Assembly: GCA_001600355.1 (NCBI GenBank)
Contig: BCJU01000001.1
Coordinates: forward strand, 1-64,000
Direction of reading: 5' to 3'
From: Meira nashicola
Taxonomy: Eukaryota; Basidiomycota; Exobasidiomycetes; Exobasidiales; Brachybasidiaceae
DNA: 64,000 bases
Below the pieces are notes generated by a model. That model saw only the letters and a list, made by a program, of their open reading frames with translations, did not search any database and was not told where the DNA came from. Made by a program: the position numbers and the translations under genes. Shown here in pieces: positions 1-64,000 of this stretch; within the stretch, counting starts at the first letter, position 1; every line of letters starts with the position of its first letter.

Positions 1-723
1 GTAGTGAAAATGTTTGTGAGGGTGGAAGAATGGAATCAATTCTCCAAAACAAGGCTTCTTTTTAGTAATTCGAGAGCATATAAGCCTGCCCTGCCAGCGT
101 GCACATCCTGTAAAAGCGTCTACTGTCCAATGGGATGAAACGTAGTATGGCCGATGAAGTTATGATCATCCAAAGAATTATATCGAAAATGACGGAGCAG
201 GAAGCAATACCTTCTGCAGGCTAGACAGTAGTATATATCGATCAACATCACTCAAATTCTACTGCTCACGTTCGCTGACCGGTCGAGTCCATACCCGTCG
301 AATAGGATTCAGTAACACATTAGACAAGTCCTGATTGATATTTTCATTGGAAACCTGTTGTTGGTCGTAGGTACAATAAATTAAATAAGCAGACAACACA
401 ATCGGTGCGCAGCGCAATGTATGTATTGTTTGTTAGTTGATTGATTGGTGAATGTCGTTTGATGATGTGGGCTACTTGAACTCGCGTAAAGACGCGTTTT
501 ATTTTACCATCAATTTCCAATCCTTCTAGCGCTGAAAATTCAAACCCCGCATTTACTGCAAATTATATACATATGTATGTACTGTACCGGTCCACAGTAG
601 TCCGTGCACCCGATCCTTTACCGGTTTAACCGAATTTTAATGCATAAAAATCACTCTTGTGGAGTCGCAATTTCATTCATTCTTTTCTCACTTTCCATCG
701 TCACGATTGAGCGTCCACCAAAA
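1..723. other. left-edge intergenic region
   Basis: No gene is recognisable in this stretch. It contains a copy of the GC-rich near-palindrome TGCGCAGCGCA at about 406-416, which is related to two longer copies elsewhere in the window, and an AT-rich TATACATATGTATGTA-like stretch near 566-582. The last part, 604-723, is open in frame with the following gene but looks like 5' leader. Confidence 0.6.
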
Positions 724-1884
724 ATGGCTTTAAATGACATTCCAGAAAGTTGTAAAGCTTTTCAATTAGAAAAATCTGCCCAAAAAGGTGAAAGAAATGA
801 AGCGATTTTACGTTCGGTTCGAGTTCCAAAAGAAAAAGAAGGGATGGTTTTAGTTCGAATGTTTGCAGCAGGATTTAATAGAAGGGATGAATGGGCAATG
901 CAAGGTTTATATCCCGGTTTAACTTTTGGAGATTCAACGATCGGATGTGATGGGGTTGGAAAAGTTATTCGTGGAAAGATGGAAAAAGATGAATTTTTAC
1001 CTTGTCATCCTAATAATTTAGTCATTTTAGTACCTACTCGCGGATGGTTAAAAGATCCTCTTGGACCTGAAATCTCTTTATCTTTTGAAAAGAATAATTT
1101 AGGCGGAAAAGGTTTTGGATTATTAGGTTCAACTAAACCAACAAACGGAGTTGGAACTTTTATCGAATATTGTCAAATAGAAAATGATATGGTTGTAAAC
1201 GTTCCTGGTCATTTGAATAGCGTTCAAGCAGCTTGTCTTCCATGTGGTGGCGTGACTGCTTTTCGTGCTTTATTCACAAAAGCTAAAATTCAAAAAGGTC
1301 AAAACGTTTTAATTACTGGAATTGGTGGTGGAGTGGCAATAATTGCTCTTCAATTTGCCATTGCAATTGGAGCAAATGTTTTCGTTACTGGTGGAACACA
1401 AGAGAAAGTGAAAAGAGCTATTGAATTAGGCGCAAAAGGTGGCGTAATTTATCGTGAAAAAGATTGGCCAAAGAATTTAGCAAAGATGATTAAAGATCAA
1501 CTTCCCAAAAAGCCATATTTGGATGCTATAATTGATAGTGCAGGTGGAGAAGTTCCAGCTCAATCTGCAATTGCAGGCTTAAAGAATGGCGGTAAAATCG
1601 TTTGTTACGGAATGACATCTTCTCCAAAGATGACTTTCACAATGCGTGAAGTATTGAGAAATGTAGATGTGATGGGTTCAACGATGGGAAGTGCGGAAGA
1701 GTTTAAGCGAATGATCAAATTTGTTGATCAACATAAAATCGTACCGGTAATCGATACCGTTTTAGATGGTTTAAAAGAGGCAAATTTAGGTTTCGCACTT
1801 TTACAAGATGCCGATAAACGTAGTGGTGGAAAAGTTGTTGTTAGAATTACTCAAGATTCACATGAACGTCAAAGTAAAATTTAA
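724..1884 (+). CDS. medium-chain dehydrogenase/reductase, quinone-oxidoreductase-like
   Basis: A 386-residue MDR-superfamily oxidoreductase with an ADH-like N-terminal half and a Rossmann half. The nucleotide-binding glycine motif is GIGGGVA at about residues 198-204, which suggests NAD(P)H. The zinc-ADH GHE signature is absent and a GCDGVG segment stands in its place, as in zinc-independent enoyl reductase/quinone oxidoreductase relatives such as YogA-like proteins. I chose the ATG at 724 (A at -3) because the family usually begins near this point. An in-frame ATG at 640 would add 28 residues with a hydrophobic stretch but has a weaker context. The protein ends in Ser-Lys-Ile, a weak PTS1-like tail. 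The substrate is unknown. Confidence 0.8.
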   Translation: MALNDIPESCKAFQLEKSAQKGERNEAILRSVRVPKEKEGMVLVRMFAAGFNRRDEWAMQGLYPGLTFGDSTIGCDGVGKVIRGKMEKDEFLPCHPNNLVILVPTRGWLKDPLGPEISLSFEKNNLGGKGFGLLGSTKPTNGVGTFIEYCQIENDMVVNVPGHLNSVQAACLPCGGVTAFRALFTKAKIQKGQNVLITGIGGGVAIIALQFAIAIGANVFVTGGTQEKVKRAIELGAKGGVIYREKDWPKNLAKMIKDQLPKKPYLDAIIDSAGGEVPAQSAIAGLKNGGKIVCYGMTSSPKMTFTMREVLRNVDVMGSTMGSAEEFKRMIKFVDQHKIVPVIDTVLDGLKEANLGFALLQDADKRSGGKVVVRITQDSHERQSKI

Positions 1885-2507
1885 TATGACCACTTAATGA
1901 TGATTATACTACTTTTCACAATTTATAAATTATATATCGAAATTTTCTCGTTTGAATTCATTCCATTTTAATACATATTTGACCTCCTTTTTCACAAATT
2001 CTTAAAATACATAGGTATGTAAAACGTATTGACGGAGATTACATACATATATCTACCGTTCCAACGGGAAATTTGTATGAGTGCGTAGAGTAGGGTTGCT
2101 AAGCGGGTGGCGCGCTAAAGGCGTCAAAGTGAAGAGCTATCCTGCAGGAACCCTTTTACCGAATAAAAGGCTCTCTTTCGGATATACTTGATAAATCGAA
2201 GTGGGGTAAGGCAAAATACCTGTCTTGTTTTACTATTTTTTTAACAAGAAAATTAATAAAGTAAAGTAAGATTACGATTTGAGATAAGGGAATTTAAAGT
2301 GAACAAATTAAGTGATCAAAAAAGAATACCTAAAAAAATTCAATTTAAAGAACTTTAAAATCATCTTTTTCTTTTTATCTTAACATCCATTTTCTCTTGA
2401 AAATTCTTTTTACCGTGCATGCCATCAAATTAGTCAATCAATCAAACAATAGCTGAAAACAAATTTGTGGAACATTTTATTTTTGTTCTATTGCTTCAAG
2501 AATTATA
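1885..2507. other. intergenic, AT-rich
   Basis: This is a gap between two genes on the same strand. It holds the 3' end of the oxidoreductase and the promoter of the next gene. I see a small GC-rich patch at about 2100-2130 and nothing that looks coding. Confidence 0.5.
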
Positions 2508-4001
2508 ATGTTTTCATATCTTGGATCGGATCAAATTATTTTGGTAGCATGTTTAGCTTGCTTAGCAATCTTCTTTCGCTTCACCTTTACGAAATTTAAC
2601 AAGCAAGTAGAAATACATTCTGAAAAGCCAGTACGCAAGATCGTTCGCAACAGATATTGGTCAATTCCAGATGCTCAATCTTATCGTACAATTTGTTCAA
2701 CAGAATCTCCCAAATTTCGACCTTTTCGATATGGAGATTATAAAGTGACAATGGGAATTCGTTTTATACCTGAAGTTCAATGGTTCGAACTTTATAAATC
2801 TTATCCGGCATATATACGTTTACGTCAATTACGACACCAAACCAAAGGAAAAGAATGTTGCGATATCGTTTCACATCCTAAACAAAGGAATACAATAGCA
2901 GCTCTAGAAGTAGCTCGAAGTATTTCAGCTTATTTAAGCGCTCGTTATCCAGATCTTTTCGAAATAGAATTATGTAAAGAAGCCAAAGATGCCGGAAATT
3001 TTGGTGAAAATGTTCGTGCTATAAAGCGTTTAAATTGCAAAGATGGTATCAATTTACCTTTTAAAAGATGGCCTTTACCAAATATTGACGATAAAATTGC
3101 TTTACAATCAGAACAAATCGATCCTACTTTGTACAATCCGATGGCAGTAGCAGGAGAATTGGTTCCTGACGATTTGGCTTTACTTTTACCTGATGATGAC
3201 GCAATTCCCGATGAAAGAGGAGCTTTACAATATAGACTTATCGCTGGTAGCATTTGTACTGCAGGATTTTGGCGATTACGTGATAAATTGAATTGTACTT
3301 TGCAAGAAATTCATACGTCAGGCAAAGTTCCGCAATTTGCTGAAAGACTTCGTGATCCTTTAGATAGATTTTTCACAAAGATGGAAGCGGGAAGCGATCG
3401 TTTATCCGAAAGGAATAATTACTTTTTCCAAGTAGTTCGAAAAGAAGATTCGATGAATAAAGTATATCAATTGCGAGATGGTACATTAATACCTGACGTT
3501 TTAAACGATTCCAATTCATCCATAAAAGAGCAACAATTAAACGATCAAACGGAATTGACTTGGGGCTTAAGTACAAACGGTCCTGAACATCTTTATGACG
3601 CTTCAACAAAAGGTCCAAAAGAAGAAGCAGGAACGATAAAAGTTGATTCAACATTCGGACCAGTAGATCTTTCGATGCCGATTCAAAGGCCACAAGATTT
3701 GGTAATGCGAACTGAAAGGCAAACATTAAGAAAGTTGCCTAAAAGTGGCGCAGTTTTATTCACAATTCATACGCATATGGTTCCAATCGAAATTATGGCA
3801 AAAGAGCCTGGCATACCTGGTAGATTAGCATATGCAATGCGCAATTGGCCTGAAGATGTAGCCTGGTATAAAGCAGCTTCTCTTTATCGAGAAATCGTTT
3901 TACCTTTTTTAGATCAAGCTCATCAAGATCAAATCCGATCTGGTATAATCACAACGCAAGAAGCCGAAGAAGAGCGAAGTAAGAAATCGTATCCGTTTTA
4001 A
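2508..4001 (+). CDS. heme-dependent oxidative N-demethylase-like (DUF3445), membrane-anchored
   Basis: A 497-residue single-exon protein. Residues about 8-27 form a hydrophobic anchor. The rest matches the fungal DUF3445/HDOD family in pattern: an N-terminal block with FRPFRYGDYKVTMG and an early arginine-rich tract, a central PDDLALLLPDD segment, and a C-terminal block with FTIHTHMVPIE and RLAYAMRNWPEDVAWYK. Known HDOD enzymes remove N-methyl groups from dimethylamine using heme and other cofactors. In fungi the family is common and mostly uncharacterised. Heme binding and the substrate are inferred from the family only. The membrane anchor suggests a cytosol-facing domain on an internal membrane. 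Confidence 0.8.
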   Translation: MFSYLGSDQIILVACLACLAIFFRFTFTKFNKQVEIHSEKPVRKIVRNRYWSIPDAQSYRTICSTESPKFRPFRYGDYKVTMGIRFIPEVQWFELYKSYPAYIRLRQLRHQTKGKECCDIVSHPKQRNTIAALEVARSISAYLSARYPDLFEIELCKEAKDAGNFGENVRAIKRLNCKDGINLPFKRWPLPNIDDKIALQSEQIDPTLYNPMAVAGELVPDDLALLLPDDDAIPDERGALQYRLIAGSICTAGFWRLRDKLNCTLQEIHTSGKVPQFAERLRDPLDRFFTKMEAGSDRLSERNNYFFQVVRKEDSMNKVYQLRDGTLIPDVLNDSNSSIKEQQLNDQTELTWGLSTNGPEHLYDASTKGPKEEAGTIKVDSTFGPVDLSMPIQRPQDLVMRTERQTLRKLPKSGAVLFTIHTHMVPIEIMAKEPGIPGRLAYAMRNWPEDVAWYKAASLYREIVLPFLDQAHQDQIRSGIITTQEAEEERSKKSYPF

Positions 4002-4156
4002 AGCTTGCGATGAATTTATAAGATATTTCTCTCCAAAAACTTCAAACATCTTGTATATCAATGCTTTTCCAAAGATGTGACATCATGCAATATTACAAAT
4101 ATACTTCTCTCATATGATTTGAGTTAATCTGACCCAAATTCCTCTATTTAGTCGCA

Positions 4157-5629
4157 TTAATGTGAAGAAGAATGCTTTCTTTCTCCATTTTCGATCAATT
4201 TTTCCGATGGTTTTGTACTTTCTGCTGATGGATTTGCTGCTGCTGCTGAAACTTCCTTCTTACGCTCTATCCAAACCCAGATTGGAATTGTTGAAAAGAG
4301 TACTACTAACCATGCCAAAAGGATTCCCATATTTTTCAATAATTCTATATGACGTCCAGTATTATAGATTATGGTGACGTATGCTTGACGAAGATTATAA
4401 AAAGGCATTGCATATCCATATTTGAAAAGGCTCACTTGTAATTCGATTGGCAAATTTGCCACGCTCACGTTAATGATGATAATGAATACCAATGCGAAAC
4501 CAATGAATTGCGGACCGACGAGGGACAAAGCTGCTTCCGTCCATAAACCCAAAACGCACATACCCAAAAAGGTAAAGCACCACCAAATCATAAAACCTGC
4601 TCCATATCCGTATCCTAAACCCCCAAAACCAAGTTTAAACGGTAAATTGATCATGGAGAACATGCAACTCAAAATAAAGTAAGCTGGAATAGGAACAAGC
4701 AAACGCATCAAAACGAAAGATCGAAAGCGCAATTTACGTTGAATGCCTTGACGCATTCCAAAGTTTCCCATTGTGATGTTGAAAGCTAAAATCATTGCAT
4801 AAATTAGGCCGACAAATGTTGGTGCAATGCTCACAGGTTCGTTCCAAGGTCGTAAATTGATGTAAGAACTTGAAATTCCACCTGCCAACGTTTGAGGAGC
4901 TTGTGATGCAATCGCATTCAATACGTTTGCGTTGTCGGAATTTGCAGAAAGCCATCTTGCTGCACTTTGTGCATTTATTTGTGCAAGCGAAGAAGTCATA
5001 ATACCTCGAATTGATCCCAAAATTGGACCATCAACGGCTTGTTGATTTCTTGCTTCGGAATAATAAATTCGTACAACTTCTGTTGGATTCCAACTTGCAT
5101 TCGCCGATGTACGCGCTTGATCGAGAGCGACAGTAGCATCTGATAAAATTTCGACAAAGATCCATGCAACTTGATCGACAGCGACAGCTTTTTCAACATC
5201 TGCCGTAGTAGGATATAAATTAGGATCGATAGAATGCCATGAAAGGTGAGGAGGAGGATTTGAATTAGTGGACAACAAAATGTTTGTTACATTTTGTCCT
5301 ATAGCTCCGTTTGGATCTCTATTAAGGATGTATGCGTGTATATTTGGTGTTTTATCACTTGATTTCCATAAAGAACCCCAATAAATGGTTACGACTGCCC
5401 AAATTAACAAACAAATAGCAAAAGTCACTCTTGCAAGTCCGATTAAATAAGCTTTACGAAGTGGAGCCAATTCGGCATCCCAAAAGCCATGTGAATACAA
5501 TCCTCCATTTGAAGAAGAAGAAGAAGGATCTTGTTGATTATCAGATTGCTTTTCTACATCATCACTTGTAGACTCTTTGTGTGCTGCTTGACGTTCAGCG
5601 GTACTATCGACGGTAGAAAACTCGTTCAT
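4157..5629 (-). CDS. Sng1/DUF3533-family membrane protein
   Basis: A 490-residue integral membrane protein with the layout of the fungal DUF3533 family (yeast Sng1, linked to nitrosoguanidine resistance). It has a polar Ser-rich N-terminal tail, one TM at about 62-84, a large extracytosolic domain rich in Asn and Ala, and five further TMs between about 268 and 458. The motif NLRPWNEP followed by APTFVGLIYAMI at the start of the C-terminal membrane block is typical. Its 3' end converges with the HDOD-like gene across about 155 bp. Its 5' end faces the long 5.6-7.1 kb gap. The transported or sensed compound cannot be told from sequence. Confidence 0.8.
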   Translation of the reverse strand: MNEFSTVDSTAERQAAHKESTSDDVEKQSDNQQDPSSSSSNGGLYSHGFWDAELAPLRKAYLIGLARVTFAICLLIWAVVTIYWGSLWKSSDKTPNIHAYILNRDPNGAIGQNVTNILLSTNSNPPPHLSWHSIDPNLYPTTADVEKAVAVDQVAWIFVEILSDATVALDQARTSANASWNPTEVVRIYYSEARNQQAVDGPILGSIRGIMTSSLAQINAQSAARWLSANSDNANVLNAIASQAPQTLAGGISSSYINLRPWNEPVSIAPTFVGLIYAMILAFNITMGNFGMRQGIQRKLRFRSFVLMRLLVPIPAYFILSCMFSMINLPFKLGFGGLGYGYGAGFMIWWCFTFLGMCVLGLWTEAALSLVGPQFIGFALVFIIIINVSVANLPIELQVSLFKYGYAMPFYNLRQAYVTIIYNTGRHIELLKNMGILLAWLVVLFSTIPIWVWIERKKEVSAAAANPSAESTKPSEKLIENGERKHSSSH

Positions 5630-5927
5630 GGTGGATCAAGGCAAAGTTCAAACTAAAGAACTTATCAAGGTTATAAAGGATGAAGAATGTTGAATGGGTG
5701 GGTAAAAGTAAAAGGTGGTGGTATTTATAATGATGACGGAGTTTCGATTTGTTTTGACATGATTTGCTGAAAAAAAAGGATTCGTGCAATTACTCCATGA
5801 ACTTTTTGGGCATAACGCAAAATGAAACACAGGCATGACACCTAACATCTTTAACGCCGAAAATGGAAAAGAGCGGACATATTGACACATCGTACCTTAG
5901 AAGATTTCCAATGCTCCGCGGGCAAGT

Positions 5928-5941
5928 GCGCTGCGCAGCGC
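5928..5941. repeat. GC-rich perfect palindrome, copy 1
   Basis: GCGCTGCGCAGCGC is a perfect 14-bp palindrome. An identical copy lies at 35128-35141. Related shorter forms occur at about 406-416 and 16311-16329. All are intergenic in otherwise AT-rich DNA. Confidence 0.8.
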
Positions 5942-6243
5942 GTTCTAGTCTATGCATATAGTAATAGAACATACTTAGAACTACGCGCGTGTGTGGACTT
6001 TATCTCTCCGAATAACCTTTATGCAGCGGAAGACGGGGATAAGATATACTTTTTTGCTTTCCCGAATTCGATTGGGCGGAACGTAAGCGCCTAAGCCTTG
6101 AATGTGAACGTGTTCGGAAAATCCGCGCGTTTCCTCGGTGTTTAATAGCAAGATCATCATCTCTTGATGAACAGGATGTGAATGACTTGATCGCGAGTTG
6201 CTTTGATCCATCAGGAGAGCCTAGGTCCAATCAACTTCATAGA

Positions 6244-6382
6244 ACATAGTCAGGTGTTGGTCTTGAATTGAATGGTAATATACACAAACGTTCAGATACT
6301 GATAGTTGTTGGTGTGATGCACATAGAGATGTTGGTATTCGCTACAAGAAAACATTGTCAAGTGTTGGACTTTGATTGAATG
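6244..6382 (+). repeat. imperfect direct repeat pair, 31 bp
   Basis: Positions 6244-6274 and 6352-6382 align without gaps with 26 of 31 bases identical, sharing GTGTTGG and ATTGAATG blocks. The copies are 108 bp apart. No coding frame explains them. Confidence 0.65.
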
Positions 6383-7142
6383 TGTATGAACGGGCAACTA
6401 AATCTTATCTGTACGGTCATTGTTAAGTATAGATTAATAATCAGAATCAATCGAGCATGCAGTTCTGTTTAAGATTCATTCTTCGTTTGTAGAATAGAAT
6501 ACACTTGACGGGTCTGCTGATGCTCTACTCTATACATGGAAAAAAGGAGGGCCTACCGAAAAGTGATGTATCAATAGAAGGGGGGCAATCGTATTGGTGA
6601 AGCCCATCATCAATGAAATGCATAAATTGGACTTTATGAAAGAGACAAAATGCTAATTAGGTTGACCGGTTTTGTGCTTGAACGATCAGGCCTCCTTTGT
6701 CTGACGAGAATGCTAGCCGCTCAGTGTTCTGATGCCCTAAAATTATAACAACCGCGTCGCTTCTTCAACGCGTTCTCGGCCTGCAAATTAGGTAAAAAGT
6801 ACAAAGGGAAAACCTTCTGCGGTCCGCAACAACCTCAAAAGTGGCTTGAAGTTTACACTGTATTGGCATTGCGATTATCCTTTGTTATTCATCAAGCACA
6901 CTTCTCTAATGGCCGTTTTCTTGCAGCATATTATTCCCCCTTTGTTCGATCCATGATTATGGTGGGGGAAAACCTTTGCGAAAAAAAAAATCCTGTTCCT
7001 TTGTCCTTGTACCATTCATTCTTGAAGAATTAATCATCTTTCAATAAATCTTTATAAATACCGTTCCCATTGAGAAAGATTGTATTGCATCCCCAAAATT
7101 CCGTTTTCCCTTTTTAAAAAACAGTAAGATTATACTACCGAA

Positions 7143-8480
7143 ATGGTTCAACTTCCTACAGCAGCGAACAATTTTGATCCCAAAGCGCCAATGAGGCCAA
7201 TTCATTTTCGTCCGATTCGTTATGAGGTTCAAGCAGAAGTGGACAAATTGTTTGGCTTATCTCAAATGCAAAAACGTCAAGTAGCCCTTCGTCATCGAGA
7301 CGAAGATGGTAGATTATGGTTCGATGGATTAGAAGAAGAAGAATTTCGTCATCTTTTGCAACCTAGATCGATTCCTAGCAGTCCAATGAGCCCTTTCAAT
7401 AACGATTTCTCACGTAGATCTTCAACAGCAACTGGCGTATCAAATTCTGTTCCTAGTTCTCCAACAAATCCATTCTTTACTCCTACTGGAAATTCATCTG
7501 AAAACGGTTTCACACGTCGAAGGTCTAGTATTTCAACAAACCTTTTACTCCAATTTGATGATTCAATTCATCTTCAAAGGCGAAAAAGTGTTCCATTTTT
7601 GCCCTTAACTGCAATGCTTGAAAAAGAAACCAATCTTGAAACAGCCGCATCCGTTCAACCTGCCCAACAAGCCAAAAAAGTTGATTCTGTACCCATTTAT
7701 AAACGTCGCAGAAACAAACGAAGTAGGAGTAATGATGATTTGCACCACGTACAGAGCAAGAATAAAGTTTTTTTAGGTCGATTAAATGCAGAAGAAGAAA
7801 ACCTTTTTGAAGATAATGTGAAATCTCGAACAAGAGAACGCCTTCAAACGACAGAGACGGAAATTATTATGCCCAAGTTTTTACCAATTCCTCGACATCA
7901 ATTAGATGGAAAAAAGCTAGAAGAGGCTTTTGGACCTTCGAAGAAAGGATTAGATGACAGAATGAACGAAAATTCCATCACGACAAAGATTTTGGAGCAC
8001 CAGAGTCCAAGTTCTTCAATTCGCTCTTCCCCTTCACCTACTTCGTTGCAGTATGAAGTTGTAAAATTAGGTTCAGATACTGATAAGCTTAACAGAAGAT
8101 CGAGAACGATTGACGAAGGTGAATGCATCAGTCCGAATTCAAAAGTCGACAACAGCAATAATCCAATGGATTCAAACACAAAAAGTGCTTTCAAGCCAAA
8201 AAAAGAACGCCGTAATACTACTTTCATCACTGCCGACATTCCTAAAGCAGCAGCAATGTTGGGAATGACTGCTAATAATGAAAAACTTCTCCTTCCTGGT
8301 GGATTGGGTACAGGCGAACATGTATATGATGGGGTCGAAATTCCATGTGCAAGTGTGCGATTGCAAAGTGACGATGAAGAAGAAGAAGAAGATGAAGAGG
8401 AAAATGTCAAAAATACTTCACGCGGGCTTCGCACAAAATTTGATCGACGGAAAGATCGAATGAAGAGAGCATTACATTGA
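7143..8480 (+). CDS. uncharacterised protein, orphan 1
   Basis: A 445-residue single-exon protein I do not recognise. The N-terminal 75 residues look folded (basic and aromatic, with DKLFGLSQMQKRQVALRHRDEDG). Then comes Ser/Pro-rich low complexity with repeated SSPMSPF/SSPTNPF-like phrases and a possible nuclear-type basic cluster YKRRRNKRSRS near 184-194. A second conserved-looking block (ITADIPKAAAMLGM... GEHVYDGVEIPCASVRL) at about 360-410 is followed by a run of Asp/Glu and a basic tail. Repeated S-P pairs suggest phosphorylation by proline-directed kinases, which is inference. There is no signal peptide or TM. A regulatory or scaffold role is possible but unsupported. Confidence 0.7.
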   Translation: MVQLPTAANNFDPKAPMRPIHFRPIRYEVQAEVDKLFGLSQMQKRQVALRHRDEDGRLWFDGLEEEEFRHLLQPRSIPSSPMSPFNNDFSRRSSTATGVSNSVPSSPTNPFFTPTGNSSENGFTRRRSSISTNLLLQFDDSIHLQRRKSVPFLPLTAMLEKETNLETAASVQPAQQAKKVDSVPIYKRRRNKRSRSNDDLHHVQSKNKVFLGRLNAEEENLFEDNVKSRTRERLQTTETEIIMPKFLPIPRHQLDGKKLEEAFGPSKKGLDDRMNENSITTKILEHQSPSSSIRSSPSPTSLQYEVVKLGSDTDKLNRRSRTIDEGECISPNSKVDNSNNPMDSNTKSAFKPKKERRNTTFITADIPKAAAMLGMTANNEKLLLPGGLGTGEHVYDGVEIPCASVRLQSDDEEEEEDEEENVKNTSRGLRTKFDRRKDRMKRALH

Positions 8481-8816
8481 ATTTGGCTGAATGTTTGCAC
8501 GAAATGCTTTTGTGATTTGGCGATTGAGAAGGGTGTTTGTATGCTGATTTGGAGATGACATTAATGCGAGTATGTAGTCTACGCTAGAGACTGCCAAGCT
8601 TGTTTATTACATAATTCAATACTTCGATTGTTCATATGAATGTTTAATATTTTTATATAATACTTACTGCACAGAGCGTATTCCCTTTTAGCGCCTGGAA
8701 AAACGCGTGCTAAGCGCTAAGTTGAACCACTATTGTAAGATGATCATCATCTTCCTTTCAACTTTGTTTCAGTCAAAGATCGTTCCCAGCATTCGACAAA
8801 GATCAAATTTGATGGC
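8481..8816. other. intergenic with dispersed motif copy
   Basis: Holds the 3' flank of the orphan and the promoter of the pseudokinase. TATGTAGTCTAC at 8571-8582 is, on the minus strand, a relative of the TACATAGACTAC motif found at three other intergenic sites. A GCGC-containing patch lies at about 8689-8720. Confidence 0.5.
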
Positions 8817-11366
8817 ATGACGTCCTTCTTTTCTGCCGCATCAGCCCTTTTAACAGGTAAAAGTGGACCTTTGCCTGAATATACGATAGGAGAAAGAGAT
8901 AATTGGTTTGAAGGCAGAACGATTTGGTCGCTTCATTCAGCAATACGAAAGGAAGATGGGATGCCATGTTCGGTCTTGATTTTCGATTCACAGCATTCTT
9001 CTCATTCAAACTCAAAAAAGTCTCTATTACCATTGGCAAGAAATGCGTTAAGAAGATTGCGTACAACTCGACATCCAGATGTGATTAGATTATTGAACAG
9101 CGCAGAAACGCCAAGCGGTGTCTTTATTGCAGTAGAACATATTCGTCCTCTCGGTAAAGTATTAGCAGAGATGAGCAATCATGGAGCAAGTGGTAGCGGC
9201 AATAATTATGGAAAAGAAAGGTCGACAGCAACCACCACCACAACGCAAACACAAAAAGATGAATGGGTTGGTTGGGGTTTATCCAAAGTTACCAATGCTT
9301 TACGTTTTATGCATTCAGACATGCATGTTTCGCATGGAAATGTTCGAATAGATAGCATCTTTCTTGCACCTTCTGGAGAATGGAGATTAGGAGGATTAGA
9401 GCTCGTTAGCGATCAAGCAACATCAAATGATTTCATTGGATCATCTGAAGTAACCTCTCTGCTCTATACGATGGGAGGTATGGTGCCTGATGCGATACGA
9501 AACGCTCCACCGGAAGTCAAACAAGCTGGATGGAGCGTTCTGAAAGAGTTAGACATACATGCATTTGATTCTTACGCTTTTGGACGGATGATAATAGAAG
9601 CGTACAATGGCACACTTGCACCTTCAAGCTCCAACGCAAATGCGATTCCGGCCCAAGGTAGAGTGCCAACTCCCTTATTCACCCTGGTGAAAAGGATGCT
9701 TTTGCCCAATGCTAAATCACGCTTGAGAATCGAGACATTTGAAGAAGCAGGAAACAAAGTTCCAGGTGGCTTTTTTGCAGAAAATAGGTTGGTAAAGGTG
9801 GCCAACGGACTCGATGGTTTTATCTTATCATCCGAAGAAGATCGTGCGCAAATCTTGAAAACCATCAAACAATCATCCCAATCGTTTCCACCAGAATTTC
9901 TTCAACATAAAGTATTACCAGTCTTGGTAAATGCGATGACATTAGCCAGTGGATCAAGCAGCACATCAACAAACAACGTCGGAAACTCTGACGGAGAAAG
10001 GATAACAAACGTTCCTGCAAGCCTGCACGCAAGTCGATTGTTACCTTTGATCGTCCAATTAGGGCAACCGCTCAATGATGATGATTGGAAAAGAGCAGTA
10101 GCATCGACCATCTTTCAAACGTTTCAAAGCGCCGATCGATCAATTCGTATGGCTTTATTAGATAATTTGACGATGTTCATTCAAAAGCTTGATAACAAGC
10201 AAATTTCCGATCGAATTTGGCCTCAACTTTTGAGCGGTTTCGTTGATACTTCAGCAGTGATTCGAGAAGCGACCGTTCGTGCAATCGTGCCACTGTCAGA
10301 TAAATTGTCCGAACGTATTTTGAACAACGACCTTTTACGACAGCTGGCACGAACTCAAGTCGATTCAGAAGCTCAAATTCGTACCAATACCACAATTTTA
10401 TTGGGCAATCTAGCACCAAAATTAAGTCTTTCAACGCGAAAAAAGGTTCTTATTCCTGCCTTTATACGTGTACTCAAAGATACCTTTGTTCCTGCACGTA
10501 TTGCTGGAATTATGGCATTCATGGCTACAGCTGAAAGTTTCGATGGTACCGAAAGTGCGAATCAAATCTTACCTGCCATTTGTCCATGCTTACTAGACGG
10601 CGATCAAGGCGTACGTGAGCAAGCAAAGAGCGCTTTAGATCTGTTCTTGAAAAAGACAGAGGAAGCGGCCAAACGTTTGGGTTCAAGCCAAGAACACAGC
10701 CAACAAGAGAATAAAGAGGCGATTTCATCTTCTTTGATGCCAAATGTCACGGTACAATCGACGACAAGTGCTGCTACAGCTCTAGCTCAATGGACAGTAG
10801 CGAGATTTGGTGGTGGCATCGAAAATGCAGAAAAAGAAAGCCAAATTAATAAGGGAGAAACAAATTCGAATTCGCAGATTGCCGCAAATGGGAAATTGCA
10901 GCCTATATCAAATCAAACCGCTGCCGCTTTTGATATCGATTCTTTACATGATTCGCAGAATGAAACTGATGATGCAATGTCCCTTGGCATGATGGAAGAC
11001 GAACCGGAAGATGAAATTGCAAAAGCAGAAGCGCCACAAAACGTTTCTTGGTCCCAGAATGGCGATTTGATGAACGTAATGGATGACGAAGATGACTGGA
11101 CAAATTTTACTGCCGCACCTTCGAATGGCGCTCTTCATCGAAAAACGCAAGATGTGAAAAATCGCAATACGATTGCCAATACAACTACAGCTCGCAATTC
11201 GCCACAGGCGAAGTCCAGATTAGGCACTGTGAAACGTATGCAAAGCCCCTCAACAACTTCATCGTCGTCCGGGAATGTGAAAAACATATCAAATGGTAGC
11301 CGACATGCTTTACCCGTTCCGACCGTTCCACTAAATGATGAAGAAGAAGATGCATGGGATATATGA
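8817..11366 (+). CDS. SCY1-like pseudokinase (SCYL1/Cex1 family)
   Basis: An 849-residue protein with an N-terminal kinase-like domain (about 20-300), HEAT-type helical repeats (about 340-620) and a low-complexity acidic tail. The start, MTSFFSAASALLTG followed by GPLPEYTIGE, is typical of SCYL1. The kinase fold is degenerate: the catalytic-loop HRD is replaced by HGN and the DFG by GGLE, so phosphotransfer is unlikely. Family members (yeast Cex1, human SCYL1) act in COPI-linked Golgi-ER traffic and tRNA export. The tail carries DDEDDWTNF and the extreme C-terminus EEEDAWDI, acidic-tryptophan motifs that could bind coat or clathrin adaptors; that binding is inference. Single exon. Confidence 0.9.
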   Translation: MTSFFSAASALLTGKSGPLPEYTIGERDNWFEGRTIWSLHSAIRKEDGMPCSVLIFDSQHSSHSNSKKSLLPLARNALRRLRTTRHPDVIRLLNSAETPSGVFIAVEHIRPLGKVLAEMSNHGASGSGNNYGKERSTATTTTTQTQKDEWVGWGLSKVTNALRFMHSDMHVSHGNVRIDSIFLAPSGEWRLGGLELVSDQATSNDFIGSSEVTSLLYTMGGMVPDAIRNAPPEVKQAGWSVLKELDIHAFDSYAFGRMIIEAYNGTLAPSSSNANAIPAQGRVPTPLFTLVKRMLLPNAKSRLRIETFEEAGNKVPGGFFAENRLVKVANGLDGFILSSEEDRAQILKTIKQSSQSFPPEFLQHKVLPVLVNAMTLASGSSSTSTNNVGNSDGERITNVPASLHASRLLPLIVQLGQPLNDDDWKRAVASTIFQTFQSADRSIRMALLDNLTMFIQKLDNKQISDRIWPQLLSGFVDTSAVIREATVRAIVPLSDKLSERILNNDLLRQLARTQVDSEAQIRTNTTILLGNLAPKLSLSTRKKVLIPAFIRVLKDTFVPARIAGIMAFMATAESFDGTESANQILPAICPCLLDGDQGVREQAKSALDLFLKKTEEAAKRLGSSQEHSQQENKEAISSSLMPNVTVQSTTSAATALAQWTVARFGGGIENAEKESQINKGETNSNSQIAANGKLQPISNQTAAAFDIDSLHDSQNETDDAMSLGMMEDEPEDEIAKAEAPQNVSWSQNGDLMNVMDDEDDWTNFTAAPSNGALHRKTQDVKNRNTIANTTTARNSPQAKSRLGTVKRMQSPSTTSSSSGNVKNISNGSRHALPVPTVPLNDEEEDAWDI

Positions 11367-11677
11367 GAACTTTATAGAGTATCATTTGACTGAAATATCT
11401 GCATCACGTAAATGAAGAGAGACATTCTTCTTCTTTGCTCCAAATTGTATTAGTAGCACGAACATAAATACCATTTGTCTAGAGAGCCAATTTCGATCGA
11501 CTAATTGGACTGAGAGATGTCACCTATTATCACGTGGAGCTCGTAGCGATCTAAGCAGTTTTGATGCTGCGGAAAGCGTACAAATAATTATATGAATCCA
11601 GGTTGGCACTAGATGGGAAAGAAGAATAATCAGAAATGCGTGACAACCGTTGAAATTTTGTGTTTACTCAATTATAC
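11367..11677. other. convergent 3' intergenic
   Basis: About 310 bp between the tail-to-tail pseudokinase and sulfotransferase-like genes. I see no motif beyond AT-rich terminator-like sequence. Confidence 0.4.
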
Positions 11678-12833
11678 TCACTTGATCGCATCGGTGACTT
11701 CCTTTGGTAAATCTTGCTTCTCTGAATCCTTCTTTACATCTTTATCGTCTTGTTTCTTCTCCTGTCCTTGAGATTCACTCGTTGCGCTATTGCTATCGAC
11801 ACTATCAACACGTTTACGTTGTTTACCTGCTTGTTCTGCGCTTGGATCGACAGGAGTTTCACGTTTGAAGCCCGTACTATTTTGAGCAGCAGTATGGTAT
11901 CCTTGCCATGAATTGAATGCGTTCACTGTACCACTTTCCCAACTCAACATACCGTCATCAAAAGGCACTCCAATCGCTGCACAGTATCGCGCAACCACAT
12001 CATCTGGTCGTGCCAATAAATCGGAAGCATCAACCAATGGAGGCGGCATGGGTTGTGCTTGCACTTGACCGGGTATCAAATGAGCATCATTTGCCTCTTT
12101 TGCTGTGTGAAAAGTCGATTTTGGATTTGCCATCCAATCGTATAAAAGCTTCAATTCAACGTATCCAGCTTCAGCTGCATCAAAGTATGCGAAGCCTGCT
12201 GCACCATCTTGTACACATTTCCAGTAGCTAGGAACGCTCTTCTTTGGTGTCCGCATAAGGAATGTATGCTTAAATCTGCGCAAAAGATCGATAGGAAGGA
12301 TGGTAGGATTTTCCAGTGGATCGTTGAAAGCGATTGCAGCTTGATTATCGTTTTGCTTGTAAACTGTAGAATCAGGATGTAAACTTCTCAATGCTCCAGC
12401 AGAAAAAACGTATTGAGCCATATCCTTTATGAGTGAAGAAAGTAGCAAAAAAGAAAAATAAGATGGATGGAATGATTAGTAGTGATACGACGAATATATG
12501 CATGTAAGACAAACGCACCTTGATGAAAATATAACGACATGCAGTACGTTCATGTTGTCCAACGGTTACGTTTTCTTCTACACCTGATTCTGTTTCGGCC
12601 AAAACACTTTTTAATGTTCCTTCAACGGTCGAATTCCAATAACGACCTTCAGAGACTTCTTTGCACGCATCATCATCGTATCGATGACAGGGTCGTTTTT
12701 CTCCATAATAAAATGGCATACTTAGAGGTTCATGATAGCTACGTGTATCTGGCCTTTGCATAAAAGCACGTTCAAATGCCGATGAAACCGATCTTGGGTG
12801 ACACCAAACGATGATTGGAGTTGGAGATGACAT
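11678..12833 (-). CDS. P-loop sulfotransferase-family protein, two exons
   Basis: Exons are 12833-12519 and 12424-11678. The intron 12425-12518 (94 bp) has a GTGCGT donor and an AAAG acceptor, and the splice is phase 0. The 352-residue product starts with a PAPS/P-loop segment (WCHPRSVSSAFERAF). The splice joins IFIK to DMAQYV, restoring the FKDMAxY-type block, and RTPKKSVPSYWKC follows as the second nucleotide-binding element. This is the fungal sulfotransferase-like family, related to aliphatic sulfotransferases. The C-terminal 60 residues are charged, Ser- and Lys-rich and probably disordered. The start at MSSPTP is chosen because upstream codons lack similarity. The substrate is unknown. 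Confidence 0.8.
12425..12518 (-). other. spliceosomal intron of the sulfotransferase-like gene
   Basis: GTGCGT donor and AAAG acceptor. Removing it joins two conserved halves in phase 0; without splicing the frame ends soon after. Confidence 0.75.
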
Positions 12834-13330
12834 GATTAAATTCGATAAAAGTGAGAGATGGTGTGTAAGATGAGAAGATCGAGAGTAGTATTTCAAATTA
12901 TTTCTTCCTTTTCGCAGCCTGCACAGGTCATTCTTAGCCAAGAAGTTCTCAAAAATGTCCGAGGTCCAACTCTTCAGTATTGCATATAGATGAGTGTGTA
13001 AAAGCCAGTATCAGGCATTAACTCTCTGTGATGCAAGGATGGCGTGCTTGAAAGCGGGAAGAAGTTTGATCCATGAATTGTGAATGTTAATAATTGATAG
13101 AATTATATAAGCAATCTTTTCTGGCTCGGTATCGTTTAATCCTGCGCCGCGGAGAGACGGAATAAAATGCGAACGCGTATTTGATTGGGCCTTTCTCTTC
13201 AAATTTATTCCCTTCCCCGCATTTAACATACCAAACAAATACGAACAAAAAGTTCTCATTCTGCTCACATTTGAACTTATGTCAATTACTCCCATCATTA
13301 TCTTTTTGACGATTTCAAGTCTTTGAACAA
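12834..13330. other. divergent promoter region
   Basis: About 500 bp shared by the sulfotransferase-like and BCKDH E2 genes, which are transcribed away from each other. A GC-rich GCGCCGCGGAG patch lies near 13144. No coding sequence seen. Confidence 0.5.
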
Positions 13331-14965
13331 ATGTCTGGTTTGCGAATAAGTTGTCGTTCTACGGCAAACAGGTATTTGAAAAGATTTGCCATACGTGAAG
13401 CAGTTTCGATTTCATCAGATAAGAGAGGTTTCCAGTACAGTATATGCACATCATCAAGAAAGTGTCAGAAAAGGAAAAATTCATTGAATCAAAATAGAAT
13501 TGCGTTCACATTACCAAAGGGTAAACGTCCTTCTTTGAATCTCTGTTCCTCTTTGCAAGAGATCCGCTTCGAAACTGTTCAAACGAAAAGATCTTTCTCC
13601 AGCAATGCAATCTGTCAACAAAGTACACAAGAGGCTGATAATGCGAAAATAGTTGATTACCTTTTGGCAGACGTAGGAGAAGGCATTACAGAATGTGAAA
13701 TCGTGAAATGGTTTGTTGAAACGGGCACTCGTGTAGAAGAATTTGATAATTTAGTAGAAGTACAATCGGATAAAGCAAGCGTTGAAATTACTTCACGTTA
13801 TACGGGAACTGTGATCGAACATTGTTATCAGGTTGGACAAGTAGCCAAAGTAGGTAGCCCTCTTTGTCGTATCCGATTAGAATATGGACAAGATGTTGAA
13901 AGTGAATTAGATGGACAAAGTCATTCAAACGAAACGAAAGATGTAAATGAAGAGGTGAAAAATAATTCAGATCAAGTACAAGAAATTGAAAAAAGGCAGG
14001 AAAGCGACACTTCTTTCTCATCTTCTCGATTTAAAACTTTAGCAACTCCTGCAGTTCGTAGATTGACAAGAGAAAATGGAGTTCAAATTGAAGATGTCCG
14101 GGGTACAGGTAAAGATGGTAGAGTAACAAAAGAAGATGTTCAACAATTTATTGCATCAAAATCACAAGATCAACAGAAAGAATTTCATTCTCCATTGCAA
14201 CTTGAAGAAAACGCAAGCCAGTTTATCACAGAATCTATTCCTATCACAGGAGTACGTAAGGCAATGTTTAAAGCAATGAGTAACACTTGGACAGCACCTC
14301 ATTTTGGTTACAGCGATGAGGTTGATGTGACAGAATTAGAAGAGATTCGAAAGCGAATTGCCAAAGTGAACGGGAAAGGTACAAATCAAATTATAAACGA
14401 AGAGCCAAAAATGACTTTATTACCTTTTCTCTTAAAAGCATTATCGATCACCTTGAACGATCACCCTTTATTCCGTAGTATACTCGACACTCAATCCATG
14501 TCATTAAAACAAGCAAAAGAACATCGTATTTCGATTGCTTTTGCCTCTTCTAAGGGCCTTTTAACGCCTACTTTACAAGGTGACGTTCGATCGCTATCAA
14601 TAATCGATATTGCTCGACAGATAGGAAATTTGCAAAGCATTGGTGCAAGCCGAAATTTAACGCAAAGTGAAATGGGCAGCGGCGCTACGATCACTTTGAG
14701 CAACATAGGTAGTATCGGAGGAACACATACTTTCCCTTTAATTCCACCAACAGGTCAAATGATCATCGGCGCGATCGGCAGAACAAGAATCTTACCTAGA
14801 TTTGAAGGAGATCCTTCGAATGGCAAAGTGAGACCGGCAACAATTTTGCCAATCAGTTTCTCGGCTGATCATCGTATCGTGGAGGGAATAGAACTAGCAA
14901 AATTCGTCAATGATTGGAAAAAATTGCTGGAAGATCCAACGTCATGGATTGTGAAGATGCACTAA
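13331..14965 (+). CDS. branched-chain alpha-keto acid dehydrogenase E2 (dihydrolipoyl transacylase)
   Basis: A 544-residue mitochondrial enzyme core. The N-terminal ~95 residues are Arg/Ser-rich and end near KRSFSSNA, a presequence. A lipoyl domain follows (about 107-182) with the lipoylated Lys148 in SDKAS. Next is an E3/E1-binding domain (TPAVRRLTRENGV...GTGKDGRVTKEDV), then the acyltransferase domain. The lipoyl start YLLADVGEGITE and the EIVKWFV segment favour branched-chain over pyruvate E2. The active-site signature reads DHRIVEG, so catalytic His514 is present but the usual Asp of HxxxDG is Glu518. The enzyme transfers branched acyl groups to CoA in Val/Leu/Ile breakdown. Single exon. 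Confidence 0.92.
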   Translation: MSGLRISCRSTANRYLKRFAIREAVSISSDKRGFQYSICTSSRKCQKRKNSLNQNRIAFTLPKGKRPSLNLCSSLQEIRFETVQTKRSFSSNAICQQSTQEADNAKIVDYLLADVGEGITECEIVKWFVETGTRVEEFDNLVEVQSDKASVEITSRYTGTVIEHCYQVGQVAKVGSPLCRIRLEYGQDVESELDGQSHSNETKDVNEEVKNNSDQVQEIEKRQESDTSFSSSRFKTLATPAVRRLTRENGVQIEDVRGTGKDGRVTKEDVQQFIASKSQDQQKEFHSPLQLEENASQFITESIPITGVRKAMFKAMSNTWTAPHFGYSDEVDVTELEEIRKRIAKVNGKGTNQIINEEPKMTLLPFLLKALSITLNDHPLFRSILDTQSMSLKQAKEHRISIAFASSKGLLTPTLQGDVRSLSIIDIARQIGNLQSIGASRNLTQSEMGSGATITLSNIGSIGGTHTFPLIPPTGQMIIGAIGRTRILPRFEGDPSNGKVRPATILPISFSADHRIVEGIELAKFVNDWKKLLEDPTSWIVKMH

Positions 14966-15091
14966 AAAAGTCCAAAGAGAGAAATTGGAATGATGTAAGA
15001 ATGTATCACAAAGAGAAAGAACTGTAGATAATAATAAAAAATAACATTAGAGAAACCGATACATGAGAAATCGACATCGATGGAACCCATC

Positions 15092-16065
15092 CTATGCATC
15101 GTTCCAGAACGAATCAACGCTCTCCCCTTGCCCGTTACCTTGTCCCACATTAACGTATGAACTCAAAGAAATTTTCGATTCATCATGTTCTATAACATCT
15201 CTTGTGCTCGTTTGATCATTCACTAAAGCAGCCGATTCAAGACATTGTGCTATCCACAAGTTCTCTTCGACTAGTGACATTGTAGCGTCCGTAGATGATG
15301 AAGTAAAGCAGAACGGCGTCGTAGACGTCGATGAAATGGATTCCGTCTCCGTATTCTCAAATTGTGATCCTTCGTTTGTATCGATGCTGCTGCCGATTTG
15401 AGAGTGTGCTGCAATGCTATCGAAATCTCTTTCACTGAATCCGTTTGACAATTGTCCGATGAAGTCAAAGCCTTTGCACTCATCATAAGCCAAGATAGAA
15501 TCCATGCCCGCTGCAGGGCACTCATCTGTTCATGATGATTATCATGAAAGTTGAATGTCACCTCCTCTGCTGGGAGGCAAGCATGGGAATCGTATATACT
15601 TTGCTGCTGATGAGATGGTGATTGGATGCAAGGCTTTGATATGGTCTCGGAAGATTGCGTTTCAGATTTGGAAAGGAGATCGACAGGTAAATGTACATTC
15701 TCTCTTGGCGCTGCGACCGACGAAGGATCTGATTGAGATGTTGAAGATAGATTCTGGTTCATCAATAAAGTCTTGACTAAACCTTCTAATGTTCGAACAC
15801 GTTCTTCCAATTCTGCTTTTTCTGCACGTAATTGATTCGATTCTTGTTCCAATTCAGATACGTGTTTTTTTTTTCTATCACGACTCTTTTGAGCGGAAAC
15901 ACGATTACGAGCGGCACGAGCTGCAAGACGAACAGCTCTTTCTGGATCTACCGATCGTAATTTGAGAGCTAATTTGGTCTCATAGCCTTTTGTCGAACTG
16001 TTTGATGATGAAGATGTTGACCGGGCATCATCATCATCTGTGTAAGGAGGTGAAAGGTAGGACAT
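15092..16065 (-). CDS. Hac1/Cib1-type bZIP transcription factor of the unfolded protein response
   Basis: The unspliced reading frame runs 16065-15271 (264 residues). The spliced form uses 16065-15570 plus 15513-15092 (305 residues). The basic region lies at about 48-68 (AARNRVSAQKSRDRKKKHV) and a perfect heptad zipper at L72, L79, L86, L93, L100. The border between the two frames is a 56-nt non-GT-AG segment (15514-15569) flanked by Ire1-type hairpins, described separately. Hac1, XBP1 and the smut fungus Cib1 are activated this way: ER stress activates Ire1, which cuts the mRNA, and the new C-terminus gives the active factor. The spliced tail is acidic and Ser/Thr-rich, with DSFWNDA at its end, and fits an activation domain. 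The unspliced tail has a hydrophobic stretch and Arg clusters. Confidence 0.9.
15505..15520 (-). promoter_or_regulatory. 3' Ire1 splice-site hairpin
   Basis: TGCCCTGCAGCGGGCA forms a stem of TGCCC with GGGCA around the CTG|CAGC site, with cleavage between 15514 and 15513. The innermost C-G pair may be open in the Ire1-bound form, giving a larger loop that contains the heptamer CUGCAGC. Confidence 0.82.
15514..15569 (-). other. 56-nt unconventional (Ire1-type) intron
   Basis: On the minus strand the segment begins CAGAGG and ends CCCTG, so it is not a GT-AG intron. The 5' cut falls in CAG|CAGA and the 3' cut in CTG|CAGC; both fit CNG|CNGN. Its length is 56 nt (2 mod 3). Excision converts CCA-G to CCA-GCA-GCG-GGC-ATG-GAT and enters, exactly in phase, the ORF that stays open to 15092. 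Confidence 0.9.
15560..15578 (-). promoter_or_regulatory. 5' Ire1 splice-site hairpin
   Basis: GCCTCCCAGCAGAGGAGGT folds into a six-pair stem (five Watson-Crick plus a terminal G-U) closing a 7-nt loop CAGCAGA. Cleavage is expected after the third loop base, between 15570 and 15569. The 7-nt loop is the form Ire1 recognises in HAC1 and XBP1. Confidence 0.88.
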
Positions 16066-16256
16066 AGAAAGATGTTGTGAAATAATGGTGGTGGTAGTGT
16101 GAGTAAAGGCAACCGTCGATTGAATTCAATATTCTTATTTTTGCAATGAAACTTTAAATACGGTGCAGGCACATTGCCAAACGCACTCCGCGCAATGTTT
16201 GATACGCATGCATGCAACGAACCTAGACCACACAGGTGTGAAGCACTTTTCCTACA

Positions 16257-16264
16257 TGACGTGG
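16257..16264 (+). promoter_or_regulatory. UPRE-like element TGACGTGG
   Basis: TGACGTGG matches the core bound by XBP1/ATF6-type bZIP factors. It lies about 190 bp upstream of the bZIP start codon. A second GACGTGG on the other strand is at 16603-16609. Function is inferred. Confidence 0.45.
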
Positions 16265-16434
16265 AACTTTGTGCGTGCATTTCAGCCGGCGCACGCTTTA
16301 CGCTCTCCTCAGCGCAGCGCAGCGCTGCGTATACGCAGCAGATACATACATGTGTACACGGAAAACCGCCTTCCAGAAATTTACATTAGAAGGTTATCGA
16401 ATGTGTACAATAAATATCACTTCTATGCGTAAAG

Positions 16435-16446
16435 TACATAGACTAC
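16435..16446 (+). repeat. dispersed motif TACATAGACTAC, copy 1
   Basis: An exact 12-mer also present at 19100-19111 and 28270-28281; here the context is GTACATAGACTACATG. Intergenic. Confidence 0.75.
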
Positions 16447-16997
16447 ATGCCAGCCAGTATGTACAAGGCTCCCGCGCAAACTTAGGCCGCTCGCGCGCAG
16501 CCAAGTCACCGTGTTGCTTTCCTTCTGAGTAGCAGCAGACAAATGAATCTATTCTAAAATAGTCACTCTTTCTCACGTGAAGAGGTCAACTCCTAGAATA
16601 TGCCACGTCTAAATTTGTCTTGCATCTCGTCATAGATGCGCTCCATTTTAATTCGCCGAGTGGCGAATGCACTGAAGCAGTGTGAATCGATAAATCCCCT
16701 TTTTAACCTTCTGCGGGCGGGCACCTTGTGCGTGTCTATGTACGTACGTATGCGAAATTAAATTAGACTAGCGTCAGGCACGGACCATTCTGTTTTAAGA
16801 ATATCAGTATATTGATACCTAGAAACCCCGCTCAAGATTTAGACTATCGATGAAACTATATGCAAAGACAGACAAGCAAATTCTTTTCCTAAATCTTTCA
16901 GAGAGATAACCATCACCGCTTGTTAACTTTATCAAAAGTTATTAATTTTCCTTTGTCCTTATTATTCTTTTTTGATAAGCGGTTTATTGTTTCAATC

Positions 16998-18933
16998 ATG
17001 AGCACAAAACACTTCTTCGATTCCGCTGATGGCTTAGTAGATAAAGCAGAACGTGGTGCGATCGCTTTGAACCCAGCATTGAGATAGTGAGTATGAAATA
17101 TGAAATCACATTTCTCATCGTTCGGCTTGATTGACTTTTTCTCACATATTCATTTACAGTTATGCACCTCACAAGATCATTTATGATACTACTCATTCAA
17201 ATTCAAAAGTTGCCATCATCTCCGGAGGTGGTGCAGGACACGAACCTGGTCACGCTGGAGTGATCGGTCGTGGAATGCTCACTGCTGCCGTTTCTGGTGA
17301 AATTTTTGCTTCACCATCTGCTTCGCAAATTTGCAGCGGATTGGATTTGGCAAATACCGATGCAGGTGTAATCTTTGTCGTGAACAGATACACGGGTGAT
17401 TGCTTGAATTTTGGTTTAGCAACCGAAAAAGCTCGTGCAGCATTGGCTTACAGTGGTAACAAGAGCAGCGGAGGCGTTGAAATGGTCATCGTGGGAGATG
17501 ACGTAGCTGTAGGCCGTGAACGAGGTGGTTTGGTTGGCCGTCGTGGTTTGGCCGGTAACATCATCACTTGCAAGGTTCTCGGTGCAGGTTCAGAAAAAGG
17601 TTTGAACGTAAAACAATTGAAAACTTTGGGTGATGCTTTGATTGATGGTACGGTATCAATTGGTACCTCTTTGGATCATTGTCACGTCCCAGGTCGCTCC
17701 AAGATCGCAGAAGACTGGGGTGCTTTACCTGCAGAAGCATGTGAGATCGGAATGGGTATTCACAACGAACCCGGATTCAAAAGATTAGAGAAAACTCCAC
17801 CGGCTTCCGAATTGATTCGAGAAATGTTGCATTTGCTCTTGAATCAGAATGATACAGATCGTGCATACGTTGCATTCGACAAAGATGATGCACCTGCTGT
17901 TTTATTGAACAATTTGGGCGGTGTAAGTCAATTGGAAATGAATGCTTTATTGAATGAAGTGATTACCCAATTGGCCGATTCGTATGGCTTACATCCTTCA
18001 CGTTGTTATGCCAACCAATATATGACATCTCTTAACGCGCCAGGGTTCGGTATCTCCTTGGTGAACCACAAGAAAATCTTGAAAGAAACTGGACAAGATG
18101 TTTTGGAATTGTTAGATGCTCCAACAGATGCATACGCATGGTCAGGTGTTCGTACAGGTTGGGGACAAGGTACGGGAAAGCCACGCGATCGTAAAGCAGA
18201 AGAAGAAGAAGCGATCGAAAGATTGAAAGCTGTTCGTCAAAAAGGTGGCAGTGTGAGCGGATTAACGGATGATGCTAAATCTAGTCAAGGTGGTCCAACA
18301 AACGGAGACCCAGAATTGACTAAACGAGCAATTACAAAAGCATGCGAAAATGCGATTGCAGCAGAACCAGATATGACACGATTCGATACGATCGTTGGTG
18401 ACGGAGATGCAGGTGAAACGTTGGAGCATGCTGCCAAAGCTACGATTGAAGCATTAAAGAAAGGAGAGATTGATCTCAATAATGCCGCAGGTACATGTTT
18501 GAGTATCGGAACAGTTTTGGAAAGTGCAATGGGTGGCACGAGTGGTGCAATTTATGCTCTATTCTTTGCTGGTTTAGTTCAAGGTTTGGTTACCGGACCT
18601 GGCAAAGCAGGACAAGCTGCAACGATTAATGAATGGGGTTATGCAGCCAAAGCAGCATTGACAAATTTGGGCACCTACACACCCGCACGTCCGGGCGATC
18701 GTACTTTGGTAGACGCACTTACTCCATTTTGCGAATCATTGGCAAACGGCAAATCGCTTGCAGATAGTGTTGCGGCCGCCAAACAAGGTGCTGAAGCTAC
18801 AAAGACGATGAGAGCTCGTTTGGGTCGTGCAACTTATGTTGCTAGCATGGATGATAAGAAAGATATGCCACCTGATCCAGGCGCATGGGGTGTTTGGGCT
18901 TTGGTTGACGGTTTAAGTCAAATTCTAAAGTGA
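16998..18933 (+). CDS. dihydroxyacetone kinase (DAK), two exons
   Basis: Exons 16998-17086 and 17160-18933 give 620 residues; the 73-bp intron has GTGAGT and CATTTACAG borders. The product phosphorylates dihydroxyacetone with ATP in glycerol/methanol-type carbon use and DHA detoxification. The N-terminal DhaK half has GGGAGHEPGHAG and the covalent substrate His231 in MGIHNEPG. The C-terminal DhaL half has the Mg-ATP motif GDGDAGETL at about 443-451. Exon 1 adds 29 residues (MSTKHFFDSADGLV...) that are needed for the family N-terminus; the second exon alone has no good start. The length is normal for the fungal single-chain enzyme. Cytosolic. Confidence 0.93.
17087..17159 (+). other. spliceosomal intron of the DAK gene
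   Basis: 73 bp, GTGAGT donor, TTACAG acceptor, phase 2; the splice creates a Tyr codon and restores the DhaK N-terminus. Confidence 0.9.
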
Positions 18934-19234
18934 ACAACATACTAGATCGAAATTTCATACAATACCTTCCGTTACCTTTTACAACAAAGAAGAGAAAGAA
19001 ATATGATGAATAATTGATAGCATGTTGTGCGCGAACGATTTTGATAGGTATTTGTAAAGAGTATGCACGTAGGTACGTAAGGTATGCACATTCAGAATAT
19101 ACATAGACTACATAGACTATGCACGCCGCTAAATTTGCGCGATCTTAAAAGGGTATTCTTCTCCTCACTCCCTTCACCATTACTCCAAAAGTACGGCGTC
19201 AGATTAAGAAATTATCATTTAATACCCTGACAAG
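18934..19234. other. intergenic with tandem CATAGACTA motif
   Basis: Between the DAK stop and the EMC6 start. At 19100-19111 there is an exact TACATAGACTAC, and here the 9-mer ACATAGACT is tandemly doubled (19101-19118). Confidence 0.6.
19100..19118 (+). repeat. dispersed motif TACATAGACTAC, copy 2
   Basis: Identical to 16435-16446 and 28270-28281, with the unit ACATAGACT repeated twice in tandem. Confidence 0.75.
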
Positions 19235-19895
19235 ATGGATTCAACAGGTCAATCTGGTGCGGTGGGCGCTCCAATGGAGATCACACAACAACTTCATTTA
19301 CAACGCTTCTGTCCCGAAAACGTCGCTCATAATGCGAAACAGCTGTATTAGTGAGTAGTAGGTTTAGGAATACAGTAAAAATATGGAATTTCCACGCTAG
19401 ACCGACTTGCTAATAACCCTCTCAATACACTCTCATTGCATAATTTTTGTACCAAACAGTATTCGATCGGTCGTCACCTCTGTTGCAGGCTCTTTAGCAG
19501 GTGTTCTTGGTTTGATTAATTTGACTGGCTTTTATCTTTATCTGGGCACAATCTTGTTCACAAATTTAGCCATATTATTATTCAACGTACATTTTGATCC
19601 TCAAAGATATCTCTTCTCCTTTAATCCAGTCCCTGTCGAGAAGAAAGGACAGAATCAGAGCGGAAAAATTGATTCAATTGGCGAAAATTCATCATTCTTG
19701 CAATTGACGTGGCCTTATCTCTCATTTTTACTAGAAGGTGCTCAAGAGATGGCTTTCGGATATGTTTTATGGTGGACACTTTGGACGGCTTTGATACATG
19801 GTGCGTATGAATTTGTTACTTTATATTCAGTCGAAGAAGCTAATTTTCATACTAAACACATGGTTGTTTTCTTCTCTCTCACAGTGTTTGACTGA
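19235..19895 (+). CDS. EMC6: ER membrane protein complex subunit 6, three exons
   Basis: Exons 19235-19350, 19460-19800 and 19885-19895 give 155 residues. Intron 1 (109 bp, GTGAGT...CAG) joins TAT-TA to T-ATT, giving NAKQLYYIRSVV. Intron 2 (84 bp, donor GTGCGT, branch-like CTAAAC, acceptor CTCACAG) removes a hydrophilic read-through and gives the C-terminus WTALIHVFD. That end resembles the FYGMVHVY-type end of EMC6. The family pattern is visible: N-terminal polar segment, first TM VTSVAGSLAGVLGLINLTGFYLY, a short loop, the second TM, then EGAQEMAFGYVLWWTLWTALIH. EMC6 is a core of the ER membrane protein insertase. The loop between TMs 2 and 3 is longer than in animals. Confidence 0.85.
19351..19459 (+). 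other. EMC6 intron 1
   Basis: 109 bp, GTGAGT donor, CAAACAG acceptor, phase 2. Confidence 0.85.
19801..19884 (+). other. EMC6 intron 2
   Basis: 84 bp, donor GTGCGT at 19801, CTAAAC near 19853, pyrimidine-rich tract and CTCACAG acceptor. The splice yields GTG-TTT-GAC-stop. The unspliced frame also stays open to the same stop, so this intron rests on the family C-terminus and the border signals. Confidence 0.75.
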
Positions 19896-20009
19896 GTTCA
19901 AAGGTCAACTTATTTCAATCTCTGTAGAATAAACAATGAAAAATTGGAGAATAAAATTGCACCTTCGAACGAACAGGATGTAGGTAATCGGGATAGATTT
20001 TTGAATTTT

Positions 20010-20243
20010 TCAATCATTCTCGTTCAATTTTGCCGATAATTGAGCGAGTTCTTCTTTACTCTTGGGGGCTTCCAATTTGCTTGCTGTAGCTGAATCAATC
20101 ACAACAGGACCCGGAGTACCCGAAAGGGCAGCTTGCGTTGCATTTGCAGGTTGAAAAGGAGCATTTGTGTTTGAGTGATTATCTTGCGGATGTGGTTGAA
20201 TGGTGAACTTTTGTTCTTCATCTTTGTTTTGTTGAGAAGACAT
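20010..20243 (-). CDS. small uncharacterised protein
   Basis: A 77-residue frame starting at MSSQQNKDEEQ, hydrophilic, with a Pro/Asn/Gln middle and a C-terminal block GPVVIDSATASKLEAPKSKEEL that looks like a short conserved helical patch. There is no TM, signal or cysteine motif. An in-frame upstream ATG at 20276 would add 11 residues. It sits tail to tail with EMC6 about 115 bp away. It may be a genuine small fungal protein; the function is unknown. Confidence 0.5.
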   Translation of the reverse strand: MSSQQNKDEEQKFTIQPHPQDNHSNTNAPFQPANATQAALSGTPGPVVIDSATASKLEAPKSKEELAQLSAKLNEND

Positions 20244-20717
20244 GGTATGAATTGTCTGATGATTAAGAAAGAGCAAAAGTTAGCAAATAAGTTTGATAAT
20301 TTTGTTTCGTTTTTGATGGTACGAACAAAAGTCAATGGTTTATGTAAGAGATAATTCTGTTTCTTGTAAATCGAAATAGTGGATGGTGTATCTGATGATA
20401 AAGGGAGCCTTTATTTCATTGCAGTATATATCATCAGGCCAGGTACAAATGTAGTATATGCATACATCCATCCACTTGATAAAGTTACAATTGCTCAGCG
20501 CTCGAGCCATGAATTAGTCGCAAGGCAGTGTAACAGTCAGCGCCGGCGCGCTCTCCGCTTTTTGCTCAGTCAATATAAATGTGTAATAAGATTACGTCGT
20601 GACGTAATAATGTTTTATAACCACAAAGGATTGGCTTGTTTTTACCATCTCTTGATGACAATTATTAGCTTGCAATTTTGTAGCTTGTAGGCTACATGAG
20701 TAAGTCGATGGCATAAG
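20244..20717. other. divergent promoter region with CRE palindrome
   Basis: Between the small minus-strand gene and the Atg43-like gene. Notable elements are the palindrome at 20591-20608 and a CGCCGGCGCGC patch near 20542. Other open frames here have no protein pattern. Confidence 0.5.
20591..20608. promoter_or_regulatory. CRE/ATF-like inverted repeat
   Basis: ATTACGTCGTGACGTAAT is an 8-bp perfect inverted repeat around a GT spacer, with two opposed TGACGTAA/TTACGTC half-sites as bound by bZIP factors. It lies about 110 bp upstream of the Atg43-like start codon. Confidence 0.5.
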
Positions 20718-21197
20718 ATGTATTCCGAAGACGAAGTGAATGATTCAGCCTCAAGTAGCCATATTTCAGATCGTTCAGGTAGGCGATCAACAAAACGAAG
20801 CAAAAACACAAATATACCAATCAAGAGTGTACCGGATTTACGATTTGAACAATCTTATTTAGCCTCAATACGCGGATTTATACATGAAGAAGATGATCAA
20901 AAAGCCAAGACGATCAAAAATTCCGAAAAAAATTCTACTCCAATTGATTTGAAAAACAAAAAATCTGAATCTCATCTTTTAGATGTAACAACAACAAGAT
21001 CATCGCATGGCGAACCAGAACTTTGGCTGGGAAGATTGCGAATTGAATGGTTTTCCCTACTATATCTTACTGTGCGCGATCAGCTTCTATCGCCAATCAT
21101 TCAAGGAGCAGTATTCGGCATGGCAGGCTTAGCTTTTGGACAATTTAGAAATTTTTTGATCGCTCGTAAAAGTTCAGGTCGACAAGGTGAAAGATAA
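20718..21197 (+). CDS. Atg43/DUF1770-like tail-anchored protein
   Basis: A 159-residue protein with an acidic, Ser-rich N-terminus, the signature DLRFEQSYLASI at about 40-51, and a C-terminal hydrophobic stretch LLSPIIQGAVFGMAGLAFGQF (about 126-146) followed by a short basic tail. This layout matches the fungal DUF1770 family, which includes fission yeast Atg43, an outer-mitochondrial-membrane mitophagy receptor that works with the Mim complex. The assignment rests on the DLRFEQSYL motif and the single late membrane segment. I cannot point to a certain Atg8-interacting motif; YLASI-type and WFSLL/LYL sequences exist but are not diagnostic. Single exon. Confidence 0.6.
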   Translation: MYSEDEVNDSASSSHISDRSGRRSTKRSKNTNIPIKSVPDLRFEQSYLASIRGFIHEEDDQKAKTIKNSEKNSTPIDLKNKKSESHLLDVTTTRSSHGEPELWLGRLRIEWFSLLYLTVRDQLLSPIIQGAVFGMAGLAFGQFRNFLIARKSSGRQGER

Positions 21198-21296
21198 TTC
21201 GTAATTTCTGATGGCATGTAAAATCTATTGTTAAAAAGGTACAAATACAGTATTTTATTTTTTTTCAAAGATGCTTTTATTTTTTTCTCTCTTCAT

Positions 21297-21764
21297 TTAA
21301 TTGGCTGGAACGTTTTGATGAAGTTGCTTTTCGCGTACTGTAGCTGCTATTACGCTTCGAAGTGTTCTTCCAAAGGTTCCTAATAGCTTGTCATCTCTGC
21401 GTTGAAGGTATGCATCCAAACCGCCATATTTTGAAATCGTACGTAAAGCTCTCGAAGTGACTCTCGTTTGAATAACGGTACCTAAAATATCGCTTCGTAA
21501 AGAATGATTTTGAACGTTTGGCTTCCAACTTCTCAAAGTTTTTTGAACAGATTTAGGAATACTATTTCCTGTTTGTAAAACTGAACCATCATACAAGCCT
21601 CTCTGAGATCGTTTAAACACTTTACCTGATTGTATTGCTTGTGCTAATGTAGGACGAGAAGCAGGAGAAGATCGAGCAGATGTTTTTGACGAATTTCCTG
21701 CTCCTGAACCACGTGAACCACGATAAGTCGTACGTGAAGTTCGTAAAATGGAAGTGATGAACAT
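21297..21764 (-). CDS. mitochondrial large-subunit ribosomal protein bL28m
   Basis: A 155-residue protein with a basic, Ser/Arg-rich mitochondrial presequence (about 1-40) and a bL28 domain: KRSQRGLYDGSVLQTGNSIP, then KTLRSWKPNVQNHSLRSDILG, then VTSRALRTISKYGGLDAYL. These are the bL28m signatures, as in yeast Mrpl24. It acts in the mitochondrial large ribosomal subunit. The length fits a short fungal form. It ends tail to tail with the Atg43-like gene across about 100 bp and shares a divergent promoter with IMP4. Confidence 0.9.
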   Translation of the reverse strand: MFITSILRTSRTTYRGSRGSGAGNSSKTSARSSPASRPTLAQAIQSGKVFKRSQRGLYDGSVLQTGNSIPKSVQKTLRSWKPNVQNHSLRSDILGTVIQTRVTSRALRTISKYGGLDAYLQRRDDKLLGTFGRTLRSVIAATVREKQLHQNVPAN

Positions 21765-22069
21765 GATAAATGAATGGAAAGAAGAGTCAATCGAATAATT
21801 TGATCCTTCCTTTTGTTGTGATGAGGTTGATTATGAGCGTACAAATTGAGTTTTGACAAAGTAGACTAGAATAGTGTAGCGCACATGGGGGGAAGTGCGA
21901 CAAAAAAAAATACCAAATCACGTGAACTTTTATTTTTTTCCACTTTATGCAAGTTGTCATTAGGCTCTTAGAATATTTCAAAGTACACAAGAACGATTGC
22001 CATCAAAAACCTCAATCATCATCTTTCTTCCTTTACATAAAAAGGAATAAAATCGAATAAAACGGAATC
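21765..22069. other. divergent promoter of bL28m and IMP4
   Basis: About 305 bp shared upstream DNA of two ribosome-related genes. It contains CACGTG near 21918 and an A-run. No coding sequence seen. Confidence 0.5.
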
Positions 22070-22963
22070 ATGCTTCGAAGACAAGCGCGGGAAAGACGTG
22101 AATATATTCATCGTAAATCACTCGAACAACAAGAACAACAATTATTCGAACGTAAACAAAAAGTACGTCAATTATTAGCAGCCGGTAAACCGATCCCTAA
22201 AGAACTTTTACAAGGTCACAATGATGCTTCATTTTCGGCCGATTTGCAAAAGTTAGCCAGAGATGTACCACTTGATGAAGCTCAATCGGCACCTTCAACT
22301 TCTTTGGATGACGAATATAGCTTAGCAGGTCAATATGATCCAAAAATTTTAATCACAACTTCTCGAGATCCTTCTTCTCGTTTATCACAATTTGCAAAAG
22401 AAATTCGATTAGCAATACCTAATTCTGCAAGATTAAATAGAGGTGGATATACTATGAAAGAATTATCGGCAGCTTGTCGTAGTAATGCAATGACTGATCT
22501 GATCGTTATACATGAACATCGTGGTATTCCAGACGCACTCGTTATTTCTCATTTTCCACATGGGCCAACTGTGATGTTCACTTTACACAATGTCACCTTA
22601 CGTCATGAAGTGGAAGCACACGGAAGTAGTACGATTAGCGAGCAATATCCTCATTTGATTTTCGATGGTTTTCAGTCAAAGTTAGGTAATCGAATTGGTG
22701 ATGTATTGAAATTTTTATTTCCCGTACCAAAAGAAGATTCAAAAAGGGTAATGACTTTTGCCAATCAAAGAGATTTCATTTCTTTTAGACATCACGTTTT
22801 CGTAAAAACAAGTCATAGAGAAGTTCAATTGGCAGAAGTGGGACCGAGGTTCGAAATGAAACCATATGAGATTCGACAGGGTACTGTTGAACAAACGGAA
22901 GCCGATATCGAATGGCAACTTCGACCCTTTATGAACACGGCTAGAAAACGCAATCAACTTTGA
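22070..22963 (+). CDS. IMP4: U3 snoRNP protein IMP4
   Basis: A 297-residue Brix-domain protein. The N-terminus MLRRQARERREYIHRKSLE and the LLAAGKPIPKEL segment are hallmark IMP4. The Brix domain spans about 95-270, with ILITTSRDPSSRLSQFAKE, GGYTMKEL, NAMTDLIVIHEHRG and FRHHVF, and the GPRFEMKPYEIRQGT block closes it. IMP4 binds U3 snoRNA with Imp3 and Mpp10 in the nucleolar SSU processome for 18S rRNA maturation. The length is normal. It is tail to tail with UTP15, separated by about 150 bp. Confidence 0.96.
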   Translation: MLRRQARERREYIHRKSLEQQEQQLFERKQKVRQLLAAGKPIPKELLQGHNDASFSADLQKLARDVPLDEAQSAPSTSLDDEYSLAGQYDPKILITTSRDPSSRLSQFAKEIRLAIPNSARLNRGGYTMKELSAACRSNAMTDLIVIHEHRGIPDALVISHFPHGPTVMFTLHNVTLRHEVEAHGSSTISEQYPHLIFDGFQSKLGNRIGDVLKFLFPVPKEDSKRVMTFANQRDFISFRHHVFVKTSHREVQLAEVGPRFEMKPYEIRQGTVEQTEADIEWQLRPFMNTARKRNQL

Positions 22964-23115
22964 TGATATTCAAACACTCTCTATTCATTCACTGTATTAT
23001 AATCATGAGAATTTATACAAAAATGCTATACCCTCAAACAAATTGCTTTAATAATGCCTAATGTATCAAAATAAAAGTACAAAAATTACAGAATTAGAAA
23101 GGGAAAAAAAAAGTC

Positions 23116-24828
23116 CTATGTCATTGAGGATCTCATTAAAATCATCTCTAATGCTCCTCGAACTTGCGTTAATTGTCTTTGAACGTCAATCTCTTCTGAA
23201 ATTTTTGACCAAATTTTACCAAATAATTCATCGATAACGGGAGATTGGCCTAAAACGGGAGCATAAACATCCATAATAACGTCCATACAATCGCAAACGA
23301 TTGGCGTCCAACGTGCATTTGCAGAATGACGCAAAAAAAATCGCAAAAGAGGTTCAAGTGTGACATCATCCCTTCCTGAGATCGCTCGTCTAAGACCGTC
23401 CAAGATGATATTGCCATTGACATCAATTGTGCTCCTGATACGTAATTCATCCAATACGGCAAACGTTACATCTGTGCGAACGCCTTTTCGAAGGACTTCG
23501 TCCAAAGCATCTCGATAGCGAAATGCTTTCAATAATTTATCATGTGTACGCAACTTTTGACGTTCTTTTTGAACTTTTGTTTGTTTGACATCCTTTTTTG
23601 GTGGAAGAATTGCCTCTTTTTCTTCTTTTACGTCATGATCGATATTGTTATCAAGTAAGTCTGACAAAGGTACCGAAGTTGGGTTTTGTGAGGTTCCGGA
23701 AGGTAAAAAGTATTGCAATGTTTGACTATTTTGAGCTGCTAATCTTCGATGTTGAGATTCAGCTGCTGCTAAATTACGTTTGCGGATACATAATGTACCA
23801 TCAGCCATACCCGTCACTATTTGCGATTCATCCGGACTGATACCCAAACAAAGTATAGGCGCAGAATATCGCATAGTATGAACGACTTTGTATTCCTTTT
23901 CCGGATCGTATACTTTCACGAGTTGATCAAGACCGGCCGTTAAAACTCGAATTCCGCCTAAACCTGTTTCTGCACTTGCTTCTGCTCCACTAGTCATACT
24001 GATAGCTAAAGAAGTGATAGTTTTGCTATGATTAGAGACAGCATGTCTACATCTACCACCCATCATTAGATCCCATGATCGCAAAATAGGTCCTCCAGCG
24101 CTTAATGCAGCACCACCACCACCTGTTGGAAAAATTAAAACGTCTTCTACCGGTGCTCCATGTTGCATAGTGATTGCACATCCGCCGTTTTCTGACATTC
24201 TTGCATCCCATAAGCGAACTGTGCTATCATACGAACCTGAGAGTAGCAAATTTGCATTATCAGGAGATACCAACACGCTGCGAACGTAATCTTGATGATT
24301 TGTAAATATTCTTTGTTCTTTCTCTTCCGGAATATCCCATAATCGTACCGTTCTATCATCAGAGGCACTTGCGATCTTTGTTGGATCACAAGAAAATTTG
24401 ACAGAATGAACGGGTAATTCATGTCCTTTCAATTGTCGAAGAACGGATTTAGATTGAGCATCAAATACTTGTACAAGGCCGGAATCATCTCCAGCAACGA
24501 GCAATTTTCCATCAAAACGAAAGGCACCACTCCTTGCAACATCCTTAAAGCGACTAAAAACTTTCGTTACCTTGATAGTACGCATATTAAACACCTGAAC
24601 CCGCGTTGCCGAAGTGACGGAAAATTTTTGCTTTGAAGCGATAGAAGCAGCATCGTTGCTCGAATTCGATAGTATACCAGTTGAAGGAACGAAGTTAATA
24701 GAATTAATTGGTGCAAATTCTTTTATAAAGATGGGCGAACTAAATTGTTGCCAATATCGTGCTTCAGGATTGGATTGAAAAGTTTGAGGCTGCAAAGAGG
24801 CCAAAGTGCCCGTTTTACGAAATTCCAT
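23116..24828 (-). CDS. UTP15: U3 snoRNP WD40 protein UTP15
   Basis: A 570-residue protein with an N-terminal WD40 propeller (about 35-350), including repeats ending LWDIPEE, LWDARMS and SWDLMMG. The C-terminal UTP15 domain (about 425-565) includes LRTHDKLLKAFRYRDALDEVL and LRRAISGRDDVTLEPLLRF. UTP15 belongs to the t-UTP/UTP-A complex that binds the nascent 35S pre-rRNA and links transcription to processing. The order and length fit the family. Single exon. Its neighbour IMP4 acts in the same particle. Confidence 0.95.
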   Translation of the reverse strand: MEFRKTGTLASLQPQTFQSNPEARYWQQFSSPIFIKEFAPINSINFVPSTGILSNSSNDAASIASKQKFSVTSATRVQVFNMRTIKVTKVFSRFKDVARSGAFRFDGKLLVAGDDSGLVQVFDAQSKSVLRQLKGHELPVHSVKFSCDPTKIASASDDRTVRLWDIPEEKEQRIFTNHQDYVRSVLVSPDNANLLLSGSYDSTVRLWDARMSENGGCAITMQHGAPVEDVLIFPTGGGGAALSAGGPILRSWDLMMGGRCRHAVSNHSKTITSLAISMTSGAEASAETGLGGIRVLTAGLDQLVKVYDPEKEYKVVHTMRYSAPILCLGISPDESQIVTGMADGTLCIRKRNLAAAESQHRRLAAQNSQTLQYFLPSGTSQNPTSVPLSDLLDNNIDHDVKEEKEAILPPKKDVKQTKVQKERQKLRTHDKLLKAFRYRDALDEVLRKGVRTDVTFAVLDELRIRSTIDVNGNIILDGLRRAISGRDDVTLEPLLRFFLRHSANARWTPIVCDCMDVIMDVYAPVLGQSPVIDELFGKIWSKISEEIDVQRQLTQVRGALEMILMRSSMT

Positions 24829-25470
24829 TGTGATTATTTTTATATGTGAATGCTGTTTTCCTTGAATCGGTTTCCTAATCTTTTGTCCTGTATCGAGTCA
24901 TCATAGCTTCCATACAAGCAGAAATTCAATACATTACGTCCAAAGATGGAATCAAGGATGATGGGGAAACTATACTACCACAATATTTGGCCTAGCTAAT
25001 AATAATTTATGCACGACTTTTTTTCTTCTTTCTAAAATTCACGTGTGCTAACAAAATTCAGAGCAGACGCGAATTTTTTGGCTTCGGAAAAGACGCACAG
25101 AAAAATATGTGTAAACTATAAATTCTTGTATGCATGCATGCACATAGCAAATTTAATTTTGTTTTTATCAGGAAAGCCGGAACGGGCATGCACTATGCGA
25201 CTGAAAGTCCGCAAGTATGTATTATGCTATGTATGTACATATGTAATTATGCAGACATAATAGAAGAGGTTTTATCAGTATTCTCGTCTATTTATGCAAC
25301 TTGCTGCACAAATTCGATACTTTTGTATTTTTTTGGGAGAAAGATAATTTGATAACTGTTCAAACTTCCTTTTCACTTTTGAGATAAGTACCTTTTCATA
25401 TCCTACTATCATACTTTAAATGATAATTGTCATTCTTACGATTAAGAATTAAGACAATCTTAATTCTACG
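24829..25470. other. divergent intergenic with TGCATGCATGCA
   Basis: About 640 bp between UTP15 and the arrestin gene. It contains TGCATGCATGCA at 25131-25142 and alternating TATG/CATA stretches near 25200-25260. Short frames here are not gene-like. Confidence 0.5.
25131..25142. repeat. TGCATGCATGCA palindrome, copy 1
   Basis: Perfect 12-bp palindrome; exact copies at 28376-28387 and 57230-57241, shorter forms near 16206, 28465 and 37563. All intergenic. Confidence 0.75.
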
Positions 25471-27927
25471 ATGATCAATTCTATCATACATCAACCATGC
25501 GAAGTATCACTTCACTTATATTCATCGGAAATCTTTCTTCATCCTCCACGTCCAAATTCAGAATTACCGGGTGATGATAAAACTTTGCGTGGCTTAGTGG
25601 AAATTCGAGTTCCATCCGAACGTACGATTCAAGCTGTTAAAGTAACGTTACAAGGACATCAAACATTAGCCATTCCGGAAAGGATTGCTGATAGTCCTAT
25701 CATACAAACGCGATACGAAGATAAAGTTTTACTGGAAAAAGTTGTAGAAATTGCCAATGAATCAAGACCGATACTCTCTCGATCTTCTTCATTCAAAGGA
25801 AAAGGAAAGGAAAAAGAGCGAACGGATGGTTTACCTTTATCCGAACTTGTAGAAGTACACGGCATTCATTTAGAAAAAGGTACGCATGGATTCGAATTTG
25901 CATTCATCATTCCTGCTTCTTCTCCGCCTTTTGAACGTGGAAGGTATGGTAGAGTACGATATACGCTTACTGCAAGCGCTCTTGGAGCTGGAAGAGGAAA
26001 AGCAAATGTAACTGTATCAAGAGAAATACTCATCATTCTAAACGTAAATGCGGATGGCGGTCCTGTTCCGCTTGATATTCAATATCACGATTATCATGAA
26101 GCACTTGGAGCAATGTCTGTTTCACTAACAAGTGCAAGTTTAACCGTTGGAGGAGCAGCAACATTATCAATTTATCATCCATCTCCTCCTTTTGGATTGA
26201 GCGTTCATGTCGTTAGGGTATTTGTTGAACAAACGATTGAATTATATTCAGACGTACGACAAGCATGGATGAAATTACCTGCCGAAAAGTTACGTATTTG
26301 GGAACGTGGTTTCATGCCATACAAAGAAGCAAATAAACAAATCGATCCAAGTTCAACGATGGAAGATTGTCTTTGGATCAGTAGCGAAGATGGTAATTCG
26401 CCTGGAAGGCCAGGCAGATCTGTAATCGCAGGCGGATATGGAGTACCTACTTTAGCACCTTATGGCTCAACCATGCATCCGGGCACCACAGGTCCTTTAG
26501 GCACATCTATGCCCGGACAAGGAAGTGCTCCTTCAACGCCTGGAGGTATACATTCGCATGGATTCTCGTCAACCAATTCTACGACCAATGGATATCAAAG
26601 TCCAAGCGGAGATGGATATAAACTTAAAGCAGTTATGCGTTTGCCAGACGATAATGTGATTCGACCTTCAACCGTTCGAGGATCGAGGGCTGAAATACGT
26701 GTATCTCATGAATTGGGCGTAGAGGTTTTCTTTAGTAGAAAATCCGTTATTGATGAACGTCCGCAATCCGAATCAAAAGGAAAGCCGAAAGTGCAAGTTT
26801 TCAGTATGCGAAGAGCAACTATCATACCTTCTTGTTTTGCAACTTATGATGCAATTCATTTACCGCCTTATAGTATGGAATCTCCTCTTAGTTCAAGACC
26901 ACCAAGTCCTGGCCCTCAACCGATTGCGAATAATAACAATAATGGAATTCAAAATCGTGGAAGAGGAAGTAATGGTATGCGTGATCCTTTGACTATACAT
27001 ACGCCACCACAAAATGCAACCGAAATTGAATTGGATCATTGGAAATTAACACAAACTTTGAAAGCGGCATTAGGAGGTCATGCAAGTTCTGGTTCAGGAG
27101 GAACGCCTGGCAATACGAATAGCACTTTCGGAATTCATTCTACCAACCCTTCTCAACCTGGAAGTGCTATTGGAAGCCGTAATACATCTCCTACTCGAAA
27201 TCATAACAATGGACCGTTGGGATACTTTTCCTCTCATCATGGTCGTAAATCTAGACCTTCAAGTCCAACAGGAACGGGAGGAAATGGAACACAAAGTCCT
27301 TCTAATATAACGCATTCCAATAGTGCTTCAGGTGTGAATTTTATGCAAAATTCTTCTTCTCAAGTACGTAGAAATGGAGGTGCAAATTTACATGCTTTAA
27401 CTCCAACGCATAAACCTTTAGTTAGCAGTTTAGGTTCTGCAAATCAAATGACTTCAAATAGCTTTCCTATCGTTACAACTGCGCCAGCAAGTGGAACAAC
27501 AACTCCAAAAACATTACCTCCTAATTCTCCTTGGGCTGCGAATAATTTTCCCGTTCGAACTTCAACTTCGCACGAATCATGTCAGTGCGGTAGAAGTACG
27601 GAAGAATTAATGGAAGCTGAACAAAGGTTATTAGAAGGCGTTCCCACTGCTCCAGGAATATGGATTGATGCACATGATGAAGGTCAATTACCTCCACCTT
27701 GGACGCCTAGTAGACCTAGTAGTCCAGTTTTAGATTCACAAGATGTGAGTGGTTGGTATCGTGGCAATGACGGTATTCGTGAAGGAGGAAGACATCGTGG
27801 TAAAGTTGGAGAAGCTTTCGAAAATCATCATTCTGAAGATCAAAATCACGATCAATCACATACCCTTCCTTTTGTTCAACACAGTCAAGATCGTCATGAT
27901 AGTGATGATGATGGTGGACTTCTTTAA
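25471..27927 (+). CDS. alpha-arrestin (Arrestin_N/C domain) protein
   Basis: An 818-residue protein. Residues about 10-190 form an arrestin N-like fold: VSLHLYSSEIFLHPPRP, LRGLVEIRVPSERTIQAVKVTLQG, and GTHGFEFAFIIPASSPP with RYTLTASALG. The second lobe (about 200-470) is interrupted by a Gly/Ser/Thr-rich loop at about 310-390. The C-terminal 340 residues are low complexity. LPPYSME lies near residue 468 and could serve as a PY-type docking site for a Rsp5/NEDD4 ubiquitin ligase, the usual partner of fungal arrestin-related trafficking adaptors; this is inference. A Cys-containing CQCGRSTEEL segment lies near 708. The clients are unknown. Confidence 0.82.
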   Translation: MINSIIHQPCEVSLHLYSSEIFLHPPRPNSELPGDDKTLRGLVEIRVPSERTIQAVKVTLQGHQTLAIPERIADSPIIQTRYEDKVLLEKVVEIANESRPILSRSSSFKGKGKEKERTDGLPLSELVEVHGIHLEKGTHGFEFAFIIPASSPPFERGRYGRVRYTLTASALGAGRGKANVTVSREILIILNVNADGGPVPLDIQYHDYHEALGAMSVSLTSASLTVGGAATLSIYHPSPPFGLSVHVVRVFVEQTIELYSDVRQAWMKLPAEKLRIWERGFMPYKEANKQIDPSSTMEDCLWISSEDGNSPGRPGRSVIAGGYGVPTLAPYGSTMHPGTTGPLGTSMPGQGSAPSTPGGIHSHGFSSTNSTTNGYQSPSGDGYKLKAVMRLPDDNVIRPSTVRGSRAEIRVSHELGVEVFFSRKSVIDERPQSESKGKPKVQVFSMRRATIIPSCFATYDAIHLPPYSMESPLSSRPPSPGPQPIANNNNNGIQNRGRGSNGMRDPLTIHTPPQNATEIELDHWKLTQTLKAALGGHASSGSGGTPGNTNSTFGIHSTNPSQPGSAIGSRNTSPTRNHNNGPLGYFSSHHGRKSRPSSPTGTGGNGTQSPSNITHSNSASGVNFMQNSSSQVRRNGGANLHALTPTHKPLVSSLGSANQMTSNSFPIVTTAPASGTTTPKTLPPNSPWAANNFPVRTSTSHESCQCGRSTEELMEAEQRLLEGVPTAPGIWIDAHDEGQLPPPWTPSRPSSPVLDSQDVSGWYRGNDGIREGGRHRGKVGEAFENHHSEDQNHDQSHTLPFVQHSQDRHDSDDDGGLL

Positions 27928-28269
27928 TACGTGAAGTCATTCATTCAGATGTATCATTATATAAATAATCTCACAACTTTTGCCAAATTCATTTATTATA
28001 GAGTATGATGACATGTATGTAGAAGAATTCTTATTATTCTCATGAAATGTTGGCAGGGGCAGGGTAAAGGGCACGCTCCCCGATTAAAGAAAAGACAGAA
28101 CTGTTAACAGCGGCACAGGAGCGGGAATCAAGGGAACAACAATATACAAATGTAAACTAGTATGGAACAGCTTTAATTGATATTTTAGCGTTTGTGTTGT
28201 TCTCTGTGCATAACTTTTTTGAAGAGGCCCATCAACTCGACGCGAAATTAGCCTGTTGGGCAGTTTATG

Positions 28270-28281
28270 TACATAGACTAC
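28270..28281 (+). repeat. dispersed motif TACATAGACTAC, copy 3
   Basis: Identical 12-mer to 16435-16446 and 19100-19111; context GTACATAGACTACGTG. Confidence 0.75.
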
Positions 28282-28375
28282 GTGATGAATTTGGTGTGTT
28301 TTTTTTTTTTGGCAAAGCCGCCGCGCCGGGCGCGTGAAGGCAAGAACGCGCGCGTAACAGACTACATACATTCAT

Positions 28376-28387
28376 TGCATGCATGCA
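28376..28387. repeat. TGCATGCATGCA palindrome, copy 2
   Basis: Exact copy of 25131-25142 and 57230-57241. Confidence 0.75.
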
Positions 28388-28664
28388 CCCCTCCGTTTGG
28401 GCGACAAAGAACCAATTGATGGCAACATGTCAAATCACCTCGTTTTATTTACATGATGATGTATATGCATGCACAGACTCATGCTTCGCTTCCAATCTGA
28501 ATTTTCAGCCTTCTAAAAAAGCGAAAGAGGATCGAATAAGAAGAAATCAAAAGAGGAGAGTGTTCGAAGCTTCTCTGGTTGAGGAGAAAAAAAAGAGGGG
28601 GTGAGGGCGCTACTGCACATGCAAAGGCAAATTCCCTTGCTAATTTTGAACGAACAAGACTAAA

Positions 28665-31600
28665 ATGACAGAATCGAATAAGGATAAAGAGGAAGAGGTA
28701 CAAGACGATCCATTAAGAAGGCAAAGAACCCCTTCTCCTCTTCCATTTGCAACGCAAAGTGAAGAAATTGAGAGAAACGGCGGTGGTCTTAGCGAAGGCG
28801 CTTCCTCCTCAAGACAGTCTCACCTTTCTCAGACAAACTCTCCTCAACGTTTACCTAAGTTGAAATCTGCTGAACCTTTATCATCTTCTGATCATCTGAA
28901 TTCACAACCTTTGATTCGTTTAAACGACGAAGATACTCAATCAAAAGAAGCAAATCGATATTTGATTGACGATTCTTTACCTTCTCCCAATCGGATAAAG
29001 TATCCTACAGGCGGACTTGAATCATTACAAGAAGAACCCTCTACGATCAAAGGTGAAAGAATGTCAGCAGAAAGATCATACGGAGCATTGGAAACGTCGG
29101 ACAATGCTGCTGGCAATAGTGGGACAAGACATCACCTTGCTAGACAATCTGCTTTAGCTTCTAGCGAGCCAGTGAGTAACGATATTGATGAAGCACCATT
29201 CAATTCAGGCGGACCACGAAAGCAACGTCAGTTCAGCTTTAAAAAGCGAAAACAATTTGGGGGTGGAAGTGTGACAGGAAGCGAATCACCTAGTCAAGGT
29301 GGCGGAGGTGGAAATGGATTCTTGAAACGTGCTTCGATGGCTGCTTTCGGTAGAGCTTTACCAAGTAATGCCTCTAATGCACCGTCTGGCGATGGAATTC
29401 GATCGGCTTCGCAAATGGCACGAAATCGAAATTTGAGACGAATTCATACAATCAGTGTAAACGGGCATCAAAATTTACACGGTAATGAAACGGATATGTC
29501 TCAATGGGAACGCAAGCCAAGAATTCCATCTTTGATGCCAGCAAAATCGTCTCCGAACAGTACACCTATTCCAACAGTTCCTTTTGTAGTTTTGTGCCTT
29601 GTTTGCTTTGGTGAATTTAGCAGTGCAGGAGTGGCAGGTCCGTTTTTATTCTTTCAAATCGAATCTTTTAATGTTGGAGGCGAAGGCGAAGTAGGTTATT
29701 GGGCAGGGGTTGTAGCCTCAGTTTTCTTCTTTGCCCAATTTTTAACCTCTTTACTGTGGGCATCTATCGCTCAAAAGCATGGAAGACGTGCAGTCCTTTT
29801 AGTTTCTTTGGTGGGCAATTCAATTTCTTTAATCTTGTTCGGAATGGCGACCAATTTGCGCATGGCGATTAGTGTTCGTTTAGCACAAGGTTTGTTCAAT
29901 GGTGCCGTTGGAGTAGCTAAAGGTGCGGTACGTGATTTAACGGATGAGACAAACGAAGGTCGTGCTATGGCTCAATTAGGATTCGCTTGGGGTATGGGCG
30001 GTATTGTTGGACCATTGATGGGCGGCCTTTTATGTAATCCGACAGATAAATTCCCTTGGCTTTTTGGTAACAATGAATTCCTCAAGCAATATCCTTATGT
30101 TCTTCCTTGTTTAATCGTCGCTTCTTTCACTGCAATCGGTGCATTTTTGACGCTCTTTATTGGACCTGACGGTGGACCGAGGACAGGAGCTATTCAATTA
30201 CCAGAAAAGCCAGATGTTGAACGTGCTGGTCATCGTAATGCATCAAATTTAGAAAGCTTTGGACGTTCTGCAAGTAAGAAAATTAGTGGATACTTCAAAA
30301 GCGGACAAGATGGTTCGCATACACCTACAACACCTTTAGGTGAATCTTTGGTCAGCTTACGTGGTGCAGCGATGGCAGGTCCAAGTTATAGTAATGAAGG
30401 TTTACCAAGAACTTTTACGCAACAAGTTGAAGATGAAACTGGAGGACCACCTTCTCCACATGATTCAGACGATGAAGGTACAATCATTACCACGACTCGA
30501 GCTGGAACGTCTGGATTTGACGATCATCATAGACCAGCTTTTGCGCGAAATCGTCCACGTCCGATGTCAAGAACAACGGCAAGACATCGAAGTATTCTTG
30601 GCGGTGGTTCTGCCTATGGATATGAAGGTAATCCGCCTCCTTCAAGCTATACTGGAGCAGGAGGAGGAAGTCGATTTGGTGCAATTGCACCTTCTCAATT
30701 AGACGTCAGCGCAAACGCATCTGTCGATAATCGAAGAAATTCTACACAACATAATTCTACCGGAATGATGAATAATCGAGCAAGCATTTTATCTACAACA
30801 CAATATGCTCCCGATTTTGAACAATTGGGCAATGAAGGACCAGATGGAAAGCCAAGACAATTAAGTTTTGCTCAACGTTTCTTTTTGGCAAATGATGATG
30901 CTGTTTTAGGCTTATCAGATCTTTGGGTTGCCGCTGCTATCAATAATGATGAAACGTATCTAGATGATGAAGATGATGATTTCGGATACGATTACGGAGA
31001 TGAGGAGGACGATACGATTAATAGAGAGCGTTTAGAGGAAGAAGAAACGGAAGAATTGGATGATAGTTTAATCGATGAAGGATCAGATTTCGATAGATCG
31101 CTTGCACATGAATCAACAGGTTCAATGGCTTTCGGACACGATGAAACGGATGAAGATTCTCCATTAATGCCTCGTCATTTACCTCCATTGAATTTTGCAC
31201 GTCGTCATCGTTTAAATTCAACGGGAGCTAGCAGTCGAGATTCTAGACCGTTTATGACAAGAAGGGGAAGTAATAGTAATCGCATTCCAAGCGTATACAG
31301 TAATACAGGCGTTGAAAGTGCTCAAATCGTATTGCAAAGGCCAATGTCACCGAATATTCATTTTGCAGAAGAAGCAAACGGATCTGGCATTCAAGGCGCA
31401 GGTGCTACAACTGGCTATGATCCTACTTTGGCTGGAATTCCGGAATCTGCAAGTGTTTCTGGAACGATGCGAGTAGATAAAAATGGTGCAAAACATGCCC
31501 AATACGGCGGTGGAGATCGATCGCAAATTTCTTTGGCAGCAACAAGTATTCAAAGACAACGTGCTATTGAAGCTCAAAGGCAATCTTTATTACGACAATT

Positions 31601-32222
31601 GCCTTTATCTTTCATTGCTCATTATGCTTTATTGAGCCTTCATTCTTCCACTTTCGATCAAGTATTTATGGCTTATCTCGTAACGCCTTTCAAATCTGGC
31701 GGTCTAGGTTTAACAGCAGCACATTATGCAGAATTGATTGCAGCTTTGGCATTCTTTCAAATCGGTTCGCAATTCTACTTTTATCCAAAAGTTGGTCCAC
31801 CACAAGGAAAATTATCTCATCTTTCGATGATGCGTTTAGGCACAAGCTTATACTTGCCAGTTTATGTTTTGTTTGCTTATCTACGAGCATTCTTGCATCC
31901 GTCCACTGATGCGATCGTGATGTCATTCATGATCTTATTTGCATCTTTACGTTTATTGGCCAATACTTGCTCATTTACTGCCGTGAGCATTTTGATGAAC
32001 GCTACCACACAACCACATTTAGTTCCATTGGCAAACGGTTTAGCACAAACAACCAGTTCGGCAGCACGTTTTGTTGGTCCATTGGTAGGTGGTATGTTAT
32101 GGGCAAAAGGCGTTGAAGGAGGTTATGAAACGCATACATGGCCTTTCAATTATCATTTAGGATTTTGGGTGGCTGGTTTGCTGGGATTTGCAGGCTTTTT
32201 GCACTCTTGGCTAATTCGCTGA
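28665..32222 (+). CDS. MFS transporter with very long cytosolic insert (ZIFL/YCR023C-like)
   Basis: An 1185-residue single-exon membrane protein. A 300-residue Ser/Gly-rich N-terminal tail precedes six TMs (about 304-500), beginning FVVLCLVCFGEFSSAGVAGPFLFF and including the MFS loop AQKHGRRAVLL. A loop of about 470 residues follows (about 505-975), rich in Ser, Asp and Glu, with the acidic DDEDDDFGYDYGDEEDD tract. The second six TMs start near 978 (SFIAHYALLSLHSSTFDQVFMAYL). The halves resemble the major facilitator branch around zinc-induced facilitator-like and yeast YCR023C proteins. The insert is far longer than the usual MFS central loop and is probably regulatory. The substrate is unknown. 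Confidence 0.78.
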   Translation: MTESNKDKEEEVQDDPLRRQRTPSPLPFATQSEEIERNGGGLSEGASSSRQSHLSQTNSPQRLPKLKSAEPLSSSDHLNSQPLIRLNDEDTQSKEANRYLIDDSLPSPNRIKYPTGGLESLQEEPSTIKGERMSAERSYGALETSDNAAGNSGTRHHLARQSALASSEPVSNDIDEAPFNSGGPRKQRQFSFKKRKQFGGGSVTGSESPSQGGGGGNGFLKRASMAAFGRALPSNASNAPSGDGIRSASQMARNRNLRRIHTISVNGHQNLHGNETDMSQWERKPRIPSLMPAKSSPNSTPIPTVPFVVLCLVCFGEFSSAGVAGPFLFFQIESFNVGGEGEVGYWAGVVASVFFFAQFLTSLLWASIAQKHGRRAVLLVSLVGNSISLILFGMATNLRMAISVRLAQGLFNGAVGVAKGAVRDLTDETNEGRAMAQLGFAWGMGGIVGPLMGGLLCNPTDKFPWLFGNNEFLKQYPYVLPCLIVASFTAIGAFLTLFIGPDGGPRTGAIQLPEKPDVERAGHRNASNLESFGRSASKKISGYFKSGQDGSHTPTTPLGESLVSLRGAAMAGPSYSNEGLPRTFTQQVEDETGGPPSPHDSDDEGTIITTTRAGTSGFDDHHRPAFARNRPRPMSRTTARHRSILGGGSAYGYEGNPPPSSYTGAGGGSRFGAIAPSQLDVSANASVDNRRNSTQHNSTGMMNNRASILSTTQYAPDFEQLGNEGPDGKPRQLSFAQRFFLANDDAVLGLSDLWVAAAINNDETYLDDEDDDFGYDYGDEEDDTINRERLEEEETEELDDSLIDEGSDFDRSLAHESTGSMAFGHDETDEDSPLMPRHLPPLNFARRHRLNSTGASSRDSRPFMTRRGSNSNRIPSVYSNTGVESAQIVLQRPMSPNIHFAEEANGSGIQGAGATTGYDPTLAGIPESASVSGTMRVDKNGAKHAQYGGGDRSQISLAATSIQRQRAIEAQRQSLLRQLPLSFIAHYALLSLHSSTFDQVFMAYLVTPFKSGGLGLTAAHYAELIAALAFFQIGSQFYFYPKVGPPQGKLSHLSMMRLGTSLYLPVYVLFAYLRAFLHPSTDAIVMSFMILFASLRLLANTCSFTAVSILMNATTQPHLVPLANGLAQTTSSAARFVGPLVGGMLWAKGVEGGYETHTWPFNYHLGFWVAGLLGFAGFLHSWLIR

Positions 32223-32450
32223 TTTTTTAATATCTTTTTATCTACATTGTACGGTTCCCTTAAAGCTGATGAACATTTTATCAATATTCATATAATCATT
32301 CTTGAAAAATACCTGTGTTTGAATTAGTGCATTAATCGCTTTGCTATTTAAATTGTCGAAATGAAAGTGTCTAAGCAAACTCGAATAGAGAGAAAACAAT
32401 AATTATTAAAACAGATAAGAAATTCTATGGATTACAAAGAAAACCTCTTT

Positions 32451-33872
32451 TTATGCACGCATACGTTCATACATGCTTCCATGAGAAAGAGTGCTCAGTG
32501 GCATCCACTTTGCACTGCCATTGCTTTCATTGCTTGTTCGACGAACTGCGTTTGACTCTTCTGCATTGGATGGTGAGGGAAAGCGAAGAGGTGGCAAAGT
32601 ATGGGGTTTACTCTTTCCGTTACTCAAACCTGAGAGTGGCGGAAGAAAAGGTGCTTGTTCTTGTCCCATTTGTTGACCGATAGTCATTACACTTGAACCA
32701 TTTGTAGTTGAACTGGATGTGCTGCTATGACGTGATTTCAGAGTTGGCATGTTCAACATTGAGCTACTTTGTCCGTTTGAAGAAGCTTGAACGGGTGATA
32801 ATGACGTCCTGGATCGAGATGGAGGTGAATTGGACCATGAAGATCGTTGAGAATGAGAAGATGAAACTTCTTTTTGACGGTATGCTTCTGTTCCTCCATT
32901 GGATAACCATCTTTGTGTCTCAGACAATCGAGCAGAATCCATTCGTGCGCCCATTTGTAATCGATCGGATCTGCGTTCCAAATCAGACCAAGCATGGTGA
33001 TCATGATGAGAAGACGATGCTTCAGAAGCTGCTGAACAACTTGTTTTCAACATTGCTACTCCCATTGCAGTCATATGTTCGGTAATAAGCGCATGTTGTT
33101 CGTTCATTCTTTCCAAAATCACGGCTAAATTATGCGCAACAGTCAAAGGCAATTGAGCTTGCTCATTCTTTCCTTCAATTTCCTTGGCACCTTGCATCAT
33201 CATAGAAGCAGCATCGGCGAATGTATGAATCGCTGACCATGCTAAATCCAATTGTGATGACCAACGTTCTCCACCGAATCCGCTTGACTTTGATGCATTG
33301 AATGCAAATTGTTGCAGAGATGATGGTGAAGTGGGAGATGGAGTTTGAGAAGATCCAATAGGTGTGACGTAAGCATCATTGATGCCATGTTGTGATTTTT
33401 GATATTGTCCTTGAACTTTTTGTTCTTGTAATGCTGCTTCGCTTGGTCGTAAAGTTCTCTTTGTTGGTGGAACGGCTTTGCCTTGAGAATCGCTGTAAGC
33501 ACACGTTCTTCCGCTGAAATCACAATTCGAACAAGGTAATCCACCGTCACAACGTCTCTTGGCTTTATGACAAGCAACGCATGCACGTTGTAAACGTTTA
33601 CGCTTTTTTCCCGTTGCGACTAATGCGGATGTTTGTTGCTGTTGCTGTGGTTGTTGTTGTTGATGATGATGATTTGTAGGTTGTTGATCCTGATATGCTG
33701 ACATTCCAGCATGAGATGGGTAAGATGCTGTTGATGAGGTAGAGGCTCTAGGTGCGGATTGCCATGATGGTGCATGAAAATGAGAAGGAGTTTGTTGTGT
33801 TTGTTGATGATGAGAATGATAATGGCTCGATTGGTGTAAGTGCGGCATAAATGCGTTTGAGGTTGCCATCAT
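32451..33872 (-). CDS. Zn2Cys6 transcription factor, Gln/His-rich
   Basis: A 473-residue nuclear regulator. The fungal zinc cluster is complete: C98, C101, C108, C114, C117 and C124 with spacing 2-6-5-2-6, preceded by a basic KKRKRLQR stretch and followed by KRTLRPSEAALQEQ. The N-terminal 95 residues are Gln- and His-rich, and the rest is Ser-rich with one helical block at about 205-275 (LDLAWSAIHTFADAASMMM). No Fungal_trans middle domain is visible, so the protein is short for its class. Targets are unknown. It has a long upstream region (33.9-35.3 kb), as often found for regulators. Confidence 0.85.
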   Translation of the reverse strand: MMATSNAFMPHLHQSSHYHSHHQQTQQTPSHFHAPSWQSAPRASTSSTASYPSHAGMSAYQDQQPTNHHHQQQQPQQQQQTSALVATGKKRKRLQRACVACHKAKRRCDGGLPCSNCDFSGRTCAYSDSQGKAVPPTKRTLRPSEAALQEQKVQGQYQKSQHGINDAYVTPIGSSQTPSPTSPSSLQQFAFNASKSSGFGGERWSSQLDLAWSAIHTFADAASMMMQGAKEIEGKNEQAQLPLTVAHNLAVILERMNEQHALITEHMTAMGVAMLKTSCSAASEASSSHHDHHAWSDLERRSDRLQMGARMDSARLSETQRWLSNGGTEAYRQKEVSSSHSQRSSWSNSPPSRSRTSLSPVQASSNGQSSSMLNMPTLKSRHSSTSSSTTNGSSVMTIGQQMGQEQAPFLPPLSGLSNGKSKPHTLPPLRFPSPSNAEESNAVRRTSNESNGSAKWMPLSTLSHGSMYERMRA

Positions 33873-35271
33873 ATTGACTTATCGTTGTTACGAAATTACA
33901 AAAAGAGTTGAATGATGTTTGTAGAAAAGGTGATGATGATAGTAAGAACCAAACAAATATATCAAAATCGAAAACGGGGAAATGCAATTCCAAATAAGGT
34001 GTTCGACGTTCCTCAAAACTGTCAAAAATATCTGCCCAAATATCCGATTGCGAGATAGGGATTGCGTTATCGAGAAAAAGGACTAAAGTTAAGCAAAACA
34101 GCAGAGTAAGAATCCTTGATAGCTTATCGAAATAGACAGATGTGGAAGAGAGAAGGATAGAGGATTACAAAGTACGAACGGTGATGTTCCTTAAAACCAT
34201 CAACATTGTCCTTGGCAATTTGGGCGCTTTATCAGTCTTTCTGCATTTCAATATGCAAGCCAAGCCAATACCAAGAAATTGCTTTTCTTGTTTTGCCAAG
34301 CCCTGCTTCAAGTCCTACGGTAAAGGGGAGGCCTCAGTAATGGAGAGGCTGTGAAATGCTAAATGTATATGTGGATGAACTGTCAAAAGATATTCGAATG
34401 ACATTTGAACGAGAAATACAGGTCGTGTGCCTAGCGTAAAGAACGGTGCTTGGTCGTGGCTGCTCTTCTTTTCTTGTTGTTCCTTACTTTGCCGCCGCGC
34501 CGTCAAAAGGAAAGGATAGCGGCTAAAGCAGACCAAAGAGTGTATAGATGCCTTCGGTATGTTATCTTTGTCACTTTATCAGAGGAAGAAATTTCATTCT
34601 TTCTTTCATCACCAGATTTTTCGGTTTCCCGTCAGCGGCGGTGCGGCTGAAATATCGAATTGTTTTTTCGTAAAGGAAAGGGGACAATGACGGTAGAAGG
34701 ATTTGAGAGTAAGAAATAAATTATGCCAAAAATAAATAAAAACACTTATGAAGTGCTTTCATGCAAATTCGTACACGTTTCTTTATTTGATCCACAAAGC
34801 TTGGCAAGGTTTGTATACATACATATTTCACAGAAGATATGCTAGAACGGAAATTGAAACACCAATCATCAGACAAAAGAGGAGTCTGACGTGCCAATTT
34901 ATTTGACTCTGTCAATATACCCCATTTATTAACAATTAGCCCAAACATACTGGTTTACAGCCTCATGCAGAGTCCATCCCTTGTCCCGCCGGAAAAGCTT
35001 GGCGTGCTAAAAGTACAAGCACTTTACCACAGTAAGAAATACCTGCGCATCTTTGACTACAAAAATAACATTGCCGCATCAACCGCCGGAACTTGGTGAA
35101 AACAGCTTTGCATCAGTAGTATTCCAGGCGCTGCGCAGCGCACGCTTAGCAAGAAAGTGCGCGTCGGCAACCCTGCTAACGTGCCAGTTGAGGTTTTTCT
35201 TCGTCAATTGGGACTTTCAGACGGCTTACATAACATGTGCTAATTGGATATGTTGTTTAATGTTAATCAAA
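33873..35271. other. long upstream region of the Zn2Cys6 gene
   Basis: About 1.4 kb between the 5' end of the factor and the 3' end of the phosphoesterase gene. It contains the exact GCGCTGCGCAGCGC palindrome at 35128-35141 and a GCCGCCGCGCCGTC patch near 34490. Small frames (for example 34142-34354) carry no protein pattern. I see no RNA gene I can support. Confidence 0.5.
35128..35141. repeat. GC-rich perfect palindrome, copy 2
   Basis: GCGCTGCGCAGCGC, identical to 5928-5941. Confidence 0.8.
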
Positions 35272-37314
35272 TTAGAACAATTGTAACCAAAGCCAAACAA
35301 TTAATGGTAAGATAATCATTGCCCTTATCTCACGTAAAATGTTCTTTTCTATATAAATTGGCCTATTCAACATAGCCGTCCTTCTGATTTCCCTTCTAGC
35401 CCTTGCTTCAAATCCACCCGTTGTGGATCGTAAAGGTGTAATAGGAAACGCAGTCGAGGAAGAAGAAAATGTAATCAATTTATCTCTCAACCAACGATCC
35501 AATCCTCTGCCTAATCTCCATTTACGATCGATTATAAGAAAGATGATTAAAGCGAATAAAGATAAAGGGTATATTTTTGTCCAAATTTGAATTTGGTCAG
35601 GTAAAGCACAAGGCATGGCAATAGCATTTGCTCTTTGTGATTGATCGTCCCATGTTAAAAGCATTCTTGCATAACCAGGTGTATGTACGCCTCCAGTCAT
35701 ACTGAAAGCTTTCAAAGTTAATTCTTCAGCAAAATTATCTTTTTTATCATGCTTATGCATATATCGATGTCGAACGTGACAATGATCATGATCATCTCCG
35801 GAAAAGATTAATTGAGCATTTGAATGATGTAAGAGCCATTGAGAGACCGGTCTTGCAATTGTATTCTGATAAGTTGCATATTGATCGACACCTTGTTCTA
35901 TGCTATCTCTATGAAAAGATTCTCTGTGCCAGCCTTGATCATCGATTCGAATCTGTTGAGATGAATCATTCACATTCATGAGAGAATGCTGTGTTACGGA
36001 ACAAGGTGTTCCCGCTGGTCTATAGAGGGGTATATGTGAGATCAAGATACGCACAGGCTCTGGGATATTAGAATTGTCTGTAACGTGTGTGCTTTGCATT
36101 CCTTCGATAAAGTCCAATGTTTCTGAAAATCGTGCTTTTCCTTCTTTATACCATTGTGGATCTTCGATTTGTTGATGAGAATCAAGATGATCCTGTTGTT
36201 TCAACCATGCTGACTCCATCTCCTCTTGACCTTTTTTATCATCGAAAGAAGTAGTAGCCGGTGACATTCCTGCAAGATGCAAGGCATCCACTAATGTGAT
36301 TTCATGCGTTGGACTTTCACTGTTGCTGTTCAAGTATAATGGGAATCTAGCATTCACCGTTCTCTTCCATTCATTTGATTCGACTACGATTCGATCAGGA
36401 CCGCCTTTCGGTCGTAAAATCACCCTTTGCGAAGGTGAAAGCTTTGAAAAAGAAGGAAGAGGTGCCCTCTTTCGGTGTTGATCAAAAGATTGATTTGTAT
36501 TCTCAACATTTTCTCTTTGCCCTTCTAGGATGTCCCTATTCGTGATTGTATGATGCAATTCAGGTCGACTGTTCTTGAGCGATTGTCCAATAGACCATGT
36601 AAATCTTTTGCGTTCAACGTCATACCACGTTCCCCAGGATTGCAGCCATCTTTGACGAGATTCAAGACTTTCACCTTCGAATATAATATTATGCGTTAAG
36701 GGTATCCTAACGTCATGATTACCAGGCACATAAATCGTTGGAACACGTTCTAAAAACAGGCTCTTGAATCGTGAAACGTGACGTTCATAGCGCAATACAT
36801 CTTCATTCGTACTAAGTGCTCTTCTACCGCCATCCAATAAATCACCCAACCAAATCACTGAATCACTTTGAGCACGTCCCTGGGTTCGAACGACTGCTTG
36901 AAATGCTTTTCGTACATATGTGTTTGCGGCCCATCGAACGATTCCATAAACTATTTTATGTAAACCTAGCGGTAAATTGTTCAGATTTTCGTACGAATCT
37001 CGATCGATCAATTGTGGATCCGCCAAGATTGTGATCATCATTCGTTGTACACCACGAGTAGGATTTGCATCTTTTGAAGTAGAAGCATGATCGGAGGGAA
37101 TGCAACGAAGAGAGCTAAGCAAAAATGAAAGTCTTTCATTCCATAAAACGATTAAAACACCCGCCCATCGTAGTATATGAATCGTTCCACGACCATCAGT
37201 GAAAAGAACGTTTAACGTTTTACGTAGAATTCCCCTTTGCTGTTTCACCTTATTATCGTTATCATGATCGATCGTTGTATAGTCATCATCACGCTCATGC
37301 AATGGCAATACCAT
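35272..37314 (-). CDS. Ted1/Cdc1/PGAP5-type metallophosphoesterase
   Basis: A 680-residue membrane enzyme. A TM lies near 45-66. The phosphoesterase core has TILADPQLID (about 91-100), WLGDLLDGGR, VPGNHDVR and FSGDDHDHCHVRHRY as metal-binding blocks, then the family closing segment MTGGVHTPGYARMLLTW. Two C-terminal TMs follow (about 583-602 and near the end). Relatives remove side-chain ethanolamine phosphate from GPI anchors (PGAP5, Ted1) or act in Mn-dependent GPI steps (Cdc1), so ER/Golgi location is expected. A charged 200-residue insert (about 220-420) separates the metal sites. I cannot tell Ted1 from Cdc1 by eye. Confidence 0.82.
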   Translation of the reverse strand: MVLPLHERDDDYTTIDHDNDNKVKQQRGILRKTLNVLFTDGRGTIHILRWAGVLIVLWNERLSFLLSSLRCIPSDHASTSKDANPTRGVQRMMITILADPQLIDRDSYENLNNLPLGLHKIVYGIVRWAANTYVRKAFQAVVRTQGRAQSDSVIWLGDLLDGGRRALSTNEDVLRYERHVSRFKSLFLERVPTIYVPGNHDVRIPLTHNIIFEGESLESRQRWLQSWGTWYDVERKRFTWSIGQSLKNSRPELHHTITNRDILEGQRENVENTNQSFDQHRKRAPLPSFSKLSPSQRVILRPKGGPDRIVVESNEWKRTVNARFPLYLNSNSESPTHEITLVDALHLAGMSPATTSFDDKKGQEEMESAWLKQQDHLDSHQQIEDPQWYKEGKARFSETLDFIEGMQSTHVTDNSNIPEPVRILISHIPLYRPAGTPCSVTQHSLMNVNDSSQQIRIDDQGWHRESFHRDSIEQGVDQYATYQNTIARPVSQWLLHHSNAQLIFSGDDHDHCHVRHRYMHKHDKKDNFAEELTLKAFSMTGGVHTPGYARMLLTWDDQSQRANAIAMPCALPDQIQIWTKIYPLSLFALIIFLIIDRKWRLGRGLDRWLRDKLITFSSSSTAFPITPLRSTTGGFEARARREIRRTAMLNRPIYIEKNILREIRAMIILPLIVWLWLQLF

Positions 37315-37703
37315 ATGATATCAAATCGCTTTGCTTGGCAACGATATAAGACAAGATGGTAATGGTGCTTCGAATAGAGAGAAGATTTGTATACATTGAT
37401 GTGTAATAAAAAGTCTGTACATGTGTACTTTAAAGCGTGGAAGCCAGACTTACACGCTAAAAAGCGCCGGCTCACGCATTTATCATACGGAAAAATCCAA
37501 CGCGTCTTTTTTTTTTCTCTAGTTTACAAAACCTTCCCCGCTAAAAATGATAAAGTATCTGTATGCATGCATGATCGATATTTGCATCCACTTCCCTATC
37601 AATCCTCATATCTTTTACTACGAACTCCTTTTGAGGTCGAAAAGGGACCATTCTTGCGCTATGTGCTTGCTAAAATGATCACTGCTCTATATCATCTCTG
37701 AAA
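37315..37703. other. divergent promoter region
   Basis: About 390 bp between the phosphoesterase and orphan 2. It has TGCATGCATG near 37563 and a T-run near 37507. No coding evidence. Confidence 0.5.
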
Positions 37704-39005
37704 ATGTCAATGGTCGCTCTAACTTCGCAACCGGTCCAATTACCACTTCCTGTTCAATCTGACTTTTCAGATCGTGTAAAGAAGCAAAATGGTCAAGAAC
37801 GGTTTTGGATGCATCGTCGTGATGCGATCAGCGTCGAATCTGGAGGTACTGCAATGAAGGAGAATAGAGGTTTAGATGTTTCAAAGGTAGAAATAGACGA
37901 GAAGTGTGTTCACAATGGCGAAGAAAACTTGACTGCTGCGATTACTTTGAAGGAAACGAAAGAGAAAGATGAACATACGCCACAAGAAATAGACTGCCAA
38001 TCGGACCGTAATGATCGTAGAAAGCAAAGGAAGGCGAAGAGAGATGCAAATATGGCCGCTTACGGCAGAAAGAAACGGAGAGATCCGCTTTTGGAAGCTC
38101 GATTATCCTTGCTAGGACTAGCAAATACGCAAAGCAATGACATACCAGCATCACAAATATCAGTAAATGTGGAAGAGAGAAGGATGAGTGCAGAAAATGA
38201 TCGACACGAAGACATGGCCGAATCAGCGGCGGTCACTTCTCCTGCTTTCGGATTAATGGTTCCATATAATACAATGTCTAGTATCTTATCTGATGTTTCA
38301 TATGAAGAGGGATCTTTGATGTCGCATAGCATAAGTTATCAAAGTACTATGGCGGTTGACGAGATGCATAGGAGGGATAGTGAATCAAACAGTATGAATT
38401 TCATGCATGATTCAGTGCAAATTCGTTCAAAAGACGGTAAACAAAGTTCATCTCTCAATCCACCTTCAACACCAAAGCATGAAAGTACAAAATCCACTTT
38501 GCTCGCATATATTCAAGCTTCACCAGCTATCACTGAAAATAGCCGAGCATCCAGTGGCAGTACGGTGAACACATCAATCTTATTTCCAAATCGTGAAAGT
38601 CAAAGGAGCAGTTTGGGAATGCTTTTGATTGCCAATGATGACATCTTTCCTAAACCGCCCATTCGAAGAGGATATGATACCTTTTCCGATGATGGAACTA
38701 TACTCGCACGCGGAGCATTGGATATGGACGAAGAGACACCTAAAGCAAGACCGATAGAAATTGATGAATTTGACTATAGAGATAAACCTTTGCCCGCTAT
38801 TCGAGATTCATCAGAAGACGATAGAACGATCCGGCAATTCATTCCACCCTCATCGCCCATACCTTCACTAATTAGAGATGGACCGAATTTCTTACAAGCT
38901 CAAAATGCGATCGGACTTTCGCTTATGCCTACATCCGAAAAACCAACTATTCCATCAAAATCATACCGTAAAAAGCCTGCCACTTTTTCCTCTGACCCGT
39001 GTTGA
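37704..39005 (+). CDS. uncharacterised protein, orphan 2
   Basis: A 433-residue hydrophilic frame I do not recognise. The most structured-looking part is a basic helix at about 104-137 (NDRRKQRKAKRDANMAAYGRKKRRDPLLEARLSLLGL), which could bind nucleic acid or act as a nuclear signal; that is inference. The remainder is Ser/Asp/Glu/Pro-rich, with several SxP and SSP sites, a possible short motif FPNRESQRSSLGMLL near 295-309, and FIPPSSPIPSLI near the end. It has no TM and no signal peptide. The single long frame with normal codon use supports a real gene. Confidence 0.65.
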   Translation: MSMVALTSQPVQLPLPVQSDFSDRVKKQNGQERFWMHRRDAISVESGGTAMKENRGLDVSKVEIDEKCVHNGEENLTAAITLKETKEKDEHTPQEIDCQSDRNDRRKQRKAKRDANMAAYGRKKRRDPLLEARLSLLGLANTQSNDIPASQISVNVEERRMSAENDRHEDMAESAAVTSPAFGLMVPYNTMSSILSDVSYEEGSLMSHSISYQSTMAVDEMHRRDSESNSMNFMHDSVQIRSKDGKQSSSLNPPSTPKHESTKSTLLAYIQASPAITENSRASSGSTVNTSILFPNRESQRSSLGMLLIANDDIFPKPPIRRGYDTFSDDGTILARGALDMDEETPKARPIEIDEFDYRDKPLPAIRDSSEDDRTIRQFIPPSSPIPSLIRDGPNFLQAQNAIGLSLMPTSEKPTIPSKSYRKKPATFSSDPC

Positions 39006-39848
39006 TCCACTCTATATACATTTGGCGATGTATCATGTAGCATTATTGTCTGCTGTACTTTTCTCCGCAGAATCTGTATCATATTGTTCCCTATCTATTT
39101 GTCATTCTCAATGAGTTGATGAACTTCTTTTTTCTCTTGATTTGACGTGAAACGGATTTTTTTCCGGACTCGGTCTTATGATTCGGAAGACAAAGTATAT
39201 TCAAGCCGGGTCTTAAAGCCCTGACCGACCAAAAAAAAAGGTATGATGCATGTATGAAATCGTGTCAAGCGGGGAAACTTTAGGCAACTGCATAAATTCA
39301 CGCCCAACGAGCTCGCCTTCTATCGAATTCAGCCTTTTTGTACGCCCAACAAAACAAACATTTGTTGGTATTTGTATTCAGGATAACATATGTATTCATC
39401 TCAAATATAAATTTTGACCTATGGTAATTACACTTTTTCTTAGATGCGCGTTTTTTTATATTCATACCCTAGGCGTTCCGGTATCTTTTCGTAGAATCAC
39501 TCAGGGCGTTCGGACGCTCTAATGTAGGACTTTTTTCTCGATCTTCTCATTCACGTACGCGTTGCCCTTGTTTGCATAGTACAATAAACACTGTTCCTTT
39601 GCCTTGAAATTTTTTTGATCTCTTAGTCTAAAGATAATCTAGCACATTTGCTGCATCTCTCTCGGTTCGGTCATTTTCCCCCAATTTCAACAGACGGCTT
39701 TCTTGCCAGCCGGATGAGAAGAAGCGAAAGAAGAAAATGAAAAAAAAAATATGCTCGTACTATGCATCACCAATTCACTCCACTACCCTCATCATCATTC
39801 CATCATCCTAATCACCAATTTTACTTTGATCACATTGCTCTTTTCATC
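39006..39848. other. promoter region of citrate synthase
   Basis: About 840 bp. It holds a small GCGTTCGGACGC hairpin near 39508, T-runs and A-runs. An in-frame upstream ATG at 39762 would extend citrate synthase by 29 His/Pro/Phe-rich residues that look unlike a presequence, so I treat it as leader. Confidence 0.5.
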
Positions 39849-41347
39849 ATGATGAGCCTTTCAATCAACCGTGCGGCTATGCGTGCTGCAGCACCTGCCC
39901 GTCAATACGCAATCGCTTCTCAAAGCGTTCGTTTTGCCTCCACTAAAACACTCAAAGATGCCGTTGCAGAAGTTGTTCCTGCTAAACGTGAACAATTGAA
40001 AAAACTCAAAGCTGATTACAACGATGCAAGCTTGGGTCAAATTAAATTGGAAAACTTGTTGGGTGGCATGCGTGGCTTAAAAGTTATGCTATGGGAAGGT
40101 TCCGTTTTGGACTCTGAACGTGGTATCGCTTTCCACGGAAAATCCATTCCTGATTGCGAGAAAGTTTTACCAACTGCTCAAGATATTGGCTTGTCCGGAA
40201 AAGAGATGCGTGAGTTTTTTGGAGGATGTTAATCATAGATTACAAGTATGGAATTACTAACCCTTATCATTTTCTTTTCTTTTGCCCAGTTCCTGAATCT
40301 ATGCTTTGGCTCTTGTTGACTGGACAAGTTCCAAGCAAGGAAGAAGTCAAACAATTGTCTGCCGAATTAGCATCAAAGGGTAAATTGCCAAGCTATGCTG
40401 AAAAGATCATCGACAGCTTCCCAAAGACTATGCACCCAATGACACAATTCGCATCTGCCGTCGCTTCCCTTAACCACGACAGCAAATTTGCTGAAGCATA
40501 CAAACAAGGTGTCCGTAAAACTGAATACTGGCAACCAACTTTGGAAGACTCTATCGATTTGATCGCTAAATTGCCTGCTATTGCCGCCCGTATTTATTAC
40601 AACGTTTTCGGTCGTGGTGATGGTGCTCAAAAAATTGACTCAAACTTGGACTTGATCGGTAACTACTCTCAAATGATTGGTTACGGCGACAATGAGGGTA
40701 TGATTGATTATTTACGTTTGTACATCGCCATCCACGGTGATCACGAAGGTGGAAATGTCTCAGCTCACACTGCACACTTGGTCGGAAGTGCCTTGTCTGA
40801 TCCTTATCTATCTTACTCTGCCGCTTTGTTGGGTTTGGCCGGTCCATTGCACGGATTGGCTAACCAAGAAGTTTTAGGTTGGGCTTTGGACATGCAAAAG
40901 AAGGTTGGCGATAACGCTAGCGAAGCAGACATTAAGGAATTCTTATGGTCTACCTTGAAGAGCGGTCGTGTTGTTCCAGGTTACGGACATGCAGTTTTGC
41001 GTATGCCTGACCCACGTTTCTCTGCTCTCTCTCGTTTCTGTGACACACGTACAGAATTAAAGAATTCTCCAATCGTTCAATTGGTTCAAAAGACCAGTAG
41101 AGTTGCCCCTGAAGTTTTGAAAGAACACGGAAAGACCAAGAACCCTTACCCCAACGTTGACGCAGCCAGTGGATGTGTTTTGTACGAATATGGATTAAAG
41201 GAATGGAGCTACTACACTGTCATCTTTGGTATCTCCCGTGCTTTGGGTGCTTTGCCTCAATTGGTTATGGACCGTGCTCTTGGATTGCCAATCGAACGTC
41301 CAAAGAGTCTCTCTATGGACGCTTTGGAAGAATTGTTGAAAAAATAA
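39849..41347 (+). CDS. mitochondrial citrate synthase, two exons
   Basis: Exons 39849-40209 and 40290-41347 give 472 residues. The intron (80 bp, GTGAGT donor, CCCAG acceptor) joins KEM to LPESMLWLLLTG in phase 1. The presequence is MMSLSINRAAMRAAAPARQY, Ala/Arg-rich. Catalytic residues are visible: His308 in GLAGPLHGLANQE, His354 in GYGHAVLRMPDPRF and Asp411 in NVDAASG. It condenses acetyl-CoA and oxaloacetate in the TCA cycle. NVDAASG replaces the common NVDAHSG, and the Asp is kept. Codon choice is more biased (TTG, GGT, C-ending) than in its neighbours, which suggests high expression. A methylcitrate synthase role cannot be fully excluded. Confidence 0.93.
40210..40289 (+). other. spliceosomal intron of citrate synthase
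   Basis: 80 bp, GTGAGT donor, TTTTGCCCAG acceptor, phase 1. Confidence 0.92.
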
Positions 41348-41683
41348 GCGAATGAAAATTTTCAAGCTTTAGCTACAAATCTTTACAGAGTCTTCCTTCA
41401 TTCATCCGATTTGATGATCAGAAAATGATGCTCATACTGTCTTGTAATCGTAGTTCTTGTACGTCATACAAGATGCGCATCTCAAACAAATAGAAATGTT
41501 AATCTCCTTATTTTTCGATTTTTTTTGCGTACGTATTACACGATTGATGTATTACACAATTGATTAAGGACATTCTGAAAAGGTAAAAATTAAATGGAAG
41601 CATTTGTATATGGAAGAATATAGAAGATACATGTAACGATTAACCAAAACATAAAATTACGAGATTTTCAGTCTCTTTTAAGC
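41348..41683. other. convergent 3' intergenic
   Basis: About 335 bp between citrate synthase and the next Zn2Cys6 gene. AT-rich, nothing else seen. Confidence 0.4.
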
Positions 41684-43291
41684 TCACTTCTTCACCTGAG
41701 CCCGACGTAAAAGTTCGCCAGTCACCATAGTAGAAACCTCATATAATTCTTCAGATGAGAGTTCGGTCAGATTGCCTTGACCGTTGGTGAGTGAAGAAGT
41801 AATTATTGCTGTGCGTTCTTGCTGCAATGATGATAAACGTGTTTGATCATCTTGAGCGTCGCCGTAATTGTGATATAATCGTTGACGGTAAATGGATGAA
41901 CTTTCACGAGAAGAAATATTGTTCGAAAGAGGTGGTAAAGGGTGATTACGTTGATCTTTTACCCATGCTTCTCGACGCATGATAGAATTTTGAATTGGCT
42001 GCAAATTCTTTTGATGAGTAGATACAGCTTGCGTTGGATAACGGTATAATTCCGTATAACTTTGCTCAATTTGACGATTACCAACTCTTTCTGTATTGTA
42101 GAATGCCCTTTGACCATTCTCTTGCGCATGATTGTTGATCAAAGGTTGCATTGTACCCGATTGTTGATTGACGGTATTTGTTGCCAAACGTGGTCGCTTT
42201 GCCAATGTTATGCGTGGATGAGGAAAATCCGGTCTTGAAGTGATGCAATCGTGAGGAAATCCCCTACGGATACAACCATCACATGGTCCACTAGTAGAAG
42301 CACCAGGTTGTGCCCTTGAACATTTCGTTTTCATTCGAAAGCATCGATCACAGCTCTTTCTTTGAGGAGCTGTGTTAAATGTTGTCGTATTAGATCGTTG
42401 TGCAGCCCTTACAAGCATTTGAGGAAAAGAATCATTGACTTCATTATCTTTTTTCTCACTTTGAATTTCGTCAACCGAAACAATCTTTGCATTGCTATCA
42501 CTTTTGTTCCTTTGATCTTGACATAGATTTTTCTCTTGGCTTTTTGTCTTGTTCATGTCTACTGAAGGCACAATCGGATTCTTTGTCATCCCGACTACCT
42601 TTTCCGTCTCTTTGTCAGCTGGACTAGGACTCTTGTAATCTTCAAAAGTGGTTGTAGAATCTGCACCAGAAGATAGATCGTCACTTTTTTGATTTTTCAT
42701 ACGTGATGGATCTGAAGATGCAGAAAAGACTGGAGTATTGTAAATATTTGCAGATGATTGACTAGATGTAGTACTGTCTGTGCTATTTGCTTCTTCCATT
42801 TGTCCTCCAATACGACTTTTTTGGTGATTTTGGGGCCTTACACGTAAAAATGGCAAAGATTTTTCTGCTTTTTCATTTGGAAGGTTTGTTTTTTCATCTT
42901 GGTCTTGATTTTGATCTTGATCTTGTCTTTTGCGTTTTGCGCTTTTGTCCTCTGTTTCCTTTGACCAAATTTGATGATCATCGAATGATAAACGTCTTCT
43001 ATGACGAAATTCTCGAAACATTCGATCTGATTTTGATATAGAAGTGAATGCGTTCTCTGCTTTAATTTGTGAAGCTTCTGATTCAGAGAATGCAGTTGGT
43101 TGTTCTTTTTCATCGTCGGAAGAATGACTTCTTTCCGAAGAAGTTGGCCAAACTTGTAAAATATTGTCCGATTCGTTAGAGATTGAATTATTTGTTTTTT
43201 TGACTTTGATCATAGTTTCGGATCGATTATTGATTAACAAATCGCGATTAGGATGTGTTGGTGAAAATGATTTTTGAATGAGCAAAGGCAT
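41684..43291 (-). CDS. Zn2Cys6 transcription factor, internal cluster
   Basis: A 535-residue protein with the zinc cluster in the middle (about 312-346) rather than at the N-terminus: SCDRCFRMKTKC, then a 12-residue loop, then CDGCIRRGFPHDC. The loop between the third and fourth Cys is longer than the usual 5-9. The N-terminal 300 residues are highly charged and low complexity (Asp, Gln, Lys, Ser), and the C-terminal part is Gln- and Asn-rich with a final helix ELSSEELYEVSTMVTGELLRRAQ. No middle regulatory domain is seen. Targets are unknown. The extended loop may still coordinate two zinc ions but deserves attention. Confidence 0.78.
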   Translation of the reverse strand: MPLLIQKSFSPTHPNRDLLINNRSETMIKVKKTNNSISNESDNILQVWPTSSERSHSSDDEKEQPTAFSESEASQIKAENAFTSISKSDRMFREFRHRRRLSFDDHQIWSKETEDKSAKRKRQDQDQNQDQDEKTNLPNEKAEKSLPFLRVRPQNHQKSRIGGQMEEANSTDSTTSSQSSANIYNTPVFSASSDPSRMKNQKSDDLSSGADSTTTFEDYKSPSPADKETEKVVGMTKNPIVPSVDMNKTKSQEKNLCQDQRNKSDSNAKIVSVDEIQSEKKDNEVNDSFPQMLVRAAQRSNTTTFNTAPQRKSCDRCFRMKTKCSRAQPGASTSGPCDGCIRRGFPHDCITSRPDFPHPRITLAKRPRLATNTVNQQSGTMQPLINNHAQENGQRAFYNTERVGNRQIEQSYTELYRYPTQAVSTHQKNLQPIQNSIMRREAWVKDQRNHPLPPLSNNISSRESSSIYRQRLYHNYGDAQDDQTRLSSLQQERTAIITSSLTNGQGNLTELSSEELYEVSTMVTGELLRRAQVKK

Positions 43292-45064
43292 TAAAGCTAA
43301 AGAAGAAAATGAAAAGAAAGGAACAAAATTTGTTGTTAATCAAAATTATTGAAATCGGAATGTTGTGTGCCTGATGAGATATGGTAAGGAAAGAAGGGTA
43401 AGCGAAACAAAAAAAAAAGCGATGCCTATTTTATATTGTCGTCATGCATTTATTCAATGCCGCGAATAAGTCTGGCGTCACACACTCTTTTTTTTTCTTG
43501 TTGTTTGACGGAAGCTTGCCTTCTGCGTCCTTACGCCCGGGCGGAGAATTTCTGGTAGTTTTCCCAATTTTTCTCAATTTTTACCGCCGCCGCCGCCGCC
43601 GTTGGTCCTTTGCTGCTGTTGCTGCTGTATTGTAACCATTAGCCCCCTCCGCCGCTGCTTATTATTTTTGATCATCGCCGTCATTTTGTCATCGTTTTTT
43701 GCCTCCGCCCTTTTTTTTATATCCAAATTTCGGCGGACCGTCTACGAATTGAATTTATATCGGTTCTGCGTAAAAGAAATTCCGATATAAACGGTTACCA
43801 AAAAAATCATCCGTTAGCCCTGTTGTTGCGTATAAAAACGGAATTTGAAAAGCCGTAATTGAGGCAAAATTGTTTATTATATATACCTCTTTAACTCCGA
43901 TCACGGCTTACCATTTGATGTTCTTCATCAAAACTAACAAAAGAGTAAAATATTTTATCAAACCGTGGATAAACTCATGTAAAATGATCTTATACACAAT
44001 CGCCACCGCCCCTTTCTTCCGCCGATCGTAGGCGTCCGCTGATACACAATTTAATACAAATACAAATCAATACTATAAACACAATTCTTTCACGCCAATC
44101 TCTGCCAAAAAAAAAATATATTTTTAATTATTATTGGCGTCTCAGGAACGCCAAAAAGAAAAAAGGCAATCGGTAGCCATGAAGAATGGCTGCTATCTCA
44201 GGCACATCAAGATCATCAGGAGGCCCTTTCGTAAGATTGTTTGTTGTACCTTAATAAAATGTACCTGATAGCATAAACTTGCTTTGATTTAATAACATAA
44301 AGTGAAAATATAAAAATGCATTGATTGAAAACCATAATCAATTTATGCTTACGCCGATTAAAAACGATAACATCTTTTGCGTGCTCAGCGCTTGATATCA
44401 GATCAAATATGTGAAATGTTCTATTTTTAAAGTCACAAACATTTTCATATCAATGAACCGAAGTAAGACGCGGAAAAAGAAAAGGGTAAACAAAAAGACG
44501 CATACCAGACAGGGGCAAAAAAAAAAGAAAACAAGGCTAAAACGTGTGCATTGTTCTTTTTTATGCATTAATTGTTTGTTTGTTCTTATTTCGAATATAC
44601 CCGCAGAAAGGCTAAATAAATAGCCCAAACAAACAAAAAAACAAAAGACCGTTGTAAACATAGTTTGCACTGTCAAACTGCTTTGTTTGCATTAGCGTGA
44701 AAAGAGAGAATGTCATTTAACTTTTAGTGTATCGAATAAGCGTCGCTTAAGCCACTTTCTTAGATCACTAGTACTTTCTGTGATATATTGGTTAAACCCC
44801 GCATCGGTATACTACATATATGCGTTGAAGAAAGAGAAAAGACTATTACATTACGAAAAACGTTGCATGATTTTCCAATGCAGCTTTTTTATGAATAATT
44901 GAACTTTCTCACAGAAAAAGAGAGTAGTTCAGATAGATTAAAAAACGGGCCAAGATCTCCCCACAAAAGAAAGAGTACTTAAGTTGTTTCGAATCATTTC
45001 GTTTTACCATAATTACCATCATCATTCCTTTCTCTTCACGTTCTTTTCCTCTTCTTTAATCATT
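43292..45064. other. long intergenic region with simple repeats
   Basis: About 1.8 kb between two divergently transcribed genes. It has a (CCG)n tract near 43584-43600, CTGCTGTTGCTGCTG near 43614, and long A and T homopolymers. Two hairpins stand out: TTTATATCGG with CCGATATAAA (43754-43763 and 43782-43791), and TGGCGT with ACGCCA near 44135-44153. Open frames here follow the repeats and are not gene-like. Confidence 0.55.
43754..43791. repeat. perfect 10-bp inverted repeat
   Basis: TTTATATCGG at 43754-43763 pairs with CCGATATAAA at 43782-43791 across an 18-nt loop, within the non-coding stretch. Confidence 0.7.
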
Positions 45065-46756
45065 ATGCGAGTCAATTTAGCATCTTTTTTGGTGCTTTGC
45101 ACATGTATACTCTTCATTGAGCCAACTGTTGCTTTGCCAAAAGTGCGCACCTTTCGTGGTGTGAGCAGATATAATGGCTTATACAACGAACATATTCCAA
45201 CTCCTCCTTTCCCAAACCCTCGTGATGATCCAGACTTTTATGCTCATCGTTATTCGGAAGAGTATATCAGTCAAGGATTATTATCCGAACGTCCTGATTG
45301 GGCAAACACATTTATCGAAAGAGTCAAAACAGTTTTAGATCAAATCGGTTGGGAATCATGGACATTGATCAAAATGGTATCCCCATACTTTTCCCAAAAA
45401 GATTCTCTCACTGAATCTTTTGGTCGTTTAACTTTTAACAAGAACGGAGATGAAGATTTCGATCGTTTGCGAAAAGACTCTAATCGTTATTACCTTGAAG
45501 AAGCAGAGAACAATGTCAATGCAAGTGATTTACCCCATTTACCACAAGATTCCGGTTTTGATTATCGTAATGATAAAGTGAGGGGTGTTAATATCGGAAA
45601 TTGGCTATTGTTCGAATTGTGGATGGATAGCAGTTTATCCAACAAACTTAACAGTCATGCAGTCAATGCTCCTTATCCCAATGCAATCATTGATGAATGG
45701 ACTGCAGGTCAATATTCCGATTATAATTATGCTTCCAAAGTGTTACGAAAGCACTTTGACACTTGGTTCACAGAACAAGATGTGATCGATATCAAGAATG
45801 CAGGTTTGAACCATATCCGTTTGCCATTCCCATACTGGTCTTTTGCTGAAGCCAAAGGTCCATCTGCACCTTACCTAACGCTGAACAGATTTGACAAATT
45901 GATCGAAGCATGTGGATGGGCAAGAACCCATGGAATAAAAGTGTGGGTCGATATCCACGGAGTACCTGGCTCACAAAACGGGTTTGATAATTCGGGAAGA
46001 TCTGGCCCTATTCATTGGCCTAATAACCCAGATTACTATACTCGAACTCAGTATACTTTCAACCGTCTTGCCACGCTATTCTCTCAACCTGAATGGAAAG
46101 GAACAGTTACCGCAGTAGAAGCCGTTAACGAGCCGTTGGCAACTAACTCCGATGCCGTGAAACAATTGATACTGAAATATTATCCTTGGGCACGTAATGC
46201 AGCAGCAAGACCACCAAACTCGACCGATTATACCACCCTTTTAATGGTCATGCATGATGGATTCTTAGGTCCAGCATATTGGGAGAACTTCTTCACAGGA
46301 AGAGCTACTCATCGTGTTTTGTTGGATACCCATCCTTACTTTGTTTATACTGATGCCGAAAAGAAGATGAAAGATTCACGTCGTTTACGTGAAATGTGCG
46401 CAAAAGAAAGCGTCTTCCAACGTAGTCAACAATTTTATCCAACAATTGCCGGTGAATGGTCAGTAAGCGGACCAAATGGAGATCGTAGTTCCGATCGTAA
46501 TTTACCAAACGGTCCTGTTAGCTTCCCAGACGGTCCAAATTACCCTTATAGCTACGGATATATGAACTTCATGAGCTATTCCTTCAACGTTCAAAGAGCA
46601 ACATACGAGAAAGGTTCCGGTTGGATCTTCTGGGCATGGAAGAATGCTAATGCTCTCGATTGGAGTTACAAAGCTGGCTTACAATATGGCTGGATTCCAC
46701 AAGATGCTGGCGCTCCTTCTCCATTCGGTGATGACCCATGTGCAAATTATCGTTGA
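45065..46756 (+). CDS. secreted GH5 exo-beta-1,3-glucanase-like enzyme
   Basis: A 563-residue protein from the ATG at 45065, chosen because MRVNLASFLVLCTCILFIEPTVA is a clear signal peptide; the upstream in-frame stretch from 44984 is leader-like. The GH5 core has RGVNIGNWL(L), [28 protein letters not shown], the acid/base Glu356 in VEAVNEP and the nucleophile Glu464 in TIAGEWS. An extra ~150 residues precede the core. This pattern is the GH5_9 exo-1,3-glucanase type used in fungal wall remodelling or glucan use. Downstream, a rearranged piece of a paralogue survives at 47041-47195. Confidence 0.88.
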   Translation: MRVNLASFLVLCTCILFIEPTVALPKVRTFRGVSRYNGLYNEHIPTPPFPNPRDDPDFYAHRYSEEYISQGLLSERPDWANTFIERVKTVLDQIGWESWTLIKMVSPYFSQKDSLTESFGRLTFNKNGDEDFDRLRKDSNRYYLEEAENNVNASDLPHLPQDSGFDYRNDKVRGVNIGNWLLFELWMDSSLSNKLNSHAVNAPYPNAIIDEWTAGQYSDYNYASKVLRKHFDTWFTEQDVIDIKNAGLNHIRLPFPYWSFAEAKGPSAPYLTLNRFDKLIEACGWARTHGIKVWVDIHGVPGSQNGFDNSGRSGPIHWPNNPDYYTRTQYTFNRLATLFSQPEWKGTVTAVEAVNEPLATNSDAVKQLILKYYPWARNAAARPPNSTDYTTLLMVMHDGFLGPAYWENFFTGRATHRVLLDTHPYFVYTDAEKKMKDSRRLREMCAKESVFQRSQQFYPTIAGEWSVSGPNGDRSSDRNLPNGPVSFPDGPNYPYSYGYMNFMSYSFNVQRATYEKGSGWIFWAWKNANALDWSYKAGLQYGWIPQDAGAPSPFGDDPCANYR

Positions 46757-47040
46757 TGCATATAGCCAGTCATACACGTTCAATTTCAAGAGAAAAGTTT
46801 CTCACAAATCTGAACGATGTTGCCTTTCACTTACTCTTTTAATCTCCTTTAGCTTTCTTTGTCTCGAAGACCTGTTCTTTCAAGTTTTTTTTGATGATAA
46901 ATACATGTTTGCTATTGTAACCATCATATAAATGTCCATGTGAATGAATGCTGTTCGCTGAATTAAACTAGAATGAATGCCGTGCTTAGATTTAAGAATT
47001 TTGCCTAAGCGTGCCGAAAGATTGGGTCTTTTCCCCGGCT
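46757..47040. other. 3' flank of the GH5 gene
   Basis: AT-rich downstream DNA; nothing coding seen before the relic at 47041. Confidence 0.4.
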
Positions 47041-47195
47041 TACTGGTTGATTAGGCCAATGAACAGGGCCAGATCTGCCATTATTATCGAAGCCATTTTG
47101 ACAAATTGATCCAAGCATGTGGATGGGCAAGAAACCACGGAACAAAAGTTTGGGTAGACATTCATGGGGTCCCAGGATCCCAGAATGGTTTCGAT
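47041..47195 (+). pseudogene. rearranged relic of a second GH5 glucanase
   Basis: Positions 47097-47195 read [19 protein letters not shown] and continue through [14 protein letters not shown] in one frame (33 codons), closely matching the intact gene around 45890-45990. Immediately upstream, 47041-47094 read on the minus strand [18 protein letters not shown], which is the next part of the same protein. So the downstream piece has been inverted and placed in front of the upstream piece, with GFD encoded at both breakpoints. No start, stop or catalytic Glu remains. Base differences from the intact gene show it came from a diverged paralogue, not a recent copy. Confidence 0.85.
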
Positions 47196-47199
47196 CTAT

Positions 47200-47233
47200 T
47201 CTAGAATAGAATAGAATAGAATATTAGAATATT
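47200..47233 (+). repeat. AGAAT microsatellite
   Basis: About four tandem copies of TAGAA/AGAAT followed by a decayed unit, directly after the GH5 relic. Confidence 0.7.
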
Positions 47234-47991
47234 GTATACACGTGCGTGTTGAGCGTATGAATACTTGTTTTGTAAGTGTAGCAGGCAAGCAAGCTATCTT
47301 GTTTTGAGAACGGCAAAAGCGGCGGCTAAGGCGTATAACAAGAGAAAACGCGCCTTTCGTCAGACTGAGCAGAGACAGTACCGTGCTGCAACCGGCACAT
47401 TGAGTGATGCCGTGATTGGCGGCAGCCAAGGGAAAAAATGCCCGCCCCTTCTTGCCGTTTTATTGTCGTGATTTCGGCACGGCAATTACGGGAATGACCA
47501 CACGATTCAAGCTCTAACACATACACAGAAGCACGAAGGTTTTTTTTAGCATTTCTCTGTTCAATTTAGCATCCTTTCCTATCGGCAGACGTGCAGATTC
47601 ATACATATATACATTTATCACCACTTCAAAACTGCAGGTATGGGGTTAAGGTATGGGTCTGTTCTTCGAAAAAGATGAAAAATCCCCGTTGTTCATACCG
47701 AACCTACATTATTTGTATTCAACAAGCTCATAGAACAACGACCAGCTTTCATTCGAGGTAACGCTAGTCGATGGTTCGGCAAAGAATCAAAAAAGTAAAA
47801 TTACACTTTTCCTCCATCCATCCTTCAATCTAGAGTAGGGGCTTCTACGAACGGCAAATTCGGCATATATTGGATCTTTGGACAATTCATAATCACACCT
47901 TTCACTTTTTATCGTCATCATCAATATGTTTCAATCAGGGAATTAAGGGTATCTTCTTTCTATCATCTCTACGACAGCATTTCTTTCTAGT
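47234..47991. other. promoter region of the MFS transporter
   Basis: About 750 bp, with a GCGGCGGCTAAGGCG patch near 47320. Short frames in several directions carry no protein pattern. Confidence 0.45.
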
Positions 47992-50058
47992 ATGACGGAC
48001 GATCAAAGATCTGCTCAGATCACAACTTCAATCATACAAAATGATCAATCGCATACATCCACCTCACCATCAATATCTGACAATTCTTTCATTATTCCTT
48101 CATTCGACATCAAGAGCATCAAGTTAGAAAATGAAGAAGATCCTAGAAATTGGTCACCACCTAGAAAATGGAGTACAACAGCAATTATTTCCTTGATGGG
48201 TTTCATCTCTCCTCTTGGATCTTCCGTAGTCGTTCCCGGCGCTCCATTGATGGATAGATATTTCTTCTTGCATTCTCGTGAATTGTCTCTTTTACCCGTC
48301 AGCTTTTTCGTTTTAGGATTAGGAATTGGTCCTTTTTTATTGGCACCTGCAAGTGAATTAAAAGGACGTCATCCGATCTTTCTTATTTCTTGTTTCATCT
48401 TTGTTTTGTTCAATATCGGAACAGCACTTTCGACAAATTACGGTGTTTTATGCTTCTTACGTTTTCTTGCCGGGGCTGCTGGAAGTACTGGTCCAAGTTT
48501 AGGTGCAGGTAGTATCGGAGATATGTTTGCTCCTAAAGAGAGAGGAAGAGCACAATCTCTATACGGATTAGGACCTTTATTAGGACCAGTTTGTGGTGCG
48601 ATCGCAGGTGGATGGCTTGTGCAATCTATTCGATCTTGGCGATGGTTATTATGGTTTTTGACTATTCTTTCTGCCGCCATTGCAATTATTGTGGCTTTGT
48701 TTCTCAGAGAGACTTTTGCTCCCGTTTTGTTACGCAAAAAGATTCAAAGATTGGCAAAAGAACACTTACGATCGATTGAAAATCTACAACCAACTGATAT
48801 TCAACATGTCGATCAACTAGAGCAACATCGAAGAGCAATAGAAAAGATTGCAGAGATTTCGCCCAAACAAGAATCGCGATTGAATTCCAACAATGCTCCA
48901 ACCACAATCGTCTATCGTGCATCACAACTCTTTAAGAGAATAATTTCAATCTTTTTGCCTAGCCCAGAATTACGAAAGCGTACACGTTTAGCAATGTCAA
49001 GGCCTTTCCGTCTCTTGTTTGGAAATCCGATTTGCGCAATTTTCAGTATTTATATGGGTTTCATTTATGGTATCATCTTTTTATTCCTCACTCAGCATCC
49101 ACTTCTGTTTCAACGTCGTGATATAGATGAAGATCCAGCTCCGCAACGATTGCCAACGTACGGCTTCAGTCCTGGCTTGGCAAGCTTGACTTATTTAGGG
49201 TTAGGCTTAGGTTTCTTGGTAGCAGCTTCAGTTAATGTGATATTACAAGATTCAATTTATGCACGTTTGGTGTTGAATCATGGAAGACTCGGTTGGGTTT
49301 TATTTAAAGATCGGGAAGTGATTGTAGCACAAAGAAGGAAGAGAGAGATGGAAGATCAAGCAAGAGCGGAAAAGAATGAAGAACATAGCGTAGTAGATAT
49401 CGAGGGACAAGGTTCATCATCTTTGATGGAAAGAAATACGAATCATAATCAATCAGCGCAGTCACCTATCGACAATGAACAAAATACTACACAGAATCTT
49501 TCACCATCGGAAAAAGGGGGAACATGCACGATTGTACAACAAGGGCTAGCACCAATCATCACCAAAGCTGTGACAGATACCACTTCTGGTGCTCTACCAA
49601 CACTCTCTTCTGCAAAGACAGTCAAACCTTCTGCAGCCGCTTCTGTACCAAAAGGTCGACCGGAATATAGATTACCTCTATGCTTAGTAGGAATGATTAT
49701 TCTACCTATTGGACTCTGTGTTTTCGGATGGACGGCAGCCGCAAAGACACACTTTATGCTTCCTTTGCTTGGATCATTTTTGGTTGGAGTTGGAAGTATT
49801 TTACCCTTTCAAGCTATTTTGGTTTATTTAGTGGACGCTTTCATTCCATATTCAGCTTCAGCAACTGCATGTGCCGTTTTGGTACGATGTGTTTTAGCAG
49901 CAGTCTTTCCTTTGTTTAGTGAAAAGATGTTTGTAGCTATCGGATTTGGATGGGGAAGTACATTATTGGCCCTCGTTAGTATGTTGGCAATTCCAGTTCC
50001 GATTTTTTTATTCTGGCGAGGTGAACAGCTACGTGAAAGATTCCGTTTTAAGGGATGA
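47992..50058 (+). CDS. MFS drug/polyamine-type (DHA1) transporter
   Basis: A 688-residue 12-TM transporter. DPRNWSPPRKW precedes TM1, as in many fungal DHA1 proteins. SELKGRHPIFL is the TM2-3 MFS loop, and LRFLAGAAGSTGPSLGAGSIGDMF with ERGRAQSLYGLGPLLGPVCGAIAGGWL covers TM4-5 including the antiporter-type motif. The central loop (about 245-340) is normal. A second, unusual hydrophilic insert of about 115 residues (about 440-560) lies between TMs 8 and 9. Expected at the plasma membrane exporting drugs or polyamines; the real substrate is unknown. Confidence 0.85.
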   Translation: MTDDQRSAQITTSIIQNDQSHTSTSPSISDNSFIIPSFDIKSIKLENEEDPRNWSPPRKWSTTAIISLMGFISPLGSSVVVPGAPLMDRYFFLHSRELSLLPVSFFVLGLGIGPFLLAPASELKGRHPIFLISCFIFVLFNIGTALSTNYGVLCFLRFLAGAAGSTGPSLGAGSIGDMFAPKERGRAQSLYGLGPLLGPVCGAIAGGWLVQSIRSWRWLLWFLTILSAAIAIIVALFLRETFAPVLLRKKIQRLAKEHLRSIENLQPTDIQHVDQLEQHRRAIEKIAEISPKQESRLNSNNAPTTIVYRASQLFKRIISIFLPSPELRKRTRLAMSRPFRLLFGNPICAIFSIYMGFIYGIIFLFLTQHPLLFQRRDIDEDPAPQRLPTYGFSPGLASLTYLGLGLGFLVAASVNVILQDSIYARLVLNHGRLGWVLFKDREVIVAQRRKREMEDQARAEKNEEHSVVDIEGQGSSSLMERNTNHNQSAQSPIDNEQNTTQNLSPSEKGGTCTIVQQGLAPIITKAVTDTTSGALPTLSSAKTVKPSAAASVPKGRPEYRLPLCLVGMIILPIGLCVFGWTAAAKTHFMLPLLGSFLVGVGSILPFQAILVYLVDAFIPYSASATACAVLVRCVLAAVFPLFSEKMFVAIGFGWGSTLLALVSMLAIPVPIFLFWRGEQLRERFRFKG

Positions 50059-50480
50059 AGAGCTGCTGTTCGGTCAATAAAGACCTCATCATTATTGTTA
50101 CTTGGGCAATATCCAGGAATTCTGTATAATTTCTTATTCTACATTTGTACCATAATGCTCCATATCATATTTTTTCTGTAATATATATACCAACACAATA
50201 CAAACCCACCAGTCTGCCCCATACTGAGTTTTTTTAAGCATGAAGCTCTGGGCCGGAGAGTGGGGTTAACGCCAAAAAGTTAAATAAAAACACAGAGAAT
50301 ACAGGCAAAGTGCCTTTTAATGACCTTTCACACGCTGCAATGCATGATTACCCCGATGTACGAATGCTTATGCCGATTTTACTTTCCCGAAAGGAACAAA
50401 CGCGTTTTTTTACAAAGGTTCTTGTGTCGAAAAAAAAGAAGACAAATATTACCATCATACCTTCTCCGCAAATAGAACAA
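50059..50480. other. intergenic between MFS and SDR genes
   Basis: About 420 bp. The stretch 50310-50480 is open in frame with the SDR but has Lys-rich leader-like sequence, so I place the SDR start at 50481. Confidence 0.45.
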
Positions 50481-51707
50481 ATGTCAACAGCATCATCAAT
50501 AACAAAAAGCTCTGCAAGCGTTTTAGATACGCATTGCGAAGGAGCGGGATTATCAGAATCAACAAAAACGTGGAGTAAAGTTTATCGAAGATTTCGTCAA
50601 TTTGAAGGATTAGGATTAGATACATCTTATTCTATTCATTTACCTCGCTCTTTACCTCCTCGAGTAGATCTCAAAGGTAAAAATGTTATCATTTCAGGAA
50701 GTAATTCAGGAATCGGATTAGAAGCTGCCTATATTTTCGCTTTATGGGGTGCAAATGTCATTTTGGCATGTAGACCAAATGTGCCTTCATACGAATTAAG
50801 TCCTGAAGATGCATGTCGAGAGATCCTTAATCGTGGTTCGGGAAATATTGATCCAAAACAATTAGAAGTTTGGGATCTGGATTTATCAAGTTTCAAAAGT
50901 GCAGAAGATTTTGGTAAAAGATGGTTAGAAACAGGAAAGCCATTAGATTATCTGATTAATAATGCTGGTTTATCTTCTCCAAAGTACATCGTTACTGAAG
51001 ATGGATTCGAATTAACAAGATCGGTAAATTATTTGGGACATTGTCTATTATCTTTAACCCTTCTCCCGGCAATGAAAAAATCACAAGCTCCTAGAATTGT
51101 CAACACATGTTCTTGCTTCCACTATCAAGGTGACCTTGATTTTTCAAATTTGGATTATGAGAAATCCAACGGACAAATTCGTGGACCGGGAGGCGTTCAA
51201 GCATATTGCGATACCAAATTGCAACATCTTATGTGGACCAAAGAATTGCAAGTTAGACTATCAGAGAGTGAAGAATATAGACATGTGATCGTCAATGGCG
51301 TTCATCCTGGTTTTATCGGCAGTAATATTTGGAAAGCACCCGGTCTATCTGACCTAGCTTGGCCACAACCGCAATTGCTCAATTGGCTCGTTTCATCTCT
51401 TAGCGTTAGCACTCAACAAGGTTCACTTTGTTTGTTATATGGTGCATTACACCCTAGCTTCGGTTTAAGACCTTCTGAATTGGAAAAGTTACCCAAAAAT
51501 GCTTCTCCAAACACAGCTATCGCCAAAGGTTTGACTGCACAAGTTGGTGGTCATTACATTCAACGTGATCGTGCAGAGACACCACGACCTGAATGCTTCG
51601 ATCGTTTAGCACGATCTAGATTATGGCAAAGGACGATCGAAGATATCAAAGGTGAACAACGCGGACTGGTAAAAGAGCTTCCAGGACATCCTGTCGATCT
51701 GTTTTGA
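50481..51707 (+). CDS. short-chain dehydrogenase/reductase
   Basis: A 408-residue SDR from the ATG at 50481. The Rossmann motif is NVIISGSNSGIGLEAAY, followed by ALWGANVILACR, which indicates NADP preference. The active site includes NNAG and the YCDTK form of YxxxK. The general layout is that of the retinol dehydrogenase/WW-domain oxidoreductase-like group, with a longer N-terminus (about 65 residues before the fold). A C-terminal extension HYIQRDRAETPRPECFDRLARSRLW closes the protein. The substrate is unknown. Single exon. It converges with the PsuG-PsuK gene across only about 40 bp. Confidence 0.85.
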   Translation: MSTASSITKSSASVLDTHCEGAGLSESTKTWSKVYRRFRQFEGLGLDTSYSIHLPRSLPPRVDLKGKNVIISGSNSGIGLEAAYIFALWGANVILACRPNVPSYELSPEDACREILNRGSGNIDPKQLEVWDLDLSSFKSAEDFGKRWLETGKPLDYLINNAGLSSPKYIVTEDGFELTRSVNYLGHCLLSLTLLPAMKKSQAPRIVNTCSCFHYQGDLDFSNLDYEKSNGQIRGPGGVQAYCDTKLQHLMWTKELQVRLSESEEYRHVIVNGVHPGFIGSNIWKAPGLSDLAWPQPQLLNWLVSSLSVSTQQGSLCLLYGALHPSFGLRPSELEKLPKNASPNTAIAKGLTAQVGGHYIQRDRAETPRPECFDRLARSRLWQRTIEDIKGEQRGLVKELPGHPVDLF

Positions 51708-51747
51708 TTGTATTGATATTGTACATTCTAATCCCATTTAATCCCGT

Positions 51748-53978
51748 TTAATCAATCCAATCATTCCATCCAGCACCAATTTCTTGAAGTCGGCTAGAGA
51801 TTGACTCACTACTTTGCAATGTTAATAGTGCTGCTTTTTGCGCTTCAGCAACAATTGCTGACCATACTTTTTCGTCGTGAAGATTAAAAAGATCTGCTTT
51901 GCCAGATTGTTTCAACGTGAAAAGCCCTGCAACGATTGCAGATGCAAATGTATCACCTGCTCCTGTCGTATTTACGATTAGGGAAGAATCAATCACTTCT
52001 GCAAAATGATGTGAAAGGTGAACTGAATCATTCGAAGGAGAATATCTAGCAATCAAGACACCTCTCTTACCACCTTTAATCAATAATGTTGCCCGAAGTG
52101 AAAAAGCAAGTTGAGCAGCAGCATGGACGATATCCTTATTACCCCAAGTGCTTTCCTCGACACCTGCTTCTGCCAATGACCCGATTAGTGTTGGCAACTT
52201 TTCAACAGAGAAAAGACCTCGCTTGATTGCTTCAGCATGCATGGCAGCTAGTTCGAACTCATTCGGAGTGATGACGTGAGGAGAGCGAAATGCCAGGTTT
52301 GGATTCTTCAAAAGATTTGCAATGACTTCGATAATTTTAATGCTTCTCTCAACGGATGTTGGCTCGAAAAGGATGTGGAAATCAGATTTGTACGTGAGCA
52401 CTGCTTCCATTGCCTCTTTACTGATGTTCCCATCCATAACTACCATTTTGGGTTGATGTTTTCTGATCATAGAATAAACTTCATCTTTCAAAGGTCGACT
52501 TTCATCAATATCAGCAATTCCAGTCACAAGATCACCTCCCCTGTCTAAAAGAAGCATCACACTTGCTGTTCGAGACGGGCCCGGAATTAAACCGGAAGTG
52601 GATAATCCTATCTTTGACATTCCCTGTTCGATCACTTTTGCAAAATCGTCTCTTCCGATCGGTGATACCATGTGAACTATCACACCTTGATCCTGCAATA
52701 TCCTATGAATAGCCTCTGCCATATTCCTTCCGACTCCTCCCAATGATAATGACACCCTTCCTGGCCAAGTAGTTGCAATCTCATCCTCCCTACTTGAAAT
52801 TGTTCTTGTGTCATTCTGTCCAGTAATATCGACTGCTGCATATCCTACGACCAATATCGAAGGATGCGCCTTGGCCTCTGCAATGCTGAGGAATAGAAAC
52901 TCAAGTGTTAACACCAATGATCAATTCATAATGTGAACCGTTTATGATTTTTCCAACTTACGATTCATGCTTACCTGCTTGAGTGATCATTAGTGAACGC
53001 AGGCGAGAATCCCTGCATTGCTTCTTCTCTTAATTCTTCTTCACTTTTTGTTCGCAATTTCTGCAATTCGTTCGCTACTTGAGATGCGACTTTCACATTG
53101 TTCAAGACTAAACCTCGATTGCTAATTATTGAATCGCCTTTTGTTAATTCTCCAACACGCTGTAGAAGCCAAGGGGTGGCTTCTTTTCCTCTTTTGTCAA
53201 TTCCTTGTTCGACAGATTCACGTACGGCTTGCTCCACAGCTGATTGAATTTGTATACCAGCTTGTTCAAATTCTTGTGGGATGGGAACTCCAAAAACGAA
53301 CCCATTTTGCATTCCGAAAGATCGACCAGCGTGTATAATTTTTGCAGCATGAACAATATCATGAACTTGTGAAACTTTGCTTCCAGAATTTGCGGTATAA
53401 AATGCCGGAAATTCTCCCGATGAATTGAACGAATGAACATTAACTCCCATTGTCTCAAGATATTCCAATGTTCTGGGAATGTCTAAAATTGATTTGCAAC
53501 CTGAGCAAAATACTGCAACTGGCGTTCTAGATAATTCTGTTAAATCTGCAGATACATCTAATGAATTTTCTCCACCACGATGAACTCCACCAATGCCTCC
53601 CGTACCGAAGATTGGAATTCCTGCTAAATGGGCAAGAAGCATCGTTCCACTGACTGTTGTTGCACCTACACTACCGTTTCCAGCGGCCAAAATGCCAGCT
53701 ACATCTCTACGACTAGTCTTTGTTGCCTTTTTACCCGTTTCTGCTAATCTCTCAATTTGCTTTTCATCTAATCCAATGTATGCTTTTCCATCAATGAATG
53801 CAGTCGTTGCAGGAATTGCGCCTTGATCGCGAACAGTTTGTTCGATCTCTAACGCAGTTTTCAAATTGGTAGGTGAAGGTAATCCATGGGTAATAATCGT
53901 CGATTCTAAGGCTACTATAGGCTTTTTAGCTGCCAAAGCTGCTCGTATAGAAGGATGTATACGTAGAAAGCTTGCCAT
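51748..53978 (-). CDS. bifunctional pseudouridine-5'-phosphate glycosidase / pseudouridine kinase
   Basis: Exons 53978-52975 and 52885-51748 give 713 residues. The intron (89 bp, GTAAGC donor, CCTCAG acceptor, phase 2) joins DHSS to SIAEAKAHPSILVVG. Without splicing the first frame stops two bases into the donor. The N-terminal half is PsuG (PIVALESTIITHGLPSPTN, GTGGIGGVHRGGE, FCSGCKSILDI, PVAVFCS). The C-terminal half is a PfkB kinase (DITGQND..., the anion-hole NTTGAGDTFASAIVAG near 640-655). Together they convert pseudouridine to its 5'-phosphate and then to uracil and ribose-5-phosphate. The order glycosidase-kinase is the known fungal fusion. Confidence 0.92.
52886..52974 (-). other. spliceosomal intron joining PsuG and PsuK halves
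   Basis: 89 bp with GTAAGC donor and CTCAG acceptor; phase 2, generating a Ser codon at the fusion point. Confidence 0.9.
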
Positions 53979-54283
53979 ACTTGGACCAGAATAGGATGAG
54001 CGGAGGAAGAAGGAGAAGAAAGTATGGCATTAAAATTAAAGTTCTACCTGATTCGCGCTAGCAAGGAAGAATCGGAAAAACGGCCGAGCAGCACCAAGGT
54101 AATCTTCTGCATGGCAAACGTTCCTTTCCCCACTTGTAACAAATTCTGTAATGAAAGAATTCAATATGTCATTGACACTTATCTCCAGGATGTTTACAGC
54201 GATCAATCAACATATAGTGTCGATATATGTTACAAATATTATGGAAAGCATGACTGAAAAAAGCATAGAGGTTATTATTCCTA
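53979..54283. other. intergenic
   Basis: About 305 bp between PsuG-PsuK and the GAR-domain gene. AT-rich, no feature seen. Confidence 0.4.
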
Positions 54284-56983
54284 TCACATCGTTCCCAAAC
54301 GACTTAAAAGATATTGCTCCAAGTCAATCCAACCACCTCCCACACGGGTTAAGACTTTTTTAGCTTTATTCGATGACGGATCAGAATCGTGCGAAGAATT
54401 CATCATGCTGTTATTGGGACGATGAAGTTGTAGTAATTTGCAAACAATTACCTTTGTTCCAACTTGATAACGTACCAAAGTTGAACTGCTGGGATTCATT
54501 TCTTTTACACCGCGTGGTAAAGGAGGATCTACACGTTCTATCCTTACACCGATCGAATTAACCACCCTTGCCACTTCAACATCAATCGCATCATTCGGAT
54601 TAGGCTTGTATGCATCAAACCCTCTCTTTCCTGCTCCGCCATGTCGACCGTCATATCCAGCAGTTAAACGAGAAGAAGGTCTCGCACCGTAAATTGTACC
54701 TTCCCAAACGCTACTATTGCCTCCATCACTATATGTAGGTGTTTCACGACCTGATGTGATACTTGGTGGTTTAGGTATTTGACTGACGAATTGCGAACTC
54801 ATCATAGACGATCGCTTTGTTCGATAATTGCTCACACTTGATGCACCATCACCTGTGCTATAAGTCGTTCCTCCGCCTATGTTCGAAGATGAAGGAGAAG
54901 AAGACATCATATTATATTGACCTGAAGGGGATTCTCCATTCACATGAGCAGCCGCATACGGTATTTTTGCTAAAGCTGCTGCTGATAGAGGCGTTGTTCG
55001 ACCATTGTTATTGTTGTTATTGTTGAATAAAGACGAATGTCTTTTGCTAATATTCAATGGTTTTGCCGTTTGTTGTGGACTTGTACGAGCAGAGATGGCT
55101 GCATTAGAAGTAGCAATGGCCGACAAAGAAGAAGAAGATGGTGATTTGCTGATCTGATGTTCAGCAGCTGCGTTTACTCGATTGGCACTATATCTTACAG
55201 GAGGAGGACGACTGCTTCTCCGACTGCTGTTTTGACCTGTTCCCGTTCCTCCCCCAAATAAGCTCATTCTTTGAACACGGGCCATGATTGTCGGTTCAGG
55301 CGTTTGCATACTACTTCGCAAATTAGTCTCATGTTCCCGTCGACGTGAAAAGCTGACAGGAGGTGAAGAGTCTGGACCAGTGGGATTCGATCGGAATTTG
55401 GACGAATTTGGACTTCTTCCAAACAAAGCACTCGAATTGGATGTGGACGATAGAGCTGAAGACGGCCTTTCTTCTCCCACGTTGGAAGATCGCCTAGAAG
55501 CTACGCCTATGATTCGCTTGCCTGCTGACATTAGACGAGGAATTCGACTCTGACTGATATTTGTATCATCTGTACGCTGACTTGCTGACGACGAAGGCCT
55601 TTGCAAGATGCTTGCTGAAGGAGATCGGTTGTGCGTCAGAGGCATTGAGAGATCTCCAACTTGATTGGACGTAGATGGAGACCATCCAATAGAGGGTGAG
55701 CGATCATGATTGATTGATTGATATTTACTTATTTGTGCGGCAGGAGAGTGAGTGCTTGGGTTAAGACGAGATAAAGGCCTGCGTGGCGGAGTGGCGACTG
55801 CTAAGCATTCGATGTCCTGACTCGCATTTGCATCAAATTCCATCAATTGTGTCACGATCCGCTTCAATTCTTTATCCATCTTTGACACCCTTTCACGCAG
55901 ACTACGCCATCTCGTCTTTAATTCCATAAAACGCCTAAGTATTGTTCCATTTCTTGTAGAATGTTGTTTGACGCCCCTTTCCAACGAGCTAAACATTTGC
56001 TCGCATGCGGGACCATAAGATGTTCGTTTCACATTGAAACTACGTTTCACTGTTTGCAGGGCTGCAAGTCGTTCTTCATTTGTCCTCCAAGCGGATTGAT
56101 CGTTTTTGAGGGATTGAGAAAGATTATTTTCACCTTGTCGTTCCATGTTTTGAGCTCCACTATCTCTATTAAAAGCAAAGACAAAATCGTGACAGCTGGC
56201 TAATGCTTTATCTAGACTATCCATCATCTCTTCCATTTGATCGCCAATCGAATTGAATACACGCAGATACTTATCTCCACCAAGTTCTTCCTCTAGCGTT
56301 TTTGCCTCTTTTTGAATTGTATCCCAATGTTGAAGCAATTCTGCATACTGTTTCCGAAGTACTTCTGGCTTCTTGGACAAGCCAATAGTCTCGACGCCAA
56401 AAGCATCATCAAAGCTGTCTAAACTGCTGAGACTGTTCAAGCTTGCTAAGCTACCCCTACGCTGCAATGTTGGTGCTTGTACATTATTATCCATTTCTTG
56501 CAGTAATTTCTCAGCTGTTCCAAGTCGAATCGATACATCTTCCATTAGCCCATTCAATTTTGCCATTTCCACGTCCAATACAAGACTTTTCTCTTTCTGC
56601 GATTTATTCTCCTTTGTTGGTGTATTCGTAGATTCGGTAAAAGAAGTTGATCCAACATCTTCCGTTACTGCTGCAAATATACCGGCATGTCTCTTTTCCT
56701 GAATGACAAAGAGTTGTTCACGTATTGCATCAAGTCCTGAAGAAATTCTTTTCAAATTCTCTGCAACGATTCCCGGATTCGCTTCTGTGGTTGACGAATT
56801 GCTAGAGGAGAATTTTGCAGGAACGTCTGCTTCATCGATTGCAGTAAATGTGGTACTTGAATCATTCTGTAAGCTTATGCTTTCATCGCCACCATTGTTA
56901 ATATCATCCAATCGAATGCTGGCCAAAGAATCGGCCAATTGCGAAGGCGAATCCGGAATACGAGCGTGAGCAATTGCAGCCAT
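54284..56983 (-). CDS. GAR/Kar9-like microtubule-associated protein
   Basis: An 899-residue protein with a helical N-terminal half (about 70-400) that alternates charged heptads (VEMAKLNGLMEDVSIRLGTAEKLLQEMD and similar). A long Ser/Arg/Pro-rich region follows (about 415-790) with repeated SPS/RPSS phrases. A C-terminal GAS2-related GAR domain runs from VARVVNSIGVRIERVDPP through YQVGTKVIVCKLLQL to RVGGGWIDLEQYLLSRL. Ser/Arg-rich plus GAR domains bind microtubules, and the spectrin-like half resembles fungal Kar9, which links microtubules to the spindle-pole/actin system. The Kar9 link is family inference; the GAR domain is clear. Confidence 0.8.
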   Translation of the reverse strand: MAAIAHARIPDSPSQLADSLASIRLDDINNGGDESISLQNDSSTTFTAIDEADVPAKFSSSNSSTTEANPGIVAENLKRISSGLDAIREQLFVIQEKRHAGIFAAVTEDVGSTSFTESTNTPTKENKSQKEKSLVLDVEMAKLNGLMEDVSIRLGTAEKLLQEMDNNVQAPTLQRRGSLASLNSLSSLDSFDDAFGVETIGLSKKPEVLRKQYAELLQHWDTIQKEAKTLEEELGGDKYLRVFNSIGDQMEEMMDSLDKALASCHDFVFAFNRDSGAQNMERQGENNLSQSLKNDQSAWRTNEERLAALQTVKRSFNVKRTSYGPACEQMFSSLERGVKQHSTRNGTILRRFMELKTRWRSLRERVSKMDKELKRIVTQLMEFDANASQDIECLAVATPPRRPLSRLNPSTHSPAAQISKYQSINHDRSPSIGWSPSTSNQVGDLSMPLTHNRSPSASILQRPSSSASQRTDDTNISQSRIPRLMSAGKRIIGVASRRSSNVGEERPSSALSSTSNSSALFGRSPNSSKFRSNPTGPDSSPPVSFSRRREHETNLRSSMQTPEPTIMARVQRMSLFGGGTGTGQNSSRRSSRPPPVRYSANRVNAAAEHQISKSPSSSSLSAIATSNAAISARTSPQQTAKPLNISKRHSSLFNNNNNNNGRTTPLSAAALAKIPYAAAHVNGESPSGQYNMMSSSPSSSNIGGGTTYSTGDGASSVSNYRTKRSSMMSSQFVSQIPKPPSITSGRETPTYSDGGNSSVWEGTIYGARPSSRLTAGYDGRHGGAGKRGFDAYKPNPNDAIDVEVARVVNSIGVRIERVDPPLPRGVKEMNPSSSTLVRYQVGTKVIVCKLLQLHRPNNSMMNSSHDSDPSSNKAKKVLTRVGGGWIDLEQYLLSRLGTM

Positions 56984-57490
56984 TCTTGCGAATAATCACT
57001 CAGAGCAAAAGCGCCTGACGCAGGATGGATCAAATAGAAGTCGAAAATTGTATCTCAATACATCATTTAATGAAAAGATTTCATAGAATCAAGATGTAAA
57101 AAGAACAAAGGAATGATGACGGTGATGGATTGTGAGTGTTGATGTATGCATATTGATATCCATATTTGACTTGCGCTAATAACACACAGGCCATGAACCT
57201 TGCCTGTATCTGGGCTGGAATTTTATTAATGCATGCATGCACGCAAAGTGTTGGTTTTTTTCCAGAAGCTAAACGCGTGAATAAGCAATTTTGGTAAAGC
57301 AAAGAGCGGTGCCCCATTTGCGGCCTCTGTAAATAATATAAAACTTTATTAGACCAGACAACCAAACTTCCGCCCGGTCTATAATCTGTTTACTAACCGG
57401 CCCACTAACTTCTTTTCAACCTAAAATATCTTCGCCGCATCCAACCATTTCTTCCATCCGCTCGTCATCTAATAGCGAGAGCGTTAAAAA
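56984..57490. other. divergent promoter region with TGCATGCATGCA
   Basis: About 500 bp between the GAR-domain gene and PEX3. The TGCATGCATGCA palindrome lies at 57230-57241. A minus-strand open frame at 57081-57365 shows no protein pattern. Confidence 0.5.
57230..57241. repeat. TGCATGCATGCA palindrome, copy 3
   Basis: Exact copy of 25131-25142 and 28376-28387. Confidence 0.75.
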
Positions 57491-59548
57491 ATGACGTCCT
57501 ATTTACAGTCTACACGAGACTTTTTATATCGCAGAAGGAGGCCGTTCATTGTAGTGGGCACATTGGTAGGAGGTGTTTATATGGTAGCCAATTATGCCGT
57601 CTCAAAAATAAGCGATATGCAAAGGCGAATGGTAGAAGAGAGAAGGGACAAAGAAAAGTGAGTATCAATTTTAAAATACGAGTTGCAATTTATGATTGCA
57701 TACTAACCATCTCTTCCTTCCTTTTTGTGCAGTCTACGGCGAAGATTTAATCAAAATCAAGAGGATTGCACCTACACAGTTCAGGCTCTTCTGCCAACAT
57801 TGGGCGATCAACTCTTTGCATATATGGACGTCGAAGGTTTGACGGCAAAATTACAACAAGGGAGACAGGCAGCCAGTGGAACTCAAACTCCAGCAGCAAT
57901 AGCGAATGGATCAGGCACAGGCAATGAACTGCAAGCCTCTTCGAAAGAAGGAGAAATCATCTCCGGACAAGAGGGGCTGACAAATCAAGCACACACAGAA
58001 AATGGAATTGACGAGAAGAAGTCGATCAATTCAAAGCAGGATAAAGTGGAACCTACAAGTTCTGCAGATACATCTGCTCAAGAAACACTTCCGACATCAA
58101 ATTCAGCAACGGATAATTCCAACGATGCCCTGGAGCAGGCTTGGAACAATGCCATACCTCGATCAAGTTTATCTGGCCTAGATTCTGTGGCTGAGCCTTC
58201 TCCTCAACCGATCGCTGCCGAAGCACGATTGACGCCCTCTCCACAGCCATCAACACCCGTTTTGACAAAAGAAGCGGAGCTTACACATGAGCAGACATCA
58301 GATTCTAATGCAGATTCACAGCCCAAACTTGAAACAGAAGAAGCAAAAGCGAACCAAGAAGCTGCGATGATAAGTGCTGCTGAATCTAAGGAGTCACTTT
58401 TGAAAGAAAAACGTGCAAAATTGGCGCTTTGGAATGAACTCAAGATCGCATCAATCTCTCGTACAATTACGACCTTGTATGGCATCGTTCTTCTTTCTCT
58501 GCAAACCCGCGTCCAATTAAATCTTTTGGGCCGATATGCTTATCTCACTTCCGTAACATCATTGTCTGCTTCTGATGAATCATCAAAACATCACATTCGA
58601 ATCGAAAGGAACGATGGTCTTAACGATCTGGACGATGATAATGAGGAAGAAAGCGAAGAGAATATTCAAAGCACAAATGCAAACGCTGACATATTAACAA
58701 ACGGAATCGATATGCAAACCGAAAAGTTATATCTAACGTTGAGCTGGTGGTTCTTACATCGAGGATGGCAAGAATTAGCAGATCTAGTACGATCGGCTGT
58801 TGAAGAAGTATTTGGAGACGTTCCTTTGAAAGCGCAATTATCTCATTCGGAATTTATCTCAAAGATTCAAAAAGTGCGAAGAAGAGTGGAATATGAATCA
58901 CGTTCTACTGACGGTCAAAGTCATTTAGGAGCCTCTTTTGCTAGTTTGGATGTTAGATCAGAATTTAGTGAAGCAACAACGACGATGACATCAGCACGAA
59001 GGAGAGGAAAAAGGCGAGACTTTTCATCAATCCTCTTTCCACCGCAAGGTCAAGAATTGCAAGTTTTAATCGATGCGGGAGCACTACCACAATCTTCAAA
59101 AGTTGGTACGGTAGGCGATTTGCAATCTTTATCAAGCACTCTTCCAGCACTTTTGGATGAAACGCGAGATTTGGTTGAATCAAATGATTTCTGGCGTGTA
59201 TTGAAACTGGGATTACGAGAAAGTTTTGAAATATTTGAACATAATTTAAGGCCTTCGTTTGGATTGGAAGTATTGCAACATACAACATCTCTTCCATCTG
59301 CGCCACCACCAGAAGCAAGTATTACTGAATTACCTCCTTCAACGGATCCACCTCTACCTCCAAAAATGAATGGTGGACATGTTTATGAAGACGAAGGTAA
59401 ATCGATCAGATTGGCGAGCTTATTCCCAGTGATTGCCCGTCAAAGTTCATCAGCTATTAATGGATTTCCCAATGAATATATGGATGCTTTGAATAATGTA
59501 AAAGAATTACGAGCTTTTTGCGCTGTGATTTATTCAAGTTGGTCATGA
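57491..59548 (+). CDS. PEX3: peroxin-3, two exons
   Basis: Exons 57491-57657 and 57733-59548 give 660 residues; the 75-bp intron has GTGAGT and TTTTGTGCAG borders in phase 2. The N-terminus SYLQSTRDFLYRRRRP is followed by a TM at about 18-37. Across the junction, EERRDKEK joins NLRRRFNQNQEDCTYTVQALLPTL, the hallmark PEX3 block. Pex3 is the peroxisomal membrane anchor for Pex19 and starts peroxisome membrane formation. The protein is longer than in yeast or animals because of a ~150-residue Ser/Glu/Thr-rich insert at about 85-225. The neighbouring downstream gene encodes an SKL-tailed acyl-CoA synthetase. Confidence 0.92.
57658..57732 (+). other. spliceosomal intron of PEX3
   Basis: 75 bp, GTGAGT donor, TTTTTGTGCAG acceptor, phase 2; the splice rebuilds the conserved NLRRRF block. 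Confidence 0.92.
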
Positions 59549-59853
59549 ACAAAAAAAAGATGTTATATGGTTTCCAAACTGTATATTGTACAATGTACTA
59601 GTATAATAATTATTGTCAATTGAATCAAAGATAATACACACAATGTATGTATACAATAACGGCTGTGCCGATCTGCACTTAATCGGAAAATGCGAAAGAT
59701 GAATGCGCTAATGAAAAGAAGTGTGGGGAAATTGACAAAATTAAATGGGAAACCGTGCGCCAAGTTGATCCAATTGCCGTTTCATTATTCTTTCACTATT
59801 TGTTTCTTCCGCCTTTTCCATCATCTACACCATCATCATCATCATATTAAAGA
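59549..59853. other. intergenic between PEX3 and the acyl-CoA synthetase
   Basis: About 305 bp separating two same-strand genes, with a CATCATCATCAT tract just before the synthetase start. Nothing else seen. Confidence 0.45.
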
Positions 59854-62040
59854 ATGACTTTTTCTTCAAATAACAATAAACATCCTCAAAATGCCATTCA
59901 CGATCAATCAATTCAAGATCGTGAAGGATTTTGGATGAAAGCATCTAATAGCATTCATTGGCATCAAAAACCTAGTTGTGCATTTGGAAAATCACTTCGT
60001 GAAACTGATTATGTGAAAAAAGGACAAGAAACTTGGTTTCCAAACGGATCAACAAATACATGTTTTAATTGTTTAGATAGACATATTTATCCTCCTCAAC
60101 ATGCAGCTTCGACACCTTTAACTGCTTCACCTTTAACGCCTCATTTATCATACAATGTTGAAGCAGCAAACAAGATTGCATTTCATCATGTTAGTCCATT
60201 ACCATTTCAAAAGCAACAATATAGAAAAGTTACATATGGAGAAGCATTAGAAATGACACAAACGTTAAGTGGAGTTTTAAAATCATTAGGAGTACGTAAA
60301 GGTGATGTTGTAACGATTTATATGGGAATGATTGTTGAAACTGCAATTGCAATGTTAGCTTGTGCAAGGATTGGAGCGATTCATAGCGTAGTATTTGGAG
60401 GTTTTGCACCGAAAGAATTAGCAAAAAGGATTGAAGATGCAAAATCGAAATTAGTAATTTCTACTTCTTGTGGTTTAGAACCTAAAGGACCGGTTGAATA
60501 TAAACCTTTAGTTGATGAAGCATTACGAACGAGTAAACATAAACCTTCAAGTGGAATTTTATTCTTTCAACGTTTTACGATAACAGGTCATTCACCTCAA
60601 CAATTAGCACCTAAAGGTAAAAATGGTCCTGGAGGCGTTGCTGAATGGGATTGGGAAAAAGAATGTGAAGCAATAAGACATGGAAAAGATGGAGGTGAAA
60701 AATGTTGGAGTTGCCACCCTATCGGATCAGAAGAACCACTTTATACACTTTATACTTCAGGTACAACTGGAATGCCAAAAGGTGTAGTTCGTCTTTCAGG
60801 TGGTCATTTAGTTCAACTTCGTTATTCTATCGAACATGTATTCGGAATGGGTAAAGATGATACGATGTTATGTGCAAGCGATCTTGGTTGGGTTGTTGGT
60901 CATTCTTATATACTTTATGGTCCTTTATTATTAGGTGCTTCAACTGTCTTATTCGAAGGTAAACCTATCACACCTGACGCTGGAATTTTATGGAGAACGA
61001 TAAGTCAATTAAACGTTACACATTTATTTACCGCTCCTACTGCTTTACGTGCTGTTCGTGGTTTAGATCCTGAAGGTTCAATGATGCGTGGTTCTTCAAT
61101 CTCTTTGCGTACTTTACGAACTTTATTCTTAGCAGGCGAAAGAAGTGAACCACAAATCGTTGAAGTTTATGCAAAATTATTATCCGAATTAGGTGCTCCA
61201 GGTGCAAGTGTGAATGATAATTATTGGAGTACGGAATCAGGTAGTCCAATAACTGCTTTAATGTTAGGAAGCTCTTGGTCACCTTTACCTGCAAAGCCAG
61301 GTTCGGCAGGATTACCACAACCAGGAATGGACGTTAGAATAGTTGATGATTCAGGAAAACAAGTTGAAAAAGGTCAAATGGGTAACTTGGTTTTAGCAAA
61401 ACCTTTAGCACCAAGTGCTTTAGGTGGTTTATGGAATAATGCAAAAGGTTTTTATACAAGTTATTGGCAAAGATTTGACGGAAAAGGTGATTGGTTCGAT
61501 ACAGGAGATGCAGCTCAAATGGACAAAGATGGTTATATTACTATCCTTGCAAGAGCTGATGATATTATAAATGTTGCAGGACATAGATTAGGAACAGGTT
61601 TGATCGAACAAGTGGTAACAGGTCATAAAGATGTAGTAGAATGTTGTGTAGTTGGTGCGCCAGATCAAATGAAAGGACATACACCATTTGCATTAGTAGT
61701 CACAAAAACAAATTTAAATCAAAATAATGATCAAGAAGAAGAATGGAAAAAGAATATGCTTCAAAGTATTAATTCTCATATTCGAACAGAGATTGGTCCG
61801 ATCGCTCAATTGAGTGGATTAGTTATAACGGCAAAATTACCTAAAACTAGAAGTGGTAAAACGTTACGTAAAACTGTAAGAGTGATCGTTGAAAAAGCAC
61901 AAACAAAGCCACAAGAAGAAATACAAGAATCACAATTACCAATCCCTCCAACGATTGAAGATCGAGATGTTTTACTCGATAATATTCAAAAGATACAATC
62001 TTACTTTAAACAAACAAGATTACAAAAATCAAAATTATAA
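59854..62040 (+). CDS. short-chain acyl-CoA synthetase (ACSS3/propionyl-type) with PTS1
   Basis: A 728-residue adenylate-forming enzyme. The N-terminus has FWMKASNSIHWHQKPS and WFPNGSTNTCFNCLDRHI, as in ACSS3 and propionyl-CoA synthetases. The core motif is YTSGTTGMPKG at about 300-310, with WWVVGHSYILYGPL-type and YWSTESG blocks; WFDTGDAAQMDKDGY is the hinge region, and LPKTRSGKTLRK near 665-676 holds the catalytic Lys. It activates acetate, propionate or similar acids to CoA esters using ATP. The last three residues are Ser-Lys-Leu, the canonical PTS1, so import into peroxisomes is predicted. Codons are strongly A/T-ending. A short insert at about 230-275 lengthens the protein. Confidence 0.9.
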   Translation: MTFSSNNNKHPQNAIHDQSIQDREGFWMKASNSIHWHQKPSCAFGKSLRETDYVKKGQETWFPNGSTNTCFNCLDRHIYPPQHAASTPLTASPLTPHLSYNVEAANKIAFHHVSPLPFQKQQYRKVTYGEALEMTQTLSGVLKSLGVRKGDVVTIYMGMIVETAIAMLACARIGAIHSVVFGGFAPKELAKRIEDAKSKLVISTSCGLEPKGPVEYKPLVDEALRTSKHKPSSGILFFQRFTITGHSPQQLAPKGKNGPGGVAEWDWEKECEAIRHGKDGGEKCWSCHPIGSEEPLYTLYTSGTTGMPKGVVRLSGGHLVQLRYSIEHVFGMGKDDTMLCASDLGWVVGHSYILYGPLLLGASTVLFEGKPITPDAGILWRTISQLNVTHLFTAPTALRAVRGLDPEGSMMRGSSISLRTLRTLFLAGERSEPQIVEVYAKLLSELGAPGASVNDNYWSTESGSPITALMLGSSWSPLPAKPGSAGLPQPGMDVRIVDDSGKQVEKGQMGNLVLAKPLAPSALGGLWNNAKGFYTSYWQRFDGKGDWFDTGDAAQMDKDGYITILARADDIINVAGHRLGTGLIEQVVTGHKDVVECCVVGAPDQMKGHTPFALVVTKTNLNQNNDQEEEWKKNMLQSINSHIRTEIGPIAQLSGLVITAKLPKTRSGKTLRKTVRVIVEKAQTKPQEEIQESQLPIPPTIEDRDVLLDNIQKIQSYFKQTRLQKSKL

Positions 62041-62169
62041 TCAAATCTTGAGATCTAATTTCGAAATGATAGGTTGTTTATACGTACAGAAAAAATGATA
62101 TTGTGTGATTATTTTTGACCATGCTAATTCTTGGCAAGGTGTTCTTTATAAAAATACCAATTATTATGC

Positions 62170-64000
62170 CTAGTCCCAATCACTTTCGCTATCCTCGCCT
62201 TCATGATCATGATTATGCTCTCCACCTGCTTCTTCGCTTGAACTTTCATCTTCACCTTCATCTCCCAATCGTGCAGCCTTGACCCGTTCTCCTCGCATTG
62301 CTGCCATTTGACCAGCTAAAGTATCTTCTTCTGGATCAGAAATATCATCTTCATAATCTTCAATTTCTAACTCTGAAGCATCATCCACTTTCAGTAAAAC
62401 ACTCATTTCCGCTTCTGAACCAAGGTAAACGTCTGATTTAACAATCGCTCGGAAAGAGTATAATCCTACTTGAGGTGGAGCTTGGAATTGAATGCTAAAT
62501 GTTCTCACTGCGTCCGGTCCAATGTCTGTGCATTTCACTGGTTGAACAATAATTCTTGATTGTTTAGCATCAGCTAAGAATACCCACCAATTTGGCTTTC
62601 GTTCTTCTAAGAAGAGAGGTGCATGTGCATAACCGATCGCCTGCTTTCCTTCAAGAGCTGGGTTTTGCTTACTTTCATTTGGGTCCTCCTCTTCGTTGCT
62701 AGGTCGCACGCTTGAATCGGTATCACGTTTGTTCAGTTCAGAATTTGCCCGAACGCCATTGAACAAAAGTGTTCCATCCTTTTTGAATGGTAATGCACGA
62801 ATCTTGACGATGAATTGAACAACTGCACCCGGCGTAACGATCTTTTCACCAGTAACTTTGAAAAAAGCGTCCACCATTTCAATTCTTGGCCATTCACCTA
62901 AAACGCCAACAGCATCTTTGTATTGTTGTTCGCTTATGAGATTGTCAGATTGACCGATTCGCAATCCTTTACGGCGTTCCTGATCGCCCATCTTCCAGAA
63001 TCCCTGTAATCCCAAATGTCCCCACTGAGCATTTGAGTGAGTGACCGCTTGGGCTGCCTCTAATGTCATTCCAGGCAATTGCATCAATTCGCTAGCACTG
63101 CGCATTTCACTTGAAGGAGGAACGGCTTGCACCAAACATTGCAGCATATCCATCAATTGTATAGTCATATCCATCCAATTGTGTGCCAAAGAGATGGACA
63201 ACATTCCGTTCAACAGTCTTTCTGCTTTTGCACCAACGATGTAACGATCTTTGGTCAATTTAGGCGATTTAGAATTGATGCGAAGCACGTGAGAATACAG
63301 CAAAATGAGATTCTTTCGGATTGAATGGGATCGGAAATGATCAATCAATCGCCATCTTTCGCCCATTTGTCGCAATCGTGCACGAACCAAGCTCTCCATA
63401 TGTGAAAGTTCATCTTCATCAGCTCCAGGACCACGCTTATCGAAAAGAGGATCTTGCAATTCTTCCGAAACAGCGACTAAAGCAAGGATGCGAGCAGGTG
63501 GTGTATCTTCGCGCAAATGCTGAAAGTATGATTGTGCAGTGGCATTGATCAAGCCATCCTTTGTTCGAGAACGTGAGCCGTACCACCATCTAGCAACCAA
63601 ATAAGGCAATGCAAGTCCGAACACCACTCCGTAAATGCCGAGAACCCAAATGTTATTATGACCTTCAACAACCCAAGCAGGCAAAGCGATGCCCATGCTC
63701 ATTTCTTGTCTTCCATCAGGATGTCCATATAATTCGAAATTTTTGCGAATAGTTTCATCGGTGAGAGCTTTGTAAGCCTTTGTTAAGTTTACAAAGTGAG
63801 ATTCGGCATCTTCCTTTGTTTGATTTTCTGACAATCGTACTTTATCGGGGTGAAATTTGATGCTCAATTTTTTGTAATGAGACTTGATCTGTTTCTCTGT
63901 TGCACTTGCAGCTATGCCCAAGACGGAAAATGGATCGTAAATTGCGTGTGAAGTGGTAGTAGCAGCATTTGCGATCGAATGGAAAAGGTAAGCAACGGCA
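62170..64000 (-). CDS. SEC63: SEC63 ER translocation protein (5' end beyond window)
   Basis: The frame stays open to the right window edge, so the start codon is missing and at least 610 residues are visible. YDPFSVLGI begins a J domain with the HPD motif in IKFHPDKVR. A TM follows (NIWVLGIYGVVFGLALPYLVARWW), which is the third TM of the Sec63 topology, then the Brl/Sec63 domain with LLYSHVLRIN and LVQAVPPSSEMRSASELMQLPGM. The C-terminal tail is acidic, ending DSESDWD. Sec63 recruits the Hsp70 Kar2/BiP to the Sec61 channel from the ER lumen. The acidic tail is where Sec62 binds in yeast. Confidence 0.93.
   Translation of the reverse strand, partial: AVAYLFHSIANAATTTSHAIYDPFSVLGIAASATEKQIKSHYKKLSIKFHPDKVRLSENQTKEDAESHFVNLTKAYKALTDETIRKNFELYGHPDGRQEMSMGIALPAWVVEGHNNIWVLGIYGVVFGLALPYLVARWWYGSRSRTKDGLINATAQSYFQHLREDTPPARILALVAVSEELQDPLFDKRGPGADEDELSHMESLVRARLRQMGERWRLIDHFRSHSIRKNLILLYSHVLRINSKSPKLTKDRYIVGAKAERLLNGMLSISLAHNWMDMTIQLMDMLQCLVQAVPPSSEMRSASELMQLPGMTLEAAQAVTHSNAQWGHLGLQGFWKMGDQERRKGLRIGQSDNLISEQQYKDAVGVLGEWPRIEMVDAFFKVTGEKIVTPGAVVQFIVKIRALPFKKDGTLLFNGVRANSELNKRDTDSSVRPSNEEEDPNESKQNPALEGKQAIGYAHAPLFLEERKPNWWVFLADAKQSRIIVQPVKCTDIGPDAVRTFSIQFQAPPQVGLYSFRAIVKSDVYLGSEAEMSVLLKVDDASELEIEDYEDDISDPEEDTLAGQMAAMRGERVKAARLGDEGEDESSSEEAGGEHNHDHEGEDSESDWD

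Follow-up and report, generated by a model that had tools for sequence, protein, structure and literature searches.

The window analysed here, a stretch of 64 kb of DNA from Meira nashicola, carries on its minus strand a bZIP gene that is very probably the orthologue of HAC1, XBP1, HXL1, and cib1 in this Exobasidiales fungus. Based on its sequence, we consider it highly likely that the transcript of this gene undergoes a predicted Ire1 cleavage followed by Trl1-type ligation, losing 56 nt and yielding a 305-residue activator. An Ire1-type intron in a Hac1/Cib1-like bZIP gene had already been proposed in a preliminary description of this DNA, and this reading is favored by the heptamer hairpins at both borders, the restoration of one continuous frame, conservation at the protein level among relatives, and the presence of both Ire1 and a ligase in the genome.

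The bZIP frame runs from the ATG at 16065 to the stop codon at 15273–15271 on the minus strand, resulting in an unspliced product of 264 residues. As described before, a second open stretch in another frame of the same strand (15529–15092) overlaps it out of phase. Excision in silico of positions 15569–15514 (56 nt) fused both frames and exactly reproduced the 305-residue protein with the C-terminal end DSFWNDA predicted earlier; the last base of exon 1 is 15570, and the first base of exon 2 is 15513. Of the features of the class, the gene displays the bZIP frame, CNG^CNGN loops at both intron borders (with ^ marking the cut), and an alternative C-terminus upon excision. The features of the locus are as follows:

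15570–16065, minus strand: first coding exon, which contains the bZIP domain (frame; Pfam matches)
15757–15942, minus strand: bZIP domain (Pfam bZIP_1, E 2.3e-10; bZIP_2, E 2.6e-8)
15560–15578, minus strand: predicted 5' cleavage hairpin GCCTCC(CAG^CAGA)GGAGGT (sequence, folding)
15514–15569, minus strand: predicted 56-nt Ire1-type intron (frame joining; boundary residues kept in homologues)
15505–15520, minus strand: predicted 3' cleavage hairpin TGCC(CTG^CAGCG)GGCA (sequence, folding)
15092–15513, minus strand: exon 2, in the frame read after the 56-nt loss, with its stop at 15094–15092 (70% identical product P0008)
15271–15569, minus strand: intron and the tail behind it, translated as residues 167–264 in continuation of the exon-1 frame when the mRNA is unspliced, with the stop at 15273–15271 (conserved in P0002–P0006)
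15577–15586, minus strand: exon-1 arm CCATGCTTGC of a possible zipper formed with exon 2 (folding)
15502–15511, minus strand: exon-2 arm GCGGGCATGG, the partner in the same 10-bp pairing (folding)
15463–15507, minus strand: peak of hydrophobicity in the unspliced protein, 15 residues (187–201), AWILSWLMMSAKALT (hydrophobicity ranking)

The 5' hairpin was found at 15578–15560 just as claimed earlier, with the stem GCCTCC/GGAGGT around the 7-nt loop CAG^CAGA. For the 3' hairpin, the site and its fit to CNG^CNGN held, while the suggested 5-bp stem TGCCC/GGGCA with the whole of CTG^CAGC as its loop did not: this stem takes up the first C of the heptamer and leaves a loop of 6 nt. If the heptamer stays fully unpaired, a stem TGCC/GGCA remains, with a loop of 8 nt instead of 7. 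A scan for CNGCNGN in hairpins with a stem of at least 4 bp and a loop of 7 nt, or with one extra 3' base, revealed 11 hairpins in the window, 4 on one strand and 7 on the other. Three hairpin pairs were 15–300 nt apart, all of them within the bZIP gene. The earlier argument that two hairpins together with frame restoration are unlikely to arise by chance is borne out, as only the pair at 15569–15514 joins frames in the 64-kb window, and none of 2000 dinucleotide shuffles of the 663-nt region following the bZIP domain yielded a pair that shifts the frame in the same way. Likewise, no such pair was detected at 11 other bZIP_1 loci (about 3.1 kb each, both strands; match E up to 0.001, eight of them above the Pfam family cut-off). 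Taken singly, the hairpins were only modestly unusual, with 29 and 34 of 1000 shuffles folding equally well. CAGCAGA occurs at 3541 places genome-wide and is uninformative, and a search against Rfam resulted in no match.

Homologous proteins were collected in a set of at least 18 members, including the window's own P0001; in part of the searching, about 8000 candidates sharing the most words were scored. The closest named protein among the matches listed was P0004 from Meira miltonrushii (Exobasidiales, Ustilaginomycotina; FA14DRAFT_94769, 266 aa), which represents an unspliced frame and shares 86% identity with the spliced query across 54% of its length. In the gene, frame 0 encodes the 5' heptamer as Pro-Ala-X and the 3' heptamer as X-Gln-X. 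An alignment of orthologues, as called for in the preliminary description, agreed at the protein level for most members: both boundary motifs fit in 14 of the 18 proteins examined, all with unspliced-type frames reading PA(E/V/A) ... (L/P/Q)Q(R/C), whose codons can spell CNGCNGN at both ends. Since codons for E, V, and A begin with G, and L, P, and Q can be encoded by CNG, these residue differences fall on the N positions only; judged from the relatives' protein sequences, this conservation is one of potential heptamers. The remaining four proteins comprise P0007 with the 5' half only, P0008 with the exon-2 frame only, and P0016 and P0018 with a spliced-looking junction. In P0007 from Exobasidium rhododendri, the 5' motif was present and the 3' motif absent, and BLASTP of the exon-2 frame against its tail gave no match.

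The implied introns measured 56 nt in six Meira-like proteins and 53, 44, 44, 38, 35, 26, 20, and 20 nt in the others. A second pairing of motifs was allowed in six of the 14 proteins, and a cruder script chose earlier Pro-Ala sites in P0010 (116 nt) and P0013 (62 nt). A loose form of the motif pair also appeared in 701 of 7000 shuffled tails, and because the 14 proteins are related, we attach no probability to the conservation of the motifs. Directly 3' of the 3' heptamer, the window has a G. The 14 unspliced homologues must share it, since the second base of every Arg and Cys codon is G, so that these genes may have a C-G pair across the 3' loop in common.

A conventional spliceosomal intron, e.g., from GTATAT at 15599 to CTGCAG at 15511 (89 nt), would produce the same frame shift, as 89 and 56 are both 2 modulo 3, and such a donor and acceptor do occur in the sequence. 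Nevertheless, the residues spanning this donor are SIY in P0001 and P0004 but STY, STN, STS, and STS in P0002, P0003, P0005, and P0006, respectively, so that GTATAT could not be kept across the Meira-like relatives, though GT alone could stay; this comparison covers P0001–P0006, while the more distant homologues are known as protein only. Furthermore, the pair P0015/P0016 described below fits a loss of 20 nt, which is too short for a spliceosomal intron. Altogether, we regard conventional splicing as very unlikely.

Conservation of the second frame, as the preliminary description had proposed to check, was found in P0008. This protein, encoded on a contig of 654 bases, has its start at the first ATG in exon 2. 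It shows identity in 81 of 116 aligned columns, with 61 of 78 ahead of the unspliced stop and 20 of 32 beyond it, where the unspliced frame has already ended. A single DNA sequence can encode P0005 in the unspliced frame and P0008 in the exon-2 frame across all 83 overlap codons, while the best other pairing among P0001–P0007 reached 41 codons; thus, both most likely derive from one and the same gene of a second source. Apart from that, P0015 and P0016 are identical in 216 of 229 residues up to the junction at ...HPA and diverge afterwards. The last 61 residues of P0016 are readable in a shifted frame of the gene of P0015, in accordance with a 20-nt loss between the heptamers. The two proteins have the appearance of an unspliced and a spliced product from similar genes, and we infer that P0016, encoded on a contig of 1191 bases, derives from a spliced transcript.

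These relatives also bear on the view that the transcript is not spliced at all, the 264-residue frame being the sole product and the second frame accidental. In favor of this view, the unspliced tail shows conservation of its own (66 of 80 residues in comparison with P0005), and the sole named entry of the Meira group, the M. miltonrushii protein, is unspliced. However, an accidental frame is hard to reconcile with the identity retained past the unspliced stop, with boundary residues kept in 14 of 18 proteins, and with the spliced look of P0016, which makes this view highly improbable. Programmed ribosomal frameshifting instead of RNA excision would connect two long overlapping frames such as those present here, but it leaves unexplained both the two Ire1-type heptamer hairpins flanking the 56 nt and the residues missing from P0016 relative to P0015, and we give it hardly any credence.

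With regard to the enzymes needed for an Ire1-type reaction, the genome harbors Ire1 as an uninterrupted frame of 1292 codons with kinase and Ribonuc_2-5A domains. Domains RNA_lig_T4_1 (PF09511, E 4.3e-85) and tRNA_lig_CPD (PF08302, E 3.4e-20) were identified on C4, 1.1 kb apart, in an order that we take to be the Trl1 arrangement; each was reported within a 955-aa open frame, and the ability to join RNA is read from the presence of the domains. Under ER stress, Ire1 would cut both loops, between 15570 and 15569 and between 15514 and 15513, and the Trl1-type ligase would then join the exons. The loss of 56 nt would shift the frame, so that the 98 residues following residue 166 would be exchanged for a tail of 139 residues, completing a transcription activator of 305 residues. 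Cleavage, ligation, stress dependence, and activator function are properties that we infer from the named families.

Folding of both hairpins, a further check put forward earlier, showed that both can form, though not as the optimum. In an RNA of 176 nt, the two-hairpin form reached -49.5 kcal/mol compared to -50.3 kcal/mol for the optimum (0.8 above), because the exon arms compete for the same bases; pair probabilities in free folding were 0.15–0.36 for the 5' hairpin and 0.03–0.10 for the 3' hairpin. For a piece of 106 nt (15594–15489), 12 of 200 shuffles folded equally well. In the optimum, CCATGCTTGC of exon 1 pairs with GCGGGCATGG of exon 2 over 10 bp, resembling the "RNA zipper" of XBP1. 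As a side aspect, the joined RNA would keep this 10-bp stem (15577–15586/15502–15511) with the junction in its loop, a structure that rivals the cleavage hairpins. Shuffles as stable as the exon zipper were obtained in 6, 43, and 104 of 500 cases with flanks of 20, 25, and 30 nt, respectively, and 14 of 1000 shuffles equaled the exon-arm duplex, so that pairing beyond chance is suggestive only. For an intron/5' UTR pairing of the S. cerevisiae type, taking 335 nt upstream as the assumed leader, the best duplex (-26.0 kcal/mol) did not exceed the control, as 111 of 159 control pieces paired equally well.

Six Meira-like proteins retain the unspliced tail and have the C-terminal CH and the stop in common (15271–15513 of the window, minus strand), and identity to the five relatives in frame 0 of the overlap ranged from 56 to 67 of 80 residues. 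Constraint was estimated from the DNA of the window and the DNA inferred from P0005/P0008 (78 codons, five third positions unresolved), i.e., from one pair of sources with about 30 changes. Frame-0 positions 1, 2, and 3 showed 4, 9, and 14 changes, respectively. In a simple class model with a transition weight of 2, the unspliced frame had an omega of 0.22 (p 0.0006; bootstrap range 0.07–0.46) and the exon-2 frame one of 0.37 (p 0.046; 0.11–0.93). At weights of 1, 3, and 5, p was 0.0001, 0.0015, and 0.0042 for the unspliced frame and 0.014, 0.084, and 0.15 for the exon-2 frame. The third frame, serving as control, revealed omega values of 0.76–1.58 (p >0.4, weights 1 to 5), and with the control frame included, p over the same weights was 0.0001–0.027 for the unspliced frame and, marginally, 0.012–0.35 for the exon-2 frame. 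In frame 0, changes in the first and second codon positions among the five relatives revealed no significant difference between the overlap (14:33) and exon 1 with the bZIP domain (22:30; Fisher p 0.22). Overall, protein-level constraint in the overlap appears to act on the unspliced frame and, with less clarity, on the spliced one. This suggests that the unspliced product has a function, as has been put forward for XBP1.

Just behind the 3' site, each of the six Meira-like proteins has its 15-residue stretch of highest hydrophobicity, and this HR2-like segment is also the top hydrophobic stretch in P0014, P0015, and P0017. In P0009–P0013 it is not (ranks 13, 72, 54, 16, and 22), which weakens the case for a general role. 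The unspliced tail of P0017 contains a membrane-span-like stretch, ITLLLISLILLSVLI. As a tentative and rather doubtful idea, the mRNA retaining the 56 nt might be more than a precursor in this clade, and the unspliced tail might be a selected protein whose hydrophobic segment takes the translating mRNA to the ER membrane near Ire1, acting as a fungal, perhaps convergent, counterpart of HR2 in XBP1u. If true, the idea would hint at how mRNAs of basidiomycetes reach Ire1, among them that of HXL1, in which the bipartite 3' UTR element of the yeast type is reported as not detected (PMC3154848). Roles of the unspliced form have already been advocated for XBP1 and for hacA of A. fumigatus (PMC7580959) and proposed for U. 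maydis cib1 (PMC6988420, PMC8071499), so that a functional unspliced form is not new in kind.

The gene belongs to an already known class of Ire1-spliced genes. In C. neoformans, ER stress is reported to trigger the Ire1-dependent removal of a 56-nt intron from HXL1, as detected by RT-PCR (PMC3154848). Thus, the length of the Meira intron is not new, and the earlier designation as a new length variant has to be dropped, though the stated size of about 65 nt for the U. maydis cib1 intron proved right (65 nt; PMC8071499). HXL1 is also described as a basidiomycete bZIP gene with CAG at both intron borders, predicted stem-loops there, and a C-terminus altered by splicing; unlike the Meira gene, whose splicing is predicted and which is likened to it by description, it has an extra conventional intron of 55 nt (PMC3154848). 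As with cib1, the gene encodes a Hac1-type regulator of the Ustilaginomycotina with an unconventional intron (PMC8071499, PMC6988420, PMC6918084), which by description measures 65 nt in cib1 compared to 56 nt here (PMC8071499). Metazoan XBP1 shares the CNG-type Ire1 loops and a mildly hydrophobic unspliced segment but is reported with a 26-nt intron and RtcB ligation, in contrast to the predicted 56 nt and the Trl1-type ligase encoded in this genome (PMC6624018, PMC9472280). Ascomycete HAC1/hacA likewise displays hairpins with CNG^CNGN at both intron borders, with reported introns of 20–26 nt in filamentous species, 19 to 848 nt in CTG-clade yeasts, and 252 nt in budding yeast (PMC8071499, PMC6222058). 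In a narrow search of the literature by genus name, no paper on the Meira version of the gene was found.

For the public gene model of M. miltonrushii (P0004), which carries the unspliced frame, our analysis means that the predicted active factor is missing from it, and the gene model is corrected accordingly. Beyond this species, 14 unspliced frames with implied introns of 20–56 nt in one phase make Ire1 sites traceable in protein data. Finally, the overlap of two frames with signs of constraint makes the role of the unspliced fungal product testable in a non-model basidiomycete.
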